From a virus, in the IMG/VR virus record IMGVR_UViG_3300042865_000711, positions 1 through 43,278 of that record: a DNA stretch of 43,278 bases; one strand, 5' to 3'. Of this stretch, positions 1 through 43,278 are shown in pieces (the stretch's first letter is position 1; each line of letters begins with the position of its first letter). The notes under the pieces were generated by a model, which was not told the DNA's origin, searched no databases, and saw only the letters and a list, made by a program, of their open reading frames with translations. The position numbers were made by a program, and so were the translations under genes.

Positions 1-460
1 GCACGGCTTGTTGTGGCTGTTCGTCTGGCAATAGCTGAATGCCTGCTTTTTTCGCTTCAATTTCCGGGTTAAAGTCTTTGGCCCCAACCATATTTGCGGC
101 TTCGGCAATCATGCTGGGCGTTAAAGACTGTCCCGAATACTTGGTCCCGCGCATCATTGCCTTCACTGATGTAGATGGGTCGTTAGTGTATTGGGCTAAA
201 GCGTTGAAATCATCGGCCCCAGAATCTTTGGCCTGCTTAATCAAGCCGATGCCGATTCCAATTTGTGCCATCGGGTCAGAAAAGAATTTTTCTTTATCTT
301 GAATAAGCTGCTCTGGTACGCCCAATATGCCAAGGCGTCCAGCGCTGTTATAGCGCTGCCCAAACCCAAGCAAATCAGCGTAGCCAAGTGGACCCGTGGG
401 GTCGATGCCTGCTGCTTGCGCCTGCTCGGCAATGGTTGATCTAATTTTGTTTGGATTCAC
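1..460 (-). CDS. Virion protein, N-terminal part only (cut by window edge)
   Basis: The reading frame is open from a GTG start at 460 to the window edge, giving 153 residues of a longer protein. The start overlaps the stop of the upstream transglycosylase gene as GTGA, so translation is probably coupled. The visible part begins VNPNKIRSTIAEQAQ, is rich in Gln, Ala and Gly, and has one mildly hydrophobic stretch (MAQIGIGIGLIKQA). I recognise no domain. Its place after the internal virion proteins suggests a large internal or ejected virion protein, as in many podoviruses; that is inference from gene order. ATG-based calling would miss the true GTG start. Confidence 0.6.
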   Translation of the reverse strand, partial: MNPNKIRSTIAEQAQAAGIDPTGPLGYADLLGFGQRYNSAGRLGILGVPEQLIQDKEKFFSDPMAQIGIGIGLIKQAKDSGADDFNALAQYTNDPSTSVKAMMRGTKYSGQSLTPSMIAEAANMVGAKDFNPEIEAKKAGIQLLPDEQPQQAV

Positions 461-2319
461 TTTCGAGTCCTAATTTTTGATAGCAGTGCATCGTATTCAG
501 CCTGAAACTTGGCCTCGTCTATTGGTGTGCCTTTTTTCAAATCTGCATTATGCTTATCCATTAACCGTCTGAATTCAGAGGTTATTGTAGAACCGTCTGC
601 CCTTGATGGATTTTCTTGCAAGCTCGATTCAATCAGGGTTTTCATTGCATTCAGTTTGCCGCTGATTTTTTTTGCATCCCCGCCTCTAGCTGTGCGCGCT
701 GCCGTTAGCTGATCAATTTTCTGCTGCGCCGTTTCTATTTTTTTTCTATTGTTTTCTTTCATTCCATTTTTCAGGATTTCTTTTTCATTCTCTATGTATT
801 TATCTATCTGATCAAAAGGTAATTTGCTAAGTGGAATGGCCTCTTGCTTAGCTGGTGCGGCTTGAGGCTTGGCCCCGCTGTTTATGCCTGAAAGAATATC
901 GTTAATGGGGGCTTGCATGGCCTTGCGCCCTTCGGCTGATGTAGCGCCCTTGTACCTCATTAACGCTTCGTTGTAGTCCCCGCCTGATTGCTTCAAATAC
1001 CCAGAAAATAACTTGGCGGCATACGGCAATGCCTTTTCAGGGTTCATCGCATCTTCCATGCTGATCTGCCCTGCCTTGTCTCCAATGTTGCTTTTGTAAA
1101 TCTGGGCCACGCCAAAGGCAACACCGTTTGATGCGCTGGGGTTGAAGCTGGATTCGCTCCCGATCAACCGTTTGAACACGGTCGGATCTACGTTGTTTTG
1201 CCGTGCTGCTGATTCAATCGTTGAATTGAATGCTGGTGTAGCGTTGTCGTATTGCGCGGCCCTTGGCGTCGTGTTTGCAGGGATTGATTGAGCATCGAAA
1301 GGCGCTGGGTTTGTGTCGTATTCACTATTGTTTCCATCGCGCCCGTATGTGGAGCCATACGCCCCAGCTTGCTTTTTAACACCGATAATTCCTGCCTCCA
1401 GCTCTGCTTTTGTGCGCTCAAGCTGGGTTCGCAAACCATATTCCGCATTCTGCGCTCGCATTTCCTCATTAGTTTGATAGGTTTTTAGGCTCATTTTGTT
1501 TTTTGTTTCTTGCGCGTCAACTGCAACCCTTGATTTTGCAGCTTCAGCCAATTGCCTGCGCTCTTCAATCAGTTTGTACTGGTTATTGGTCTTGTTTAGA
1601 ATGTCGCCCACCCATGCCGCCGCCTCGTTGCGGTCAATGGTAATTTTGTTTTTCCCGTCTGGCATAACGCGGGTGTAGGTGCCATGATCATTGGCTATCA
1701 ACGGGTTGCCCTTCATGATGCCGTTTTTGATCAGGCCGTTGAATGCTTCGTCGGGCGCGATGGTAGCAAGTTGGTTTGCCTCCAGCATAGATTCCTTGAC
1801 AACCATCTGTCGAAGGGCTGCTCGTGCACGCGGCGATGCAAGCATTGGTTCGATTGCTTTCAGTCGCTCCATCTGAGTCATAGGCCGCGCTGCTGGGCGC
1901 GTGCTGGGTGGCCGTTGTGCGTTTTTCACCGCGTTAATGGGCGCGGTGGGGTCGGGCATTAACTTGCCCTCACTGGTCACAATTTCAGGGTTCTGCTGCT
2001 CTGGTTGTGCATCCCCCTCAGTGGTCACGGGTTGGTCTGCGTACCCAGTGCCAAGCGATTCAAGGGCTCTTTGAATTTCCTGCTGGCCCTCAAAGTCCCC
2101 CACTCTTTCGCGGCTAATAAGCGCCTTTTCTAAATTTTCCTGATTAATTCGGTCAATTTCCATGCCCTGCGTGGCGGCTGTCTTGTCCAGCGCGTAGGCA
2201 TTCTCGACTATTTTTTGGGCGCTAGAAAATTGCTTATCAGCCTCTCTCACTGCTGATGTTGCTAAGTCGTAATTATCGGTAAACCCGTCGCGTAAATTCC
2301 AATTATTTCCAGTTGCCAT
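457..2319 (-). CDS. Internal virion protein with lytic transglycosylase (SLT) domain
   Basis: A 620-residue protein. Residues about 366-475 look like a soluble lytic transglycosylase domain: the catalytic glutamate should be E389 in GSESSFNP, followed by the family-typical Gly-to-Gln block AFGVAQIYKS (about 401-410) and an ALMRYKGAT segment. Such domains cut peptidoglycan glycan strands and are carried in phage particles to help DNA cross the cell wall. The N-terminal half is Gln/Ala/Glu-rich and probably helical; residues 480-600 contain more predicted helices. The ATG overlaps the stop of the 333-residue gene as TAATG, and the gene ends in a GTGA overlap with the next, so this is a tightly coupled late operon. 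The domain call is firm; the assignment as ejected protein is inference. Confidence 0.8.
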   Translation of the reverse strand: MATGNNWNLRDGFTDNYDLATSAVREADKQFSSAQKIVENAYALDKTAATQGMEIDRINQENLEKALISRERVGDFEGQQEIQRALESLGTGYADQPVTTEGDAQPEQQNPEIVTSEGKLMPDPTAPINAVKNAQRPPSTRPAARPMTQMERLKAIEPMLASPRARAALRQMVVKESMLEANQLATIAPDEAFNGLIKNGIMKGNPLIANDHGTYTRVMPDGKNKITIDRNEAAAWVGDILNKTNNQYKLIEERRQLAEAAKSRVAVDAQETKNKMSLKTYQTNEEMRAQNAEYGLRTQLERTKAELEAGIIGVKKQAGAYGSTYGRDGNNSEYDTNPAPFDAQSIPANTTPRAAQYDNATPAFNSTIESAARQNNVDPTVFKRLIGSESSFNPSASNGVAFGVAQIYKSNIGDKAGQISMEDAMNPEKALPYAAKLFSGYLKQSGGDYNEALMRYKGATSAEGRKAMQAPINDILSGINSGAKPQAAPAKQEAIPLSKLPFDQIDKYIENEKEILKNGMKENNRKKIETAQQKIDQLTAARTARGGDAKKISGKLNAMKTLIESSLQENPSRADGSTITSEFRRLMDKHNADLKKGTPIDEAKFQAEYDALLSKIRTRK

Positions 2320-3320
2320 TATGCGTTTCCAATGTTATTTAATGGGTCACTTAGATTATTTATTGAACTATTATTGTATCCAGCGTCACCCCCTACAAAT
2401 CCGTTGCTTGTTTGATCAAGTGTGTTTTGAATCATGTACTGGTCAAAGCTAGAATCTAGGCCCTGCAAGTTTTGCGGTGGCCCCATGAAAGATGTGGCGG
2501 TAGTGTTGGCTGTGTTGCCTAAATTTATAGCACTTCCTACGTTTGCACCCATACCACGAAATGACAGCGCTTCTTGGGTGCTGATGCCTTGCAAGGTTTG
2601 CGCGGTGCTGTTGACGGCCTGAATAAATCCACCGTAAGGGTTGATGTTCGCGGCTTGGTTGGTGGCCACTTGTGCGCCATTCAATGCTGCGCGTGCATCG
2701 CCCAGCCCACCTCGGCCAAATTTCAAAACCTCTGCCAATTCTCCACGCGCTGCTGCAAGTCGAGTTTCATACAGCACCCGTTCTTTTTGAAAGGCTTGCT
2801 CTACCTGAGCTGAGATTTCTCTCGCTTGGTCGGATGCAAGTTTGGCCAGCGCTTCGCATTGCGCAGCCATGCAACTGACGGGGTAGCATTGCATTACTTT
2901 TCGCTTGGCCTCCGTGTACTGGCGCACCACGGATGCGGTTATGCGAAGCCGAATTGAATTGTAATCAGGCTCTGGAATGGTCAATCGCTGAACTGCTAGG
3001 GCCAACTGAGCATCTTCTTGGGGAATTTGCTTGGTAAATTGGCCGAACAATTGACCACTGCGCGACAGTTCAATATTTGAAATATTGTCTAGGCGGTTTT
3101 GGGCTTGCTTAGCGGTTTCATATTGCTTGTCGGCAAAGTAGTATTGAGCTAAGAGCTGCAATCCTGCAATGATGTTGCGGACCGTGTTGGTGTCTTGCAC
3201 GGCTGCAAAGAATCGGCAAGCGTAATAGGCTTGCGCCCCTGCTTGGTTCCACTTGTCCCACGTTCCCGCTGTTGGTGGGGCTGTGCATGGTTCTTGTCTA
3301 TCGGGTGGCATTGAAGACAT
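2319..3320 (-). CDS. Probable internal virion protein, helical
   Basis: A 333-residue protein with an AGAGG ribosome site 6 nt before the ATG. The first 70 residues contain a Trp/Tyr/Phe-rich part (GTWDKWNQAGAQAYYACRFF). Residues 90-210 are strongly helical with many Ala, Glu, Gln and Arg. The last third is rich in Asn, Gly and Ser with little charge and looks disordered. No enzyme motif is visible. Its place between the small Cys-rich protein and the transglycosylase, and this composition, fit the mid-sized internal core proteins of podoviruses. I do not recognise a named family, so the role is inferred from position. Confidence 0.55.
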   Translation of the reverse strand: MSSMPPDRQEPCTAPPTAGTWDKWNQAGAQAYYACRFFAAVQDTNTVRNIIAGLQLLAQYYFADKQYETAKQAQNRLDNISNIELSRSGQLFGQFTKQIPQEDAQLALAVQRLTIPEPDYNSIRLRITASVVRQYTEAKRKVMQCYPVSCMAAQCEALAKLASDQAREISAQVEQAFQKERVLYETRLAAARGELAEVLKFGRGGLGDARAALNGAQVATNQAANINPYGGFIQAVNSTAQTLQGISTQEALSFRGMGANVGSAINLGNTANTTATSFMGPPQNLQGLDSSFDQYMIQNTLDQTSNGFVGGDAGYNNSSINNLSDPLNNIGNA

Positions 3321-3323
3321 TTT

Positions 3324-3857
3324 TTACCTCTGCATGTTTCTGTCAGCATCCATGCAATAACCCTTTTCGCCGTTTGTCGAATAGGCCATGCACTTGGATG
3401 TAATACACTTTGAGCCAGCGTGCGGCCCACCGCTTGAGCTTCGGTTTGCGCTTGTGATGGCAATGGTGCAACCAGAAATATTCCCGCTCCAAGAACCTTT
3501 TACGGGTGTGTTTTCAGGTCGCGCATTGGGGCACCATTGACCCTCCATCTCTGAGTCGGGCTCGGTGCTTCTTGCGTTCATATTGTCGTCAAGCTTGGAA
3601 CAGTCGCCGTCTGTACCGCTTAGCTTACGCCACCACACGCACCTGTCACTAATGCAAAGTGCCTTTGGGTGTGGGTCGCCTGAACTTGTCCGGTTAACCA
3701 CAGTGGCGGCAACCATTTTCCCTTGGGTCTGATACACGCTTACCAAGCCAAAAATATTGGTATCTCGCCAGTCACCGGAAAAGCTGCACTCTTGCACATC
3801 GCTCTCAGGCAAAGCAAAAGGGCACCAGCGGCTTTCCGCTTCTGATTTGGTCATCAT
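3324..3857 (-). CDS. Cys-rich protein with two tandem copies of a WCPxA...GxC module
   Basis: A 177-residue protein built of two copies of about 80 residues. Copy one runs from RWCPFALPES to TDGDC and copy two from QWCPNARPEN to EKGYC. Each has the order WCP, a second Cys in a beta-rich middle, an SSG(D/G)PH turn, KxxCIxxxCxxW/Y, then a Gly-x-Cys close. Regular Cys spacing in each half suggests a small metal-binding or disulfide knuckle, like single-copy Cys knuckles common in small phage proteins. The start overlaps the stop of the 124-residue gene (ATGATGA) and the gene sits among virion genes. The module duplication is plain in the sequence; the role is unknown. Confidence 0.55.
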   Translation of the reverse strand: MMTKSEAESRWCPFALPESDVQECSFSGDWRDTNIFGLVSVYQTQGKMVAATVVNRTSSGDPHPKALCISDRCVWWRKLSGTDGDCSKLDDNMNARSTEPDSEMEGQWCPNARPENTPVKGSWSGNISGCTIAITSANRSSSGGPHAGSKCITSKCMAYSTNGEKGYCMDADRNMQR

Positions 3858-4228
3858 GGCGCAATTTCCAAAACGTGGCCGTTGCTCAGGTCTACCAGCA
3901 TGGCAAATCCTTGTTGTCCGATGAATGGATTGATCACAGGATAGTAAGCCGCCATGCCCACTATCTGGGTTTCATCGCGTGCCACGATTACGCGCACTAC
4001 AGTTCCAAGCGACATTTTCAGCATTTCATAATGCGCTTTTTGTCCGGTGGCTTGTTCAAAGAACGCAACTACTTCATCTAGGTTTTTGGTTTCTTCAACA
4101 GTGGGCCTGTAAATATCATGTACCCATGTTATCGATTTTCCATCGTCTGATTTCTCGGGCTTGCACCAGCATTCAGCGCTTCGCTCGTGCTCTTTTTTAT
4201 CTTGCGGTATCAGGTGAAATTCGCTCAT
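3854..4228 (-). CDS. Small virion-operon protein, unknown
   Basis: A 124-residue protein overlapping both neighbours by 4 nt (ATGA type), so it is translated within the tail and internal-virion operon. The N-terminus has a CWCKPEKSDDGKSITWVH stretch, a Cys/Trp/His pattern seen in many small phage proteins. The second half, from VVRVIVARDETQIVGMAAYY, has the look of a beta-strand pair ending in a Gly-rich turn and slightly recalls acetyltransferase-like small internal virion proteins. That resemblance is weak and I do not rely on it. Confidence 0.45.
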   Translation of the reverse strand: MSEFHLIPQDKKEHERSAECWCKPEKSDDGKSITWVHDIYRPTVEETKNLDEVVAFFEQATGQKAHYEMLKMSLGTVVRVIVARDETQIVGMAAYYPVINPFIGQQGFAMLVDLSNGHVLEIAP

Positions 4229-5841
4229 TGTTGTTGTCCTAGTGCTAAATTGCGTACACTTTGGCCAAGTGAGTAAGTGCTCACTTCCCCAGTAGTTTCA
4301 ATTTCAAATTGCCAATGCGTACCGGAATGGGTATTCAAACGCATTGGCCTATTGTTTGCTGCAATGTCAGTGTCCACTAACTCATTGTCGCACCAGTGGC
4401 GAATAGTTGCAGGCTCAAAGTCTCCCTCGATCTTGTAGGCAGTGAAGGCGGTCCATGCCGTGGTATCAAGGTCGCTTGATTTCCATCGCAGCGTCAAAAA
4501 TTCGTCACCTTCGTTCCACCAGTAAACGCCATCGACCATTAGGAGGTACAGCTCATCATGGTGTGAGCGGTACAGAGATTTTGGTTTGGAGCCTAGGTTG
4601 ATGGTTACTAAGTCAATCAGGCCCTGCTTGTCATAAGTTTGGTCTGGTATGCGCAGGCGAAAACCTATTTTGTCTGTAAACCCGTAATAGCATCCATCGT
4701 GCACCTCGCCTATCATTGTTTCCGGTGCAATTTCACGCCATTGCCCCTGTGTGAAAAAGTCGCGGGTCAACAACATGGTTTGCATGTTGGGCGAAATCAT
4801 CAGTAAACCGTCTTGCGTGGCCCAGATAGCATGCTCATTGTGAATGGCCATGGAGCGCACTGATGCAATGGGGTGAGAGTCGTCATGCTCTATGACAGCA
4901 TGGCACCCCATCATGTTGCATTCTTTGGGCCGAATAATTGCAGGCCGTCCATCAGTCGCCACGAAGCCCACGGATTTTCCAACAATCAAAGCCTTGGGGT
5001 AGCCGTGGATGCGGTGCCTAAATCGCTGTGGCCATGCGTGCGGGTGGTTTTTGATTGAAAATGCAATGTACTCCCCACTTAGCCCCGCCAATTCGCCCGA
5101 TTGCCAATATTGCAATTGTTGCAAATTATCAGGCGGCGCATCAAAGTCTTCGCTGTCTAGTTCGTCGCTCAAAAAATCGCGGTTGTCGGTGAATGACCCC
5201 ACACCAGCATCCACTTCGCCAATGTAAAAATACCCGCTAAACCCACTTTTTCCAGAAATATCAGGGCTCTGTTCGCTTGCGTAAATTTGGACTTTGGTAA
5301 TGCCGTATTCCGCGGGGAACGAGGTTGGAAGAGTTAAGTTCACAGGGGTCATTGAGTTGACCTCTATAAAATTACTCTCTGGGCTTGGTGCGCTGTTTTG
5401 GTTAAACTTGTTTACCAGCCTTATCTTGTAGCTTCGCAGTTGGCGGCTGTGGTCTGTGTACTCGAATGGTTTTAAACCCGCTGTAGGGGTGGCTGTAGGG
5501 GCTGCAATGGGGCATGGAAACCCTAAGCGCGTCCAGTTGCCTGCGCATGCGTCTGATTCGCTTGCAAGTGCAGGCCATGGCATGATGTTTGTCGATGCAA
5601 ACAAGCCGCAGTTGATTTGCATATCAACCACTTGGGCGTTGCAGTTTTGGCTAACTATCTCGCAGCAAGTTTTAAATAGATATTCGCCCGTCTTAGAACT
5701 GAGCTTGCGCGGTTTTCTAAAAGGCATTAAAGACCCACGCGACAGGTCCACATTCTCCGCAACCACTGCCATTTGTCTGGCTAGGTTGTGCGGCTTAACG
5801 CGGGGGGCAATCCCTGCAAAATTTGTAATGCGGATGGTCAT
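4225..5841 (-). CDS. Tail nozzle / tail tubular protein B-like
   Basis: A 538-residue protein. The N-terminus (ITNFAGIAPRVKPHNLARQM, then AxNVDLSRGSLMPFRKP) matches the opening typical of podovirus tail nozzle or tail tubular B proteins, where an NF-G-xxPRV block is followed by A-N-x-x-L-x-x-G-x-L-x-P. The rest is beta-rich with many Trp and Tyr and repeated short strands such as ASVRSMAIHNEHAIWAT, consistent with a beta-propeller. It is the first gene of the nozzle and internal-virion unit. Its ATG lies 7 nt after a TAAAAT -10 box with no room for a ribosome site, so the message is expected to be leaderless. It is rich in cysteine for a tail protein. Fold assignment is by pattern only. Confidence 0.6.
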   Translation of the reverse strand: MTIRITNFAGIAPRVKPHNLARQMAVVAENVDLSRGSLMPFRKPRKLSSKTGEYLFKTCCEIVSQNCNAQVVDMQINCGLFASTNIMPWPALASESDACAGNWTRLGFPCPIAAPTATPTAGLKPFEYTDHSRQLRSYKIRLVNKFNQNSAPSPESNFIEVNSMTPVNLTLPTSFPAEYGITKVQIYASEQSPDISGKSGFSGYFYIGEVDAGVGSFTDNRDFLSDELDSEDFDAPPDNLQQLQYWQSGELAGLSGEYIAFSIKNHPHAWPQRFRHRIHGYPKALIVGKSVGFVATDGRPAIIRPKECNMMGCHAVIEHDDSHPIASVRSMAIHNEHAIWATQDGLLMISPNMQTMLLTRDFFTQGQWREIAPETMIGEVHDGCYYGFTDKIGFRLRIPDQTYDKQGLIDLVTINLGSKPKSLYRSHHDELYLLMVDGVYWWNEGDEFLTLRWKSSDLDTTAWTAFTAYKIEGDFEPATIRHWCDNELVDTDIAANNRPMRLNTHSGTHWQFEIETTGEVSTYSLGQSVRNLALGQQQ

Positions 5842-5876
5842 ACCCGCATTTTACAATCTGCTTAAATTTTAGGCAA
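5839..5876 (-). promoter_or_regulatory. Late promoter with 17-bp palindrome, leaderless start
   Basis: On the minus strand: -35 TTGCCT (5876-5871), 17-bp spacer, -10 TAAAAT (5853-5848), then 6 nt and the ATG at 5841. A 17-bp inverted repeat, TGCCTAAAATTTAAGCA (5875-5859), covers the -35 box and most of the spacer. The same palindrome recurs at the promoters of 8908, 15431, 30657 and 33099, which makes it a likely operator. Confidence 0.65.
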
Positions 5877-5885
5877 TTTAAGTTG

Positions 5886-6152
5886 TCAGCAAAACAAATC
5901 GCGTGTATATGAATCGCTTTCTGGTTTGGCTTCTTGCGCCTGTTTTGCGGCTTTCAATTCTTTGCGCCAGATGTCAATTCTTACCAATGGACGCTCTGGG
6001 TCATTGAAATCAATCTTGTAGTCGTGGCCTTGGAGGCGCATACCGCCGTAATGTCTAGCAACACTTAGCTGCGTATCAAGCCAACCATAGATTTTTTCGG
6101 GCGCTGGCGGTGCAGGCGGTTGATCTAAGTCGATTCCCAGCACAATGGTCAT
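5886..6152 (-). CDS. Small hypothetical phage protein
   Basis: An 88-residue protein starting at the ATG that overlaps the previous stop (ATGA), with GGAAAGGAC as ribosome site. A longer frame extends upstream, but that part only mirrors the Ala-rich repeat of the neighbouring gene. The sequence has a Pro-rich start (DQPPAPPAPEK), then YGWLDTQLSVARHYGGM and PLVRIDIWRKELKAAKQAQE, ending in a charged tail. I do not recognise a family. Coupled to the Ala-rich gene upstream, it is probably co-expressed with it. Confidence 0.55.
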   Translation of the reverse strand: MTIVLGIDLDQPPAPPAPEKIYGWLDTQLSVARHYGGMRLQGHDYKIDFNDPERPLVRIDIWRKELKAAKQAQEAKPESDSYTRDLFC

Positions 6153-6688
6153 GGAATGTCCTTTCCAATTTCTGAACAAATACGACAAAGTTCTTCTTTT
6201 TGCGCGGCCCGTGCTGCTTCCCATGCTGCGGACCCTGCTGCCCCTGCTGCCTCTGATGCGGCCCGTGCTGCCTCTGCTGCCCCTGCTGCTGCCCATGCTG
6301 CTGCCCATGCTACCCGTGCTGCTTCACTTGCTGCCCCTGCTGCTGCCCATGCTACCCGTGCTGCGACCCGTGCAGCTTTTAGCTCTTCATCCGTGGCCCT
6401 CCCATTTGCGTAGGCCTCGGCCACGTCAAGCACGGCCAGCGATCGCTGGTCTTTCATTAGATGTTGCACCTGTCGGGCGCACCAAACGGCATAAAGTCTG
6501 ATTTTTTTTTCGTGACCCTTGACTGCCCGCAGGCACCAAAGCGCATCATCGAGGCCGTTTGAATCTAGTATCGTCAAAATAGCCAACGGCTCGTCGTCCG
6601 CTTCCTTCTTGCCCAGATGCTTCAAGAGCTTGACCCAGCCCTTTTCACATGGGGATTTTTTGCGGATAGCGTTTAAGGTGGTTTCCAT
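6149..6688 (-). CDS. Ala-rich repeat protein, paralogue of 36877-37518
   Basis: A 179-residue protein in three parts. A conserved N-terminal domain (about 1-108) has PCEKGW, LLKHLGK, ILDSNGLDDALWCLRAV and WCARQVQHLMKD. A low-complexity block follows (about 110-160), made of Ala-Ala-x-Ala units with Trp, Arg, Gly and Ser. A short conserved end is QKEELCRICSEIG. The paralogue at 36877-37518 shares both ends but has a longer Ala block, so the repeat has expanded or contracted. The layout (RLxAxWCARQV, then DVAExxAxGxATDEELxAAR, then Ala repeats) resembles a widespread group sometimes labelled putative immunity (Imm5-like); function is unproven. The ribosome site is CCGGAG before AAAAAATG, shared with three other accessory genes. 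Confidence 0.6.
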   Translation of the reverse strand: METTLNAIRKKSPCEKGWVKLLKHLGKKEADDEPLAILTILDSNGLDDALWCLRAVKGHEKKIRLYAVWCARQVQHLMKDQRSLAVLDVAEAYANGRATDEELKAARVAARVAWAAAGAASEAARVAWAAAWAAAGAAEAARAASEAAGAAGSAAWEAARAAQKEELCRICSEIGKDIP

Positions 6689-6745
6689 TTTTTCTCCGGT
6701 TAATGCAATGCGCCAAATTCTACAACAAAAAAATTAACAAATATT

Positions 6746-6782
6746 TTTTAAAGTTGGAATTTATTGTGTATGATATGCGTAC
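6746..6782 (+). promoter_or_regulatory. Promoter for leaderless RHH gene
   Basis: A -10 box TATGAT at 6769-6774 lies 8 nt before the ATG at 6783. The -35 side is AT-rich without a clear hexamer (TTAAAG at 6748 with 15-bp spacing is the best by eye). No Shine-Dalgarno sequence fits between the -10 box and the ATG, so the message should start at or next to the start codon. The region is shared with the divergent Ala-rich gene. Confidence 0.4.
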
Positions 6783-6905
6783 ATGAAACGCACAAACCTA
6801 TATCTACCAATTGCCCTACTTGCGCGCCTAAAAGAAAAGGCGCAACAAACAGGGTACTCTGTAAGTGAGCTTGTTCGTCAAGCGATTGAAAAATTCTTGA
6901 AATAA
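6783..6905 (+). CDS. Ribbon-helix-helix (CopG/Arc-type) DNA-binding protein
   Basis: A 40-residue protein. It opens with a short beta strand, KRTNLYLPIALLARL, followed by helix KEKAQQTG, the turn YSVSELVRQAI and a final helix EKFLK. This is the classic single-domain ribbon-helix-helix plan: strand, helix A, S-x-S-E-L-V-R turn, helix B. Such proteins bind operator DNA as dimers through the paired N-terminal strands. It is the first gene of the plus-strand island at 6.78-10.2 kb and is read from a leaderless message. It may autoregulate or control the island; the target is not visible. Short length makes it easy to miss in annotation, but the domain match is good. Confidence 0.75.
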   Translation: MKRTNLYLPIALLARLKEKAQQTGYSVSELVRQAIEKFLK

Positions 6906-6914
6906 ACAGAAGCA

Positions 6915-7382
6915 ATGATGTCTGAAAAAAATACAATCCATCCAAAAGTTGCAAAAGCAGATGCCGCATATCAGGAGGCAGAAGAAATGGAAGTCAAGGC
7001 AGAAGAAAAACGCAGCTATACCTATGAAGATAAATTGAAACACGTTAATCAATTTTTGGCCGCAAAAGAACGGGGCGATTCAGAAGAAATAGCTAGGTTA
7101 AACAGGGTTATTCAGTCAATTGATATGTCCATAGATATGGCAGCAATGGAAAGTTTCAGAAAAAGCAAGATAAGGGAGGAGGCTCAGCGGGCTGCAATAA
7201 GTTTGCGTTATGCAATTGAGGCTTCAAAAAAGGCACTGGCATTGGCAAATGACAATCTTGCAGGCTGCAAAGACGATCTAAAAGAGGCCAAAGAATTATT
7301 AAAATCCGCACGAAATAAAGTGCTTGAAGCCGAGGAAAAAAAGCGCATAGCCCTGCTCGATTATGAGCAGCTTACAAAGTAA
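6915..7382 (+). CDS. Coiled-coil protein, unknown
   Basis: A 155-residue protein, nearly all helix: repeated Glu/Lys/Ala/Leu with heptad-like spacing from KVAKADAAYQEAEEMEVKAE to the end, and only one Cys. It starts 9 nt after the RHH stop; the first ATG is followed directly by a second, and the ribosome site is weak (AGAAG). It looks like a coiled-coil accessory or scaffold-like protein. It is probably transcribed with the RHH gene. Function unknown. Confidence 0.5.
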   Translation: MMSEKNTIHPKVAKADAAYQEAEEMEVKAEEKRSYTYEDKLKHVNQFLAAKERGDSEEIARLNRVIQSIDMSIDMAAMESFRKSKIREEAQRAAISLRYAIEASKKALALANDNLAGCKDDLKEAKELLKSARNKVLEAEEKKRIALLDYEQLTK

Positions 7383-7395
7383 CTAAGGAGAAATA

Positions 7396-7923
7396 ATGGA
7401 TAAAGACGAAGCATTACGCAAGGCGTTGGAGGCATTGACGCCATTTAGCACTCCAAATTGGGCTGGGACTGGTGTTGATAAAGCCAATGAAGCCATCACC
7501 GCCATCAATCAAGCCCTTGCAGCACCTGTGCAGGGGCCTGTGGCGCAATCACTAAAGGATGCTGTGTTCACAGTGCTGGAGGGGTTTACGCTTCCGCATG
7601 ATGTGCGAAAGATTCTCGAAGCCGCTTACTACACCACCCCACCCGCAGCACCTGTGCCGATGACGATAGAACAGCGAAAAGAACTTATCAAACAAGAATG
7701 CAGATACACATCAGAGGCGGCAACTGATGATCATCACTGCCTGATTCAAGCCGCAGAGAAGTTTCACGGCATCACTGCCCACGGCATTAATGAGCAGCCC
7801 ATGAAAACTTTTATAGAATACGCAAAGTTTTTACTGTCGGTAATGGCAGTAATGTTTTTTGCAGGCTCTCTGCTTGCAATTTTTATTGAGGTAATTGTGC
7901 GCATTGCACCATATTTGCATTAA
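7396..7923 (+). CDS. Mosaic phage accessory protein with C-terminal membrane segment
   Basis: A 175-residue protein with ribosome site AAGGAG. It opens with MDKDEALRKALEAL and continues with AITAINQALAAPVQ, the same module that opens the minus-strand gene at 35126-35887. A middle block (MTIEQRKELIKQ ... HHCLIQAAEKFHGI) resembles another module that circulates in phages. The end (about 146-172) is one hydrophobic helix, LLSVMAVMFFAGSLLAIFIE, so the protein is likely anchored in the host membrane. This looks like assembly from interchangeable cassettes. The function of each module is unknown. Confidence 0.5.
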   Translation: MDKDEALRKALEALTPFSTPNWAGTGVDKANEAITAINQALAAPVQGPVAQSLKDAVFTVLEGFTLPHDVRKILEAAYYTTPPAAPVPMTIEQRKELIKQECRYTSEAATDDHHCLIQAAEKFHGITAHGINEQPMKTFIEYAKFLLSVMAVMFFAGSLLAIFIEVIVRIAPYLH

Positions 7924-7942
7924 TTTTTTAAAGGAGTATGAA

Positions 7943-8563
7943 ATGAAATTTAAAGACATAAAAACCGTAGCAGGCTACGAAGACCTAGAGCGCGTACTTT
8001 GCGCTGCGTACCTGCAAGCCGCCGTTGGCAAGGGCGATGAACGCCATGCAAACGAAAATACTTTCAATGAGCAGCCCATGCAAAGAGTCTCACAAAGCTA
8101 CAACACGGTAGACGGAATGATGTTTCAAGTAAGCAAGAAGCTGGGTGAATCACGCGGACTGCCTCATGCTCAAGCGACAGAAGAAGTGCTGGGCGCCATT
8201 GTGTATTCAGCGGGGGTGCACATTGCATACGATACTTGGTTTAAGGCCAGCCTTGTGAATGCGGGTGCTGATAGCGCATTTGAAACCAACGGTTTGCGGC
8301 AAACTGAGACATTCAATGTAGTACGCTACCCATGGGAGCGGGACGATAAAGTCCTCGTGAATATCGATGCGCTTTCTGATGACTGGATTCGTTGGGATGG
8401 CGGTGAGTGCCCAGTTTCTGCGGATACGCTTGTAGCTGTTTTTTTAAGAAATGGCACTTCCGAATATGGATTGTCTGATCAATATAAATGGAGCCACTTT
8501 AATAGCTGGTATGACATTATGTCTTACCAAATAGTTGACAAAAATCATGGAAAGAATCTTTAA
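7943..8563 (+). CDS. Mosaic phage protein with C-terminal WDGGECPV module
   Basis: A 206-residue protein. I chose the ATG at 7943 because AAGGAG stands 7 nt before it; an upstream start would overlap the previous gene. The N-terminus has YEDLERVLCAAYLQAAVGKG and NTFNEQPM, a module frequent in phages. The C-terminus, WIRWDGGECPVSADTLVAVF ... WSHFNSWYDIMSYQIV, matches the end of the gene at 9752-10210 (WIEWNGGACPVPPDTAVEIR ... DIVAYRVI), so the two share a duplicated domain of about 60 residues. That domain is common in phage accessory proteins and has no known role that I can name. Confidence 0.55.
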   Translation: MKFKDIKTVAGYEDLERVLCAAYLQAAVGKGDERHANENTFNEQPMQRVSQSYNTVDGMMFQVSKKLGESRGLPHAQATEEVLGAIVYSAGVHIAYDTWFKASLVNAGADSAFETNGLRQTETFNVVRYPWERDDKVLVNIDALSDDWIRWDGGECPVSADTLVAVFLRNGTSEYGLSDQYKWSHFNSWYDIMSYQIVDKNHGKNL

Positions 8564-8566
8564 ATA

Positions 8567-8908
8567 CTAACATCTACCGCAGGGGTCGATGCCCATGACG
8601 ATAGTGCGCGTCACCCCCTGCATAGTGGTTTGAATTTCTTCTGTCTCAGGCTGGCACCCGGCACACCCTGCCGCTACGCTAATGGGCTTAACAGGTGAAA
8701 TTCCAGTTGGTACAGTAGCAGGGTCAATTGTGCATGTGGGTGTGCAAGGCGTGGCATCTGGGCAGCTTGGGTCTGTTTCTGATGTGCTTGGGGTAATCCA
8801 TGAAACAGGGATTGCAGCTTGGCCAGAGGTTGAACAAACCGCAGGCTCTGGTGCTGGTGGCGTTGGACATTCGTCAGGGCAAGCGCATGAGTTGTCAGGA
8901 TAGTTCAT
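8567..8908 (-). CDS. Cys/Pro-rich late protein inside plus-strand island
   Basis: A 113-residue protein of low complexity, rich in Cys (about a dozen), Pro and Thr: ACPDECPTPPAPEP, DATPCTPTCTIDP, AAGCAGCQPETEE, then a short ordered end, VTRTIVMGIDPCGRC. It lies alone on the minus strand among plus-strand genes. Its promoter has the same geometry as the nozzle promoter at 5841: palindrome, 5 bp, TAAAAT, 6 nt, ATG. I infer it is expressed with the virion genes, and it may be a minor virion or surface protein; many virion proteins here are Cys-rich. No family is recognised. Confidence 0.5.
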   Translation of the reverse strand: MNYPDNSCACPDECPTPPAPEPAVCSTSGQAAIPVSWITPSTSETDPSCPDATPCTPTCTIDPATVPTGISPVKPISVAAGCAGCQPETEEIQTTMQGVTRTIVMGIDPCGRC

Positions 8909-8943
8909 GCCAAAATTTTACCACATGCCTATTTTTTAAGCAC
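8906..8943 (-). promoter_or_regulatory. Late-type promoter with 17-bp palindrome, leaderless start
   Basis: Minus strand: palindrome TGCTTAAAAAATAGGCA (8942-8926), 5 bp, -10 TAAAAT (8920-8915), 6 nt, ATG at 8908. The -35 at 17-bp spacing is poor (GTGCTT). The layout matches the promoter at 5841 base for base in spacing. Confidence 0.6.
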
Positions 8944-8965
8944 CTTTAGAAAACAAGAGGAAAAA

Positions 8966-9304
8966 ATGACATATTCACAGCAAGAAATCAAAGACTTATT
9001 TTTGCCGCCAAGCATTACAGATGCTATTCAAAGTTTCTATTCCGAGGAACCATCGCCCACGTTTGAAATATTTGTTGGCTGGTATATTGATTCGCAAGGC
9101 GTTGTTATGGAATCACTGCAATCACACCCAAGCCAAAGAAGCCGCGAAAAAAAGAGAGTGAAAAATGGCTGGCGCTACGTAAAAGCAAAAAACCCAAGTT
9201 GCCTCGGGCAAAAAAAATACAAAGGGTTTCAGTTGACGCAAGAAATTATTGACGGGGACAGCCCTGTCAATTTAATTTGCAAAGGAATGAGTTTTTACAA
9301 ATAA
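8966..9304 (+). CDS. Hypothetical phage protein
   Basis: A 112-residue basic protein with a clear ribosome site (AGAGGA before AAAAATG). It starts MTYSQQEIKDLFLPP, carries a beta-rich centre (FEIFVGWYIDSQGVVMES) and a Lys/Arg-rich second half (SREKKRVKNGWRYVKAKN). The charge may suit nucleic-acid contact but there is no motif to prove it. It is followed after 13 nt by the next plus-strand gene and probably belongs to the same accessory unit. Confidence 0.45.
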   Translation: MTYSQQEIKDLFLPPSITDAIQSFYSEEPSPTFEIFVGWYIDSQGVVMESLQSHPSQRSREKKRVKNGWRYVKAKNPSCLGQKKYKGFQLTQEIIDGDSPVNLICKGMSFYK

Positions 9305-9317
9305 CAGGAGGGAAAAA

Positions 9318-9731
9318 ATGAAAATATTACCGTTAGAGCTTTACATGGTAAATGACGATGAACCGTCAGACATTGGGTCTACTATAGGTCGGCCTGGGTT
9401 TTACATGACTGCTACAGATTGCTGGTATGAAACCCCAACAGTCGCACGGCGCAATGTTAACCCCGAATGGTTTATTTATTCGCTGGATTTACACCATGCA
9501 AAGGAACTTCGCCCTGAGCAAATCGCAGGGCTAAAAGCAATCTGTCGGTGCAACCTAGCCACGGACAACCAGCGCTATCGTTTGTATATGTATGAATTGT
9601 GGCTTAGCGCTAGGGAGTGCGGGCGAGGAACTACACTATGGTGGCTAAAGGCTGAAAAGCGAGACGCAAGTTTAAATGCAGGGCTTACAAAAGCAAGGCT
9701 ATTAAAGCTCAGTCTGGATATTGCTGTTTAA
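9318..9731 (+). CDS. Hypothetical phage protein
   Basis: A 137-residue protein with strong ribosome site AGGAGG. It contains many Tyr, Trp and Cys: GFYMTATDCWYETP, EWFIYSLDLHHAKEL, and RYRLYMYELWLSARECGRG. No family is recognised and no catalytic motif stands out. It sits in the middle of the plus-strand accessory island and is likely co-transcribed with its neighbours. Confidence 0.45.
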   Translation: MKILPLELYMVNDDEPSDIGSTIGRPGFYMTATDCWYETPTVARRNVNPEWFIYSLDLHHAKELRPEQIAGLKAICRCNLATDNQRYRLYMYELWLSARECGRGTTLWWLKAEKRDASLNAGLTKARLLKLSLDIAV

Positions 9732-9751
9732 AACACATTAAAGGAAAAAAA

Positions 9752-10210
9752 ATGACTAAGATAGATGAGATGTTTGCAGCCTTAACTGCGTATCAGCCTC
9801 AAGCTGATCGCAATGGGCATGGCAAAAGCTGGGCACGCATGTGCAATGAAAAAACAGTCGAGGCCGCTGATGCTGCTGCTGCTGTTCTTTCTGTACAAGG
9901 TGGCGCTACTGAAGCTCGCATAGCTTGCGGTGCTTGTGCTGATGCTATTGAATCTGCTTATGAAGTTGTTAAAAATTCGCAAGTTGCAATCGATTTAATC
10001 AGCAACGTTCCCCAGCCAGAATCTGCCAAGGATGATGATGGTTGGATTGAGTGGAATGGCGGGGCTTGCCCAGTCCCGCCAGATACAGCGGTTGAAATCC
10101 GATTTAGAGATGGCTTTACTCACAGGTCAAATGCGGCTTGCAATTGGAAATGGAGCCATTACGGTGGCTTCAGCGACATTGTGGCCTACCGCGTAATCAA
10201 AACACATTGA
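9752..10210 (+). CDS. Phage accessory protein with WNGGACPV module
   Basis: A 152-residue protein, ribosome site AAAGGA. The N-terminal two thirds are helical and Ala-rich (AADAAAAVLSVQGGATEAR). The last 60 residues repeat the domain at the end of the 7943-8563 protein: GWIEWNGGACPVPPDTAVEI, an RFRDG turn, WKWSHYG and DIVAYRVI. The gene ends the plus-strand island and its 3' end overlaps the convergent tail gene (10197-10952) by 14 nt. Function unknown; the repeated domain suggests recombination between cassettes in the island. Confidence 0.5.
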   Translation: MTKIDEMFAALTAYQPQADRNGHGKSWARMCNEKTVEAADAAAAVLSVQGGATEARIACGACADAIESAYEVVKNSQVAIDLISNVPQPESAKDDDGWIEWNGGACPVPPDTAVEIRFRDGFTHRSNAACNWKWSHYGGFSDIVAYRVIKTH

Positions 10211-10952
10211 TGCGATTGGGCAGGTCTACAAACCCAGTTCCAGCGTCTATGGATGCTTGGGTGCGTAGACCTTCATACTCTCGCATTAAGTCCTGCCCAA
10301 GCGCAGGAATACTCCAAGGAACGCCACCCATTTTGCGCAGCTTTGCAGCCGTTCCTGTTATCAGTGCGCGGCGGTAGCGCTCAACGATAACCCTATCAAC
10401 TGAGCATGCATCGTTGGCCACAAAACTCGAATACACCACGGTGATATTTTTGCACTCGTTACAAATCGCTTTGTCCAAAATTATCTTGTCCATGGGCTCA
10501 AAAACAAACCCATTGTCTGGCATACCACAACGGCAAACCCTACCATTGCTACAAAATTTATTGTTTCTAACGTCAAGGCATCGACCATCCACACACACCG
10601 AATGAATGACGTCGATTCGTTCTCCAACTACTGGGGATATGTAGTATTCACGAACACCTTTTTGAACGCAGATAGTTTCACGGCGTAACAGAATTCCACT
10701 TGATTTTGTTAGCTCGGTAAGGATGTCCGACAGTCGTAGGCGTATGGCTTCGTTGGGTGCGGTTAAATAGTCGTCGCCTACTTTATAGGCAGTCTCAGGC
10801 GCAATGATGTCCACCAAATCATCAAGGTCAACCATTTCAATGTCACGGCCTGAGTTGTCGCAGGTTGTGCAGCATTCGCCCGGTGTGATTGCAGGATTGC
10901 ATGAAAAATCTGTGATTTCCATGCCGTTGGAAAAAACGCGTGCTTTGGTCAT
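10197..10952 (-). CDS. Neck/tail connector-type protein, Cys-rich
   Basis: A 251-residue protein following the DUF6682-like gene with a 4-nt ATGA overlap. The middle (EAIRLRLSDILTELTKSSGI, then REYYISPVVGERIDVIHSV) resembles head-tail connector proteins, and the C-terminal part (RRALITGTAAKLRKMGGVPW, then LGQDLMREYEGLRTQASIDA) is a long helical stretch. It has about fourteen cysteines, several in close pairs (GECCTTCDN, GRVCRCGMPD, AICNECKN), unusual for an intracellularly assembled tail part; they could bind metal. Role is from position between capsid and nozzle genes. Confidence 0.5.
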   Translation of the reverse strand: MTKARVFSNGMEITDFSCNPAITPGECCTTCDNSGRDIEMVDLDDLVDIIAPETAYKVGDDYLTAPNEAIRLRLSDILTELTKSSGILLRRETICVQKGVREYYISPVVGERIDVIHSVCVDGRCLDVRNNKFCSNGRVCRCGMPDNGFVFEPMDKIILDKAICNECKNITVVYSSFVANDACSVDRVIVERYRRALITGTAAKLRKMGGVPWSIPALGQDLMREYEGLRTQASIDAGTGFVDLPNRINVF

Positions 10953-11650
10953 TTATCTTCTTTGCAAAACTCTTGGCAGAATTTTTGATCTTCGGCTTTG
11001 TAAACCCTGAGCATGGTGAACATTAGATTGATTTGGCCCATTGCCAGAGTTTGGCTTGTTTGGCTTTCAGTCTCCGTTAGCCATGCTAGGTAACGTGCAT
11101 AGTGAAGTGCGGGTTCCATGATCGAGGCGTTAAAGCACAAATCATTATCCAAATCGCAATCTACTGGGGTGGGTCTCACTGTTCCCGTTACGCGATAAAA
11201 CACGTCAGACCCTGCGCAAACGGGGGGTGTAAAGTAAAACTGGCCGTTGGTTATGCCGTTTGAAACATGGTCTGGCGTGATGCTTGAGCAGTCTACATCT
11301 TCGCCGGGCTTTGGCACCTTGCGCCCGTTGCAGCCCCTTGCTTTAAACAACCCAGCCAAAGAGTTGTTTACTTTTTTTAGAGGCTTGATAACTGAGCCAC
11401 ACGCGTCAGTTAGCGCGTCTACAGATTTGATTTTTTCAAAGCCGGGTGGTTGTTGCAAATCGCCAGGGGTCGCCTTAACGATTGACGTTTGCATGAATAA
11501 ATCTTTGCGAAAATTGTACGCAAGTTCAATTCCTGCGTTAATCCAGCGCGTGATTTGGGCGTTGGTGAAGCGCTTGCCTTCGGGGTGCGAGGTGGTCGCA
11601 GGATCACTAATAATCTTGCGAACATCGGCAATTGCTTCACCAAGGTTCAT
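10949..11650 (-). CDS. DUF6682-like neck/tail adaptor protein
   Basis: A 233-residue protein. The start LGEAIADVRKIISDPATTSH, then GKRFTNAQITRWINAGIELA and a following block on the proline-rich FEKIKSVDA, fits the pattern of DUF6682-type proteins that lie next to the capsid gene in podoviruses. A helical C-terminus (ASIMEPALHYARYLAWLTET) fits an adaptor ring. It likely connects portal and tail. The family name is recalled from the pattern, not searched. Four-nt overlap with the next gene shows translational coupling. Confidence 0.5.
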   Translation of the reverse strand: MNLGEAIADVRKIISDPATTSHPEGKRFTNAQITRWINAGIELAYNFRKDLFMQTSIVKATPGDLQQPPGFEKIKSVDALTDACGSVIKPLKKVNNSLAGLFKARGCNGRKVPKPGEDVDCSSITPDHVSNGITNGQFYFTPPVCAGSDVFYRVTGTVRPTPVDCDLDNDLCFNASIMEPALHYARYLAWLTETESQTSQTLAMGQINLMFTMLRVYKAEDQKFCQEFCKEDK

Positions 11651-11653
11651 GGG

Positions 11654-12010
11654 TTAGTCCACCAGTTTGCTTCTCAACTCGTAACCCATGAGTGGCCAGA
11701 TTTTTTGCACCGCGTTGTCTCTGGCAATCTTTCGACCAATCTCAGCGTCGAAGTTTTCGGGGCTGGCGCATGCTGACTCACCTGTGACCATGAAGCCGTT
11801 GCGCAGCACCAAGACGCAAAATGTGAGGGTAGCTAACCCGTCTGGAACATCAACCGGCTCGACTTCATCCAGTAGCTCTTGACCAGCGCACCCTTGCAAC
11901 GCGCTGAAAAAATGCTCGCTGGCGATGTTCGCCTTAATGTCGGCTGGTGTAATGCGCGGGGCAGTCTTGCCCTTGGCTTGGATTTCTTGCTCAATGTTTC
12001 GGTCGCTCAT
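11654..12010 (-). CDS. Gp49-like phage protein (Phage_gp49_66 family)
   Basis: A 118-residue protein with ribosome site GGAGTAAACG before ATG. The sequence matches the small Gp49 family closely: PRITPADIKANIASEHFF, then LATLTFCVLVLRNGFMVTGE, SACASPENFDAEIGRKIARD, and a final AVQKIWPLMGYELRSKL. This family is common in many tailed phages; its function is not settled. It lies in the capsid-to-neck segment and is likely co-expressed with the structural genes. Confidence 0.75.
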   Translation of the reverse strand: MSDRNIEQEIQAKGKTAPRITPADIKANIASEHFFSALQGCAGQELLDEVEPVDVPDGLATLTFCVLVLRNGFMVTGESACASPENFDAEIGRKIARDNAVQKIWPLMGYELRSKLVD

Positions 12011-12013
12011 CGT

Positions 12014-12286
12014 TTACTCCACCAAGTTACCAGATGCTTGAGCTGCTTTTTCGGCTGCGGCCTGCCGTTTTTTTTCCGATTTTGCGCGGTCGGCTTCAAA
12101 TTCAATATGGGGAGAGTCGGGCACTCCCATGGTTCCCGTGATTTTTTCAACAGGCTTGAAAGGATTAAACAGACGCCCTCCATGCGATTGCATTAATGAT
12201 CGGGTAGTTTTTTCCCATTCTTTATCAGAAAGAACTGATGGTTTTGCTAAAGGAATGCCGTTATAGGCGCTTACAATTGAGTTCAA
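12014..12286 (-). CDS. Small structural-operon protein, TTG start
   Basis: A 90-residue protein. I chose the TTG at 12286 because GGAG stands 6 nt before it; the longer upstream frame only overlaps the previous gene and a hairpin. The sequence has AYNGIPLAKPSVLSDKEWEK, then SLMQSHGGRLFNPFKPVEKI and a charged helical tail rich in Ala, Glu and Lys. No family is recognised. It ends 3 nt before the Gp49 gene and is probably translated in the same run. Confidence 0.5.
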   Translation of the reverse strand: MNSIVSAYNGIPLAKPSVLSDKEWEKTTRSLMQSHGGRLFNPFKPVEKITGTMGVPDSPHIEFEADRAKSEKKRQAAAEKAAQASGNLVE

Positions 12287-12307
12287 TTTTATTCTCCATG
12301 GGTTAAA

Positions 12308-12335
12308 GCATGCTGAGGCCAAAGCCCCAGCATGC
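12308..12335 (-). terminator. Strong hairpin behind the 245-residue capsid-region gene
   Basis: On the minus strand, GCATGCTGGGGC, a TTTG loop, then GCCTCAGCATGC, giving 11 paired bases of 12 with one mismatch, followed by TTTAACCC. The U-tract is short, so this may act as a partial terminator or a 3'-end stabiliser that lowers expression after the capsid genes. Confidence 0.5.
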
Positions 12336-12344
12336 GGGTTACGA

Positions 12345-13082
12345 TTACAGGCCTTCGATGGTATCAACCAATGATTTTTGGTATGCGCCAACGCCAGATT
12401 TTTCTTTTTGGCAAATTGAATATCGATGGAAAGTTACAAAAAAATCCATTTTCTGGTCCCAGATACGAACCCATGGTGTAGGTGAATCTGGGGCAGGTAC
12501 GGCGGGAATGGCCGTGACCTTCAGGCGAATGACCGCGTGATGGTTGTTGCGGTACTTCTTGTTCTCAAAGTGCCAGTGATCGCGGCCAGTGATCGCCAAA
12601 TCAATTTCTTCCATGGCCGCAGGCGCGTCACCGTAGGTAACGGTAGTTTCGCGCTCGGTGTCGTGCACGCCTTCCAGCGGGTCGCGCACGGTGTCGATAG
12701 TCGCACCACAAGAGCCATCAGGGTCCAAAACGCGGTCTACCAATTCAATTTTAAACTTAAAGCCATCCACTTTTAAATCATGATGCAAAGCAAAATCTTC
12801 AACGGAGACGTATCCTGGAACTTGGAAAAGTTCAATATAGTCACCCACTGCAATGGCATCCATTGCAACAATGGCGGCTGTATTTCTCATGTTGAGATTT
12901 TGCTTAACATGGTTCTTAATGCTTTCCATAGAAAGCTGGAATAGCGTTACATGGCGTGCATCGCTTCCGCTTTCCATGCCTACGCAAGGATTAAACCTGC
13001 TTTCGCAGTTGCCGCCGCCTAAACGGTTTGCAATTCCAGATTTAGCATGGCCTCCATGTTGGCCGTAAAATGTTTTTGCCAT
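12345..13082 (-). CDS. Virion protein next to major capsid (possible decoration or minor head)
   Basis: A 245-residue protein with ribosome site AAGGA. It begins MAKTFYGQHGGHAKSGIANR with a Gly-rich start, then a beta-rich body: AVGDYIELFQVPGYVSVEDF, KVDGFKFKIELVDRVLDP, AVIRLKVTAIPAVPAPDSPT. High beta content and a place directly after the major capsid gene fit a decoration or head-completion protein. A strong hairpin follows the gene. No family name is claimed. Confidence 0.5.
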   Translation of the reverse strand: MAKTFYGQHGGHAKSGIANRLGGGNCESRFNPCVGMESGSDARHVTLFQLSMESIKNHVKQNLNMRNTAAIVAMDAIAVGDYIELFQVPGYVSVEDFALHHDLKVDGFKFKIELVDRVLDPDGSCGATIDTVRDPLEGVHDTERETTVTYGDAPAAMEEIDLAITGRDHWHFENKKYRNNHHAVIRLKVTAIPAVPAPDSPTPWVRIWDQKMDFFVTFHRYSICQKEKSGVGAYQKSLVDTIEGL

Positions 13083-13092
13083 TTTGTAATCC

Positions 13093-14058
13093 TTAAACGT
13101 ATTGAACTGCGGCTACTGTGACTGATTTGGGGTTGTGCACTTTTGCGCCCCAGATTGTGTCGCCAGTTAATTCTTGATAATGAGGCATTGGAACCCAAGT
13201 CAAGTAAAGCTGGTGCATTCTGAACCAGAATTTATTGGTGTCATACATTGCAATGTAATCAACTTTATCACCCTTGCTGTTAATTGCAGAAAATGCCCAA
13301 GTGCTGGTTTTGTATTGGTTATTTGATTGAATTAATGTGCAAGAATCTTGGCACAATCCATCCATTCTGAATCCAGAATCCAAACCAGAACCGCCAAACA
13401 CCATGATCTTGTTTGGTGCGCACATGACACCTTGCGCGAACATGTTGTGCTTCATGCGGTCAAGCAATACGCCCGTGGTAATGGTTCCCTGTTTAATAAG
13501 ATTTCCACCATTTCTTGGAGAAGTTACATCCACCCTGATAGGGTCTTCCAAAGAACCTAAGCCATTGGGAATGCCAGGGGTGTTTACCACCCCAATGGCG
13601 TTATGGCCTTGGCTAAGCGGGTGAGCAGAGCCTATTAATGTGGCAATAGCATAGGGAACAGTTCTTTTGTCAATCCACTCTAGCAAATCTAGACCTAAAA
13701 CACCTTCTTGCGCTGCCCAGCGTTCGCACATGCGACGGGCATCTGCAAGGTCTTTTTTAAGGCTGTATTTTTCTTCGCCACAAAGTTCAAGATGGTCGTT
13801 GTAGAAGTTCTGGGTCAATAAGGTTACTTGACCATTTACACCGTCTTCCGCTTCATCTGCGCTCAAGCCTGCCGATGTCTCGTAATACAACTTTGCGCCG
13901 TGGCACAAAGTCATACCTGCGGGGTCGGCATTCCAATTTGCCATATCCCCCAAAGGGCTACCGCAAACATAATCTTTTTCGATGGTTTTAGTAATGCCAG
14001 GAGGCAAATAAAGACCATTTCCGCCATTGCGGTATCCTGCTGCAAAATCAGGTATCAT
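13093..14058 (-). CDS. Major capsid protein (probable)
   Basis: A 321-residue protein directly after the scaffold gene and overlapping it by 11 nt, the usual order for head genes. It starts MIPDFAAGYRNGGNGLYLPP, has a long helix (EKYSLKKDLADARRMCERWA), and blocks such as GTITTGVLLDRMKHNMFAQG, KIMVFGGSGLDSGFRMDG and the aromatic YLTWVPMPHYQELTG. Size and order fit a HK97-fold capsid subunit, but I have no direct motif proof. About eight cysteines are present. Confidence 0.7.
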   Translation of the reverse strand: MIPDFAAGYRNGGNGLYLPPGITKTIEKDYVCGSPLGDMANWNADPAGMTLCHGAKLYYETSAGLSADEAEDGVNGQVTLLTQNFYNDHLELCGEEKYSLKKDLADARRMCERWAAQEGVLGLDLLEWIDKRTVPYAIATLIGSAHPLSQGHNAIGVVNTPGIPNGLGSLEDPIRVDVTSPRNGGNLIKQGTITTGVLLDRMKHNMFAQGVMCAPNKIMVFGGSGLDSGFRMDGLCQDSCTLIQSNNQYKTSTWAFSAINSKGDKVDYIAMYDTNKFWFRMHQLYLTWVPMPHYQELTGDTIWGAKVHNPKSVTVAAVQYV

Positions 14059-14839
14059 GATTTTCTTTCATTAGTTTTGATGCGGCATCAAATTCTTTTG
14101 ATGCCGCATCGAATTCTGGTGTTCCACGTTTAAACCGAAGCATTTTGTTAAGCAATTTATCTAACGTTGCTTCGGTTACAACTTGGGTCTTTGTTTCAAA
14201 TCGCTGTACAGGTTGACTTGCAGAGCCAGAGGCTTTGCGTGTAACCTTTTGCGTTTCTTTCCAAGCTTGTACTTCTGCGACCAAGTAGGCCGCGCCATCT
14301 ACGTCATTAGTAGTGTTGATTTGATCCAATTCTTCTGCCAGCGTTAACGTGCGTCCAAGTTTTTTCGATTTGGCGAAGGATTGAAATTCAGCTGAATGGA
14401 ATGTATCCATCGCATCCTTGGGGATTAACCCAACGTATTCCTTGTAACGTTCCGATTGCTTGAGTTTTGATTCCAGCTCTTTTGTTTTGGCCTTGGAGGC
14501 CACTAAGTCTTCAGCTAACAAATCGGCCACTTCATCGCCAAACGCTTCACGGTACTTTTCAAGTCGTTCGTTGGGGAGTGCATCAACTTCATCGTCTTCA
14601 ATTGCCGCATCGCCACCGCTTTGCTTAGCTTTTTTGAGAGATTCAATTTCTGCTTTCAGGCGCTCGATCTCGCCTGTATCCTCTGTGGGAGGGACTTGCT
14701 GGGGCGCTACCCCTGCGCCAGCTTCGGAGTCAACCTGTGGCTGGGAAATTTCTTGCTGCTCAGTTTCTGTTTGCAAAGCAGCCTTTTGCGCTTCCTGAAT
14801 TTCTTTTTCAAGTGTTTTAAGGTATTGTTCTTTTGACAT
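14048..14839 (-). CDS. Scaffolding protein
   Basis: A 263-residue, highly charged helical protein with ribosome site AAAGGAG. Coiled-coil stretches (IERLKAEIESLKKAKQSG; ASKAKTKELESKLKQSERYK), a Gln/Glu-rich start and an acidic middle are typical of phage scaffolds, which guide capsid assembly and then leave. It lies directly before the major capsid gene. Near the C-terminus EFDAASK occurs twice in tandem, encoded by a 21-bp duplication at 14075-14116. Confidence 0.75.
   Translation of the reverse strand: MSKEQYLKTLEKEIQEAQKAALQTETEQQEISQPQVDSEAGAGVAPQQVPPTEDTGEIERLKAEIESLKKAKQSGGDAAIEDDEVDALPNERLEKYREAFGDEVADLLAEDLVASKAKTKELESKLKQSERYKEYVGLIPKDAMDTFHSAEFQSFAKSKKLGRTLTLAEELDQINTTNDVDGAAYLVAEVQAWKETQKVTRKASGSASQPVQRFETKTQVVTEATLDKLLNKMLRFKRGTPEFDAASKEFDAASKLMKENHDT
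14075..14116. repeat. 21-bp tandem duplication inside scaffold gene
   Basis: Two adjacent 21-bp units (14075-14095 and 14096-14116) differ at two bases and encode EFDAASK twice. Each unit holds an 11-bp near-palindrome (GATGCSGCATC). The duplication is in frame and near the capsid-binding end of the scaffold. Confidence 0.7.
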
Positions 14840-14850
14840 TTAATACTCCT

Positions 14851-15108
14851 TTACCCAAAGGCTGGGCTTTGTGGCTGTGTAAAAGTTGTTTCGTTAAGCA
14901 TGTCGGCAACCCAGCGAATGCCGTTTGCTTGCTCCAGTAAAACATTACGTACTGGGTCTGGCCCAGCTCTCAAAGCGTCATTTACAAGGCATTCAATCGC
15001 TTTGCCTAGAAATTCTTTTAGCTTTTCATCAGCGCCAACAAAAGAGCGTGCGGCAAGTCGCGCCGCTTCAAGCTCTTGCTGTAGGTTTGGATTGGTAAAT
15101 GCTTTCAT
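14851..15108 (-). CDS. Small helical late protein
   Basis: An 85-residue protein, mostly helix: PNLQQELEAARLAARSFVGA, EKLKEFLGKAIECLVNDALR, then VRNVLLEQANGIRWVADMLN. Its ATG overlaps the stop of the Met-rich gene as TAATG. No motif is visible. The position before the scaffold suggests a head-assembly or minor virion protein, but that is inference. Confidence 0.45.
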   Translation of the reverse strand: MKAFTNPNLQQELEAARLAARSFVGADEKLKEFLGKAIECLVNDALRAGPDPVRNVLLEQANGIRWVADMLNETTFTQPQSPAFG

Positions 15109-15314
15109 TACTTGGCTTTTGACATATTCATACTGCCACCCGTTTTCATGTTCATGTGGCTACCTTCATTCATTCCTTGCATTTTTGGAACCATGACATT
15201 GCCAAATGTTTGCATAGACCCGCCGCCTGAGCGCAGGTTTGACATCTGCGGGACGTTAGGGGTTGGCACGACCATAGATGACGTGGAGGGCAATTGCATT
15301 TTAGGAACCATCAT
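15108..15314 (-). CDS. Met-rich small protein
   Basis: A 68-residue protein starting at the double ATG at 15314. It is very rich in Met, Ser, Asn, Pro and Gly (MMVPKMQLPS; FGNVMVPKMQGMNEG; MNMKTGGSMNMSK), and the phrase MVPKMQ occurs twice. It looks disordered. A longer start (TTG at 15332) is possible but crosses a 12-bp palindrome, GTGAGTACTCAC, that probably serves another purpose. The gene follows a 30-residue leaderless reading frame and precedes the head genes. Confidence 0.45.
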   Translation of the reverse strand: MMVPKMQLPSTSSMVVPTPNVPQMSNLRSGGGSMQTFGNVMVPKMQGMNEGSHMNMKTGGSMNMSKAK

Positions 15315-15338
15315 GTGAGTACTCACTTTCAAATTTAA

Positions 15339-15431
15339 TTAAAAAAATGGCCGAATTGCCAGCCCTTTTTTGACCCGGAGTGTGGTCGGGCGGCTTTGCC
15401 ATTCATCGGTCCGGCCATTTAAAACTTTCAT
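15339..15431 (-). CDS. Leaderless 30-residue reading frame at late promoter
   Basis: The ATG at 15431 stands 7 nt after the -10 box TAGAAT, the same spacing as at 5841 and 8908. The frame encodes a basic peptide (MKVLNGRTDEWQSRPTTLRV, then KKGLAIRPFF). It may be a true micro-protein or a leader peptide whose translation sets up the following genes. The 24-nt gap to the next gene contains the palindrome GTGAGTACTCAC. Only the promoter geometry supports it; the frame is short. Confidence 0.4.
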   Translation of the reverse strand: MKVLNGRTDEWQSRPTTLRVKKGLAIRPFF

Positions 15432-15435
15432 AATT

Positions 15436-15487
15436 TAATTCTACTGCTTAAAAAATAGGCAGTCAAATTCTGCCTAAAAAATAGGCA
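15436..15487 (-). promoter_or_regulatory. Late promoter with two copies of the 17-bp palindrome
   Basis: Minus strand: -35 TTGACT (15466-15461), 17-bp spacer, -10 TAGAAT (15443-15438), ATG at 15431. One palindrome (15445-15461) fills the spacer and a second (15471-15487) lies just upstream; their centres are 26 bp apart. This is the strongest promoter match of the set and the only one with tandem operators so close together. Confidence 0.7.
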
Positions 15488-15492
15488 GTTAA

Positions 15493-15843
15493 TTATTTCA
15501 ATTCCTCTGGTGTATGGCCTAGCAATACGTCTCCTACATCCTTACGTGCCAGCGTAAACCGCTCGTATGCTTTGATTGCGGCCAAAATATGGTCTCTAGC
15601 TTCTTGTCGAATGTCTTCAAATTGAGAGGTTGCATGCTCTCCTTGCCATTCGATTCGACGGGCCAAAACGTGTAAAACGTCTTGGGTAAAGAGCCCAGCA
15701 TCCACGGTGCCATTCTCAATCCTCAAGAAATCAAGCACTTGACCCCCGTAGCCGCCTCGGTTTTTTATTAAAAAAACATGGCCTGCTTCAAGCTCCAAAT
15801 AAGACCCACCGTCTAAGCAGGAATATTGTTCACAATTTTTCAT
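15493..15843 (-). CDS. Hypothetical phage protein with IKNRGGYGGQV motif
   Basis: A 116-residue protein. The conserved-looking block is GHVFLIKNRGGYGGQVLDFL, then RIENGTVDAGLFTQDVLHVL, followed by helices ending ILAAIKAYERFTLARKD. This arrangement is familiar from small phage proteins with an RGGYGGQ turn plus a helical C-terminus, and it may be distantly related to the Tad1/Acb2 sponges, but I cannot show that here. It lies between the S74 fibre and the 15431 promoter and is the last gene of the fibre unit. Confidence 0.45.
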   Translation of the reverse strand: MKNCEQYSCLDGGSYLELEAGHVFLIKNRGGYGGQVLDFLRIENGTVDAGLFTQDVLHVLARRIEWQGEHATSQFEDIRQEARDHILAAIKAYERFTLARKDVGDVLLGHTPEELK

Positions 15844-15846
15844 GAT

Positions 15847-17616
15847 TTAATTTGATGTTAGTGCTTGCTGACTTTTTACCAAAGCCGATTCAGCCGCCAT
15901 GACAATGAAACTTACTGCGTCATAGTCAATGCCCAAGCGTTCAAGTTTGATGGGCTTTCCATCGGCGTCTTTAACCGGATAACCTTGGGCGTCAAGTTGA
16001 AAATATCGGTCAACTGCGGTAACCACGTCTTCAAAAGCCCCAATGCTTTGGCACAGGGCCTTAACCTCTTGGGCGATAAGTCCGTACTTGCGCCCTTGGC
16101 TGTTACGTTGCACTTTGTAGCGGCCAGTGGAATTGCCTTCGCTGTCCATAATTTCAACTTGCTGCTCGGTAAATAGCTGGTAGGTTTTCCACTGCAAACC
16201 ATCGCGAAATTCAAGTGCTTTTGCAGGGTCAATTAGTTCAACATCCTCTTTAAGCGTTGCGTCTGAAATAGTCGTGTATGCGCCGCCTGTTACATTGCCG
16301 TCCAAGTACGCCGCAAAGTTTTGATCGCCAAAAATACCCGCTGCGTATAAACCGATATTTCTACCGCCTGTTCCATATGCCGTTGCTCGAACGCCATATT
16401 TTTCAGACCCAGCTGCCGCTCCTACGCTAAAGTTTTCGGCTAGAACGCCAGTTGTTCGCGCTCCCGCTAAGGTAATTACTGCTGTTTCTATGTTTCCATA
16501 AACCGCCGCCGTTGTCGAAGTATTGGGCGGGGTGTTACCTTTTAAATATCCATATACGCCAATGTTTCGAGTAGCACCGGAAGCACTTTTAACCTCTCCC
16601 ATAATTGCTATGTTTGACGCTGAGTTGGTCACGCAGGATTTTATAAGCGCACTTAACGTTCCTGTGGTGTCCGTATCACCTCTTGCTACGTGGATAGTAT
16701 AGTCATTGCCTTGTTGCAGGGTATAGCTCATGCTTTCTGGCGTAACTGCTCTATCTGCTCGGTTAGCATCGAATGCGCCTGTGCGGGTTTCTTCTCCCGT
16801 GGCTTCTTCAATTAGGCCAGCCACTGCTGTAGTTGCCAAAGGGGAACTTGGAACTGAGGCTAGAGCATCATTGAGCAATGCTGTCATATCGATATTCACT
16901 GTGCTGCCATCGCTCATGGCCAACGTCATTACATTGGTCGTAGCGTTGTAGCTTTGCAAGCCTTGCAAGTATTTATCGTTTGGAATAGCTGAAACGGCGT
17001 TTGCAATCTTTGCATCCACCTCTGTGCATGTTGGGATAGTTGCACCCGCGGCATGGGTTCCACCAGCACAATTTTTAAATGCCAGTGCGGTTGCAATAGC
17101 CGAAGCACTTATGCCGGGATTAGGATAGGTGCCAGTCAGCGCCCCACCAGCGGGACCAATTGGAGTAACGCCACCGCCAGTAACTCCAGAAATAGCGGCG
17201 GAAACGGCGGCATTAATGTATGCGGGGGATGCGTGCTCTACGTCCGAGGTGCTTGGATAGTTTGCAGCCACAGCCGTTGATGCAATGCCTTTTACGGTAT
17301 CAGTAGCATCAGGAACAGAAGCCACCGAAGCCACCGCATCGTTTATCAATGCTGTCATGTCCAGTGGAACCGTGCTTCCATTGGCCATGTTAAGAGTCAA
17401 AATGTTGGTCGTTGGGTTGTAACTTCCAAGACTGCTAACATAGTTATCGGCAGGGATTGCAGCAATGGCTGCAACTAGAGCCGCTGAAATTGCAGTATTC
17501 ATTTGAGTGCAAGTAGGCACATTGCCAGCAAGCGGGTTGTTTTCGCAGTCTGTGAGTTTTTCCTGCTTATTGGCCAATGCTGCGGTTAATGCGGTGCACG
17601 ATACATATCCAGACAT
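15847..17616 (-). CDS. Tail fibre/spike with C-terminal S74 chaperone-protease
   Basis: A 589-residue protein; the ATG at 17616 has AAGGA before it. Two tandem modules occur in the N-terminal half (SYNPTTNILTLNMANGSTVP and SYNATTNVMTLAMSDGSTVN, each followed by a DMTAL(I/L)NDA block). The C-terminal 139 residues are an intramolecular chaperone auto-processing domain (Peptidase S74): SDATLKEDVELIDP with the Ser-Lys pair expected for self-cleavage, then KYGLIAQEVKAL and DYDAVSFIVMAAESAL. S74 domains help the fibre fold as a trimer and then cut themselves off. It is the first of two S74 proteins here and lies beside the endolysin. Confidence 0.8.
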   Translation of the reverse strand: MSGYVSCTALTAALANKQEKLTDCENNPLAGNVPTCTQMNTAISAALVAAIAAIPADNYVSSLGSYNPTTNILTLNMANGSTVPLDMTALINDAVASVASVPDATDTVKGIASTAVAANYPSTSDVEHASPAYINAAVSAAISGVTGGGVTPIGPAGGALTGTYPNPGISASAIATALAFKNCAGGTHAAGATIPTCTEVDAKIANAVSAIPNDKYLQGLQSYNATTNVMTLAMSDGSTVNIDMTALLNDALASVPSSPLATTAVAGLIEEATGEETRTGAFDANRADRAVTPESMSYTLQQGNDYTIHVARGDTDTTGTLSALIKSCVTNSASNIAIMGEVKSASGATRNIGVYGYLKGNTPPNTSTTAAVYGNIETAVITLAGARTTGVLAENFSVGAAAGSEKYGVRATAYGTGGRNIGLYAAGIFGDQNFAAYLDGNVTGGAYTTISDATLKEDVELIDPAKALEFRDGLQWKTYQLFTEQQVEIMDSEGNSTGRYKVQRNSQGRKYGLIAQEVKALCQSIGAFEDVVTAVDRYFQLDAQGYPVKDADGKPIKLERLGIDYDAVSFIVMAAESALVKSQQALTSN

Positions 17617-17626
17617 AATTTTTCCT

Positions 17627-18166
17627 TTAAACAATTAATAGTTTATTGGCCGATTCCTCGACCTCTTTGATTCGATTGAGCCAGCCTTTGCCAAACGTTG
17701 GAAACGTTGGCAAGCTGCGATAAAACCGCTCTTTGGCAGCACCGAATGCTTTAAGTAGCTCAGGGCCATTAGCTGCGTTAATTGCGGCCATGGTCGCTGG
17801 GCCAAACACGCTATCGGCCTGCACGCCCAAAGCGCCTTGCAGTACCTTGCGTGCGCGTGCGGGGCCTGCGTTGATGGCAAAATCAAACGCTGCATAGTCC
17901 ACACCCGAAGGCAGTTCGTCGCCGCGCACAGCATCCCAGTAGTTCAAGCGGTACAGGGGTGCTACGTCCTTGGGCTTCAAGTTGCGCATTTCTTCGTTGG
18001 TCACTTTTCGAGCAACAAAGTTTTCCCAAGTTGCTTGGGTACAGCCCCAGATGGTGCAGCCCTTGCGCCCGTCAGGCAGTTTGTTGCCGGGGTCACGGGG
18101 GTCGTCGGTGTACCCCCCTTCGCTGGAAAGCACCAGCGAAAACGCTTTGTCAAAATTAGCTTTCAT
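17627..18166 (-). CDS. Endolysin, GH108-type muramidase
   Basis: A 179-residue protein. The N-terminus shows the family signature SSEGGYTDDPRDPGN with the expected catalytic glutamate E16. The C-terminal half matches a peptidoglycan-binding fold: DYAAFDFAINAGPARARKVL, then GVQADSVFGPATMAAINAAN. Enzymes of this type (glycoside hydrolase 108) cut cell-wall glycan chains at the end of infection. No signal peptide is seen, so a holin should be needed. The start overlaps the holin-like gene by 4 nt. Confidence 0.85.
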   Translation of the reverse strand: MKANFDKAFSLVLSSEGGYTDDPRDPGNKLPDGRKGCTIWGCTQATWENFVARKVTNEEMRNLKPKDVAPLYRLNYWDAVRGDELPSGVDYAAFDFAINAGPARARKVLQGALGVQADSVFGPATMAAINAANGPELLKAFGAAKERFYRSLPTFPTFGKGWLNRIKEVEESANKLLIV

Positions 18167-18693
18167 TGGGCGTCCTTTTGCTTGGCTGCAAGCAATTCGG
18201 TTTTTTGTTGGCTTGAAGCACTGGAGCCAAAGTAGAAACTGAGCACCAGCATCAACGCACCGTCAAGCGTGCCAAGCACACGGGCAATCAGTTCGCGCAT
18301 GCTGGGGTCGATAACGTTGGTAAGCAGGAAACATTGCACGGCCACCCATGCCACCACAATAGCCAGCGCCAATACGCCAGGTATTTTGCTGCGCGTGGCC
18401 ACCTGCATATCGCGTGCGCTCTTGCGGTCTTCAACCACTAGCGCCGCCAGCTTTTGGGTGTTGTCGTAGCCCATGGATGCCATATGCTCGGTGAAGCTGT
18501 TTTCGGCTTGTTTGAGGGCCAGAACCTGCTCGGGCGTGGCGGTGGCTACCGCCGTAGCAATTTGTTGCTCTGTGGCGTTATCTGGCAATCCAAACGCTTT
18601 TGCTATTACGCCCGTTGCTAGCAGGCCAAAGGGGCCACCAATGGCTGTAGCCAGCATGGGCATACCTGCGCTCAAAATAGCTTTCAAATCCAT
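18163..18693 (-). CDS. Holin-like membrane protein (GTA_holin_3TM-like)
   Basis: A 176-residue protein. It starts with a Gly/Ala-rich segment (SAGMPMLATAIGGPFGLLAT), has a charged middle with DRKSARDMQ, then two strong membrane helices, VLALAIVVAWVAVQCFLLTN and LDGALMLVLSFYFGSS. This pattern (ggPxGLLA, LKQAE, D-x-x-SAR, two C-terminal membrane spans) fits the 3TM holin family known from gene-transfer-agent release. It overlaps the endolysin start (ATGA) and is the likely partner for endolysin release. Confidence 0.7.
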   Translation of the reverse strand: MDLKAILSAGMPMLATAIGGPFGLLATGVIAKAFGLPDNATEQQIATAVATATPEQVLALKQAENSFTEHMASMGYDNTQKLAALVVEDRKSARDMQVATRSKIPGVLALAIVVAWVAVQCFLLTNVIDPSMRELIARVLGTLDGALMLVLSFYFGSSASSQQKTELLAAKQKDAQ

Positions 18694-18699
18694 GATGGA

Positions 18700-18924
18700 T
18701 TAAAAGAAAGTAGGCTGCGCAACGGAACGAGTAAGTGCCATCAAACCCGTTTGAAAATCAGTTTTCCCAATGCTAACCCAGCGCTGGTCAAGTCCTTGGG
18801 TTTCTTGTAATTTTTTCACTAGCTCGCCAAGTTCAGCACCTTTGATTTTAATTTCGTTCATTAAATCAATCTCAACTTGGCTTAACTCACGGTATCCTTT
18901 AATTTGTCTATGTTGATTTTCCAT
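18700..18924 (-). CDS. Acb2/Tad1-family anti-CBASS/anti-Thoeris nucleotide sponge
   Basis: A 74-residue protein. The pattern IKGYRELSQVEIDLMNEIK, then KGAELGELVKKL, LDQRWVSIGKTDFQTGLM and ALTRSVAQP fits the small helical phage family that sequesters cyclic nucleotide signals made by CBASS and Thoeris defence systems. The conserved YR-LS-x-x-E-I-x-L-M-N-x-I-K start and the D-x-R-W-x-x-I-x-x-T-x-x-Q-x-G-x-M-A-L end are both present. Acb2 and Tad1 proteins bind cyclic dinucleotides, cyclic trinucleotides or gcADPR and so stop the cell's abortive response. It lies inside the lysis cassette, transcribed with late genes, whereas early expression would be expected for an anti-defence protein. The ligand cannot be predicted here. 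Confidence 0.8.
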   Translation of the reverse strand: MENQHRQIKGYRELSQVEIDLMNEIKIKGAELGELVKKLQETQGLDQRWVSIGKTDFQTGLMALTRSVAQPTFF

Positions 18925-19005
18925 TTTCTGCTTTCTAAGTAGTTAATTTATCTTTTATGCAATTTTTTCATACTTGCTATTTACTAAAGTGCTACCAATC
19001 CATGA

Positions 19006-19308
19006 TCACGGCTCCTTGTTTACTCTTGTTTGTAGGTGAAAAGAAATAACCATCAACACAAACCCAATGTCTTTCACTATCCACAATGGAAAGTAGTAAT
19101 CAATCGGGTACATGCTCAGTTTCAGGTAAAAAATTGATCTAACTGTTTGGATGGCCAACCCAGTACATAGCATCAAAAAGCCAATTTTGAATAATTTATC
19201 TTTCTTGTGCCAAAAATCACTATTGGTAAAGATAAGAATCGATGGAATTGCAGCCATGGAACAGGTCATAACTATGATCAACCACATTTGAACAAGAAAT
19301 AAGCTCAT
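19006..19308 (-). CDS. Membrane protein in lysis cassette (possible holin/antiholin)
   Basis: A 100-residue protein with three hydrophobic segments: LVQMWLIIVMTCSMAAIPSI, FKIGFLMLCTGLAIQTV, and WIVKDIGFVLMVISFH. It starts in a 4-nt overlap with the preceding membrane gene. Small size, three membrane spans and place beside the endolysin fit a holin or antiholin. No family motif is visible, so the call rests on topology and context. The 80-nt gap behind it holds no gene. Confidence 0.5.
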   Translation of the reverse strand: MSLFLVQMWLIIVMTCSMAAIPSILIFTNSDFWHKKDKLFKIGFLMLCTGLAIQTVRSIFYLKLSMYPIDYYFPLWIVKDIGFVLMVISFHLQTRVNKEP

Positions 19309-19703
19309 TTCTCTTCCCCTTGCTCCGTATTTTTCTTCTCCGGCGTAACGCTGTTTACTACCACGTCTTTCATTTCTAAAACGTCCTTATCTTCGTATTT
19401 TTCAAAGAAGTTTCTCAGGGCATTTAAGACAAAAGGGCAAAACATCCCTATTGCAACGCCAACAATTAGCACTAAATCTGCTTTTGTTTCATCAACACCA
19501 AGCCAAATTAAGGCCGCGCCTCCAGCGGTAAGCGCCAAGGTAACGGCAATGCCCGTACTGATGATCGCACCAGCCAAAACACCCTTTTTCTTTATAAACT
19601 TAGGCTGAAAAAGCACGTTCATGATTGATATTCCAGCAAGTGCGCCAATGGCTAGTAGCGCCTTGTTCAGGAAATATTGTGATATTTCAAAAATTCCAAA
19701 CAT
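19305..19703 (-). CDS. Membrane protein in lysis cassette (possible holin)
   Basis: A 132-residue protein with ribosome site AGGGA. Hydrophobic segments: NKALLAIGALAGISIMNVLF, VLAGAIISTGIAVTLALTAG, and ADLVLIVGVAIGMFCPFVLN, then a charged cytoplasmic tail (FEKYEDKDVLEMKDVV, many Lys and Glu). Three spans plus a charged tail fit class I holins. It is the second candidate holin in the cassette; which one forms the lesion cannot be told from sequence. It may also limit timing as an antiholin. Confidence 0.5.
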   Translation of the reverse strand: MFGIFEISQYFLNKALLAIGALAGISIMNVLFQPKFIKKKGVLAGAIISTGIAVTLALTAGGAALIWLGVDETKADLVLIVGVAIGMFCPFVLNALRNFFEKYEDKDVLEMKDVVVNSVTPEKKNTEQGEEK

Positions 19704-19712
19704 TTTTGTTCC

Positions 19713-22076
19713 CTATATGTTGTGCGCTAGAAGCCTTGCCTCTAGCGCTGCAATCGTTTGCGCCTGCGCGGTAAGCATGCTTGAAAGTTCTTGAATCGAC
19801 TTTACCAAAGGTGCAATAAATTCATCGTAACCTAGTGATTGTGCGTCTTCGCCACCCCCAATAGCATGATCTTGATAACCACCAAAGTCAACTCCTAGGC
19901 TATCTATCGCTTGTTTCACCTCTTGGGTGATAAAGCCATGGTGTTTGCGATTTCTCTTTTTGGAGCCATCGCGCACTATGTTTTCCAGCTTGCATGAATT
20001 AACCCACGCTTGCACCGCAGGCTCATGGTCGATTACTTGCTGCTTGTAGTTGCTCAAATTAACGCCATACGCGGCCAATTCGTACGCCGTTGCATCTTCA
20101 CTTGGCTCCTCTGGTGCTACGGGTTCGACTGGGGCGGCTGGGCGGTAGTCATCGCGCATATCCAAACGGTAATCGCGTGGGCGCAGCGCGTTGATAAAGT
20201 CAAGCCCCAGCTCTGTATCTGCAATGTCCGCTTTGTCGCGTTCGTCTGAGCGGTTTTGAACGGTACCGTAAACGTAGGTCGTGGTGGCCGCGTCGCCCAG
20301 CTGCACTTGGTTAGAGCCGGTGACTTGGCTGTTTGCGCCGACACCCGTGCAGTTATCAAACGCCACCAGCTGGCTCAAAGCGTTACGCCCAAAGCCGCTG
20401 TTGTTGCTTGCTGCCAGTGCTTCACGTAACACGCCTTCACCCCATCCGGTGTTAAAGCTGCCCGATACGTTTTTCAACAGCGCATTGGTGCCCCCCATCG
20501 TGTTGCTGTTGCCGCTGATGTTGGCACGCATCGAGTTGTTTCCAAACGACAGGTTGAAACTCCCAATCGTGTTGAAGAACATGGCGAAGGAGCCAAGACT
20601 TGTGTTATTAATACCAAAAGTGTTGTTGAACAAACTCGCTTGGGCAATGGCAACATTTCCGCTTGCTTTGTTGTTCGTCAGGGTTCCAGCACCGATGCCC
20701 AGGTTAAAGTTGCCGATTTCATTGTTCCGCCCGGACTGATCCCCGATGTAGACGTTGTTGCTGCCGCTGGTATTTAGGAATCCCGCCTGCCAGCCGATGG
20801 CAAGGTCCAGTGTTCCGGTCGTGACGTTGGCAAGTGTGTAGTGCCCGATACCGATCAACCGCATGGGCGTGATGCAGTTGGCAAGAGAGTAGGTGCCGAT
20901 GCCTACAGACTGTACACCGCCTTGCACTTTGTAGCCTGCGCGGAATCCGTTGAAAGTATGCCCGGTGCCGGTCGTAATATCTTGCAAGCAGCCAGCGCCA
21001 GTGGCTGTTATCTCGGTGCCAGTGGTCAGGTTGTAGCCACTACCGTTTGAGATAAAGGTGTTGGTGGTGCTTCGAGTTGTGGCCCCATCCCCGCCACGAC
21101 CGATTCGCACGCCGTTGATCAGTTTGTCCCCTGCGCCCAGGTGCTGCAAGCTGGTCAGGTTGACCAAGCCGCGCTGGGTGATGCTGGTGTCCACGCTCAC
21201 GGATGCAATGGTCACGTTGATAGGCACCTGCGTGTTGTTCTCGTTGACGTAGGTGAGCGTCAGGACAGAAGTTGCCTCGTTGAACGAAGCCGCCAAGGTC
21301 GTGATGACTTGGGCCGCGGCGGTCGGGACATACAGGTCAACCGGGTTCCCGTTCTCGTTGGTGTAGGTGCCGATCTTGGTGCCCGAGGTCAGCACGCCCG
21401 TCATCGTGGTGACGGTTTCCTTGATTTCCACCGGGGCCAATTGCTCGTTGGTGTACGTGCCAATGGTCTTACCAGTGGCCTGCACGCCGGTCATGGTCGT
21501 GACGGTCTCGCTGATGTTCAGCTTGGTTGGAACCCCTGCCGCGTTGAAGCCGTAGAAGTTGCCGTTGGCGTCCACCACGATTTGATTCGAGTAGGTCAGG
21601 TAGGTGCTGGCCGGGTCGATGATGATGGGGCTGATGTGCTCCACCGCCACCTTGACCGGGATGTTCACGTCCTTGGTGACTTCCACGCCGGTCTCGTTGC
21701 GGTAGGTCAGGCTCAGTGTCGATGTTGACGCCGTGAAGTCCAACTCCGTGACCTGGGTGACGGTCTCGTTTATGTCGGTGGCCACGCCGTTCTCGTCCAC
21801 ATACTTGGCAATCAGGTTGCCCGCCACGGTGTCGGTGACAGAGGTAACGGTTTCTTCGATCACGAAGTCCGTGCCGTCCACGTTGATCGTGGCAATGGGG
21901 TGGCCTTCAACGTCGGGCGTGACTTCGACAAGCGAGTAAACCGCTGGGTCGGGAATGTCAGAGCATCGCGCAACCGCATCCCCGTCCACCAATGTCACGC
22001 CTTCGCAGTCCACCAGGACAGCCGGTTGAGGGCCGTCGCAAGCGGTGGTGCAAGGGAGTTTCTTGAAGTCGCTCAT
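19713..22076 (-). CDS. Large tail fibre with YadA-like repeats and S74 chaperone
   Basis: A 787-residue protein with ribosome site AAGGACACCCA. N-terminal part: repeats of ETVT(T/S)-(M/V)-TG...G-x-IGTYTNE (about residues 75-250). Middle (about 330-600): units such as GSNNVYIGDQSGRNNEIG and GNFNLGIGAGTL, a left-handed beta-roll pattern seen in trimeric adhesins. C-terminal about 178 residues: a Peptidase S74 chaperone with SDERDKADIADTELGLDFIN, then HHGFITQEVKQAI and a final YDEFIAPLVKSIQELSS coiled coil. It should be a self-processed trimeric host-binding fibre. The beta-rich middle is noticeably richer in G and C than the AT-rich genes just downstream, suggesting exchange. Confidence 0.8.
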   Translation of the reverse strand: MSDFKKLPCTTACDGPQPAVLVDCEGVTLVDGDAVARCSDIPDPAVYSLVEVTPDVEGHPIATINVDGTDFVIEETVTSVTDTVAGNLIAKYVDENGVATDINETVTQVTELDFTASTSTLSLTYRNETGVEVTKDVNIPVKVAVEHISPIIIDPASTYLTYSNQIVVDANGNFYGFNAAGVPTKLNISETVTTMTGVQATGKTIGTYTNEQLAPVEIKETVTTMTGVLTSGTKIGTYTNENGNPVDLYVPTAAAQVITTLAASFNEATSVLTLTYVNENNTQVPINVTIASVSVDTSITQRGLVNLTSLQHLGAGDKLINGVRIGRGGDGATTRSTTNTFISNGSGYNLTTGTEITATGAGCLQDITTGTGHTFNGFRAGYKVQGGVQSVGIGTYSLANCITPMRLIGIGHYTLANVTTGTLDLAIGWQAGFLNTSGSNNVYIGDQSGRNNEIGNFNLGIGAGTLTNNKASGNVAIAQASLFNNTFGINNTSLGSFAMFFNTIGSFNLSFGNNSMRANISGNSNTMGGTNALLKNVSGSFNTGWGEGVLREALAASNNSGFGRNALSQLVAFDNCTGVGANSQVTGSNQVQLGDAATTTYVYGTVQNRSDERDKADIADTELGLDFINALRPRDYRLDMRDDYRPAAPVEPVAPEEPSEDATAYELAAYGVNLSNYKQQVIDHEPAVQAWVNSCKLENIVRDGSKKRNRKHHGFITQEVKQAIDSLGVDFGGYQDHAIGGGEDAQSLGYDEFIAPLVKSIQELSSMLTAQAQTIAALEARLLAHNI

Positions 22077-22085
22077 TGGGTGTCC

Positions 22086-23867
22086 TTAGCTCACAACCAT
22101 GTTCACAAAGTTGCCCACTTGCGTGAACGTCACAGTGCCGCCCGTGTTGTTGATGCCCAGCGTAGGTGCAGGAATCAGCGTGCTGTTGGTCTTCTGAATG
22201 ATCGGGTAGGTGCCGGGTGGCAATGGGTCGAGCGCGTTGACCTTCCAGCCAGCAACAATGCTGTGCCCTTGGGTGTACGCGATCAGGCCGGTGCCCGTGC
22301 CGGTAGAACGAACATCCAGCGCCGAAGTGGCGTCGATAAAGAGTTGACTGACCGATACCGTTGTCGAGGTGCCCGCGCTGACAGTCGAGCCAGCAGACAC
22401 TCGGACTTGACCTTGTGCGCCCGTGAAGGTTGCACCTTGCAGGATCAGCTTGGAGCCGTTGCGCGGGAAAATTGCGCAAGTATGGCCTGTGTTGGTGAGC
22501 GTCAGCACGTTGTCTGAGCCGCCTTCCAGCCACACGTTTCCAATGCTGCCAGTCATGTTTAGCCTACCCGCAAAGGTAGTAACGCCGTTGTCCCTGATGA
22601 ACACGTTGTTTGAGCCGCCGACGTTCCACAAGGTTGTCGGGTCAGAGCTTGACAGTGAGCCAATGGTTTGGGTCGCGCTAGACGACAGCCTTGCGCCATT
22701 CTCCAACACAACATCTGCATATTGCAACGAGTTGCCATAGTTGGCATCTACGTTTACACCGTTAAACGTCAAGGTGCCGTAGTAGGTGTTGGCGGTGTTG
22801 GCGAACCCAACGATGGGAAGTCCTGATGTTCCCAACGAACTGACAGTCAGCGGTGCCGATCCAGACAAGACGCCAGAGAACAGACTATTAGTGCCTCCGT
22901 TTACCTTGATGCAAGAAGCCGACTGCACCTTGATCTTGAGGTTGGTGTTGGTGGTTGGGCTGACGGTGTTCAGTGCGCCCTGCGTGACACCAGAAGCATC
23001 GCACCAGCCGCAGCCGTTGATGTTGACGACTGTTCCAGTCGCAGGGGGCTGATTGGACAAGCCCAAGGTCGCGCCGTCTTTGACGTTCACAGTGCCGATG
23101 CCAGACCAGATGCCGGTGTTGCGCCAGTAAACGTCCTTGAGGTTGATTGTGCCGTCAGTGTTTGTCACGCCAATGGTGGAATACTTGCCGCCCACGCCAC
23201 AAGTTCCGCAACCCGTGAGGTTGTAGGTGCCCATGTTGTTCAGGTTCTCTACCACCACGGTGTTGTTGGGCATCGAAGCAAACTGAGTCACAGTCGCGTT
23301 TGCGTTGATGGTCATCGAACCTTTAGACCATGTGGTCGTGTTCGTGCAGTCAGCGCCCAGTTGCAACTTGGTGCCAGCTTGCGCCACGATGTTGCCGGTG
23401 TGGGTGTTTGCGCCAGTGGTCACAAGCAAGCCCGCACCCGCGTAGTTCACGCCGTCGATGGTGTCGGGGCCAGAGCGGATCGTCCAAGTGCCAGTGCCGG
23501 ACACAATGCCTTGCATGTAGCCAGTGGCGTTGACAGAAACGAAGCTGCTCAGTGTGGGGGATGCAGCGTTGGCGGGGAAGCTTGTCGAGATGATCCCGTT
23601 GTTGCCGCGTGAGGTTTCCACCAAGCCGAGCTGCATCTCCCATGGGCCGGGTTCAAACGACGAGCCGATGGTGGACAAGTCAAATTCGCAGTTCAGGGGG
23701 CCAACGCTTTCCAGTGTGCCCATGTTGCCCGCCGCGTCAACGACGCGATTGGACATAAAGCCAAGTGCGCCCTGCACGTTACCCGCCGCGTCCATGTAGC
23801 CGCCCGCCAAGGGGTTTGTGATTTCGCCGCAAGGGGTGACCAATTTTGAGTTAATCAGTGAGCTCAT
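22086..23867 (-). CDS. Beta-helix adhesin, paralogue of the next gene
   Basis: A 593-residue protein, ribosome site AAGGCACACCC. It shows passenger-type beta-strand repeats, for example GIVSGTGTWTIRSGPDTIDG, TGANTHTGNIVAQAGTKLQL and AGLLVTTG, as in autotransporter-associated beta strands. It contains CGxC-type turns (TGCGTCGVGG; NGCGWCDASG). The C-terminus (NNTGGTVTFTQVGNFVNMVV) matches that of the 596-residue neighbour (NASGLTATFANVGNMITMTL), and both share GTGTW, GCGxC and end-of-helix phrases, so they arose by duplication. Likely a receptor-binding or depolymerising tail appendage; no catalytic site is visible. Confidence 0.6.
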   Translation of the reverse strand: MSSLINSKLVTPCGEITNPLAGGYMDAAGNVQGALGFMSNRVVDAAGNMGTLESVGPLNCEFDLSTIGSSFEPGPWEMQLGLVETSRGNNGIISTSFPANAASPTLSSFVSVNATGYMQGIVSGTGTWTIRSGPDTIDGVNYAGAGLLVTTGANTHTGNIVAQAGTKLQLGADCTNTTTWSKGSMTINANATVTQFASMPNNTVVVENLNNMGTYNLTGCGTCGVGGKYSTIGVTNTDGTINLKDVYWRNTGIWSGIGTVNVKDGATLGLSNQPPATGTVVNINGCGWCDASGVTQGALNTVSPTTNTNLKIKVQSASCIKVNGGTNSLFSGVLSGSAPLTVSSLGTSGLPIVGFANTANTYYGTLTFNGVNVDANYGNSLQYADVVLENGARLSSSATQTIGSLSSSDPTTLWNVGGSNNVFIRDNGVTTFAGRLNMTGSIGNVWLEGGSDNVLTLTNTGHTCAIFPRNGSKLILQGATFTGAQGQVRVSAGSTVSAGTSTTVSVSQLFIDATSALDVRSTGTGTGLIAYTQGHSIVAGWKVNALDPLPPGTYPIIQKTNSTLIPAPTLGINNTGGTVTFTQVGNFVNMVVS

Positions 23868-23876
23868 GGGTGTGCC

Positions 23877-25667
23877 TTATGCGAGGGTCATCGTGATCAT
23901 GTTGCCGACGTTGGCAAACGTGGCCGTCAAGCCTGATGCGTTGGTGCCGATCACGGGGAGCGTGTAGGCTGTTGCGTTGGGCTTCTGGAAAATGTTGTAG
24001 GTGCCAGCGGGCAAGTTGTCCATGACGTTGACTTTCCATCCAGCGTTTAAGACCGCGAGGTTGGACACATACAGCAACCCGGTGCCGGGGCCAGGCACCG
24101 CCGCGTAAACGTCAAGCGCCGCGAGCGCGGTGATGATGATGGTGTTCAAGCGAGAAGTTTTGCTTGTTCCCGCGCTGATAGTGCCACCGTTGTTTGAAGA
24201 CCACCAGTTAAAATAGCCGCCCTGCACCACAATGCGACCTCCATCGTCGCAACCAAGTGTTACCGCAGAATTTCCCGCGCCCGTGAGCGTGAGCTTGTTT
24301 GTCGATGGGCCGTCAACCGTCAAAGGCCAAGGCGTGCCGGGTGTGCTGTTGCTCAATGCGCCAGCGTAGGTTGTCTCGCCGTTTTCTTTCAGCCTGATCG
24401 AGCCGCTGCTGTTTAGCAAAAGAAAACTTGTGGCTGAGTCGCTTGCCAGTGAGCCGAGGTTGATTGCCCCGCCGTCACTTTGAAGGCCGCCAGTTCCAAC
24501 GAACACCACGTCAGCTTTGCTCAGTGCATTTGAGCTTGTGTTGTAAAGGCTTGTGTTCTTGACTTCAAGGGTGTTGTCAAAGAAGGGCGCGGTGTTGGAC
24601 TGGAAGGCCCATGTGCCCTGCCGAGTTGTGCTGTCGGCTTGGTTGTCAATGGTCAGTTTGTAGTTGCCCGTGATGCGCCCGCTGATTGTTGCAGTGCCTG
24701 AACCTACGTGATCCATGCAAACGTCAGACTCCAGCACGATGGGCGATGCAATCGTGGCAGCACCACTCACAAGCACCGCGCCGTCTTGCTTGCCGATGTT
24801 CGTGCATTTGCCACAGCCGTTCAGCGCCAAGGTCTGGTTTGAAGGAATGGTTGCGCCGTTTTGTTCTAGCGTGCCGCCGTCTTCAACCCGAATGGTTCCT
24901 ACCGCAGTGTTGAAAGCTATCGCCACGCCAAGTTGCAAATGCGCGTTGTCTTTGACGGTGATCACACTTGAATTGTTTGCCGTACCAAACAAGCGGAAGT
25001 AGCCTTCGCCGCAACGGTCTGGCCCTTCAAAAGTCAGTGTGCCGTTGTTCGTGAGGTTGCCAATTGGGCGGCCTCCCGGCGCTTCATACGCCCCCACCGC
25101 GTTGACAATGCCGCCAGCGTTGATGGTCAAGTTTGTGCCAAGTTGACCCGCCAGCGCGTTCAAGTCGTAGCCGATTTGCAAGGTCGCGCCAGACTCCACA
25201 GTTGTCTGTGAGTTGGTGCTTGTGCCGGTGACGATCAGCTTGCCGCCACCGTTGTAGGTCGTGCCGCCAATGTCTTCAGGGCCGCCCTTGATCAACCATG
25301 TGCCAGTGCCACTCACGACGCCCGAGTAAACACCCACCACGTCGTCAGCGACGAACGATTCAACCGGAACGACATAGGGGTTCAGCAAAACGCCGTAGTG
25401 ATCGCCCACCAGTTCCGCGCCAGCTTTTTCCATTTCCCAAAACCCAGAGCTGGGCATGGTGTAGGTTTCGGAGGTGGCGCAGTTTGTGTTGGTTGGGACG
25501 TTCTCAATCGTCAGCGTGAGGGTGCCAAGCGGAACATCGAAAGAGTAGCCCGCCAGCAATTGCGCACCAGTCACCCCGGTGGCGAGAACTGCCCCGGTGT
25601 TGGACTTGATGACGAAGGGGCCAGCGTCAACGCCGACTGCATCTGCAATGAGTTTGAAAAACGCCAT
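23877..25667 (-). CDS. Beta-helix adhesin, paralogue of 22086-23867
   Basis: A 596-residue protein with ribosome site AAGGGG. N-terminal 100 residues have an immunoglobulin-like look (VDAGPFVIKSNTGAVLATGV; LLAGYSFDVPLGTLTLTIEN). The rest is right-handed beta-helix-like: VSGTGTWLIKGGPEDIGGTT, TVESGATLQIG, and the turn LNGCGKCTN. It aligns in order with the 593-residue neighbour across the whole beta-helix. Different N-termini suggest that heads were exchanged while the helix was duplicated. Probably another virion appendage. Confidence 0.6.
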   Translation of the reverse strand: MAFFKLIADAVGVDAGPFVIKSNTGAVLATGVTGAQLLAGYSFDVPLGTLTLTIENVPTNTNCATSETYTMPSSGFWEMEKAGAELVGDHYGVLLNPYVVPVESFVADDVVGVYSGVVSGTGTWLIKGGPEDIGGTTYNGGGKLIVTGTSTNSQTTVESGATLQIGYDLNALAGQLGTNLTINAGGIVNAVGAYEAPGGRPIGNLTNNGTLTFEGPDRCGEGYFRLFGTANNSSVITVKDNAHLQLGVAIAFNTAVGTIRVEDGGTLEQNGATIPSNQTLALNGCGKCTNIGKQDGAVLVSGAATIASPIVLESDVCMDHVGSGTATISGRITGNYKLTIDNQADSTTRQGTWAFQSNTAPFFDNTLEVKNTSLYNTSSNALSKADVVFVGTGGLQSDGGAINLGSLASDSATSFLLLNSSGSIRLKENGETTYAGALSNSTPGTPWPLTVDGPSTNKLTLTGAGNSAVTLGCDDGGRIVVQGGYFNWWSSNNGGTISAGTSKTSRLNTIIITALAALDVYAAVPGPGTGLLYVSNLAVLNAGWKVNVMDNLPAGTYNIFQKPNATAYTLPVIGTNASGLTATFANVGNMITMTLA

Positions 25668-25678
25668 GTCGGTTCCCC

Positions 25679-27325
25679 TTAGACGGCTTCGTAGTGGAAC
25701 TTGAGCTTGTCGTTTTCGTCAATCGTGCAATCGTAGTTGACCAGTTGGCTGTAAGTGCCCACCGCGCCAACCCATGTCCAAGCATCCGAAATGTCCACGC
25801 CGTTGCGGGTCACGATCACGGTGCCGACGGGGGTGTGTGGCAGGGTCTGGCTGACTTGGCTTGCAGTCGCCAAAACGGTCAGGGTCTTGTGCGTTGGCAC
25901 AGAAGGAATCGCGCTGACTTCCAACTCGCCGGTTGCTTCGTTCCACGTCACCATCTTGGTTGGGGTCCCCCCGGTGTCAGGGGTGTGCATGCGGATCTGC
26001 ATGAAGTGGCTTGTGACAGCGGCTTCGGCTTGATCAGCGGTGCCGCCTTGGGCCCGAACCGCAGCGTCCACCGAGATCGCTCCTGCGTTGATCACTACGT
26101 TGCCTACTACGTCTTGCAAAGAGTAATACACGCCGCTGCCAATGGTCACAACCTTGCCTGTGTCAATACACACGTTGCGCAGGGACACCACAGCACCAGC
26201 CGTGTTAAAGGTCGAAGAGCCTAGCTTGCTGTCTTCGATGTACAGGATAGACGCGCCCGATTGGGTGATGCTGCCGTCTTGGATGCTGGAGTCACGAATC
26301 TCTACGTAGGCCGTCCCAGCCAGTGTCACGTTGCCGCCGACCGTGGTGTTGTTGACATACAGCGGAGCATTTCCGGTTCGTGCCAAGTTGCCTGTGATGG
26401 TCAGGTCGCTGATCTTGTTGCTTGTGCCCGAGGCAGTTGCCACAGTCACGGCGGCAATCTGGGACAGTGAGCCGTAGGTGCTAGATGCGCCAACCAAGGC
26501 CGTGTTTTGCACACTCATTGTCACAGCAGCGTAAGTGCCTTCATTCAGCACAGCGGTGTCGTTTGCAGTCAGTGCGTCCACAGCGGCTTGCGCGGTCAAC
26601 TTCGGGGCTTCGTTGGCACCCGTGTTTGTGTCTGCACCGTTGGGGTCAACATACCATCTGTTGGCTTCCTTGAACGCAGCAGGGAACACAACACTCAGCA
26701 CCTTAGTCGTGGGGTCTTCAACGATGGTTGCGCCGTCGATCTTGGCTGTGGCCGTCACGGTATAGTTGACCTGAGTGCCGCCCGATTCGTCGGTAACAGT
26801 CACGGGGGTCATGGTCACCGTGGTGTTGGTGCCAGTACCGCCCGTCAACACTTGGTTGTCGAGAATGGCCTGAGTCGCAGGAGCCGCCCAAACATTACTG
26901 CCGTCTGCTTGCTTTGTCAGCACGAAGCCTTCGGTGCCACCAGCAGGAACGATAGGAATCTCAACCCACGTTGCAGTGTCGGCTTCGTAACGGTAGTAAG
27001 CAAGCACATTGTCAGGGCTCAGGTCATCACTGTAGACAACGGTATCACCATCCTTGGGTACAGCGAATGGGCTTGTAGCCGTTGGGGGTGTGGCGCTAAT
27101 TTTGAAAGTGTCGTTCAGCGCCGCCTCTTGGCATGTGCCAGTGACAAAACCAACAGGCTTTGCGTCAAACGTTTCGCCTGTTTCGGTGTTAAGCCAAATC
27201 GTGTTATGCCCAGTTGCACTCACAACCGTCAACTGAACGTATGAAACACCAGAAACGCAGCCGCAAAGCTCATAATTTCCTTTGGCTTGTGTGTCGCAGC
27301 ATTCGCTAGAGCTAGTAAATTGCAT
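25679..27325 (-). CDS. Tail appendage with beta-helix (pectin-lyase-like) domain
   Basis: A 548-residue protein with ribosome site GAGGAAA. It begins with a Cys-rich stretch (SSSECCDTQAKGNYELCGCV), has an Ig-like linker region, then from about residue 225 a right-handed beta-helix: RWYVDPNGADTNTGANEAPK, TAQAAVDALTANDTAVLNEG, and stacked short strands to about 430. A final domain carries TVIVTRNGVDISDAWTWVGA. WYVDPNGsDxNxG followed by an AxxAVDAL block is a hallmark of phage tailspikes and other beta-helix proteins. It is the first gene of the four-adhesin block. Confidence 0.65.
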   Translation of the reverse strand: MQFTSSSECCDTQAKGNYELCGCVSGVSYVQLTVVSATGHNTIWLNTETGETFDAKPVGFVTGTCQEAALNDTFKISATPPTATSPFAVPKDGDTVVYSDDLSPDNVLAYYRYEADTATWVEIPIVPAGGTEGFVLTKQADGSNVWAAPATQAILDNQVLTGGTGTNTTVTMTPVTVTDESGGTQVNYTVTATAKIDGATIVEDPTTKVLSVVFPAAFKEANRWYVDPNGADTNTGANEAPKLTAQAAVDALTANDTAVLNEGTYAAVTMSVQNTALVGASSTYGSLSQIAAVTVATASGTSNKISDLTITGNLARTGNAPLYVNNTTVGGNVTLAGTAYVEIRDSSIQDGSITQSGASILYIEDSKLGSSTFNTAGAVVSLRNVCIDTGKVVTIGSGVYYSLQDVVGNVVINAGAISVDAAVRAQGGTADQAEAAVTSHFMQIRMHTPDTGGTPTKMVTWNEATGELEVSAIPSVPTHKTLTVLATASQVSQTLPHTPVGTVIVTRNGVDISDAWTWVGAVGTYSQLVNYDCTIDENDKLKFHYEAV

Positions 27326-27351
27326 AATATTTTCCTCGTCAAATTTATGTA

Positions 27352-27379
27352 AAAGCCCACTGTATGAACAATGGGCTTT
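27352..27379 (-). terminator. Probable rho-independent terminator after 27393 gene
   Basis: Minus strand: AAAGCCCATTG, loop TTCATA, CAGTGGGCTTT, then a short T run (TTTTACA). The stem has 11 pairs, one of them a wobble. It separates the small genes after the portal from the adhesin block, so the adhesins may need antitermination or their own promoter. Confidence 0.55.
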
Positions 27380-27392
27380 AGCCTAGATTAGA

Positions 27393-27836
27393 TTAGGGGT
27401 TTACAACACCAGCACCGCAATTGCCAGCGCGTGAGCTTGTGTAAGTCACCGTGCCGCCTGCAACGCTATTGAGTGGAGCGCCAGCCGCTGAGACCACTTG
27501 CGCGGTAATAACGGTAATGTAGCCAGGCGGCAACTGAACACCACTTGCCCCAGCGGGGATAGTAATTGTCACTGGTGTTGTATTGAGAGTGTCAGATGTG
27601 CAATCATTGCAATCGTCTCCAGTCAAGTAAGTAACAACAAGTTTTACCGCATCGCAAGAAAGGGTTTTGTGAACGTAGCCGCCGTATGCTGCGGCTGCAC
27701 CAGAGGCACCCGTATAAAACTGAGTAATGTCTGAACCAGTTGCCGCTTGGATGACTAAACTAGCCTCAGTAATCAGCGGTGCCGTTGCTTTGGGGTTTCC
27801 GTTGCAAGATGAAGTTTGATTGTAGGAAAAATACAT
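27393..27836 (-). CDS. Small beta-rich late protein
   Basis: A 147-residue protein: MYFSYNQTSSCNGNPKATAP, an Ala-rich stretch (TGASGAAAAYGGYVHKTLSC), a CNDCTSDTL turn, then PVTITIPAGASGVQLPPGYI and a C-terminal SSRAGNCGAGVVNP. Ser/Thr/Gly-rich and low in charge, like virion surface proteins. It lies just before the terminator and adhesin block. A minor capsid or tail role is inferred from position. Confidence 0.45.
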   Translation of the reverse strand: MYFSYNQTSSCNGNPKATAPLITEASLVIQAATGSDITQFYTGASGAAAAYGGYVHKTLSCDAVKLVVTYLTGDDCNDCTSDTLNTTPVTITIPAGASGVQLPPGYITVITAQVVSAAGAPLNSVAGGTVTYTSSRAGNCGAGVVNP

Positions 27837-27908
27837 AATATTCTTTCAAATGACACGGTTTTTAGATCAACCAAGCACGCGCCGTGACACCGCCTGCTAA
27901 GTCGTTGT

Positions 27909-28451
27909 TTACCCTTCGAACTGAGTTGTTACGATTACATCAGCCAAATTGCAAGTTCCTGAAACAATTTCAACTTTTGTCACCGTTACGGCGCACTTAA
28001 ATTTATCCGTACCGAATGCGCGTGCATCTTTTGTTACGATAAATTCACCCGCTGATGTCGTTACTTTCAAAGAGCAGCACGCAGGTTTTTGAATGCCGAT
28101 TGATGTACCGCTCAGCAGCCCTGCCAATGTGTCAGCTGGGGCGCTTGATATTGTTGGTGCGCATGCCGTTGGCGGGGTGCTTGGGTCAACCTGCGGCGCA
28201 AGCACTTCGACTTTTATTGGGCATGCAGTTTCTACGGCATCCGCTATCTCTTCGCCGAATTTGTCGTAATAAGTAGTTGTTGCTGTGTAACTTAATTTGC
28301 CTTTAGGTTCAAACTTAGTTACTTTCTTCACGCATGTAAATACGTCACAGCCTACTTTTACACATAGGTCATTAACTTCGATAGGGGCCTCTGGCATCTT
28401 GCCGCGCAAGCTCTTGAGGTCTTGCCCCGTGTTGCAGTTGTTGTCGCTCAT
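27909..28451 (-). CDS. Small Cys-rich late protein
   Basis: A 180-residue protein with eight or more Cys (VNDLCVKVGCDVFTCVKKVT; KPACCSLKVTTSAGEFIV). The second half is beta-rich and ends VEIVSGTCNLADVIVTTQFE. It starts in a 4-nt overlap with the gene behind the portal. No family is recognised. In the -1 frame beyond its stop is a short coding-like tail that reads VNNDLAGGVTARAWLI (see findings). Confidence 0.45.
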   Translation of the reverse strand: MSDNNCNTGQDLKSLRGKMPEAPIEVNDLCVKVGCDVFTCVKKVTKFEPKGKLSYTATTTYYDKFGEEIADAVETACPIKVEVLAPQVDPSTPPTACAPTISSAPADTLAGLLSGTSIGIQKPACCSLKVTTSAGEFIVTKDARAFGTDKFKCAVTVTKVEIVSGTCNLADVIVTTQFEG

Positions 28452-28705
28452 AGCTTGCGTGCCTCTTGAACAAGCGCAGCCAAGCGCGTTACGTTTTCGC
28501 CGCGCTCTGGCCAGACCACCAAAGGCGCACCACGGCCTACCATCTTGAGCCCGTGGCGCTCTAGGTTGCCTTGGCTGATTGTGTATTCCATGCCGCCAAA
28601 ATTTACCTGCGCGTTTGTGGTGGCCACAGCGATAACCTCGCCTGGTCCAAATTGCAAGTGATACAAGGCGTCACCTATCGCCAATTGATTGCCGTCGAGA
28701 TTCAT
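28448..28705 (-). CDS. Small phage protein, SH3-like
   Basis: An 85-residue protein overlapping the portal stop and the next start (ATGA on both sides). The body GDALYHLQFGPGEVIAVATT, then NAQVNFGGMEYTISQGNLER, has the G-D-x-x-Y-H-x-x-F-G-x-G-x-V pattern of small SH3-like beta-barrels used by CarD- and UvrD-type proteins. Such small barrels are common phage accessory proteins. Its location in the portal operon may mean a head or connector role. Confidence 0.45.
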   Translation of the reverse strand: MNLDGNQLAIGDALYHLQFGPGEVIAVATTNAQVNFGGMEYTISQGNLERHGLKMVGRGAPLVVWPERGENVTRLAALVQEARKL

Positions 28706-30657
28706 GGGACTCCTACCATTGACTGTTTGGGGTTGTAAGTGCGTGCATCGCTGCGCTGCGGTGCGTTGAGCCCAGCCGATGCGAACTCGTTTTGTGATTG
28801 ACTAGATGCCCAACCGGATGTTTCGACGCCCTTGCCCTTGTAGTAATCGCGCAGGCCACCCTCCAGCATCTCAGGGGGTGTAATGCCTGCCTGCGTGGTT
28901 TGCATCAGCATTGGTAATGACTCTTGCAATAAGCGCTGCTTGAGTTCAATCTCTTTCAGCCCGAAGATGCCTTTGCCCTGTACGACAATGTCGCCAGTGA
29001 GATACTCTTTGGGGATGTCTTCATAGAGCATGTTGTCGATATGCAAGTGCTCGATCATTGGCTCAATCAGTGTGGTGTCGAGGTTGATGATCGAGTTATC
29101 CATCATCCGCTCGCCGTTGGTCTGCTCCAGCACCGCGCCGCCCAATGTCGTTCGTCCGACACCGCCGCGACTGGTGCCCTGAAACAGTGACGGCACGCCT
29201 GCGATTTCATCGGCCTCGATCATCATCTCGCGCATGTGCTGGTTGTACTGACCAAACAACGGGTCGGTGCCTATTTGTTGAGCAATCCAAGTCTGCCCCT
29301 GCTGGTTGAGCGGGTTGGCAAAGTTGCGTGCAAAAGGCATTAGCGAAAAATCCGCAGGTTTTTGCAGCGCCGAACCGTTTACCACCGTGGATTTGCCAGA
29401 GGCGTAGTAAGCATTGCGCTGCCGCATGAACAGCGTGATGTTGATCTCTCGCTGCAAGTCATATAGCTTTGTCAAAACGCTATCCCCCGCATACGTGCCG
29501 TTGTTGCGCATATGCTGCGCTGTGTAGTACGTGCGTGCGTTGTTTTCCAGCGGCAAAACCTCAAATCGAATGACGCGATTGAGAAACATTTCGACGCTTG
29601 CGTTATACCATTCGCCCTTTTTGATGCCAGTCACGCCGCAATCGCTTAACTCTTTTTGGCTAAAAGTGCCTTGGTGCACGATGCCAAACGCTGAATTAGG
29701 CTCCATCAAACTAGAGTTTGTGTTAAGGCCCAGCCAGTCTAAGTTTGTATTTGCAACGTTTAGTTCAAGCAAACACTCTAATATATTTTCTTTTATGATT
29801 GCATCATCGTTTTCAGTTTTGTACATCATTAGCAGCGACTCACGTGTGTATTGCCGCAGCTCAGACACTCCCGAACCATCCTGCGCACTTGTAGAGTCAG
29901 GCGCAAGAAACAGATTCCGTGGGTCAATTGCCCGAAAAGTAGGCGCAGTCACAAACACGGACACGGGCTTATTGCCCTTCCACGCCGTCTGTCGTACGGC
30001 CCGAGACTCACGCGCAGCCATGGCAGTGTATGGCTCAGCTACTAGATTGCGCATCATTACCGCTGCCGCAGCGCCCCAGCCGCCAACGATCAATTGATCT
30101 TCCATGAAGCCATGGTGATAATCCGCCGCCTTTTTTGCTACTTCGATAGCACGTTCGCGCACTGTAACGCGCATTTCGTCGGTCTTTTCTCTAACCCAAA
30201 GCTCTACAGACTTATCTTTCCATTTTTTATTAACGGGGTCGAATGCGTCTGCTTCGGTCAGTCCAGATGCTTGGAGTTGCGCAAACAACTGTTGCCCAAT
30301 CCCGTCGCGCACCATGTTTTGTTGCTGCTCAGAAAGTTTTGGGTCTTTGCTTGGCTCAAGCACAAAGGGCGCACTGATAGCGTGCTGATACTTGCCGCTT
30401 AGATAGCTTGCTGCGCTATCAACTTTTATGCGGCCCACTGGGTAGTAGCCAACGGTGCTTAGATTTGTGCCAGACCGATCCAACTCTTTTTTGATTTCGC
30501 TGGGCTCATGAATGCTGTTGTACATGTTGTACGTGCGGCGGAACCAAGTTGACAGAGACGCCCCACCGAATTGCAATTGATCACGGTACACCCGCGCTGT
30601 CGTAAAGCGCAGGCGTACAGTTTTGGCAATGCCGGACAATGTAGATTCAGTTTGCAT
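28702..30657 (-). CDS. Portal protein
   Basis: A 651-residue protein following the terminase and ParB-like genes. Portal-type features: an N-terminal helical region, a central clip or wing domain (AAYHHG-like AKKAADYHHGFMEDQLIVGG, then RAIDPRNLFLAPDSTSAQDG), and a C-terminal part with IAGVPSLFQGTSRGGVGRTT, a phrase typical of podovirus portals, followed by LGGAVLEQTNGERMMDNSI. Twelve copies would form the DNA channel. The message starts near-leaderless 9 nt after a TAAAAT box that overlaps the 17-bp palindrome. Confidence 0.8.
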   Translation of the reverse strand: MQTESTLSGIAKTVRLRFTTARVYRDQLQFGGASLSTWFRRTYNMYNSIHEPSEIKKELDRSGTNLSTVGYYPVGRIKVDSAASYLSGKYQHAISAPFVLEPSKDPKLSEQQQNMVRDGIGQQLFAQLQASGLTEADAFDPVNKKWKDKSVELWVREKTDEMRVTVRERAIEVAKKAADYHHGFMEDQLIVGGWGAAAAVMMRNLVAEPYTAMAARESRAVRQTAWKGNKPVSVFVTAPTFRAIDPRNLFLAPDSTSAQDGSGVSELRQYTRESLLMMYKTENDDAIIKENILECLLELNVANTNLDWLGLNTNSSLMEPNSAFGIVHQGTFSQKELSDCGVTGIKKGEWYNASVEMFLNRVIRFEVLPLENNARTYYTAQHMRNNGTYAGDSVLTKLYDLQREINITLFMRQRNAYYASGKSTVVNGSALQKPADFSLMPFARNFANPLNQQGQTWIAQQIGTDPLFGQYNQHMREMMIEADEIAGVPSLFQGTSRGGVGRTTLGGAVLEQTNGERMMDNSIINLDTTLIEPMIEHLHIDNMLYEDIPKEYLTGDIVVQGKGIFGLKEIELKQRLLQESLPMLMQTTQAGITPPEMLEGGLRDYYKGKGVETSGWASSQSQNEFASAGLNAPQRSDARTYNPKQSMVGVP

Positions 30658-30658
30658 G

Positions 30659-30716
30659 TGCCTAAATTTTAAGCGAAGTGAGTAGTCACTTGCAAATATT
30701 GCTTAAAAAATAGGCA
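30659..30716 (-). promoter_or_regulatory. Portal promoter with two palindromes and a second palindrome type
   Basis: Minus strand: -35 TTGCAA (30695-30690), 18-bp spacer, -10 TAAAAT (30671-30666), ATG at 30657. One 17-bp palindrome (30659-30675, last base differing) covers the -10 box; a perfect one (30700-30716) lies upstream of -35. Between them the spacer holds AAGTGACTACTCACTT, a different inverted repeat also seen near 15313. Confidence 0.6.
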
Positions 30717-30759
30717 ACTCAGGCGGCCCAATCTGCGCGGATTGTGTGCCGCGTGGGGC

Positions 30760-31110
30760 TTAGTCGGATGTAATTTCACACGGCGCAGGATTTTCATCGA
30801 ACCGAACGACTTTGATTGTCTTAGCGCCTGTGAGCATGGCTTTCATTAGTCGATGCCTGCCGTCCATTAATTCCCCGTCTTCATCCAAAATTATCGGCTT
30901 GTCTAAATCGGCACTATTTACCGCTTGCATATGCATTACCATTTCACGCAGCGTTAGTCTTTCATAGTAGTACCATAAACTCAAGTGATCGAGTGGTACA
31001 TCCATCACAGGAAGCGCTCTTGATAGTTCAAAAAGTCGTGATACGCTCCATCTTCTGTTACCTATGCGGCTTGTTTGGTCGCTTGGCTTGTGCCATTCTT
31101 TGATTTTCAT
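30760..31110 (-). CDS. ParB/sulfiredoxin-like domain protein
   Basis: A 116-residue protein; ATG chosen at 31110 because AGAGGA stands before it. The motif DKPIILDEDGELMDGRHRLM, then KAMLTGAKTIKVVRFDE, is the ParB-like N-terminal fold, in which D-G-x-H-R binds phosphate or a nucleotide. Usual ParB helix-turn-helix and C-terminal domains are missing, so it is a stand-alone nuclease or CTPase-like fold. It lies between the large terminase and the portal. A role in packaging or DNA handling is a guess from position. Confidence 0.65.
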   Translation of the reverse strand: MKIKEWHKPSDQTSRIGNRRWSVSRLFELSRALPVMDVPLDHLSLWYYYERLTLREMVMHMQAVNSADLDKPIILDEDGELMDGRHRLMKAMLTGAKTIKVVRFDENPAPCEITSD

Positions 31111-31126
31111 AAAGTCCTCTGTATTT

Positions 31127-32572
31127 TTACCATCTTTCGACGACGTGCGCCCCGCCAATGCCTGCCATCTGCGCAACCGTTGGCACGTACGGCCATGCGT
31201 AGGTCAGAGCCAGCGCGTCCGCTTCGTCTGGGCTTCGGCCCACCGCTTTCTTGATCTCGCCTTTTTCGGCCAGTTTCAAACGTCCGTCAGAGTCGCGCTC
31301 GATCATGATTGCTGATAGTTGTGACTTTAATGCAGCATCGGGCGGTATGCGGTAGTGAGCAGCTTCGGCCATAGCCTCGGCCATCTCGCCGTACATTTCG
31401 GCGCGTTTGTTTCGGTATTTGAGCGGGTCGTGCGGCTTTCCGTTGAAATGAATCAAGTTTGCCTGGTAGTTAAGCTCGCGCAGTCGCTCAATGGGGCCAG
31501 TGCCGTGCGCATAGTCGAGGTTGACCACGGGCGGCACACCGTCCTCGTCGCTTGCCCTGTCAATCTCCATCTTTAACTTATGCACAAGTTGCATGCTGTC
31601 AAGCCGTGCCCACCGTTGCAATCTAAAAGCCGTCTGTAGCTTGCGATGTATCAATACTGTAGTGTCCTTGCCCTGGTGCGCAGGGTCACAGCCAATGATT
31701 CGACGGCCTATGCGCAAGCGCTCTGGTATGAGTATTTGCTCGTAAGCATTGGCAACGGTGGCGGGGTGGATTAGTAAATCATCCGCTGCTGCGTAGTCCC
31801 AGCGACCAAACAACAAAGCGTTGCGGTCGTTTTCGTTCATTTGAGCCAGTTTTGCCATATAGGCAGCGCGTTGCTCTTGCGGCCAAAGCGTGTTATCGGT
31901 GATCAAGCTCTGTATGTAGCGCCGCGTTGTGCGCCGTGGCTCGATGACAATCCCGCCAATCTCCAGCCGATCGGTCCATGCCTCCTGAAACGTGCTCTGT
32001 CCGTCCGGTGCGACTGCCCAGTGTGCTTGCATCCATGCGAAGCCCTTGCCCTTGGGGTTGGCTGTTGCGCACGTCTGCGGTGTTAATCCATCGATGTCTG
32101 TACGCGTGCGCGATACAAGCAACTGCCACCAGCTCAGCTCAGGGATAGTGTCGGGCAGCTCCTCCACGCCGATAAAACTGTACTCGTTACCTGTGTATCT
32201 GTCCAAATCGCTCTTGGTGGACAGGTAACCCATGCTTACCGTGGCGCCATTGGGCCAAACCCACTCCTTCTTTTGTTCTTTCCACTCAGCCTGAGGGCGG
32301 GTTGTCTCTCTATAAATTCGGCTTTGAAACTTCAAGACGGTGTCCAAATCCTCGAAACTCTTGCGAATGATCAAACCTCGATACTCTGGGTGCGATATGC
32401 CGATGTTGTTTAGTCCCAGCGCTTTGATCGATAGCGCGTAAGTCTTACCGCCTCCTGCGCTGCCGCCGTACAACACCTCATCCGATCCGTCTGCGATGAA
32501 AGCAGCTTGTTTGTCGGTCAGCTCAAACAAGGGTTTAAGAGGGTCTGGCCGCGTGGCTGGGCGTCTGATCAT
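31127..32572 (-). CDS. terL: Terminase large subunit
   Basis: A 481-residue protein. Walker A is GGSAGGGKTYALS (about 36-48), Walker B with catalytic glutamates is YSFIGVEELP (about 131-140). The nuclease half has three acidic motifs: RRIIGCDPAHQGKDTTVLI with D296, VVNLDYAHGTG with D353, and RSPDEADALALTYAW with D449/D452. This is the ATP-driven packaging motor and nuclease. It overlaps the small terminase gene by 4 nt. Confidence 0.9.
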   Translation of the reverse strand: MIRRPATRPDPLKPLFELTDKQAAFIADGSDEVLYGGSAGGGKTYALSIKALGLNNIGISHPEYRGLIIRKSFEDLDTVLKFQSRIYRETTRPQAEWKEQKKEWVWPNGATVSMGYLSTKSDLDRYTGNEYSFIGVEELPDTIPELSWWQLLVSRTRTDIDGLTPQTCATANPKGKGFAWMQAHWAVAPDGQSTFQEAWTDRLEIGGIVIEPRRTTRRYIQSLITDNTLWPQEQRAAYMAKLAQMNENDRNALLFGRWDYAAADDLLIHPATVANAYEQILIPERLRIGRRIIGCDPAHQGKDTTVLIHRKLQTAFRLQRWARLDSMQLVHKLKMEIDRASDEDGVPPVVNLDYAHGTGPIERLRELNYQANLIHFNGKPHDPLKYRNKRAEMYGEMAEAMAEAAHYRIPPDAALKSQLSAIMIERDSDGRLKLAEKGEIKKAVGRSPDEADALALTYAWPYVPTVAQMAGIGGAHVVERW

Positions 32573-33099
32573 GATTTAACAAGCGCAGGCATGTTGATCG
32601 GGGCCATCTGCATAACATCATCTTGCACGTTAGTCTTTTTGTCCGCATCGATCAGAGACTGTTTACCGACCGTCATCAAGTCAACACCCAGTTTAGAAGC
32701 TTTATTCGCAGCGTCGCCCAGCAAGACCACTTCTTTAAGCGCGTCTATGTCGCTCGGCATCAGTGCGTCAATGCGCTGGGCTTTGATTTGCGTGAGCTTT
32801 AGAGCGTTGCGCATGCCTAATTCTGCGACCTCGCTCATTGTGTGCGACATCTCAGTAAGCATCTCTGCAAGACTGCGAGCGCGGATACGATCAACAGGTT
32901 TTAATGCCTTGATGTCTCGCTCTGCTTCGGCAAGTTTGATAGCAGCATCTTCGACCATCTCTGTTTTTGCCTTAGCTAGCCTGCGTCTGATAGCTGCTTC
33001 GTCCACGCCGTACCTGTCCGCGACTGCTCGCATAGACTCACCATCGCGCAGTACAGCGCGTTCGATGTTCGCCCATTGTCTTTGCGTTAGTTTGCTCAT
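32569..33099 (-). CDS. terS: Terminase small subunit
   Basis: A 176-residue protein. N-terminal helix-turn-helix: TQRQWANIERAVLRDGESMR, then AVADRYGVDEAAIRRRLAKA. The middle is a long coiled coil (IRARSLAEMLTEMSHTMSEV and following), and the end is acidic and Met-rich. That is the standard layout of small terminases, which form a ring, bind a recognition site and load DNA on the large subunit. Its gene overlaps terL. Three copies of a 9-mer TGCGGACTT lie at its start (33100-33160) and could be its own binding site. Confidence 0.8.
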   Translation of the reverse strand: MSKLTQRQWANIERAVLRDGESMRAVADRYGVDEAAIRRRLAKAKTEMVEDAAIKLAEAERDIKALKPVDRIRARSLAEMLTEMSHTMSEVAELGMRNALKLTQIKAQRIDALMPSDIDALKEVVLLGDAANKASKLGVDLMTVGKQSLIDADKKTNVQDDVMQMAPINMPALVKS

Positions 33100-33160
33100 A
33101 AGTCCGCAGTTTACCCTAAGTTGCCTATTTTATAGGCACCTGCGGACTTTTGCGGACTTT
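33100..33160 (-). promoter_or_regulatory. TerS promoter region: perfect 17-bp palindrome and three 9-mers
   Basis: A perfect palindrome TGCCTATAAAATAGGCA (33122-33138) lies upstream of -10 TAAACT (33113-33108) and the ATG at 33099. Around it are three copies of a 9-mer: two direct copies TGCGGACTT (33141-33149 and 33151-33159) and one inverted AAGTCCGCA (33100-33108). The site may combine late-promoter control with terminase recognition. Confidence 0.55.
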
Positions 33161-33201
33161 TGTGCGGGTTGATTCCGCTCTAACTTATTGATTTTGCACG
33201 T

Positions 33202-33224
33202 AAAAAAGCCCAACTTAATGGGCT
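33202..33224 (-). terminator. Rho-independent terminator for RadC unit
   Basis: On the minus strand AGCCCA, loop TTAAGT, TGGGCT, then six T (plus-strand A tract at 33202-33207). It stands between the small gene at 33301 and the terminase promoter and so separates the accessory minus-strand unit from the late operon. Confidence 0.7.
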
Positions 33225-33300
33225 GTTTTGCTGATCAAAATTGCTGCCAGTTTGCCGCTTGCATGTCATCAAACCATTTGCAGGTCTCATCGAATACATC

Positions 33301-33468
33301 TCAGTCTCGCATATCTCCGTAGCCAATAAATGCGTGGTCCACGCGCTGGATATCATGCCGCGTATACACGCGGTAAGATTTGTTTGTGTCCCAGTCGTAC
33401 ATTACACCGTCAAACTTGGCCATGCTGCGTTTAACCATTCGATCTAAGTGTCTTACTGACAGTATCAT
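33301..33468 (-). CDS. Small protein with in-frame TGA; possible truncated gene
   Basis: A 55-residue protein with ribosome site AAAGGAG 8 nt before the ATG at 33468. It reads MILSVRHLDRMVKRSMAKFD, then VMYDWDTNKSYRVYTRHDI and ends GYGDMRD at a TGA. The same frame continues for 21 more codons that look coding (VFDETCKWFDDMQ, then AANWQQF) until a second TGA at 33235. A single base change, a sequencing error or stop read-through would join them. The phage uses TGA as a normal stop elsewhere. Function unknown; it is coupled to RadC. Confidence 0.5.
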   Translation of the reverse strand: MILSVRHLDRMVKRSMAKFDGVMYDWDTNKSYRVYTRHDIQRVDHAFIGYGDMRD

Positions 33469-33484
33469 TTTGCTTACTCCTTTA

Positions 33485-33985
33485 TTAAACCAATCCATGC
33501 ATTGCCATGCTCAGAGTCTTGCCACCATCTCCGGTGATTATGTGATCCAGCACCCTGACATCGACCAAAGCCAAGGCGGCTTTGAGGGTTTGGGTCAAGG
33601 TTTCGTCAGCGCGTGATGGCTTTATATCGCCGCTGGGGTGGTTATGTGTCAACACCACAGCAGCAGCGTTGTGCGCCAGTGCTGCGCGCACCACTTCGCG
33701 GGGGTATACGCTGGTTTGGGTTAGGGTGCCGTGGAACATATCATCAACGGCTATCATTCTGTTCTGTGAGTCCAGGAAAACAACGGCGAACACCTCTTTG
33801 TACTGGTCTACACGCTTTGCAGCATGCATAGCCAAATACTTGCAGATGTCATTGGGGCCGTGGAAGGCCTGCCCCTGTTCTTTCATGCGATTGGCCAAAA
33901 TAGCCATGGCCTGCTCAATGATGCTATCTTCCGTGCTAGCGGTCACTGTGTAGGGTGCTGCGTCTTGGCTTCTTACTTCGTGCAT
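33485..33985 (-). CDS. RadC-type JAB/JAMM domain protein
   Basis: A 166-residue protein; ATG at 33985 has AGGAG 7 nt before it. It holds the metal-binding JAMM core [18 protein letters not shown] (His114, His116, Ser124, Asp127) and the RadC family phrase [20 protein letters not shown]. The N-terminal helix-hairpin-helix of cellular RadC is missing, as in most phage and plasmid copies. The role of such proteins is not settled (suggested in DNA metabolism or anti-restriction). It is transcribed from a good promoter in a large palindrome (34034-34062). Confidence 0.75.
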
Positions 33986-34033
33986 GTCTTTACTCCTGTT
34001 TGCGCCTTTTGCGTTATTGCTGGGCATGGTGCA

Positions 34034-34125
34034 ATTGTATACACTTTTTTGCACTTGTGCAAATTATTTTATTAGGGTTTTCCCTTATAAAATAATTTGC
34101 ACAAAGTCTAAAAACAATGCATGAT
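34034..34125. promoter_or_regulatory. Divergent promoters on a 17-bp-arm palindrome
   Basis: Arms TTGTGCAAATTATTTTA (34055-34071) and its exact complement (34088-34104) flank TTAGGGTTTTCCCTTA. Leftward promoter (for RadC): -35 TTGCAC (34062-34057), 17 bp, -10 TACAAT (34039-34034). Rightward promoter: -35 TTGCAC (34097-34102), 17 bp, -10 CATGAT (34120-34125). Both -35 boxes sit in the palindrome arms, so one bound regulator could control both. Confidence 0.6.
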
Positions 34126-34174
34126 AGAGCCCATGGACACGGCATAGGGCGGTGTCTAAAACCAAGGAATGAAA

Positions 34175-34399
34175 ATGACAACAATGTGCCATATTGATAT
34201 CGAAGCAGGAAAAATTACTTACACAACGGTGCCAGCGCCGAAGGTGGCGGACGAATACCACGCGCCGAATGCAAAGCAGTATTTTGAAAAGCGCGGCGTT
34301 AAAAAGCCCCAACCAATTCCAGTAACTGGTTGGTATTTCACCAAAATGTATATCACCCATGGAAACCAAGAAAACGGGCAGGCCGTAGCCTGGGTATAA
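34175..34399 (+). CDS. Small phage protein, unknown
   Basis: A 74-residue protein starting at the second ATG (34175), which has AAGGA at the proper distance; the first ATG at 34169 is too close. It has the stretch DIEAGKITYTTVPAPKVADE, then KKPQPIPVTGWYFTKMYITH. It is the first gene of the rightward unit from the palindromic promoter. No family recognised. Confidence 0.45.
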   Translation: MTTMCHIDIEAGKITYTTVPAPKVADEYHAPNAKQYFEKRGVKKPQPIPVTGWYFTKMYITHGNQENGQAVAWV

Positions 34400-34406
34400 A
34401 TAATAA

Positions 34407-34458
34407 GCCCCCTCGCCGGGGGCATAAATCGATGCCTCTTATGGGGGTATCGATTTAT
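34407..34458 (+). other. Two adjoining hairpins in front of 34477 gene
   Basis: Hairpin one: GCCCCC, loop TCGCC, GGGGGC (34407-34423). Hairpin two starts at the next base: ATAAATCGAT (34424-34433) paired with ATCGATTTAT (34449-34458), 10 perfect pairs. The ribosome site AAGGAG follows 5 nt later. No U-tract, so not a normal terminator; a translational or mRNA-stability element is possible. Confidence 0.45.
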
Positions 34459-34476
34459 CAACCAAGGAGTAAAAAA

Positions 34477-34782
34477 ATGGATTCAGTTACCACAAAATAC
34501 ACGAAGGGGCCATGGCGCGTGGAGCCATCGACCAGTGAAATCATAAACGTTGACCATGGGCGATTGCCTTTTGCAATCGTTTCAGGTCATACCCTGATTG
34601 GGGCAACCTACGAAAACGATGCAGACGCCCAACTTATCGCAGCAGCGCCCGATCTACTAGAGGCATTGCAAATTTGCGAGGGAAATATTTCCTCGCTTCT
34701 TGCATCAAATCACCCTAGGGTTTTTAGCAATTGGCTCGATGTTGTTCGCGCTGCTATCAAGAAAGCAACGGTGGCAGCATGA
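34477..34782 (+). CDS. Phage accessory protein with LIAAAPDLLEAL motif
   Basis: A 101-residue protein, ribosome site AAGGAG. It has the familiar phage layout TKGPWRVEPSTSEIINV, then GHTLIGATYENDADAQLIAA and APDLLEALQICEG, followed by a helical end. This fold is widely shared in tailed phages, with no known function. It overlaps the following gene by 4 nt (ATGA). Confidence 0.55.
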   Translation: MDSVTTKYTKGPWRVEPSTSEIINVDHGRLPFAIVSGHTLIGATYENDADAQLIAAAPDLLEALQICEGNISSLLASNHPRVFSNWLDVVRAAIKKATVAA

Positions 34783-35078
34783 GTAAATACAAAGAAATGA
34801 TAGCGGCAGGCGGCACACCACCTCAGCGGGTTACAAAAGAGCGCTTCTGGTTTCTTTTGGAGTGCCTGCCGCCCCTGAAATGGGTTCGCGAGAGAGGCGC
34901 AGAATCGTTTGCCATACTGGAGCCAGATATTGCTAATTTGCATACCCATTGCGTGCGCATTGGGGAACGGTATTACGAATTTTTGTGCCCTATCAGCACT
35001 ACGCACAGGGATCTAGTCGAAATTGTTAAGCCCAGCCACTATGCCCAAGGCGCAGAGGTTGCAGCGCCAAGCCAATAA
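34779..35078 (+). CDS. DUF1419-like small phage protein
   Basis: A 99-residue protein beginning MSKYKEMIAAGGTPPQRVTK; the ATG overlaps the previous stop. The stretch ERFWFLLECLPPLKWVRERG and AESFAILEPDIANLHTHCV, then RYYEF, resembles phage DUF1419 proteins (LPPxxW, SF-x-x-x-E, and a Tyr-rich turn). The link is by memory of the pattern only. A strong terminator follows. Confidence 0.5.
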   Translation: MSKYKEMIAAGGTPPQRVTKERFWFLLECLPPLKWVRERGAESFAILEPDIANLHTHCVRIGERYYEFLCPISTTHRDLVEIVKPSHYAQGAEVAAPSQ

Positions 35079-35098
35079 TTTATTTTTTAAAATGAAAA

Positions 35099-35127
35099 CC
35101 CCGCTATTTTCTGTAGCGGGTTTTTTT
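35099..35127. terminator. Strong bidirectional terminator
   Basis: CCCGCTA, loop TTTTCTG, TAGCGGG, then seven T on the plus strand; on the minus strand the stem is followed by a shorter T run. It ends the 34175-35078 unit and also lies at the end of the minus-strand gene 35126-35887. Confidence 0.8.
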
Positions 35128-35887
35128 ATTTGTACATCGGCTCAAGCCAAGCATGGTCGGCCGTAAATCCTGATAGCCATTCATCCGCTCTTTTTTTGTC
35201 TGTGAAAATCATTTTTGGAGCACCTGCGTGCGGTTTGTTTTTGGTCATGCCTTCCCACGCCACGGCATGCTTAGGCACTGCAAGGGCAGCGCACCAACCC
35301 TCCCACGCCCAACAAACAGGTGAGCCATAAGAATAGGGATTATTTTCACTTAACAGGTCGTCTTCGTTCCACCACTTGTTAAATTCTTCGGTCATGTCAA
35401 TTTTTTGTTTATTTGTTAGCTTTGGTGGATTTTTATCTCCAAAAATCAACGGGCGAATGACCGCCCGAGGTTCATGGGGCTTTGCGTTTGGGGTGGCAAT
35501 TTCGGCATAGTTGGGCTCGTCTTCGTTGCCAAAATAGAAGTGCCACGCCACAGGCTCCTGCTCCGCTTGCTTTACAAGTGCTGGCTGTGCGGGTGGGGTG
35601 GTGCTGTATTTGCGAATGGCCAAGCGCATGGCAGCAATGCCGTCGATAGTCCCGTCTGACTTTTCGACCCAACACTTTTGTAGGTCCATTTCGCTCGGCT
35701 CCTGCACAGGTGCTGCAAGGGCTTGCTTAATGGCGGTGATGGCGCGGTCTTGGATAAGCACCTCGCCAAGTTTCAATTCTCGCGCTGGTACTCCAAAACG
35801 AATACCCATTTCTTGAGTGATAACAATTATCTCTTTGGAGTTTTCCAACGCCTCCAGCGCTAGTTTCAATGCTTCGTCTTTATCCAT
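35126..35887 (-). CDS. Mosaic phage accessory protein
   Basis: A 253-residue protein; ATG at 35887 has AAGGAG. The front MDKDEALKLALEALENSKEI, then AITAIKQALAAPVQEP matches the front of the plus-strand 7396 gene. The middle is Pro-rich (TTPPAQPALVKQAEQEPVAW), and the C-terminus contains DMTEEFNKWWNEDDLL, PVCWAWEGWCAALAV and an acidic end. It is built from recombining modules common in phages; function unknown. It overlaps the gene at 35880 by 8 nt. Confidence 0.5.
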   Translation of the reverse strand: MDKDEALKLALEALENSKEIIVITQEMGIRFGVPARELKLGEVLIQDRAITAIKQALAAPVQEPSEMDLQKCWVEKSDGTIDGIAAMRLAIRKYSTTPPAQPALVKQAEQEPVAWHFYFGNEDEPNYAEIATPNAKPHEPRAVIRPLIFGDKNPPKLTNKQKIDMTEEFNKWWNEDDLLSENNPYSYGSPVCWAWEGWCAALAVPKHAVAWEGMTKNKPHAGAPKMIFTDKKRADEWLSGFTADHAWLEPMYK

Positions 35888-36173
35888 TGTTCTTCTCCTT
35901 GAGTTTGGTTTCGATGGCATCTGCGTAATCTTCGTAGTCTCGGACTCGCCCAATCTCATCGCTAACCAGTTCTTGTTTCTCATCATCCGTCAGTCCAACC
36001 CATTGCCGCTGTGCTGCGGGTGTTAGCTCCTGCATTTCCCCAGCGGCTACCCAATCAGCCACTTTTTGAAACTCGTCTGGCAAATCACCGCATGCCGCCA
36101 GTGTTTTTATGTCTCCTGCGACATCGACGCGGTTTAGCGTTACTTCTTCGGGCGCTTGGTCTTTGTTGATCAT
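35880..36173 (-). CDS. Small acidic phage protein
   Basis: A 97-residue acidic protein with the phrases VTLNRVDVAGDIKTLAACG, FQKVADWVAAGEMQEL and QWVGLTDDEKQELVSDE, ending EDYADAIETKLKEKNNG. It looks helical. Its ATG lies one base after the stop of a 17-residue hydrophobic reading frame, so translation may depend on it. No named family. Confidence 0.45.
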   Translation of the reverse strand: MINKDQAPEEVTLNRVDVAGDIKTLAACGDLPDEFQKVADWVAAGEMQELTPAAQRQWVGLTDDEKQELVSDEIGRVRDYEDYADAIETKLKEKNNG

Positions 36174-36174
36174 T

Positions 36175-36228
36175 TCAAGATGCTCTCTGAACGATTAAAT
36201 AAATCAAATAAATTATTACAAGTTCCAT
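36175..36228 (-). CDS. 17-residue hydrophobic micro-protein
   Basis: ATG at 36228 with a very good ribosome site (AAAGGAG, 6 nt spacing). It encodes MELVIIYLIYLIVQRAS, one membrane-spanning helix with a basic end. Its stop is 1 nt before the next gene, so it may be a leader for it, or a small membrane peptide in its own right. The ribosome site is the main support. Confidence 0.4.
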   Translation of the reverse strand: MELVIIYLIYLIVQRAS

Positions 36229-36243
36229 GATTTACTCCTTTCT

Positions 36244-36648
36244 TTAGTCTATCTTGCCGCCTGAAGCCAGAACCATCGCCATTGCGTGCTGAATTGCAGC
36301 TTCTTTGGTGCTATGCGCCATGGCTCTATCGAGTAGGATCAAATCAAATCTGTGACCCTCCCAAGTGTATGTGCAATACATTATGCTGCTATCTGCATCT
36401 GGAACAAAATACGAACTTCCCTTAGCTGGCGCAAAAGTCATTGGCTTTGGCACATCCATATCCCCAATTCGGATTGTCTCGGGCTTGCGACGGTATTCAG
36501 CAATATTGGACCAGCGTGGATTTTCATAAATATCAAGCCAAACGCTGCCACCCTTGTTTTTAAACTGCCACCGACTCCAAGGCGCTTCAGTTTCTGCCGC
36601 ATCCTGCGCATAAAGTGCCATGCTGGCCGCGTGTACGTGTCCTGTCAT
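36244..36648 (-). CDS. Phage accessory protein with EYRRKPETIRIGDMDVPKP block
   Basis: A 134-residue protein with AGGAG ribosome site. The middle block AEYRRKPETIRIGDMDVPKP, together with SVWLDIYEN before and SSYFVPDADSSIMYCTYTWE after it, is a small beta-rich domain found in many phage accessory proteins. The last third is helical. No known function. Confidence 0.5.
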   Translation of the reverse strand: MTGHVHAASMALYAQDAAETEAPWSRWQFKNKGGSVWLDIYENPRWSNIAEYRRKPETIRIGDMDVPKPMTFAPAKGSSYFVPDADSSIMYCTYTWEGHRFDLILLDRAMAHSTKEAAIQHAMAMVLASGGKID

Positions 36649-36696
36649 TTCAATACTCCTAGTTAAGTTTCATAGGTAAAGCGGTATTTCGGCACC

Positions 36697-36831
36697 TCAC
36701 CCGCAAATCATCAGGCATTCATGCGCCTGCTTGCATTCTTTGGTCTCACATTGAACATTGCTTTCTACAGCCGCAACAATGCATACCCCCGCCATTACCG
36801 CAATAAACACAATCATTGCAAATTTCACCAT
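36697..36831 (-). CDS. 44-residue membrane micro-protein with four spaced cysteines
   Basis: The protein reads MVKFAMIVFIAVMAGVCIVA, then a hydrophilic tail with Cys at 28, 33, 39 and 43 (QCETKECKQAHECLMICG). The start is a signal-anchor-like helix. The spacing C-x4-C-x5-C-x3-C looks designed for two disulfides or a metal site outside the membrane. It is under the hairpin-leader cassette at 36829-36885. It may be an exported small protein. No family known to me. Confidence 0.55.
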   Translation of the reverse strand: MVKFAMIVFIAVMAGVCIVAAVESNVQCETKECKQAHECLMICG

Positions 36832-36885
36832 TTTTTCTCTCCGGTTTAGGCTGCACCATGCAGCCAATACAAAAAATTATACATT
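36829..36885 (-). promoter_or_regulatory. Promoter-hairpin-RBS cassette (copy 1)
   Basis: -10 TATAAT (36881-36876) overlapping the stop codon of the upstream Ala-rich gene, then a perfect hairpin GGCTGCATGGTGCAGCC (36865-36849), then CCGGAGAG and ATG. The expected RNA start is a few nucleotides before the hairpin. About 51 of 57 bases match the plus-strand copy at 42930-42988. Confidence 0.6.
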
Positions 36886-37518
36886 AATTTCTGCGCAAAT
36901 ACGACTAAGTTCTTTTTTCTGCGCGTCCCATGCTGCTGCCCATGCTGCCCCTGCTGCGTCACATGCTGCGTCCCATGCTGCGGCCCCTGCTTTGGCCCGT
37001 GCTGCCAATGATGCGGCCTCTGCTGTGGCCTCTGCTGCTGCCCATACTGCGTCCCCTACTGCTGTCCCTGCGGCCCATGCTGCGGCCCATGCTGCGTCCC
37101 GTGCTGCCCATGCCGCCCATGCTGCGGTCTCTGCGGCCCATGCTGCGGCCTCTGCTGCTTCCTTTGCTGCGTCCCCTGCTGCTTCCTTTGCTGCGTCCCG
37201 TGCTGCTTTGAGCTCTTCATCTGTAGCAAGACCGTTGGCGTGCCGCTCAGCAACGTCCAGCGCTGCTACTAAGCGCGGGTCTTTCATCAGGTGCTGTACC
37301 TGCCTGGCGCACCAGACTGCAAAAAGTCGGATTTCTTTGTCATGCCCCTTTACTGCCTGCAAGCACCAAATCGCATCCTCTAACCCGTTTGAATCTAGTA
37401 TCGTCAAGAGTTTCAACGGCTCGTCGTCCGCTTTTGTTTTTCCTAGATGCTTCAAGAGATTGACCCATCCATCTTTGCACGGGCCTTTTTTGCGGATTTG
37501 TTTAAGTGTTGTTTGCAT
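36877..37518 (-). CDS. Ala-rich repeat protein, paralogue of 6149-6688
   Basis: A 213-residue protein. N-terminal domain about 1-108: MQTTLKQIRKKGPCKDGWVN, LLKHLGKTKADDEPLKLL, TILDSNGLEDAIWCLQAVKG, LFAVWCARQVQHLMKDPR. Then about 90 residues of Ala-rich repeats (AAWAAWAARDAAWAAAWAA and similar) and an end QKKELSRICAEI. It matches the 6149-6688 protein on both sides of the repeat, with a repeat about 40 residues longer. The leader has a small GC hairpin and CCGGAGAG like the other cassette genes. A link to putative immunity (Imm5-like) proteins is possible but unproven. Confidence 0.6.
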   Translation of the reverse strand: MQTTLKQIRKKGPCKDGWVNLLKHLGKTKADDEPLKLLTILDSNGLEDAIWCLQAVKGHDKEIRLFAVWCARQVQHLMKDPRLVAALDVAERHANGLATDEELKAARDAAKEAAGDAAKEAAEAAAWAAETAAWAAWAARDAAWAAAWAAGTAVGDAVWAAAEATAEAASLAARAKAGAAAWDAACDAAGAAWAAAWDAQKKELSRICAEINV

Positions 37519-37673
37519 TTTTTCTCTCCGGTTGCGCCCTACAGGGCGTTAAAAAATAGTTGATGGTGTTCTTAACCTCTAGCGGTCAGGCCTACTTTAA
37601 AAACTTCTCAGAGCCCTATCACGACATCGACTGTGACTAGCAGCCTTGTTTCGATCAACTCTTCTGATACTAA

Positions 37674-37782
37674 CCATCATTGAAGCGGGCTGGGCTTGAT
37701 TCCAGCTATCCGTCTTTAGGCCAATCTACGGATTCCAATGGCCAATATTGCGTTTCCTTCAACGCCGCCGCTTCAATGATGG
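37674..37782. ncRNA. Candidate structured RNA: 15-bp closing stem with three internal hairpins
   Basis: Perfect inverted repeat CCATCATTGAAGCGG (37674-37688) and CCGCTTCAATGATGG (37768-37782). Inside: GCTGG/CCAGC (37689-37693, 37702-37706), ATCCGT/ACGGAT (37708-37713, 37728-37733), and GCGTT/AACGC (37750-37754, 37761-37765). The whole would fold as a four-way junction on either strand. It lies in the gap 37519-37792 between minus-strand genes. A minus-strand frame through it also looks weakly coding (LKETQYWPLESVDWPKDG), so the RNA reading is not certain. Confidence 0.4.
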
Positions 37783-37792
37783 AACTGGCCTT

Positions 37793-37984
37793 TTACATCG
37801 CCAGCGCGGATGTCTTATTCAATTCTGTTTTGATAACGGGGCCATAGAATAAAAGCCCCGCCATTCGACCTCTGTCGTACTTTCTGGGGTACGCCCCTAA
37901 AATAATCGCATCACTGCCATCCATTCCAAGCGACTCAGGGCGCTCGTAAGATAGCAATGGTGCAATTAGCCAATAAATATTCAT
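37793..37984 (-). CDS. Small hypothetical protein
   Basis: A 63-residue protein: MNIYWLIAPLLSYERPESLG, DAIILGAYPRKYDRGRMAGL and a final LNKTSALAM. The ATG lies 8 nt after the hexapeptide-repeat gene stop with a spaced GGAAGAG. The same frame goes on past the TAA with codons that look coding, as at 33301. No family known. Coupled to the gene before it. Confidence 0.45.
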   Translation of the reverse strand: MNIYWLIAPLLSYERPESLGMDGSDAIILGAYPRKYDRGRMAGLLFYGPVIKTELNKTSALAM

Positions 37985-37991
37985 AAAATTA

Positions 37992-38432
37992 CTACTCTTC
38001 CCAACCGCCCGTCAGACCAAGGCGGACAACCTCAGACTGCAATGCCAAAGCTGCGGCCTTTACTACTGCGCTGTAAATGGTTTTGGATTCTTTCTCTGCT
38101 TTTTCGCAGAATAAACTTAAGCTACCCTTAAAGCAGCCTGCGCGGATTAATATTCCACCTGTGTGAATGTAGATGAATATGTTTCTCCCACTGCCGTCTA
38201 CATTAGACATAGACATAAATCTGATTACTTTAACGCCTTCGCAAGTAAACCTCTTCCCCACTTTTGTCCCGTGGCCCATGGTGGTACGGTTGCCCATGGT
38301 GGTACGGTTACCCATGGTGGTATCGTCGCCCATGGTGGTATCGTCGCCCATGGTGGTATCGTCGCCCATGGTGGCATCGTCGCCCATGGTGGCATCGTCG
38401 CCAAGATTTGCATTGTCTTTCACGCCATTCAT
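37992..38432 (-). CDS. Hexapeptide-repeat (left-handed beta-helix-like) protein
   Basis: A 146-residue protein with AAGGAG ribosome site. After MNGVKDNANLG the first half consists of hexapeptides: GDDATM twice, GDDTTM three times, GNRTTM twice, then GHGTKV. This follows the [I/L/V/M]-G-x-x-[T/S]-x rule of left-handed beta-helices. The second half (FTCEGVKVIRFMSMSNVDGS and SIYSAVVKAAALALQS-like helix) is a separate domain. The repeats come from 18-bp tandem DNA units. Binding or surface role is possible; none proven. Confidence 0.6.
   Translation of the reverse strand: MNGVKDNANLGDDATMGDDATMGDDTTMGDDTTMGDDTTMGNRTTMGNRTTMGHGTKVGKRFTCEGVKVIRFMSMSNVDGSGRNIFIYIHTGGILIRAGCFKGSLSLFCEKAEKESKTIYSAVVKAAALALQSEVVRLGLTGGWEE
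38275..38400. repeat. Seven tandem 18-bp units in hexapeptide gene
   Basis: Seven contiguous 18-bp units of the type CCCATGGTGGTATCGTCG (38275-38400). They differ at few positions: the first two carry GGTACGGTT, the last two GGCATCGTC. Each unit encodes one hexapeptide of the beta-helix gene on the minus strand. Unit number could change by slippage. Confidence 0.8.
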
Positions 38433-38434
38433 TT

Positions 38435-38530
38435 CTAACTCCTTAGTAAAACTTGGTGGCAGGCGCTTATCTCTGCGTCGTAGGGCGGCAATGCGGCCCG
38501 TTCGCTTGGTCGTAGCAGCCTACGATTCAC
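38435..38530 (-). CDS. Possible micro-protein upstream of hexapeptide gene
   Basis: From a GTG at 38530 the frame encodes 31 residues (VNRRLLRPSERAALPPYDAE, then ISACHQVLLRS), stopping 2 nt before the next ATG at 38432. The SD GGAGG is better spaced for an ATT (38548), which would add six hydrophobic residues. Codon use looks coding, but the start is uncertain. The 336-bp region 38531-38866 otherwise holds only promoters and hairpins (38603-38620, 38752-38767). Confidence 0.3.
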   Translation of the reverse strand: MNRRLLRPSERAALPPYDAEISACHQVLLRS

Positions 38531-38775
38531 CAAAAATAAAAAAAGAATTGAAGCCTCCAAGGTTTTTCTGATTGTGCAACACTGACCACAACACACATAA
38601 CCAAGATGTCAACACATCTTAGAACATCAGAACTTTTCTCAAGCGAATGAGCAGCCCGAGTCCCGTAATCTTAGCTATTCAACACCGGATTGCATCGATC
38701 TATAGCCATAAGATTCGTAAATGGATAGCTTCAAATCTTTTTTTACTTACAGCGCCATTTTTGTGGCGATGACGT

Positions 38776-38804
38776 ATTGTAATGCAAAAAATTTATTTAT
38801 TGAA
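38776..38804 (-). promoter_or_regulatory. Probable promoter for repeat-protein unit
   Basis: On the minus strand TTCAAT (38804-38799), 17 bp, TACAAT (38781-38776). It gives a long leader of about 240 nt before the GTG at 38530, with hairpins AAGATGT/ACATCTT (38603-38620) and CGCCA/TGGCG (38752-38767). It diverges from the XRE regulator, a typical early-switch layout. Confidence 0.45.
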
Positions 38805-38813
38805 CTTTTTTTC

Positions 38814-38866
38814 TAGGGGTAAACCCTAAGGTATTGCAGGTAAAAAAATTCTTGTATAATTTTTGT
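38814..38866 (+). promoter_or_regulatory. XRE promoter and operator candidate
   Basis: An inverted repeat TAGGG-GTAAA-CCCTA lies at 38814-38828. The -10 TATAAT (38855-38860) is only 6 nt before the ATG at 38867, so the XRE message should be leaderless. The -35 is weak (TTGCAG at 38834, 15-bp spacing). AAACCCTAA also occurs near the other divergent promoter at 34074 and similarly near TerS. Confidence 0.5.
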
Positions 38867-39172
38867 ATGGCAAAAAAAACACCCCCCTCAATATCGTTCG
38901 ATTCTCCACCATCGCTAGCGTTAATGCTAGCGGGAAGACCTGAAACACCCCTATCAAAAATTGTTGTTGAAATATTAAAACAGATTGATGGCCATCCAAA
39001 TGCATATAAGCTGGCTCAGGAATCAGGCGTAGTCACGCCGACTGTTTACAACATTAGAAAAGGGGAAGTACCCTCTCTTACTACTCTTCTGCAAATTGAT
39101 TTGGCATTAAATGCCAAAGAGCCATTGACTGAAAATCAACCGGATGGAGATAAAGAGGATGAAAAAAGTTAG
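38867..39172 (+). CDS. Cro/CI-like XRE-type regulator (leaderless)
   Basis: A 101-residue protein. Residues about 28-80 form a helix-turn-helix: LSKIVVEILKQIDGHPNAYK, LAQESGVVTPTVYNIRKGEV, PSLTTLLQIDLALN. The second helix pair (LAQESGV-x-TPTVYNIRKGE) is the classic recognition unit of Cro/XRE repressors. The end is charged and disordered. I chose the ATG at 38867 because the -10 box ends 6 nt before it; a TTG at 38834 would lie upstream of that box. It diverges from the repeat-protein operon and precedes the replication operon, so it may control the phage switch. Confidence 0.7.
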   Translation: MAKKTPPSISFDSPPSLALMLAGRPETPLSKIVVEILKQIDGHPNAYKLAQESGVVTPTVYNIRKGEVPSLTTLLQIDLALNAKEPLTENQPDGDKEDEKS

Positions 39173-39174
39173 GT

Positions 39175-39292
39175 TATAATTATCAATTCTGAGGGTTTAG
39201 ACATTGTGAGTACCAGTCACTAACATGTCCAAACCCTCCGGTTGGCCCCTGATTGTTCGCGCTGGTACCGCGAGCTTTCAGGGGTTTTTTTT
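39175..39292 (+). promoter_or_regulatory. Structured leader/attenuator before replication gene
   Basis: -10 TATAAT (39175-39180). Then a long hairpin with arms GAGGGTTTAGACAT and ATGTCCAAACCCTC (39191-39204, 39225-39238; 13 of 14 paired), with GTGA/TCAC inside. It is followed by a rho-independent terminator CCCCTGA ... TCAGGGG (39246-39284, inner stem TCGCG/CGCGA) and T8 (39285-39292). It would make a leader RNA of about 106 nt, ending before the replication gene start. Confidence 0.55.
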
Positions 39293-39337
39293 GGGAAAAA
39301 ATTAAAATGTATCGAAAGTACAGGGCGAGGAGAATCA

Positions 39338-40213
39338 ATGTCAAAACTTTTAATTGAAGAAGCGCCATTGCAGGTTTTGCCATCGCTGGCCATGGCTGTA
39401 GGCCTGAATGAAGCAATTATTCTCCAGCAAATCCACTACTGGCTAGGGCGCGCCAATACCAAAATTGACGGACATACTTGGGTCTACAAAACGGTTCAGG
39501 AATGGGCAGGTGAATTCCCGTTTTGGAGCGAAGACACAATTTCCCGCGCATTGAAAAAACTTAGGACATCGGGCGTTGTTGTTGCCGAACATCTGAGCGA
39601 TAACGCACGCGACCGATCTTTATTTTATCGCATAGATTACACGATGCTGGATGCTTTGGGTGCGGAATGCAAACCCGCAAAATGCGGGAATGGAGATGCG
39701 CAAAATGCGGTAATCGATTCCCGCAAAATGCGGGAATGTTCTATAAAGGCAGAGACTACAACAGAGACTACAGCAGAGAGTTCTTCGGCAAAGCCTCAGG
39801 CGCACCAGATTGCACTTGTTGATAAAAAAGTACAAGATGAAAATTTGCAGGAGCTTTGCAAAAAAACATGGGCAACTTATGCGCATGCTTATTTGCTTCG
39901 ATACGGCATCAAACCAATTCGCAATGCAACGGTAAACGCACAAGTTAAACAGCTTGCAAAACGTTTAGGCTCAAACGCCCCAGAAGTGGCTTGTTTTTTT
40001 GTTGATCGAGTTGGTGACGCTTACGTTATAAAAAATTTCCACGCACTTGGTTTGCTTTTGAAGCAAGCAGAGGCATACCACACCCAGTGGGCGACTGGAC
40101 AAACTATCACGAACACCAAAGCACGCCAAGCCGATCAGTCGCAGGCGAATTTTGATGCTGCTAGCGAGGCGGTCGCAATGGTGCTGGCACGAAGGAGCAA
40201 TAAAAATGAATGA
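39338..40213 (+). CDS. Phage replication initiator protein
   Basis: A 291-residue protein, ATG at 39338 with AGGAG. The N-terminus is winged-helix-like: PSLAMAVGLNEAIILQQIHY, WVYKTVQEWAGEFPFWSEDT, SRALKKLRTSGVVVAEH. This block matches phage replication proteins of the DnaD/O type. A Gln/Asn/Ala-rich linker follows, then a second helical domain (LCKKTWATYAHAYLLRYGIK; FFVDRVGDAYVIKNFHALGL). It probably binds the phage origin and recruits the helicase loader encoded next. Confidence 0.65.
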   Translation: MSKLLIEEAPLQVLPSLAMAVGLNEAIILQQIHYWLGRANTKIDGHTWVYKTVQEWAGEFPFWSEDTISRALKKLRTSGVVVAEHLSDNARDRSLFYRIDYTMLDALGAECKPAKCGNGDAQNAVIDSRKMRECSIKAETTTETTAESSSAKPQAHQIALVDKKVQDENLQELCKKTWATYAHAYLLRYGIKPIRNATVNAQVKQLAKRLGSNAPEVACFFVDRVGDAYVIKNFHALGLLLKQAEAYHTQWATGQTITNTKARQADQSQANFDAASEAVAMVLARRSNKNE

Positions 40214-41003
40214 AAAAGATATACAGTGGCTAGTAAAACAGATCATTGGAACCGCTGAGGCTCTTGGTCAGCAAATTACAGCCACTTCTGCGGCGATTTT
40301 GGCCGAAGACTTGGAAGTGTACCCGCGTGAAATATTGGCAAAATCGCTATCAAGGGTACGCACTGAGCACACGGGCAAATTGACGCTAAAAGCAATAATA
40401 GACCGCATAGATGAGGCCATGGGGCGACCAGCAGCCAATGAAGCATGGTCTGTTGCCTTGGGGGCTATGGATGAGCGGCAGACTGTGGTTTGGACAAATG
40501 AAATGGCTCAAGCTTGGGCTGTCGCTCAGCCCATCGCGCAAAATCGCGATATGGTTGGAGCAAGGATGGCGTTTATAAGTGCTTATGAGCGGCTAGTTAG
40601 AACCGCACGCGAAGAACGACGATTGCCCGAAGTATCGGTTTCAATTGGGTGGGATGCTAGCTTAAGAACAAAGGCGGTAGAGCAAGCCGTTAGCCTTGGC
40701 TATCTGCGCCAAGAACAAGCTGTTGAGTATTTACCCCCGCCAGCGGCAACATTTAACCCCATGGCGTTGCTCGAAGGAAAACCTGTTCAAGCGCCACCAG
40801 AGATAAAGGAGCGATTGAGCCAATTAAGAGAACAAATTATTGCCGCAAATGAGAGAGACAGGATTGAACGTGAGCGCAAGAAACAAGCGGCGGCTAAGGA
40901 TTTGGCAGACCGAAAAGCAGCAGCGCAAGCGATGACCGAAAGAGCCATCATTGAAAATGAAGCTTTGTTTGTAGGCGGAATTGAAAAATTAATTAAAGAA
41001 TAA
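40206..41003 (+). CDS. Possible helicase loader / replication accessory protein
   Basis: A 265-residue protein, ATG at 40206 with AAGGAG and 8-nt overlap with the previous gene. N-terminal region EKDIQWLVKQIIGTAEALG, then DLEVYPREILAKSLSRVRTE, is helical and seen in phage P-type helicase loaders. The middle has AWAVAQPIAQNRDMVGARMA, the end a long charged helix (AANERDRIERERKKQAAAKD). Order after the initiator favours a P-like role, but no Walker motif is seen, so the call is tentative. Confidence 0.45.
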   Translation: MNEKDIQWLVKQIIGTAEALGQQITATSAAILAEDLEVYPREILAKSLSRVRTEHTGKLTLKAIIDRIDEAMGRPAANEAWSVALGAMDERQTVVWTNEMAQAWAVAQPIAQNRDMVGARMAFISAYERLVRTAREERRLPEVSVSIGWDASLRTKAVEQAVSLGYLRQEQAVEYLPPPAATFNPMALLEGKPVQAPPEIKERLSQLREQIIAANERDRIERERKKQAAAKDLADRKAAAQAMTERAIIENEALFVGGIEKLIKE

Positions 41004-41036
41004 TGTGTTTTATGATGAACAATAATGTAAAAAGCA

Positions 41037-41255
41037 ATGAAAAATCACTTCACCGACATGGTGACCCACTTAGTAAGAATGAGGCGAACGCAGGGCTTTG
41101 GAGCCCACGCGGCCTACCGCATTCAAGAGCTCGAAGAAGACGGCTCGGGGCTTTGGACGGGCTTGAAAGCCGCTGTCCTAGAGTCGCTGAAATCCTTAGA
41201 CGAACCGCAAAATTATGGGGAATCAAATGAAGCATCTCACAGTGCAAGAACTTGA
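41037..41255 (+). CDS. Small phage protein in replication operon
   Basis: A 72-residue protein: DMVTHLVRMRRTQGFGAHAA, YRIQELEEDGSGLWTGLKAA, and a charged tail. Its pattern (FGAHA-x-x-x-I-x-x-LE-x-D-x-S-GL) is known from small phage genes next to replication genes. No strong ribosome site is seen. A different frame (41003-41230) also stays open but is less likely. The end overlaps the next gene by 29 nt. Confidence 0.45.
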   Translation: MKNHFTDMVTHLVRMRRTQGFGAHAAYRIQELEEDGSGLWTGLKAAVLESLKSLDEPQNYGESNEASHSART

Positions 41256-41427
41256 AGCGCGTTGGAATGCTGGCGCTGATCGTTTAAACCAATGGACAGA
41301 ATTAGGGTTAGATGAAATTGTTTGGTTTGCGCAAAGCGAATGCCTGAGCGATGCGAGGAAAAAATCTGGTGGAATTGTTTGCCATGAATTGGTTTTCTCA
41401 GATGGTTGCTCTAATGGCGATGCTTAA
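41227..41427 (+). CDS. Small hypothetical protein
   Basis: A 66-residue protein starting at 41227 (GGGGA before). It has KHLTVQELEARWNAGADRL, QWTELGLDEIVWFAQSE and ends GCSNGDA. Its content is acidic and helical. It stands before NinB and is probably part of the same operon. Function unknown. Confidence 0.4.
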   Translation: MKHLTVQELEARWNAGADRLNQWTELGLDEIVWFAQSECLSDARKKSGGIVCHELVFSDGCSNGDA

Positions 41428-41430
41428 ATC

Positions 41431-41871
41431 ATGGAACGAACTGAAATCAAGTTATGCAACCCGCAGCAAGCGCACAAAGAAATTATGGAGCTTTGGCCTC
41501 TGATCAAATCGCACTTGATGGCTGGAACTCAGTTGGTCTTAGAAGTTCGAGGACAAAAGCGCACCACTGATCAAAATAAAATGCTCCATAGCATTCTGAG
41601 AGACCTTAGCGAACAGGTCGAGTGGTTTGGCAAGCGCTTAACATCAGATGGTTGGAAAATTATGTTAACTGGCCACTTAGCAGGCGTTGAGCTAGTGCCA
41701 AACCTAGATAAAAATGGGTTCGTTAGCTTAACAAAAGGCAGTCCAACAAGCAAAATGACAAGACGCGAAATGAGCGATTTGTTTGAGCTAGCTTGGTCGT
41801 TTGGCAATGAAAACGGCGTTAAATGGTCGCCTACATCCACAGGAAGATTGAAAAATGAAAACACTAATTGA
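41431..41871 (+). CDS. ninB: NinB-like recombination protein
   Basis: A 146-residue protein. The family signature is clear: LVLEVRGQKRTTDQNKMLHS, ILRDLSEQVEWFGKRLTSDG, WKIMLTGHLAGVELVPNL, DKNGFVSLTKGSPTSKMTRR and ELAWSFGNENGVKWSPT. NinB (Orf) in lambda binds single-stranded DNA and helps recombination in place of RecFOR. It is followed by NinG after two small genes, as in lambdoid nin regions. It lacks a good ribosome site and starts 3 nt after the previous stop. Confidence 0.85.
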   Translation: MERTEIKLCNPQQAHKEIMELWPLIKSHLMAGTQLVLEVRGQKRTTDQNKMLHSILRDLSEQVEWFGKRLTSDGWKIMLTGHLAGVELVPNLDKNGFVSLTKGSPTSKMTRREMSDLFELAWSFGNENGVKWSPTSTGRLKNENTN

Positions 41872-42127
41872 AATGGCCCGAGAGGCAGGATTTGAGGTGC
41901 ACGAACGCAAACAACAGGCGAGAGTTGGTTTGGACGCGATATGCGGCATTAACTCAACGGCAAAGCTTGAACGCTTTGCAGAGCTTATCCGCGAAGACGC
42001 TACAGCCAAGGAGCGCTACCGCTGCTCTCAGTTGGCCATTAAATGCTCGTGGGAAGTTGAGGGAACTCAGAGCGCTTTACGTGTTGAGGCTCTTGATGAA
42101 GCTATACGATCAGGAGTCCAAGAATGA
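41855..42127 (+). CDS. Small phage protein (MKTLIEMAREAGFE type)
   Basis: A 90-residue protein: MKTLIEMAREAGFEVHERKQ, LERFAELIREDATAKERYR, and a helical C-terminus. The FAELIREDA turn is a common feature of phage accessory proteins of unknown role that stand beside NinB/NinG. It overlaps NinB by 17 nt and the next gene by 4 nt (ATGA). Confidence 0.5.
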   Translation: MKTLIEMAREAGFEVHERKQQARVGLDAICGINSTAKLERFAELIREDATAKERYRCSQLAIKCSWEVEGTQSALRVEALDEAIRSGVQE

Positions 42128-42351
42128 CCCGCAAAGAAATAGACGCGCTATGGCAACGCGCAATGCGTGAATCGATTGAAGCTGGCGAACTGTACACGCG
42201 CTACAAATTTGCCAAACTTGTCGCGGATGCCGAACGCGAGGCGTGCGCAATGGTGTGCGACAACGATAGTTCCGAGGCAATGGAATTTACTGGTACAACA
42301 AAAGTGGGCGGTTATTTTGCTAGTCAAATCCGAGCAAGAAGCCAGATATGA
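42124..42351 (+). CDS. Small phage protein (EACAMVCD type)
   Basis: A 75-residue protein: MTRKEIDALWQRAMRESIEA, FAKLVADAEREACAMVCDN, and an IRARSQI end. The REACAxVCD block followed by an AxQIRAR end is a common small phage module. It overlaps NinG by 4 nt, so it belongs to the same translated chain. Function unknown. Confidence 0.5.
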   Translation: MTRKEIDALWQRAMRESIEAGELYTRYKFAKLVADAEREACAMVCDNDSSEAMEFTGTTKVGGYFASQIRARSQI

Positions 42352-42926
42352 CCAAGCCCCGAAAATGCGAACTCTGCAAGAACCCATTCATCCCCGCCAG
42401 ACCCCTCCAAAACTGGTGCAGCATTGATTGTGCCGTGGTGCTAGGGCAGCAGGCGGTTGAAAAAAAGAAAGCCAAGGAAAAAGCAGAAGACCGCAAACAA
42501 ACCAGAGAAAAGCTGGCCGCGATGGAGAAAAAATCCGTTTTAGTCAAACGTGCACAAAGGGCGGTTAATCTGTTTATCAAAATGAGGGACTGGGGGAAGC
42601 CCTGTATTTCTTGCAACAAGCCACACAACCCCACCCCAAATTATTGGGATGCTGGTCATTTTAGAAGCGTAGGAAGTGCTGTGCACATGCGATTTATTGA
42701 AGAAAATATCCATGGACAATGCAAAGAATGTAATAATTGGCTTGGTGGCAACGTTTTAAACTACGAAATAGGCCTGATAGAACGCATTGGGCAACAAGCC
42801 GTTAATGCCTTAAAAGCCGATCAAACTTTACGCAAGTACAGCCGAGATGACTTGATTGCAATAGCTGCGCACTACAACGAAAAAGCCAGGCAATTAAAAA
42901 AACAAATTAATTTACACGCGGGTTAA
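42348..42926 (+). CDS. ninG: NinG/Rap-like Holliday-junction nuclease
   Basis: A 192-residue protein. N-terminal Cys block KPRKCELCKNPFIPARP, then NWCSIDC; a coiled coil (KKAKEKAEDRKQTREKLAAM); then the nuclease core WGKPCISCNKPHNPTPNYW, DAGHFRSVGSAVHMRFIEEN and IHGQCKECNNWLGGNVLNYE. CxxC pairs and the H-x-x-N pattern fit NinG (Rap), a structure-specific endonuclease in phage recombination. It ends the plus-strand operon before the cassette at 42930. Confidence 0.85.
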   Translation: MTKPRKCELCKNPFIPARPLQNWCSIDCAVVLGQQAVEKKKAKEKAEDRKQTREKLAAMEKKSVLVKRAQRAVNLFIKMRDWGKPCISCNKPHNPTPNYWDAGHFRSVGSAVHMRFIEENIHGQCKECNNWLGGNVLNYEIGLIERIGQQAVNALKADQTLRKYSRDDLIAIAAHYNEKARQLKKQINLHAG

Positions 42927-42929
42927 AAT

Positions 42930-42988
42930 CCGGTGTATAATTTTTTATATAGGCTGCATGGTGCGGCCTCAACCGGAGAGAAAAAATG
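42930..42988 (+). promoter_or_regulatory. Promoter-hairpin-RBS cassette (copy 2)
   Basis: -10 TATAAT (42936-42941), hairpin GGCTGCATGGTGCGGCC (42952-42968, one G-T pair), then CCGGAGAG and ATG at 42986. RNA should start just before the hairpin. It matches the minus-strand copy at 36829-36885 at about 51 of 57 bases although the genes behind are unrelated. Confidence 0.6.
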
Positions 42989-43278
42989 AAAAAGAACTTG
43001 AAACAACTTACTTTCGCCATATGGCATTTCAGTGGCGGCGAAAAAGTTGATGGTGCGCCAATCGGCGTGTCGGGCGACTTGTCTGGCGTGCGGGGCGACT
43101 TGTCTGGCGTGCGGGGCGACTTGTCTGGCGTGTCGGGCGACTTGTCAGACGTGTGGGGCGACTTGTCAGGCGTGCGGGGCGACTTGTCAGACGTGTCGGG
43201 CGACTTGTCAGACGTGCGGGGCGACTTGTCTGGCGTGTCGGGCAACTTGTCAGGCGTGCGGGGCAACTTGTCAGACGT
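42986..43278 (+). CDS. Heptapeptide-repeat protein, cut by window end
   Basis: Starts MKKNLKQLTFAIWHFSGGEK, VDGAPI, then ten heptapeptides of the form (G/D)-V-(S/R/W)-G-(D/N)-L-S up to the window edge; the true length is unknown. The pattern is like a beta-solenoid with Val and Leu as buried residues. Similar repeats are seen in other phage and bacterial proteins of unknown role. It is under the hairpin cassette at 42930 and stands behind NinG. Confidence 0.6.
   Translation, partial: MKKNLKQLTFAIWHFSGGEKVDGAPIGVSGDLSGVRGDLSGVRGDLSGVSGDLSDVWGDLSGVRGDLSDVSGDLSDVRGDLSGVSGNLSGVRGNLSD
43064..43278. repeat. 21-bp tandem repeat, about ten units
   Basis: Contiguous units such as GGCGTGTCGGGCGACTTGTC (21 bp each) from 43064 to the window end. 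Changes between units are mostly at codons 1, 3 and 5 of the heptad (GGC/GAC; TCG/CGG/TGG; GAC/AAC), so they keep the frame and the Val/Leu core. The number of units could vary by slippage. Confidence 0.8.

Follow-up and report, generated by a model that had tools for sequence, protein, structure and literature searches.

The window analysed here is an entire IMG/VR record (43,278 bp) from an unclassified tailed phage and carries a 55-nt leader that is a discrete unit and has been duplicated within the genome before two unrelated accessory genes. Its exact sequence was found nowhere else, and it is probably a fairly ordinary phage leader duplication, of a kind already known from other phages by different names. 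The window also holds a lambda-like switch near 38.4-38.9 kb and encodes a DnaD/O-like replication protein and NinG, and since the record stops inside the heptapeptide gene behind one of the leaders, that end of it is truncated.

The duplicated leader

A repeat search of the window gave an inverted pair of 55 nt and 93% identity, here called copies A and B (Table 1), and pairwise alignment shows 51 of the 55 positions to be identical, with four substitutions. The sequence-only reading had rightly seen a near-identical pair, but with about six differences in 57 bp. The block spans exactly from the -10-like TGTATAAT through the ATG, with the consensus TGTATAATTTTTT[G/A]TAT[T/A]GGCTGCATGGTGC[A/G]GCCT[A/C]AACCGGAGAGAAAAAATG, and homology extends neither upstream of the -10 nor past the ATG; beyond these limits the similarity drops rapidly. 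The longest exact run common to the copies is about 18 bp. The pair is above chance. Flanking and coding sequences are unrelated between the copies, and the pair does not belong to a single duplicated gene block, which is the objection that the sequence-only reading had raised against itself.

The hairpin proposed from the letters, GGCTGCA-TGG-TGCRGCC, folds well at both full copies, with -13.6 and -11.9 kcal/mol and z scores of -2.8 and -2.4. All four substitutions fall outside the -10, the left arm, the loop and the Shine-Dalgarno sequence, an observation of little statistical weight with two full copies and four changes. In the right arm an A has become G, which turns a U-A pair into U-G and so retains the pairing, and this single wobble change is the whole of the covariation evidence. 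TATAAT is present in both copies, but no convincing -35 box was found at either, nor does a consensus promoter scan list either site; the promoter that had been proposed is thus a probable one, named for its -10. The block of copy B begins 8 nt past the NinG stop. As had been read from the translations, the genes behind the copies have nothing in common, one being a 44-aa membrane or secreted protein without any PHROG, Pfam or phage tblastn match, and the other a heptapeptide protein of the GDLSGV type. No terminator was found after the 44-aa gene in a consensus scan.

Table 1. Positions of the leader copies, related start sites and neighbouring genes in the window
Feature	Position	Strand	Basis
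Leader copy A (-10, hairpin, Shine-Dalgarno, ATG)	36829-36883	-	alignment, repeat search
TATAAT of copy A, overlapping the TAA stop codon (36877-36879) of the Ala-rich gene that lies upstream	36876-36881	-	
Hairpin of copy A, GGCTGCA-TGG-TGCAGCC	36849-36865	-	folding
Small membrane/secreted protein (44 aa) behind copy A	36697-36831	-	
Leader copy B	42934-42988	+	alignment, repeat search
TATAAT of copy B	42936-42941	+	
Hairpin of copy B, AGGCTGCA-TGG-TGCGGCCT, 8 pairs, U-A became U-G	42951-42969	+	folding
Gene with GDLSGVx heptapeptide repeats behind copy B, truncated at the contig end	42986-43278	+	
Third start site, different hairpin CGCCCTGTAGGGCG (37535-37548), then the same AACCGGAGAGAAAAAATG	37516-37548	-	
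Ala-rich gene, phrog_18326	36877-37518	-	
Fourth start site, AACCGGAGAAAAAATG, without hairpin	6686-6701	-	
Second Ala-rich gene, paralogue of 36877-37518	6149-6688	-	
TGTATAATTTTTGTATGGC before a small switch-region gene (ATG 38867), resembling the cassette promoter TGTATAATTTTTTRTATNGGC	38853-38871	+	inference

The ribosome site reaches further than the hairpin. The motif CCGGAGAGAAAAAATG has exact matches at three starts (36831, 37518 and 42986), and with up to 3 mismatches allowed the window holds 5 matches against 0.5 expected; the longer AACCGGAGAGAAAAAATG is exact at the same three starts and is two bases shorter at 6688. An inverted repeat lies directly upstream of the ribosome site at three of the four sites, two of them sharing one sequence. 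The likeness seen earlier at the two Ala-rich genes therefore stands for the ribosome site at 37518, behind a hairpin of its own, and is reduced at 6688 to a shortened site with no hairpin; the whole leader of 37518 folds no better than shuffles (z -0.45). These two genes are 77% identical over 300 nt, and because they are paralogues, gene duplication partly explains their common ribosome site. Judged by identity (93% against 77%), the leader duplication may be younger than that of the Ala-rich genes, although selection on the leader could mimic this. The -10 region before the gene at 38867, TGTATAATTTTTGTATG, is similar to that of the cassette, and this gene may be leaderless, as TATAAT-TTTTGT-ATG places its start at nearly the same spacing from the -10 as the predicted transcription start of the cassette.

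Some other features of the region deserve mention. A GDDATM hexapeptide-repeat protein with a weak Hexapep match (37992-38432, minus strand) is the third repeat-protein gene in the region of the Ala-rich and heptapeptide ones. A RadC/JAB-like ORF (33488-34027, minus strand; HNHPSGD motif, by eye) has its ATG (34027) 6 nt past TACAAT and is possibly leaderless; contig L095 carries a promoter and N-terminus (MAGNNAGRNKGEKSW) resembling these in its slot after NinG. The palindrome TAGGG-N4-CCCTA recurs near promoters (TAGGGTTTTCCCT, CTAGGGGTAAACCCTAAGG, TAGGGTTTCCCCTA) at 34045-34114 and about 38827-38846 of the window, after NinG in L095 and in L009, and is a possible operator of the phage's repressor that is common to related contigs. 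A 47-nt inverted repeat of 94% identity (7492-7538 and 35697-35743) apparently lies within coding sequences.

The leader in other genomes

We searched 2.9 million viral contigs (IMG/VR) and 84,980 genomes (GTDB species) with DNA patterns, exact or lightly relaxed, that could miss diverged copies, and 50,697 phages (INPHARED) with blastn. Neither exact nor relaxed patterns gave a second true copy in the contigs and genomes, the pattern of hairpin plus ribosome site had no match in either set, and blastn gave short unrelated matches only. The 18-mer of the ribosome site is found at 9 places in IMG/VR, all of them gene starts and mostly without a hairpin. Among all loci compared, the best 55-mer match besides the two copies is 32/55, on the opposite strand of the window itself, and the best one in another phage is 31/55. 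Rfam, at E up to 1, has no match in positions 36500-43278.

The relaxed pattern gave one viral and five genomic matches, of which a single isolated one, in Pusillimonas, is a plausible leader; one other (L127) lies inside a coding sequence. The Pusillimonas chromosomal leader, GCTGCATGGTGCGGC followed by AACAGGAG, was considered as a host source and is treated as a coincidence, because it is the sole match in 268 genomes of the family and the number of genomic matches is near chance. The leader has not been inherited along with the gene families either, since the cassette is present at none of 79 loci with the Ala-rich family and none of 11 with the heptapeptide family; upstream of the 79 Ala-rich relatives, one AACCGGAGA is the sole likeness to the ribosome site, and none has the hairpin. 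The mobile leader into which new genes are plugged, as the sequence-only reading had it, is accordingly borne out as a discrete unit duplicated before unrelated accessory genes, but no movement between phages was found: with these patterns and blastn the same cassette was seen in none of the IMG/VR contigs, GTDB genomes or INPHARED phages.

Duplicated leaders in other phages

Leaders within each genome were compared by anchoring them at the start codon, a method that recovered the SAS/ESAS of TM4 as positive control and by which the pair in the window scores 42. The survey took in another 59 phage genomes, whole or in large part, most of them picked for an Ala-rich, heptapeptide or NinG gene or for the ribosome site. 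About 16 of the 59 have some leader common to non-paralogous starts, several of these being tandem block duplications or intragenic repeats. The best parallel, L123/G269, has two families of duplicated leaders with sequences unlike those of the window: in the first, a leader of about 110 nt has the stem GCCAA-ATTAA-TTGGC and precedes a heptapeptide-repeat gene as well as a gene unrelated to it; the second has TTGACA, TAATAA, the stem GGTGGC-AATAAA-GCC(A/G)CC and AAGGAG, precedes two other unrelated genes and likewise shows a change from U-A to U-G in its stem. Adjacent genes in L010 have GCACA-AGGA-TGTGC-ATAACC in common, and in ctUtU524 47 nt with a CGGTC...GACCG stem are shared. G277 and G303 carry promoter-leaders in three copies that have no hairpin, and in G277 these precede small membrane proteins; the duplicated leader of G275 is hairpin-free as well. 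The G277 leader, TTGACC...TATAATAAACACATA...AACA, stands on the minus strand of L160 at 7676, 9408 and 13546 before unrelated small membrane-like proteins; in L189 (G295) stems of the type GCCCC-GAMA-GGGGC lie directly before AGGAG at the three gene starts 14141, 14472 and 15165 on the plus strand.

Among 80 replication-region loci that were chosen independently, through another protein, four have a shared leader, none of them with a hairpin. Hairpins with at least 7 pairs, at least 5 of them GC, occur just before the Shine-Dalgarno sequence 70 times in the surveyed phages against 28.7 expected from dinucleotide shuffles. Among families of duplicated leaders, about 8 of 20 have a hairpin, against 19% of all starts, and in this non-random sample, counted by eye, an enrichment among duplicated leaders is suggestive only. 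Duplicated leaders are thus not rare, and those with hairpins are a minority.

Discussion

We put at about even chances the explanation that the block is an expression leader, consisting of a -10, a 5' hairpin that protects the mRNA and an open ribosome site, that was copied within the genome to unrelated genes. A sigma-70-type -10 (TGTATAATTTTTTRTAT) would start transcription about 8 nt downstream, which gives the predicted mRNA end 5'-AU(U/A)GGCUGCAUGGUGC(A/G)GCCU(A/C)AACCGGAGAGAAAAAAUG. The stem-loop would then lie 2-3 nt behind the 5' end, with 5-6 nt between it and an exposed GGAG; there it could hinder decay that depends on the 5' end, and insulate the ribosome site from upstream sequence and so keep it open. 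The likely effect would be a short, stable and well translated mRNA. Recombination or template switching at the borders between genes may account for the copying, which would equip unrelated accessory genes with the same expression. That the block is limited by the -10 and the ATG, and that the same layout exists with other sequences in L123/G269, speaks for this explanation; the lack of a clear -35, the number of full copies (only two) and the hairpin-free leaders of G277, G303, G275 and the four replication-region loci speak against it.

The main rival, which we consider unlikely, takes the 17-bp 7-3-7 palindrome for a DNA operator where transcription starts, through which a phage repressor or activator would co-regulate both genes. 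Seven-base arms with a 3-bp spacer just past the -10 are a plausible geometry, Cluster O mycobacteriophages carry 17-bp inverted repeats of just this form (PMC4351075), and the authors of the Cluster K study prefer DNA binding for the ESAS repeats, finding little support for hairpins (PMC3203893). The palindrome is however present at only two sites in the genome, and the likely operator of this phage is the other repeat, TAGGG-N4-CCCTA. The RNA reading is weakly favoured, because the arm substitution in copy B keeps the RNA pairing but breaks the dyad symmetry of the DNA, and because a different stem occupies the same place before 37518.

It is also rather improbable that the pair is a recent chance duplication of a promoter and leader, or the residue of a gene duplication with its coding parts replaced, in which the hairpin has no special role. 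A fair share of the surveyed phages have duplicated leaders, several of them without hairpins, and the Ala-rich paralogues show that duplication occurs in this genome; the hairpin has nevertheless been kept, and an identity of 51/55 that halts at functional limits, with unrelated flanks and genes, also speaks against this reading. Very improbable is a node of recombination or inversion, where the copies would let the 6-kb switch/replication region flip or modules be exchanged. The copies are indeed in opposite orientation, one at either end of the segment with the switch, the replication genes and NinG, models with boundary sequences exist, and the slot after NinG differs in relatives, which at 53-64% protein identity include no close one for comparison. 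Against it stand the shortness of the longest exact run and that neither a recombinase site nor an inverted form was seen.

Returning to the copied expression leader, a wider version is that portable leaders of promoter, hairpin and ribosome site have evolved independently in different phages and are copied within genomes to equip new accessory genes, so that the leaders and not the genes are the reused module. We regard this as doubtful. Should leaders be copied independently of genes, their duplicates would be a marker, readable from sequence only, of recently plugged-in accessory genes, and would also flag natural parts for high expression in phages other than the actinophages in which such start repeats were described.

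Among known systems, phage morons resemble the two genes as accessory genes that apparently have their own promoter, here with a good -10 and no clear -35. They differ in that the consensus scan gave no terminator after the 44-aa gene and that no empty site was seen in a relative, and the name moron given to these genes earlier is provisional. Stem-loops that stabilise mRNA at the 5' end are established biology (PMC7509114), and those of the ompA type are similarly placed, near the (here predicted) 5' end with the ribosome site free; in the window both the transcription start and the stabilisation are predictions. The repeats of Cluster O have the arms and spacer of the window palindrome, but number 34 copies genome-wide, about a third of them inside genes, and are loosely tied to starts (PMC4351075), unlike the window.

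The closest described kind comes from Cluster K mycobacteriophages, whose start-associated sequences (SAS/ESAS) have extended inverted repeats (PMC3203893); such repeats are also found in clusters EF and EG of Microbacterium phages (PMC7302621). The Cluster K leaders and that of the window have no sequence similarity, the Cluster K consensus being GGGATAGGAGCCC and the window site AACCGGAGAGAAAAA, and differ in hosts and in number, with 2 full copies in the window against many, and the repeat of the window is compatible with an RNA hairpin, unlike the view taken of ESAS by the Cluster K authors. What they share is the arrangement: a conserved ribosome-site block before the start codon of unrelated genes, here with three exact CCGGAGAGAAAAAATG starts and one shortened, and an inverted repeat just upstream of it.
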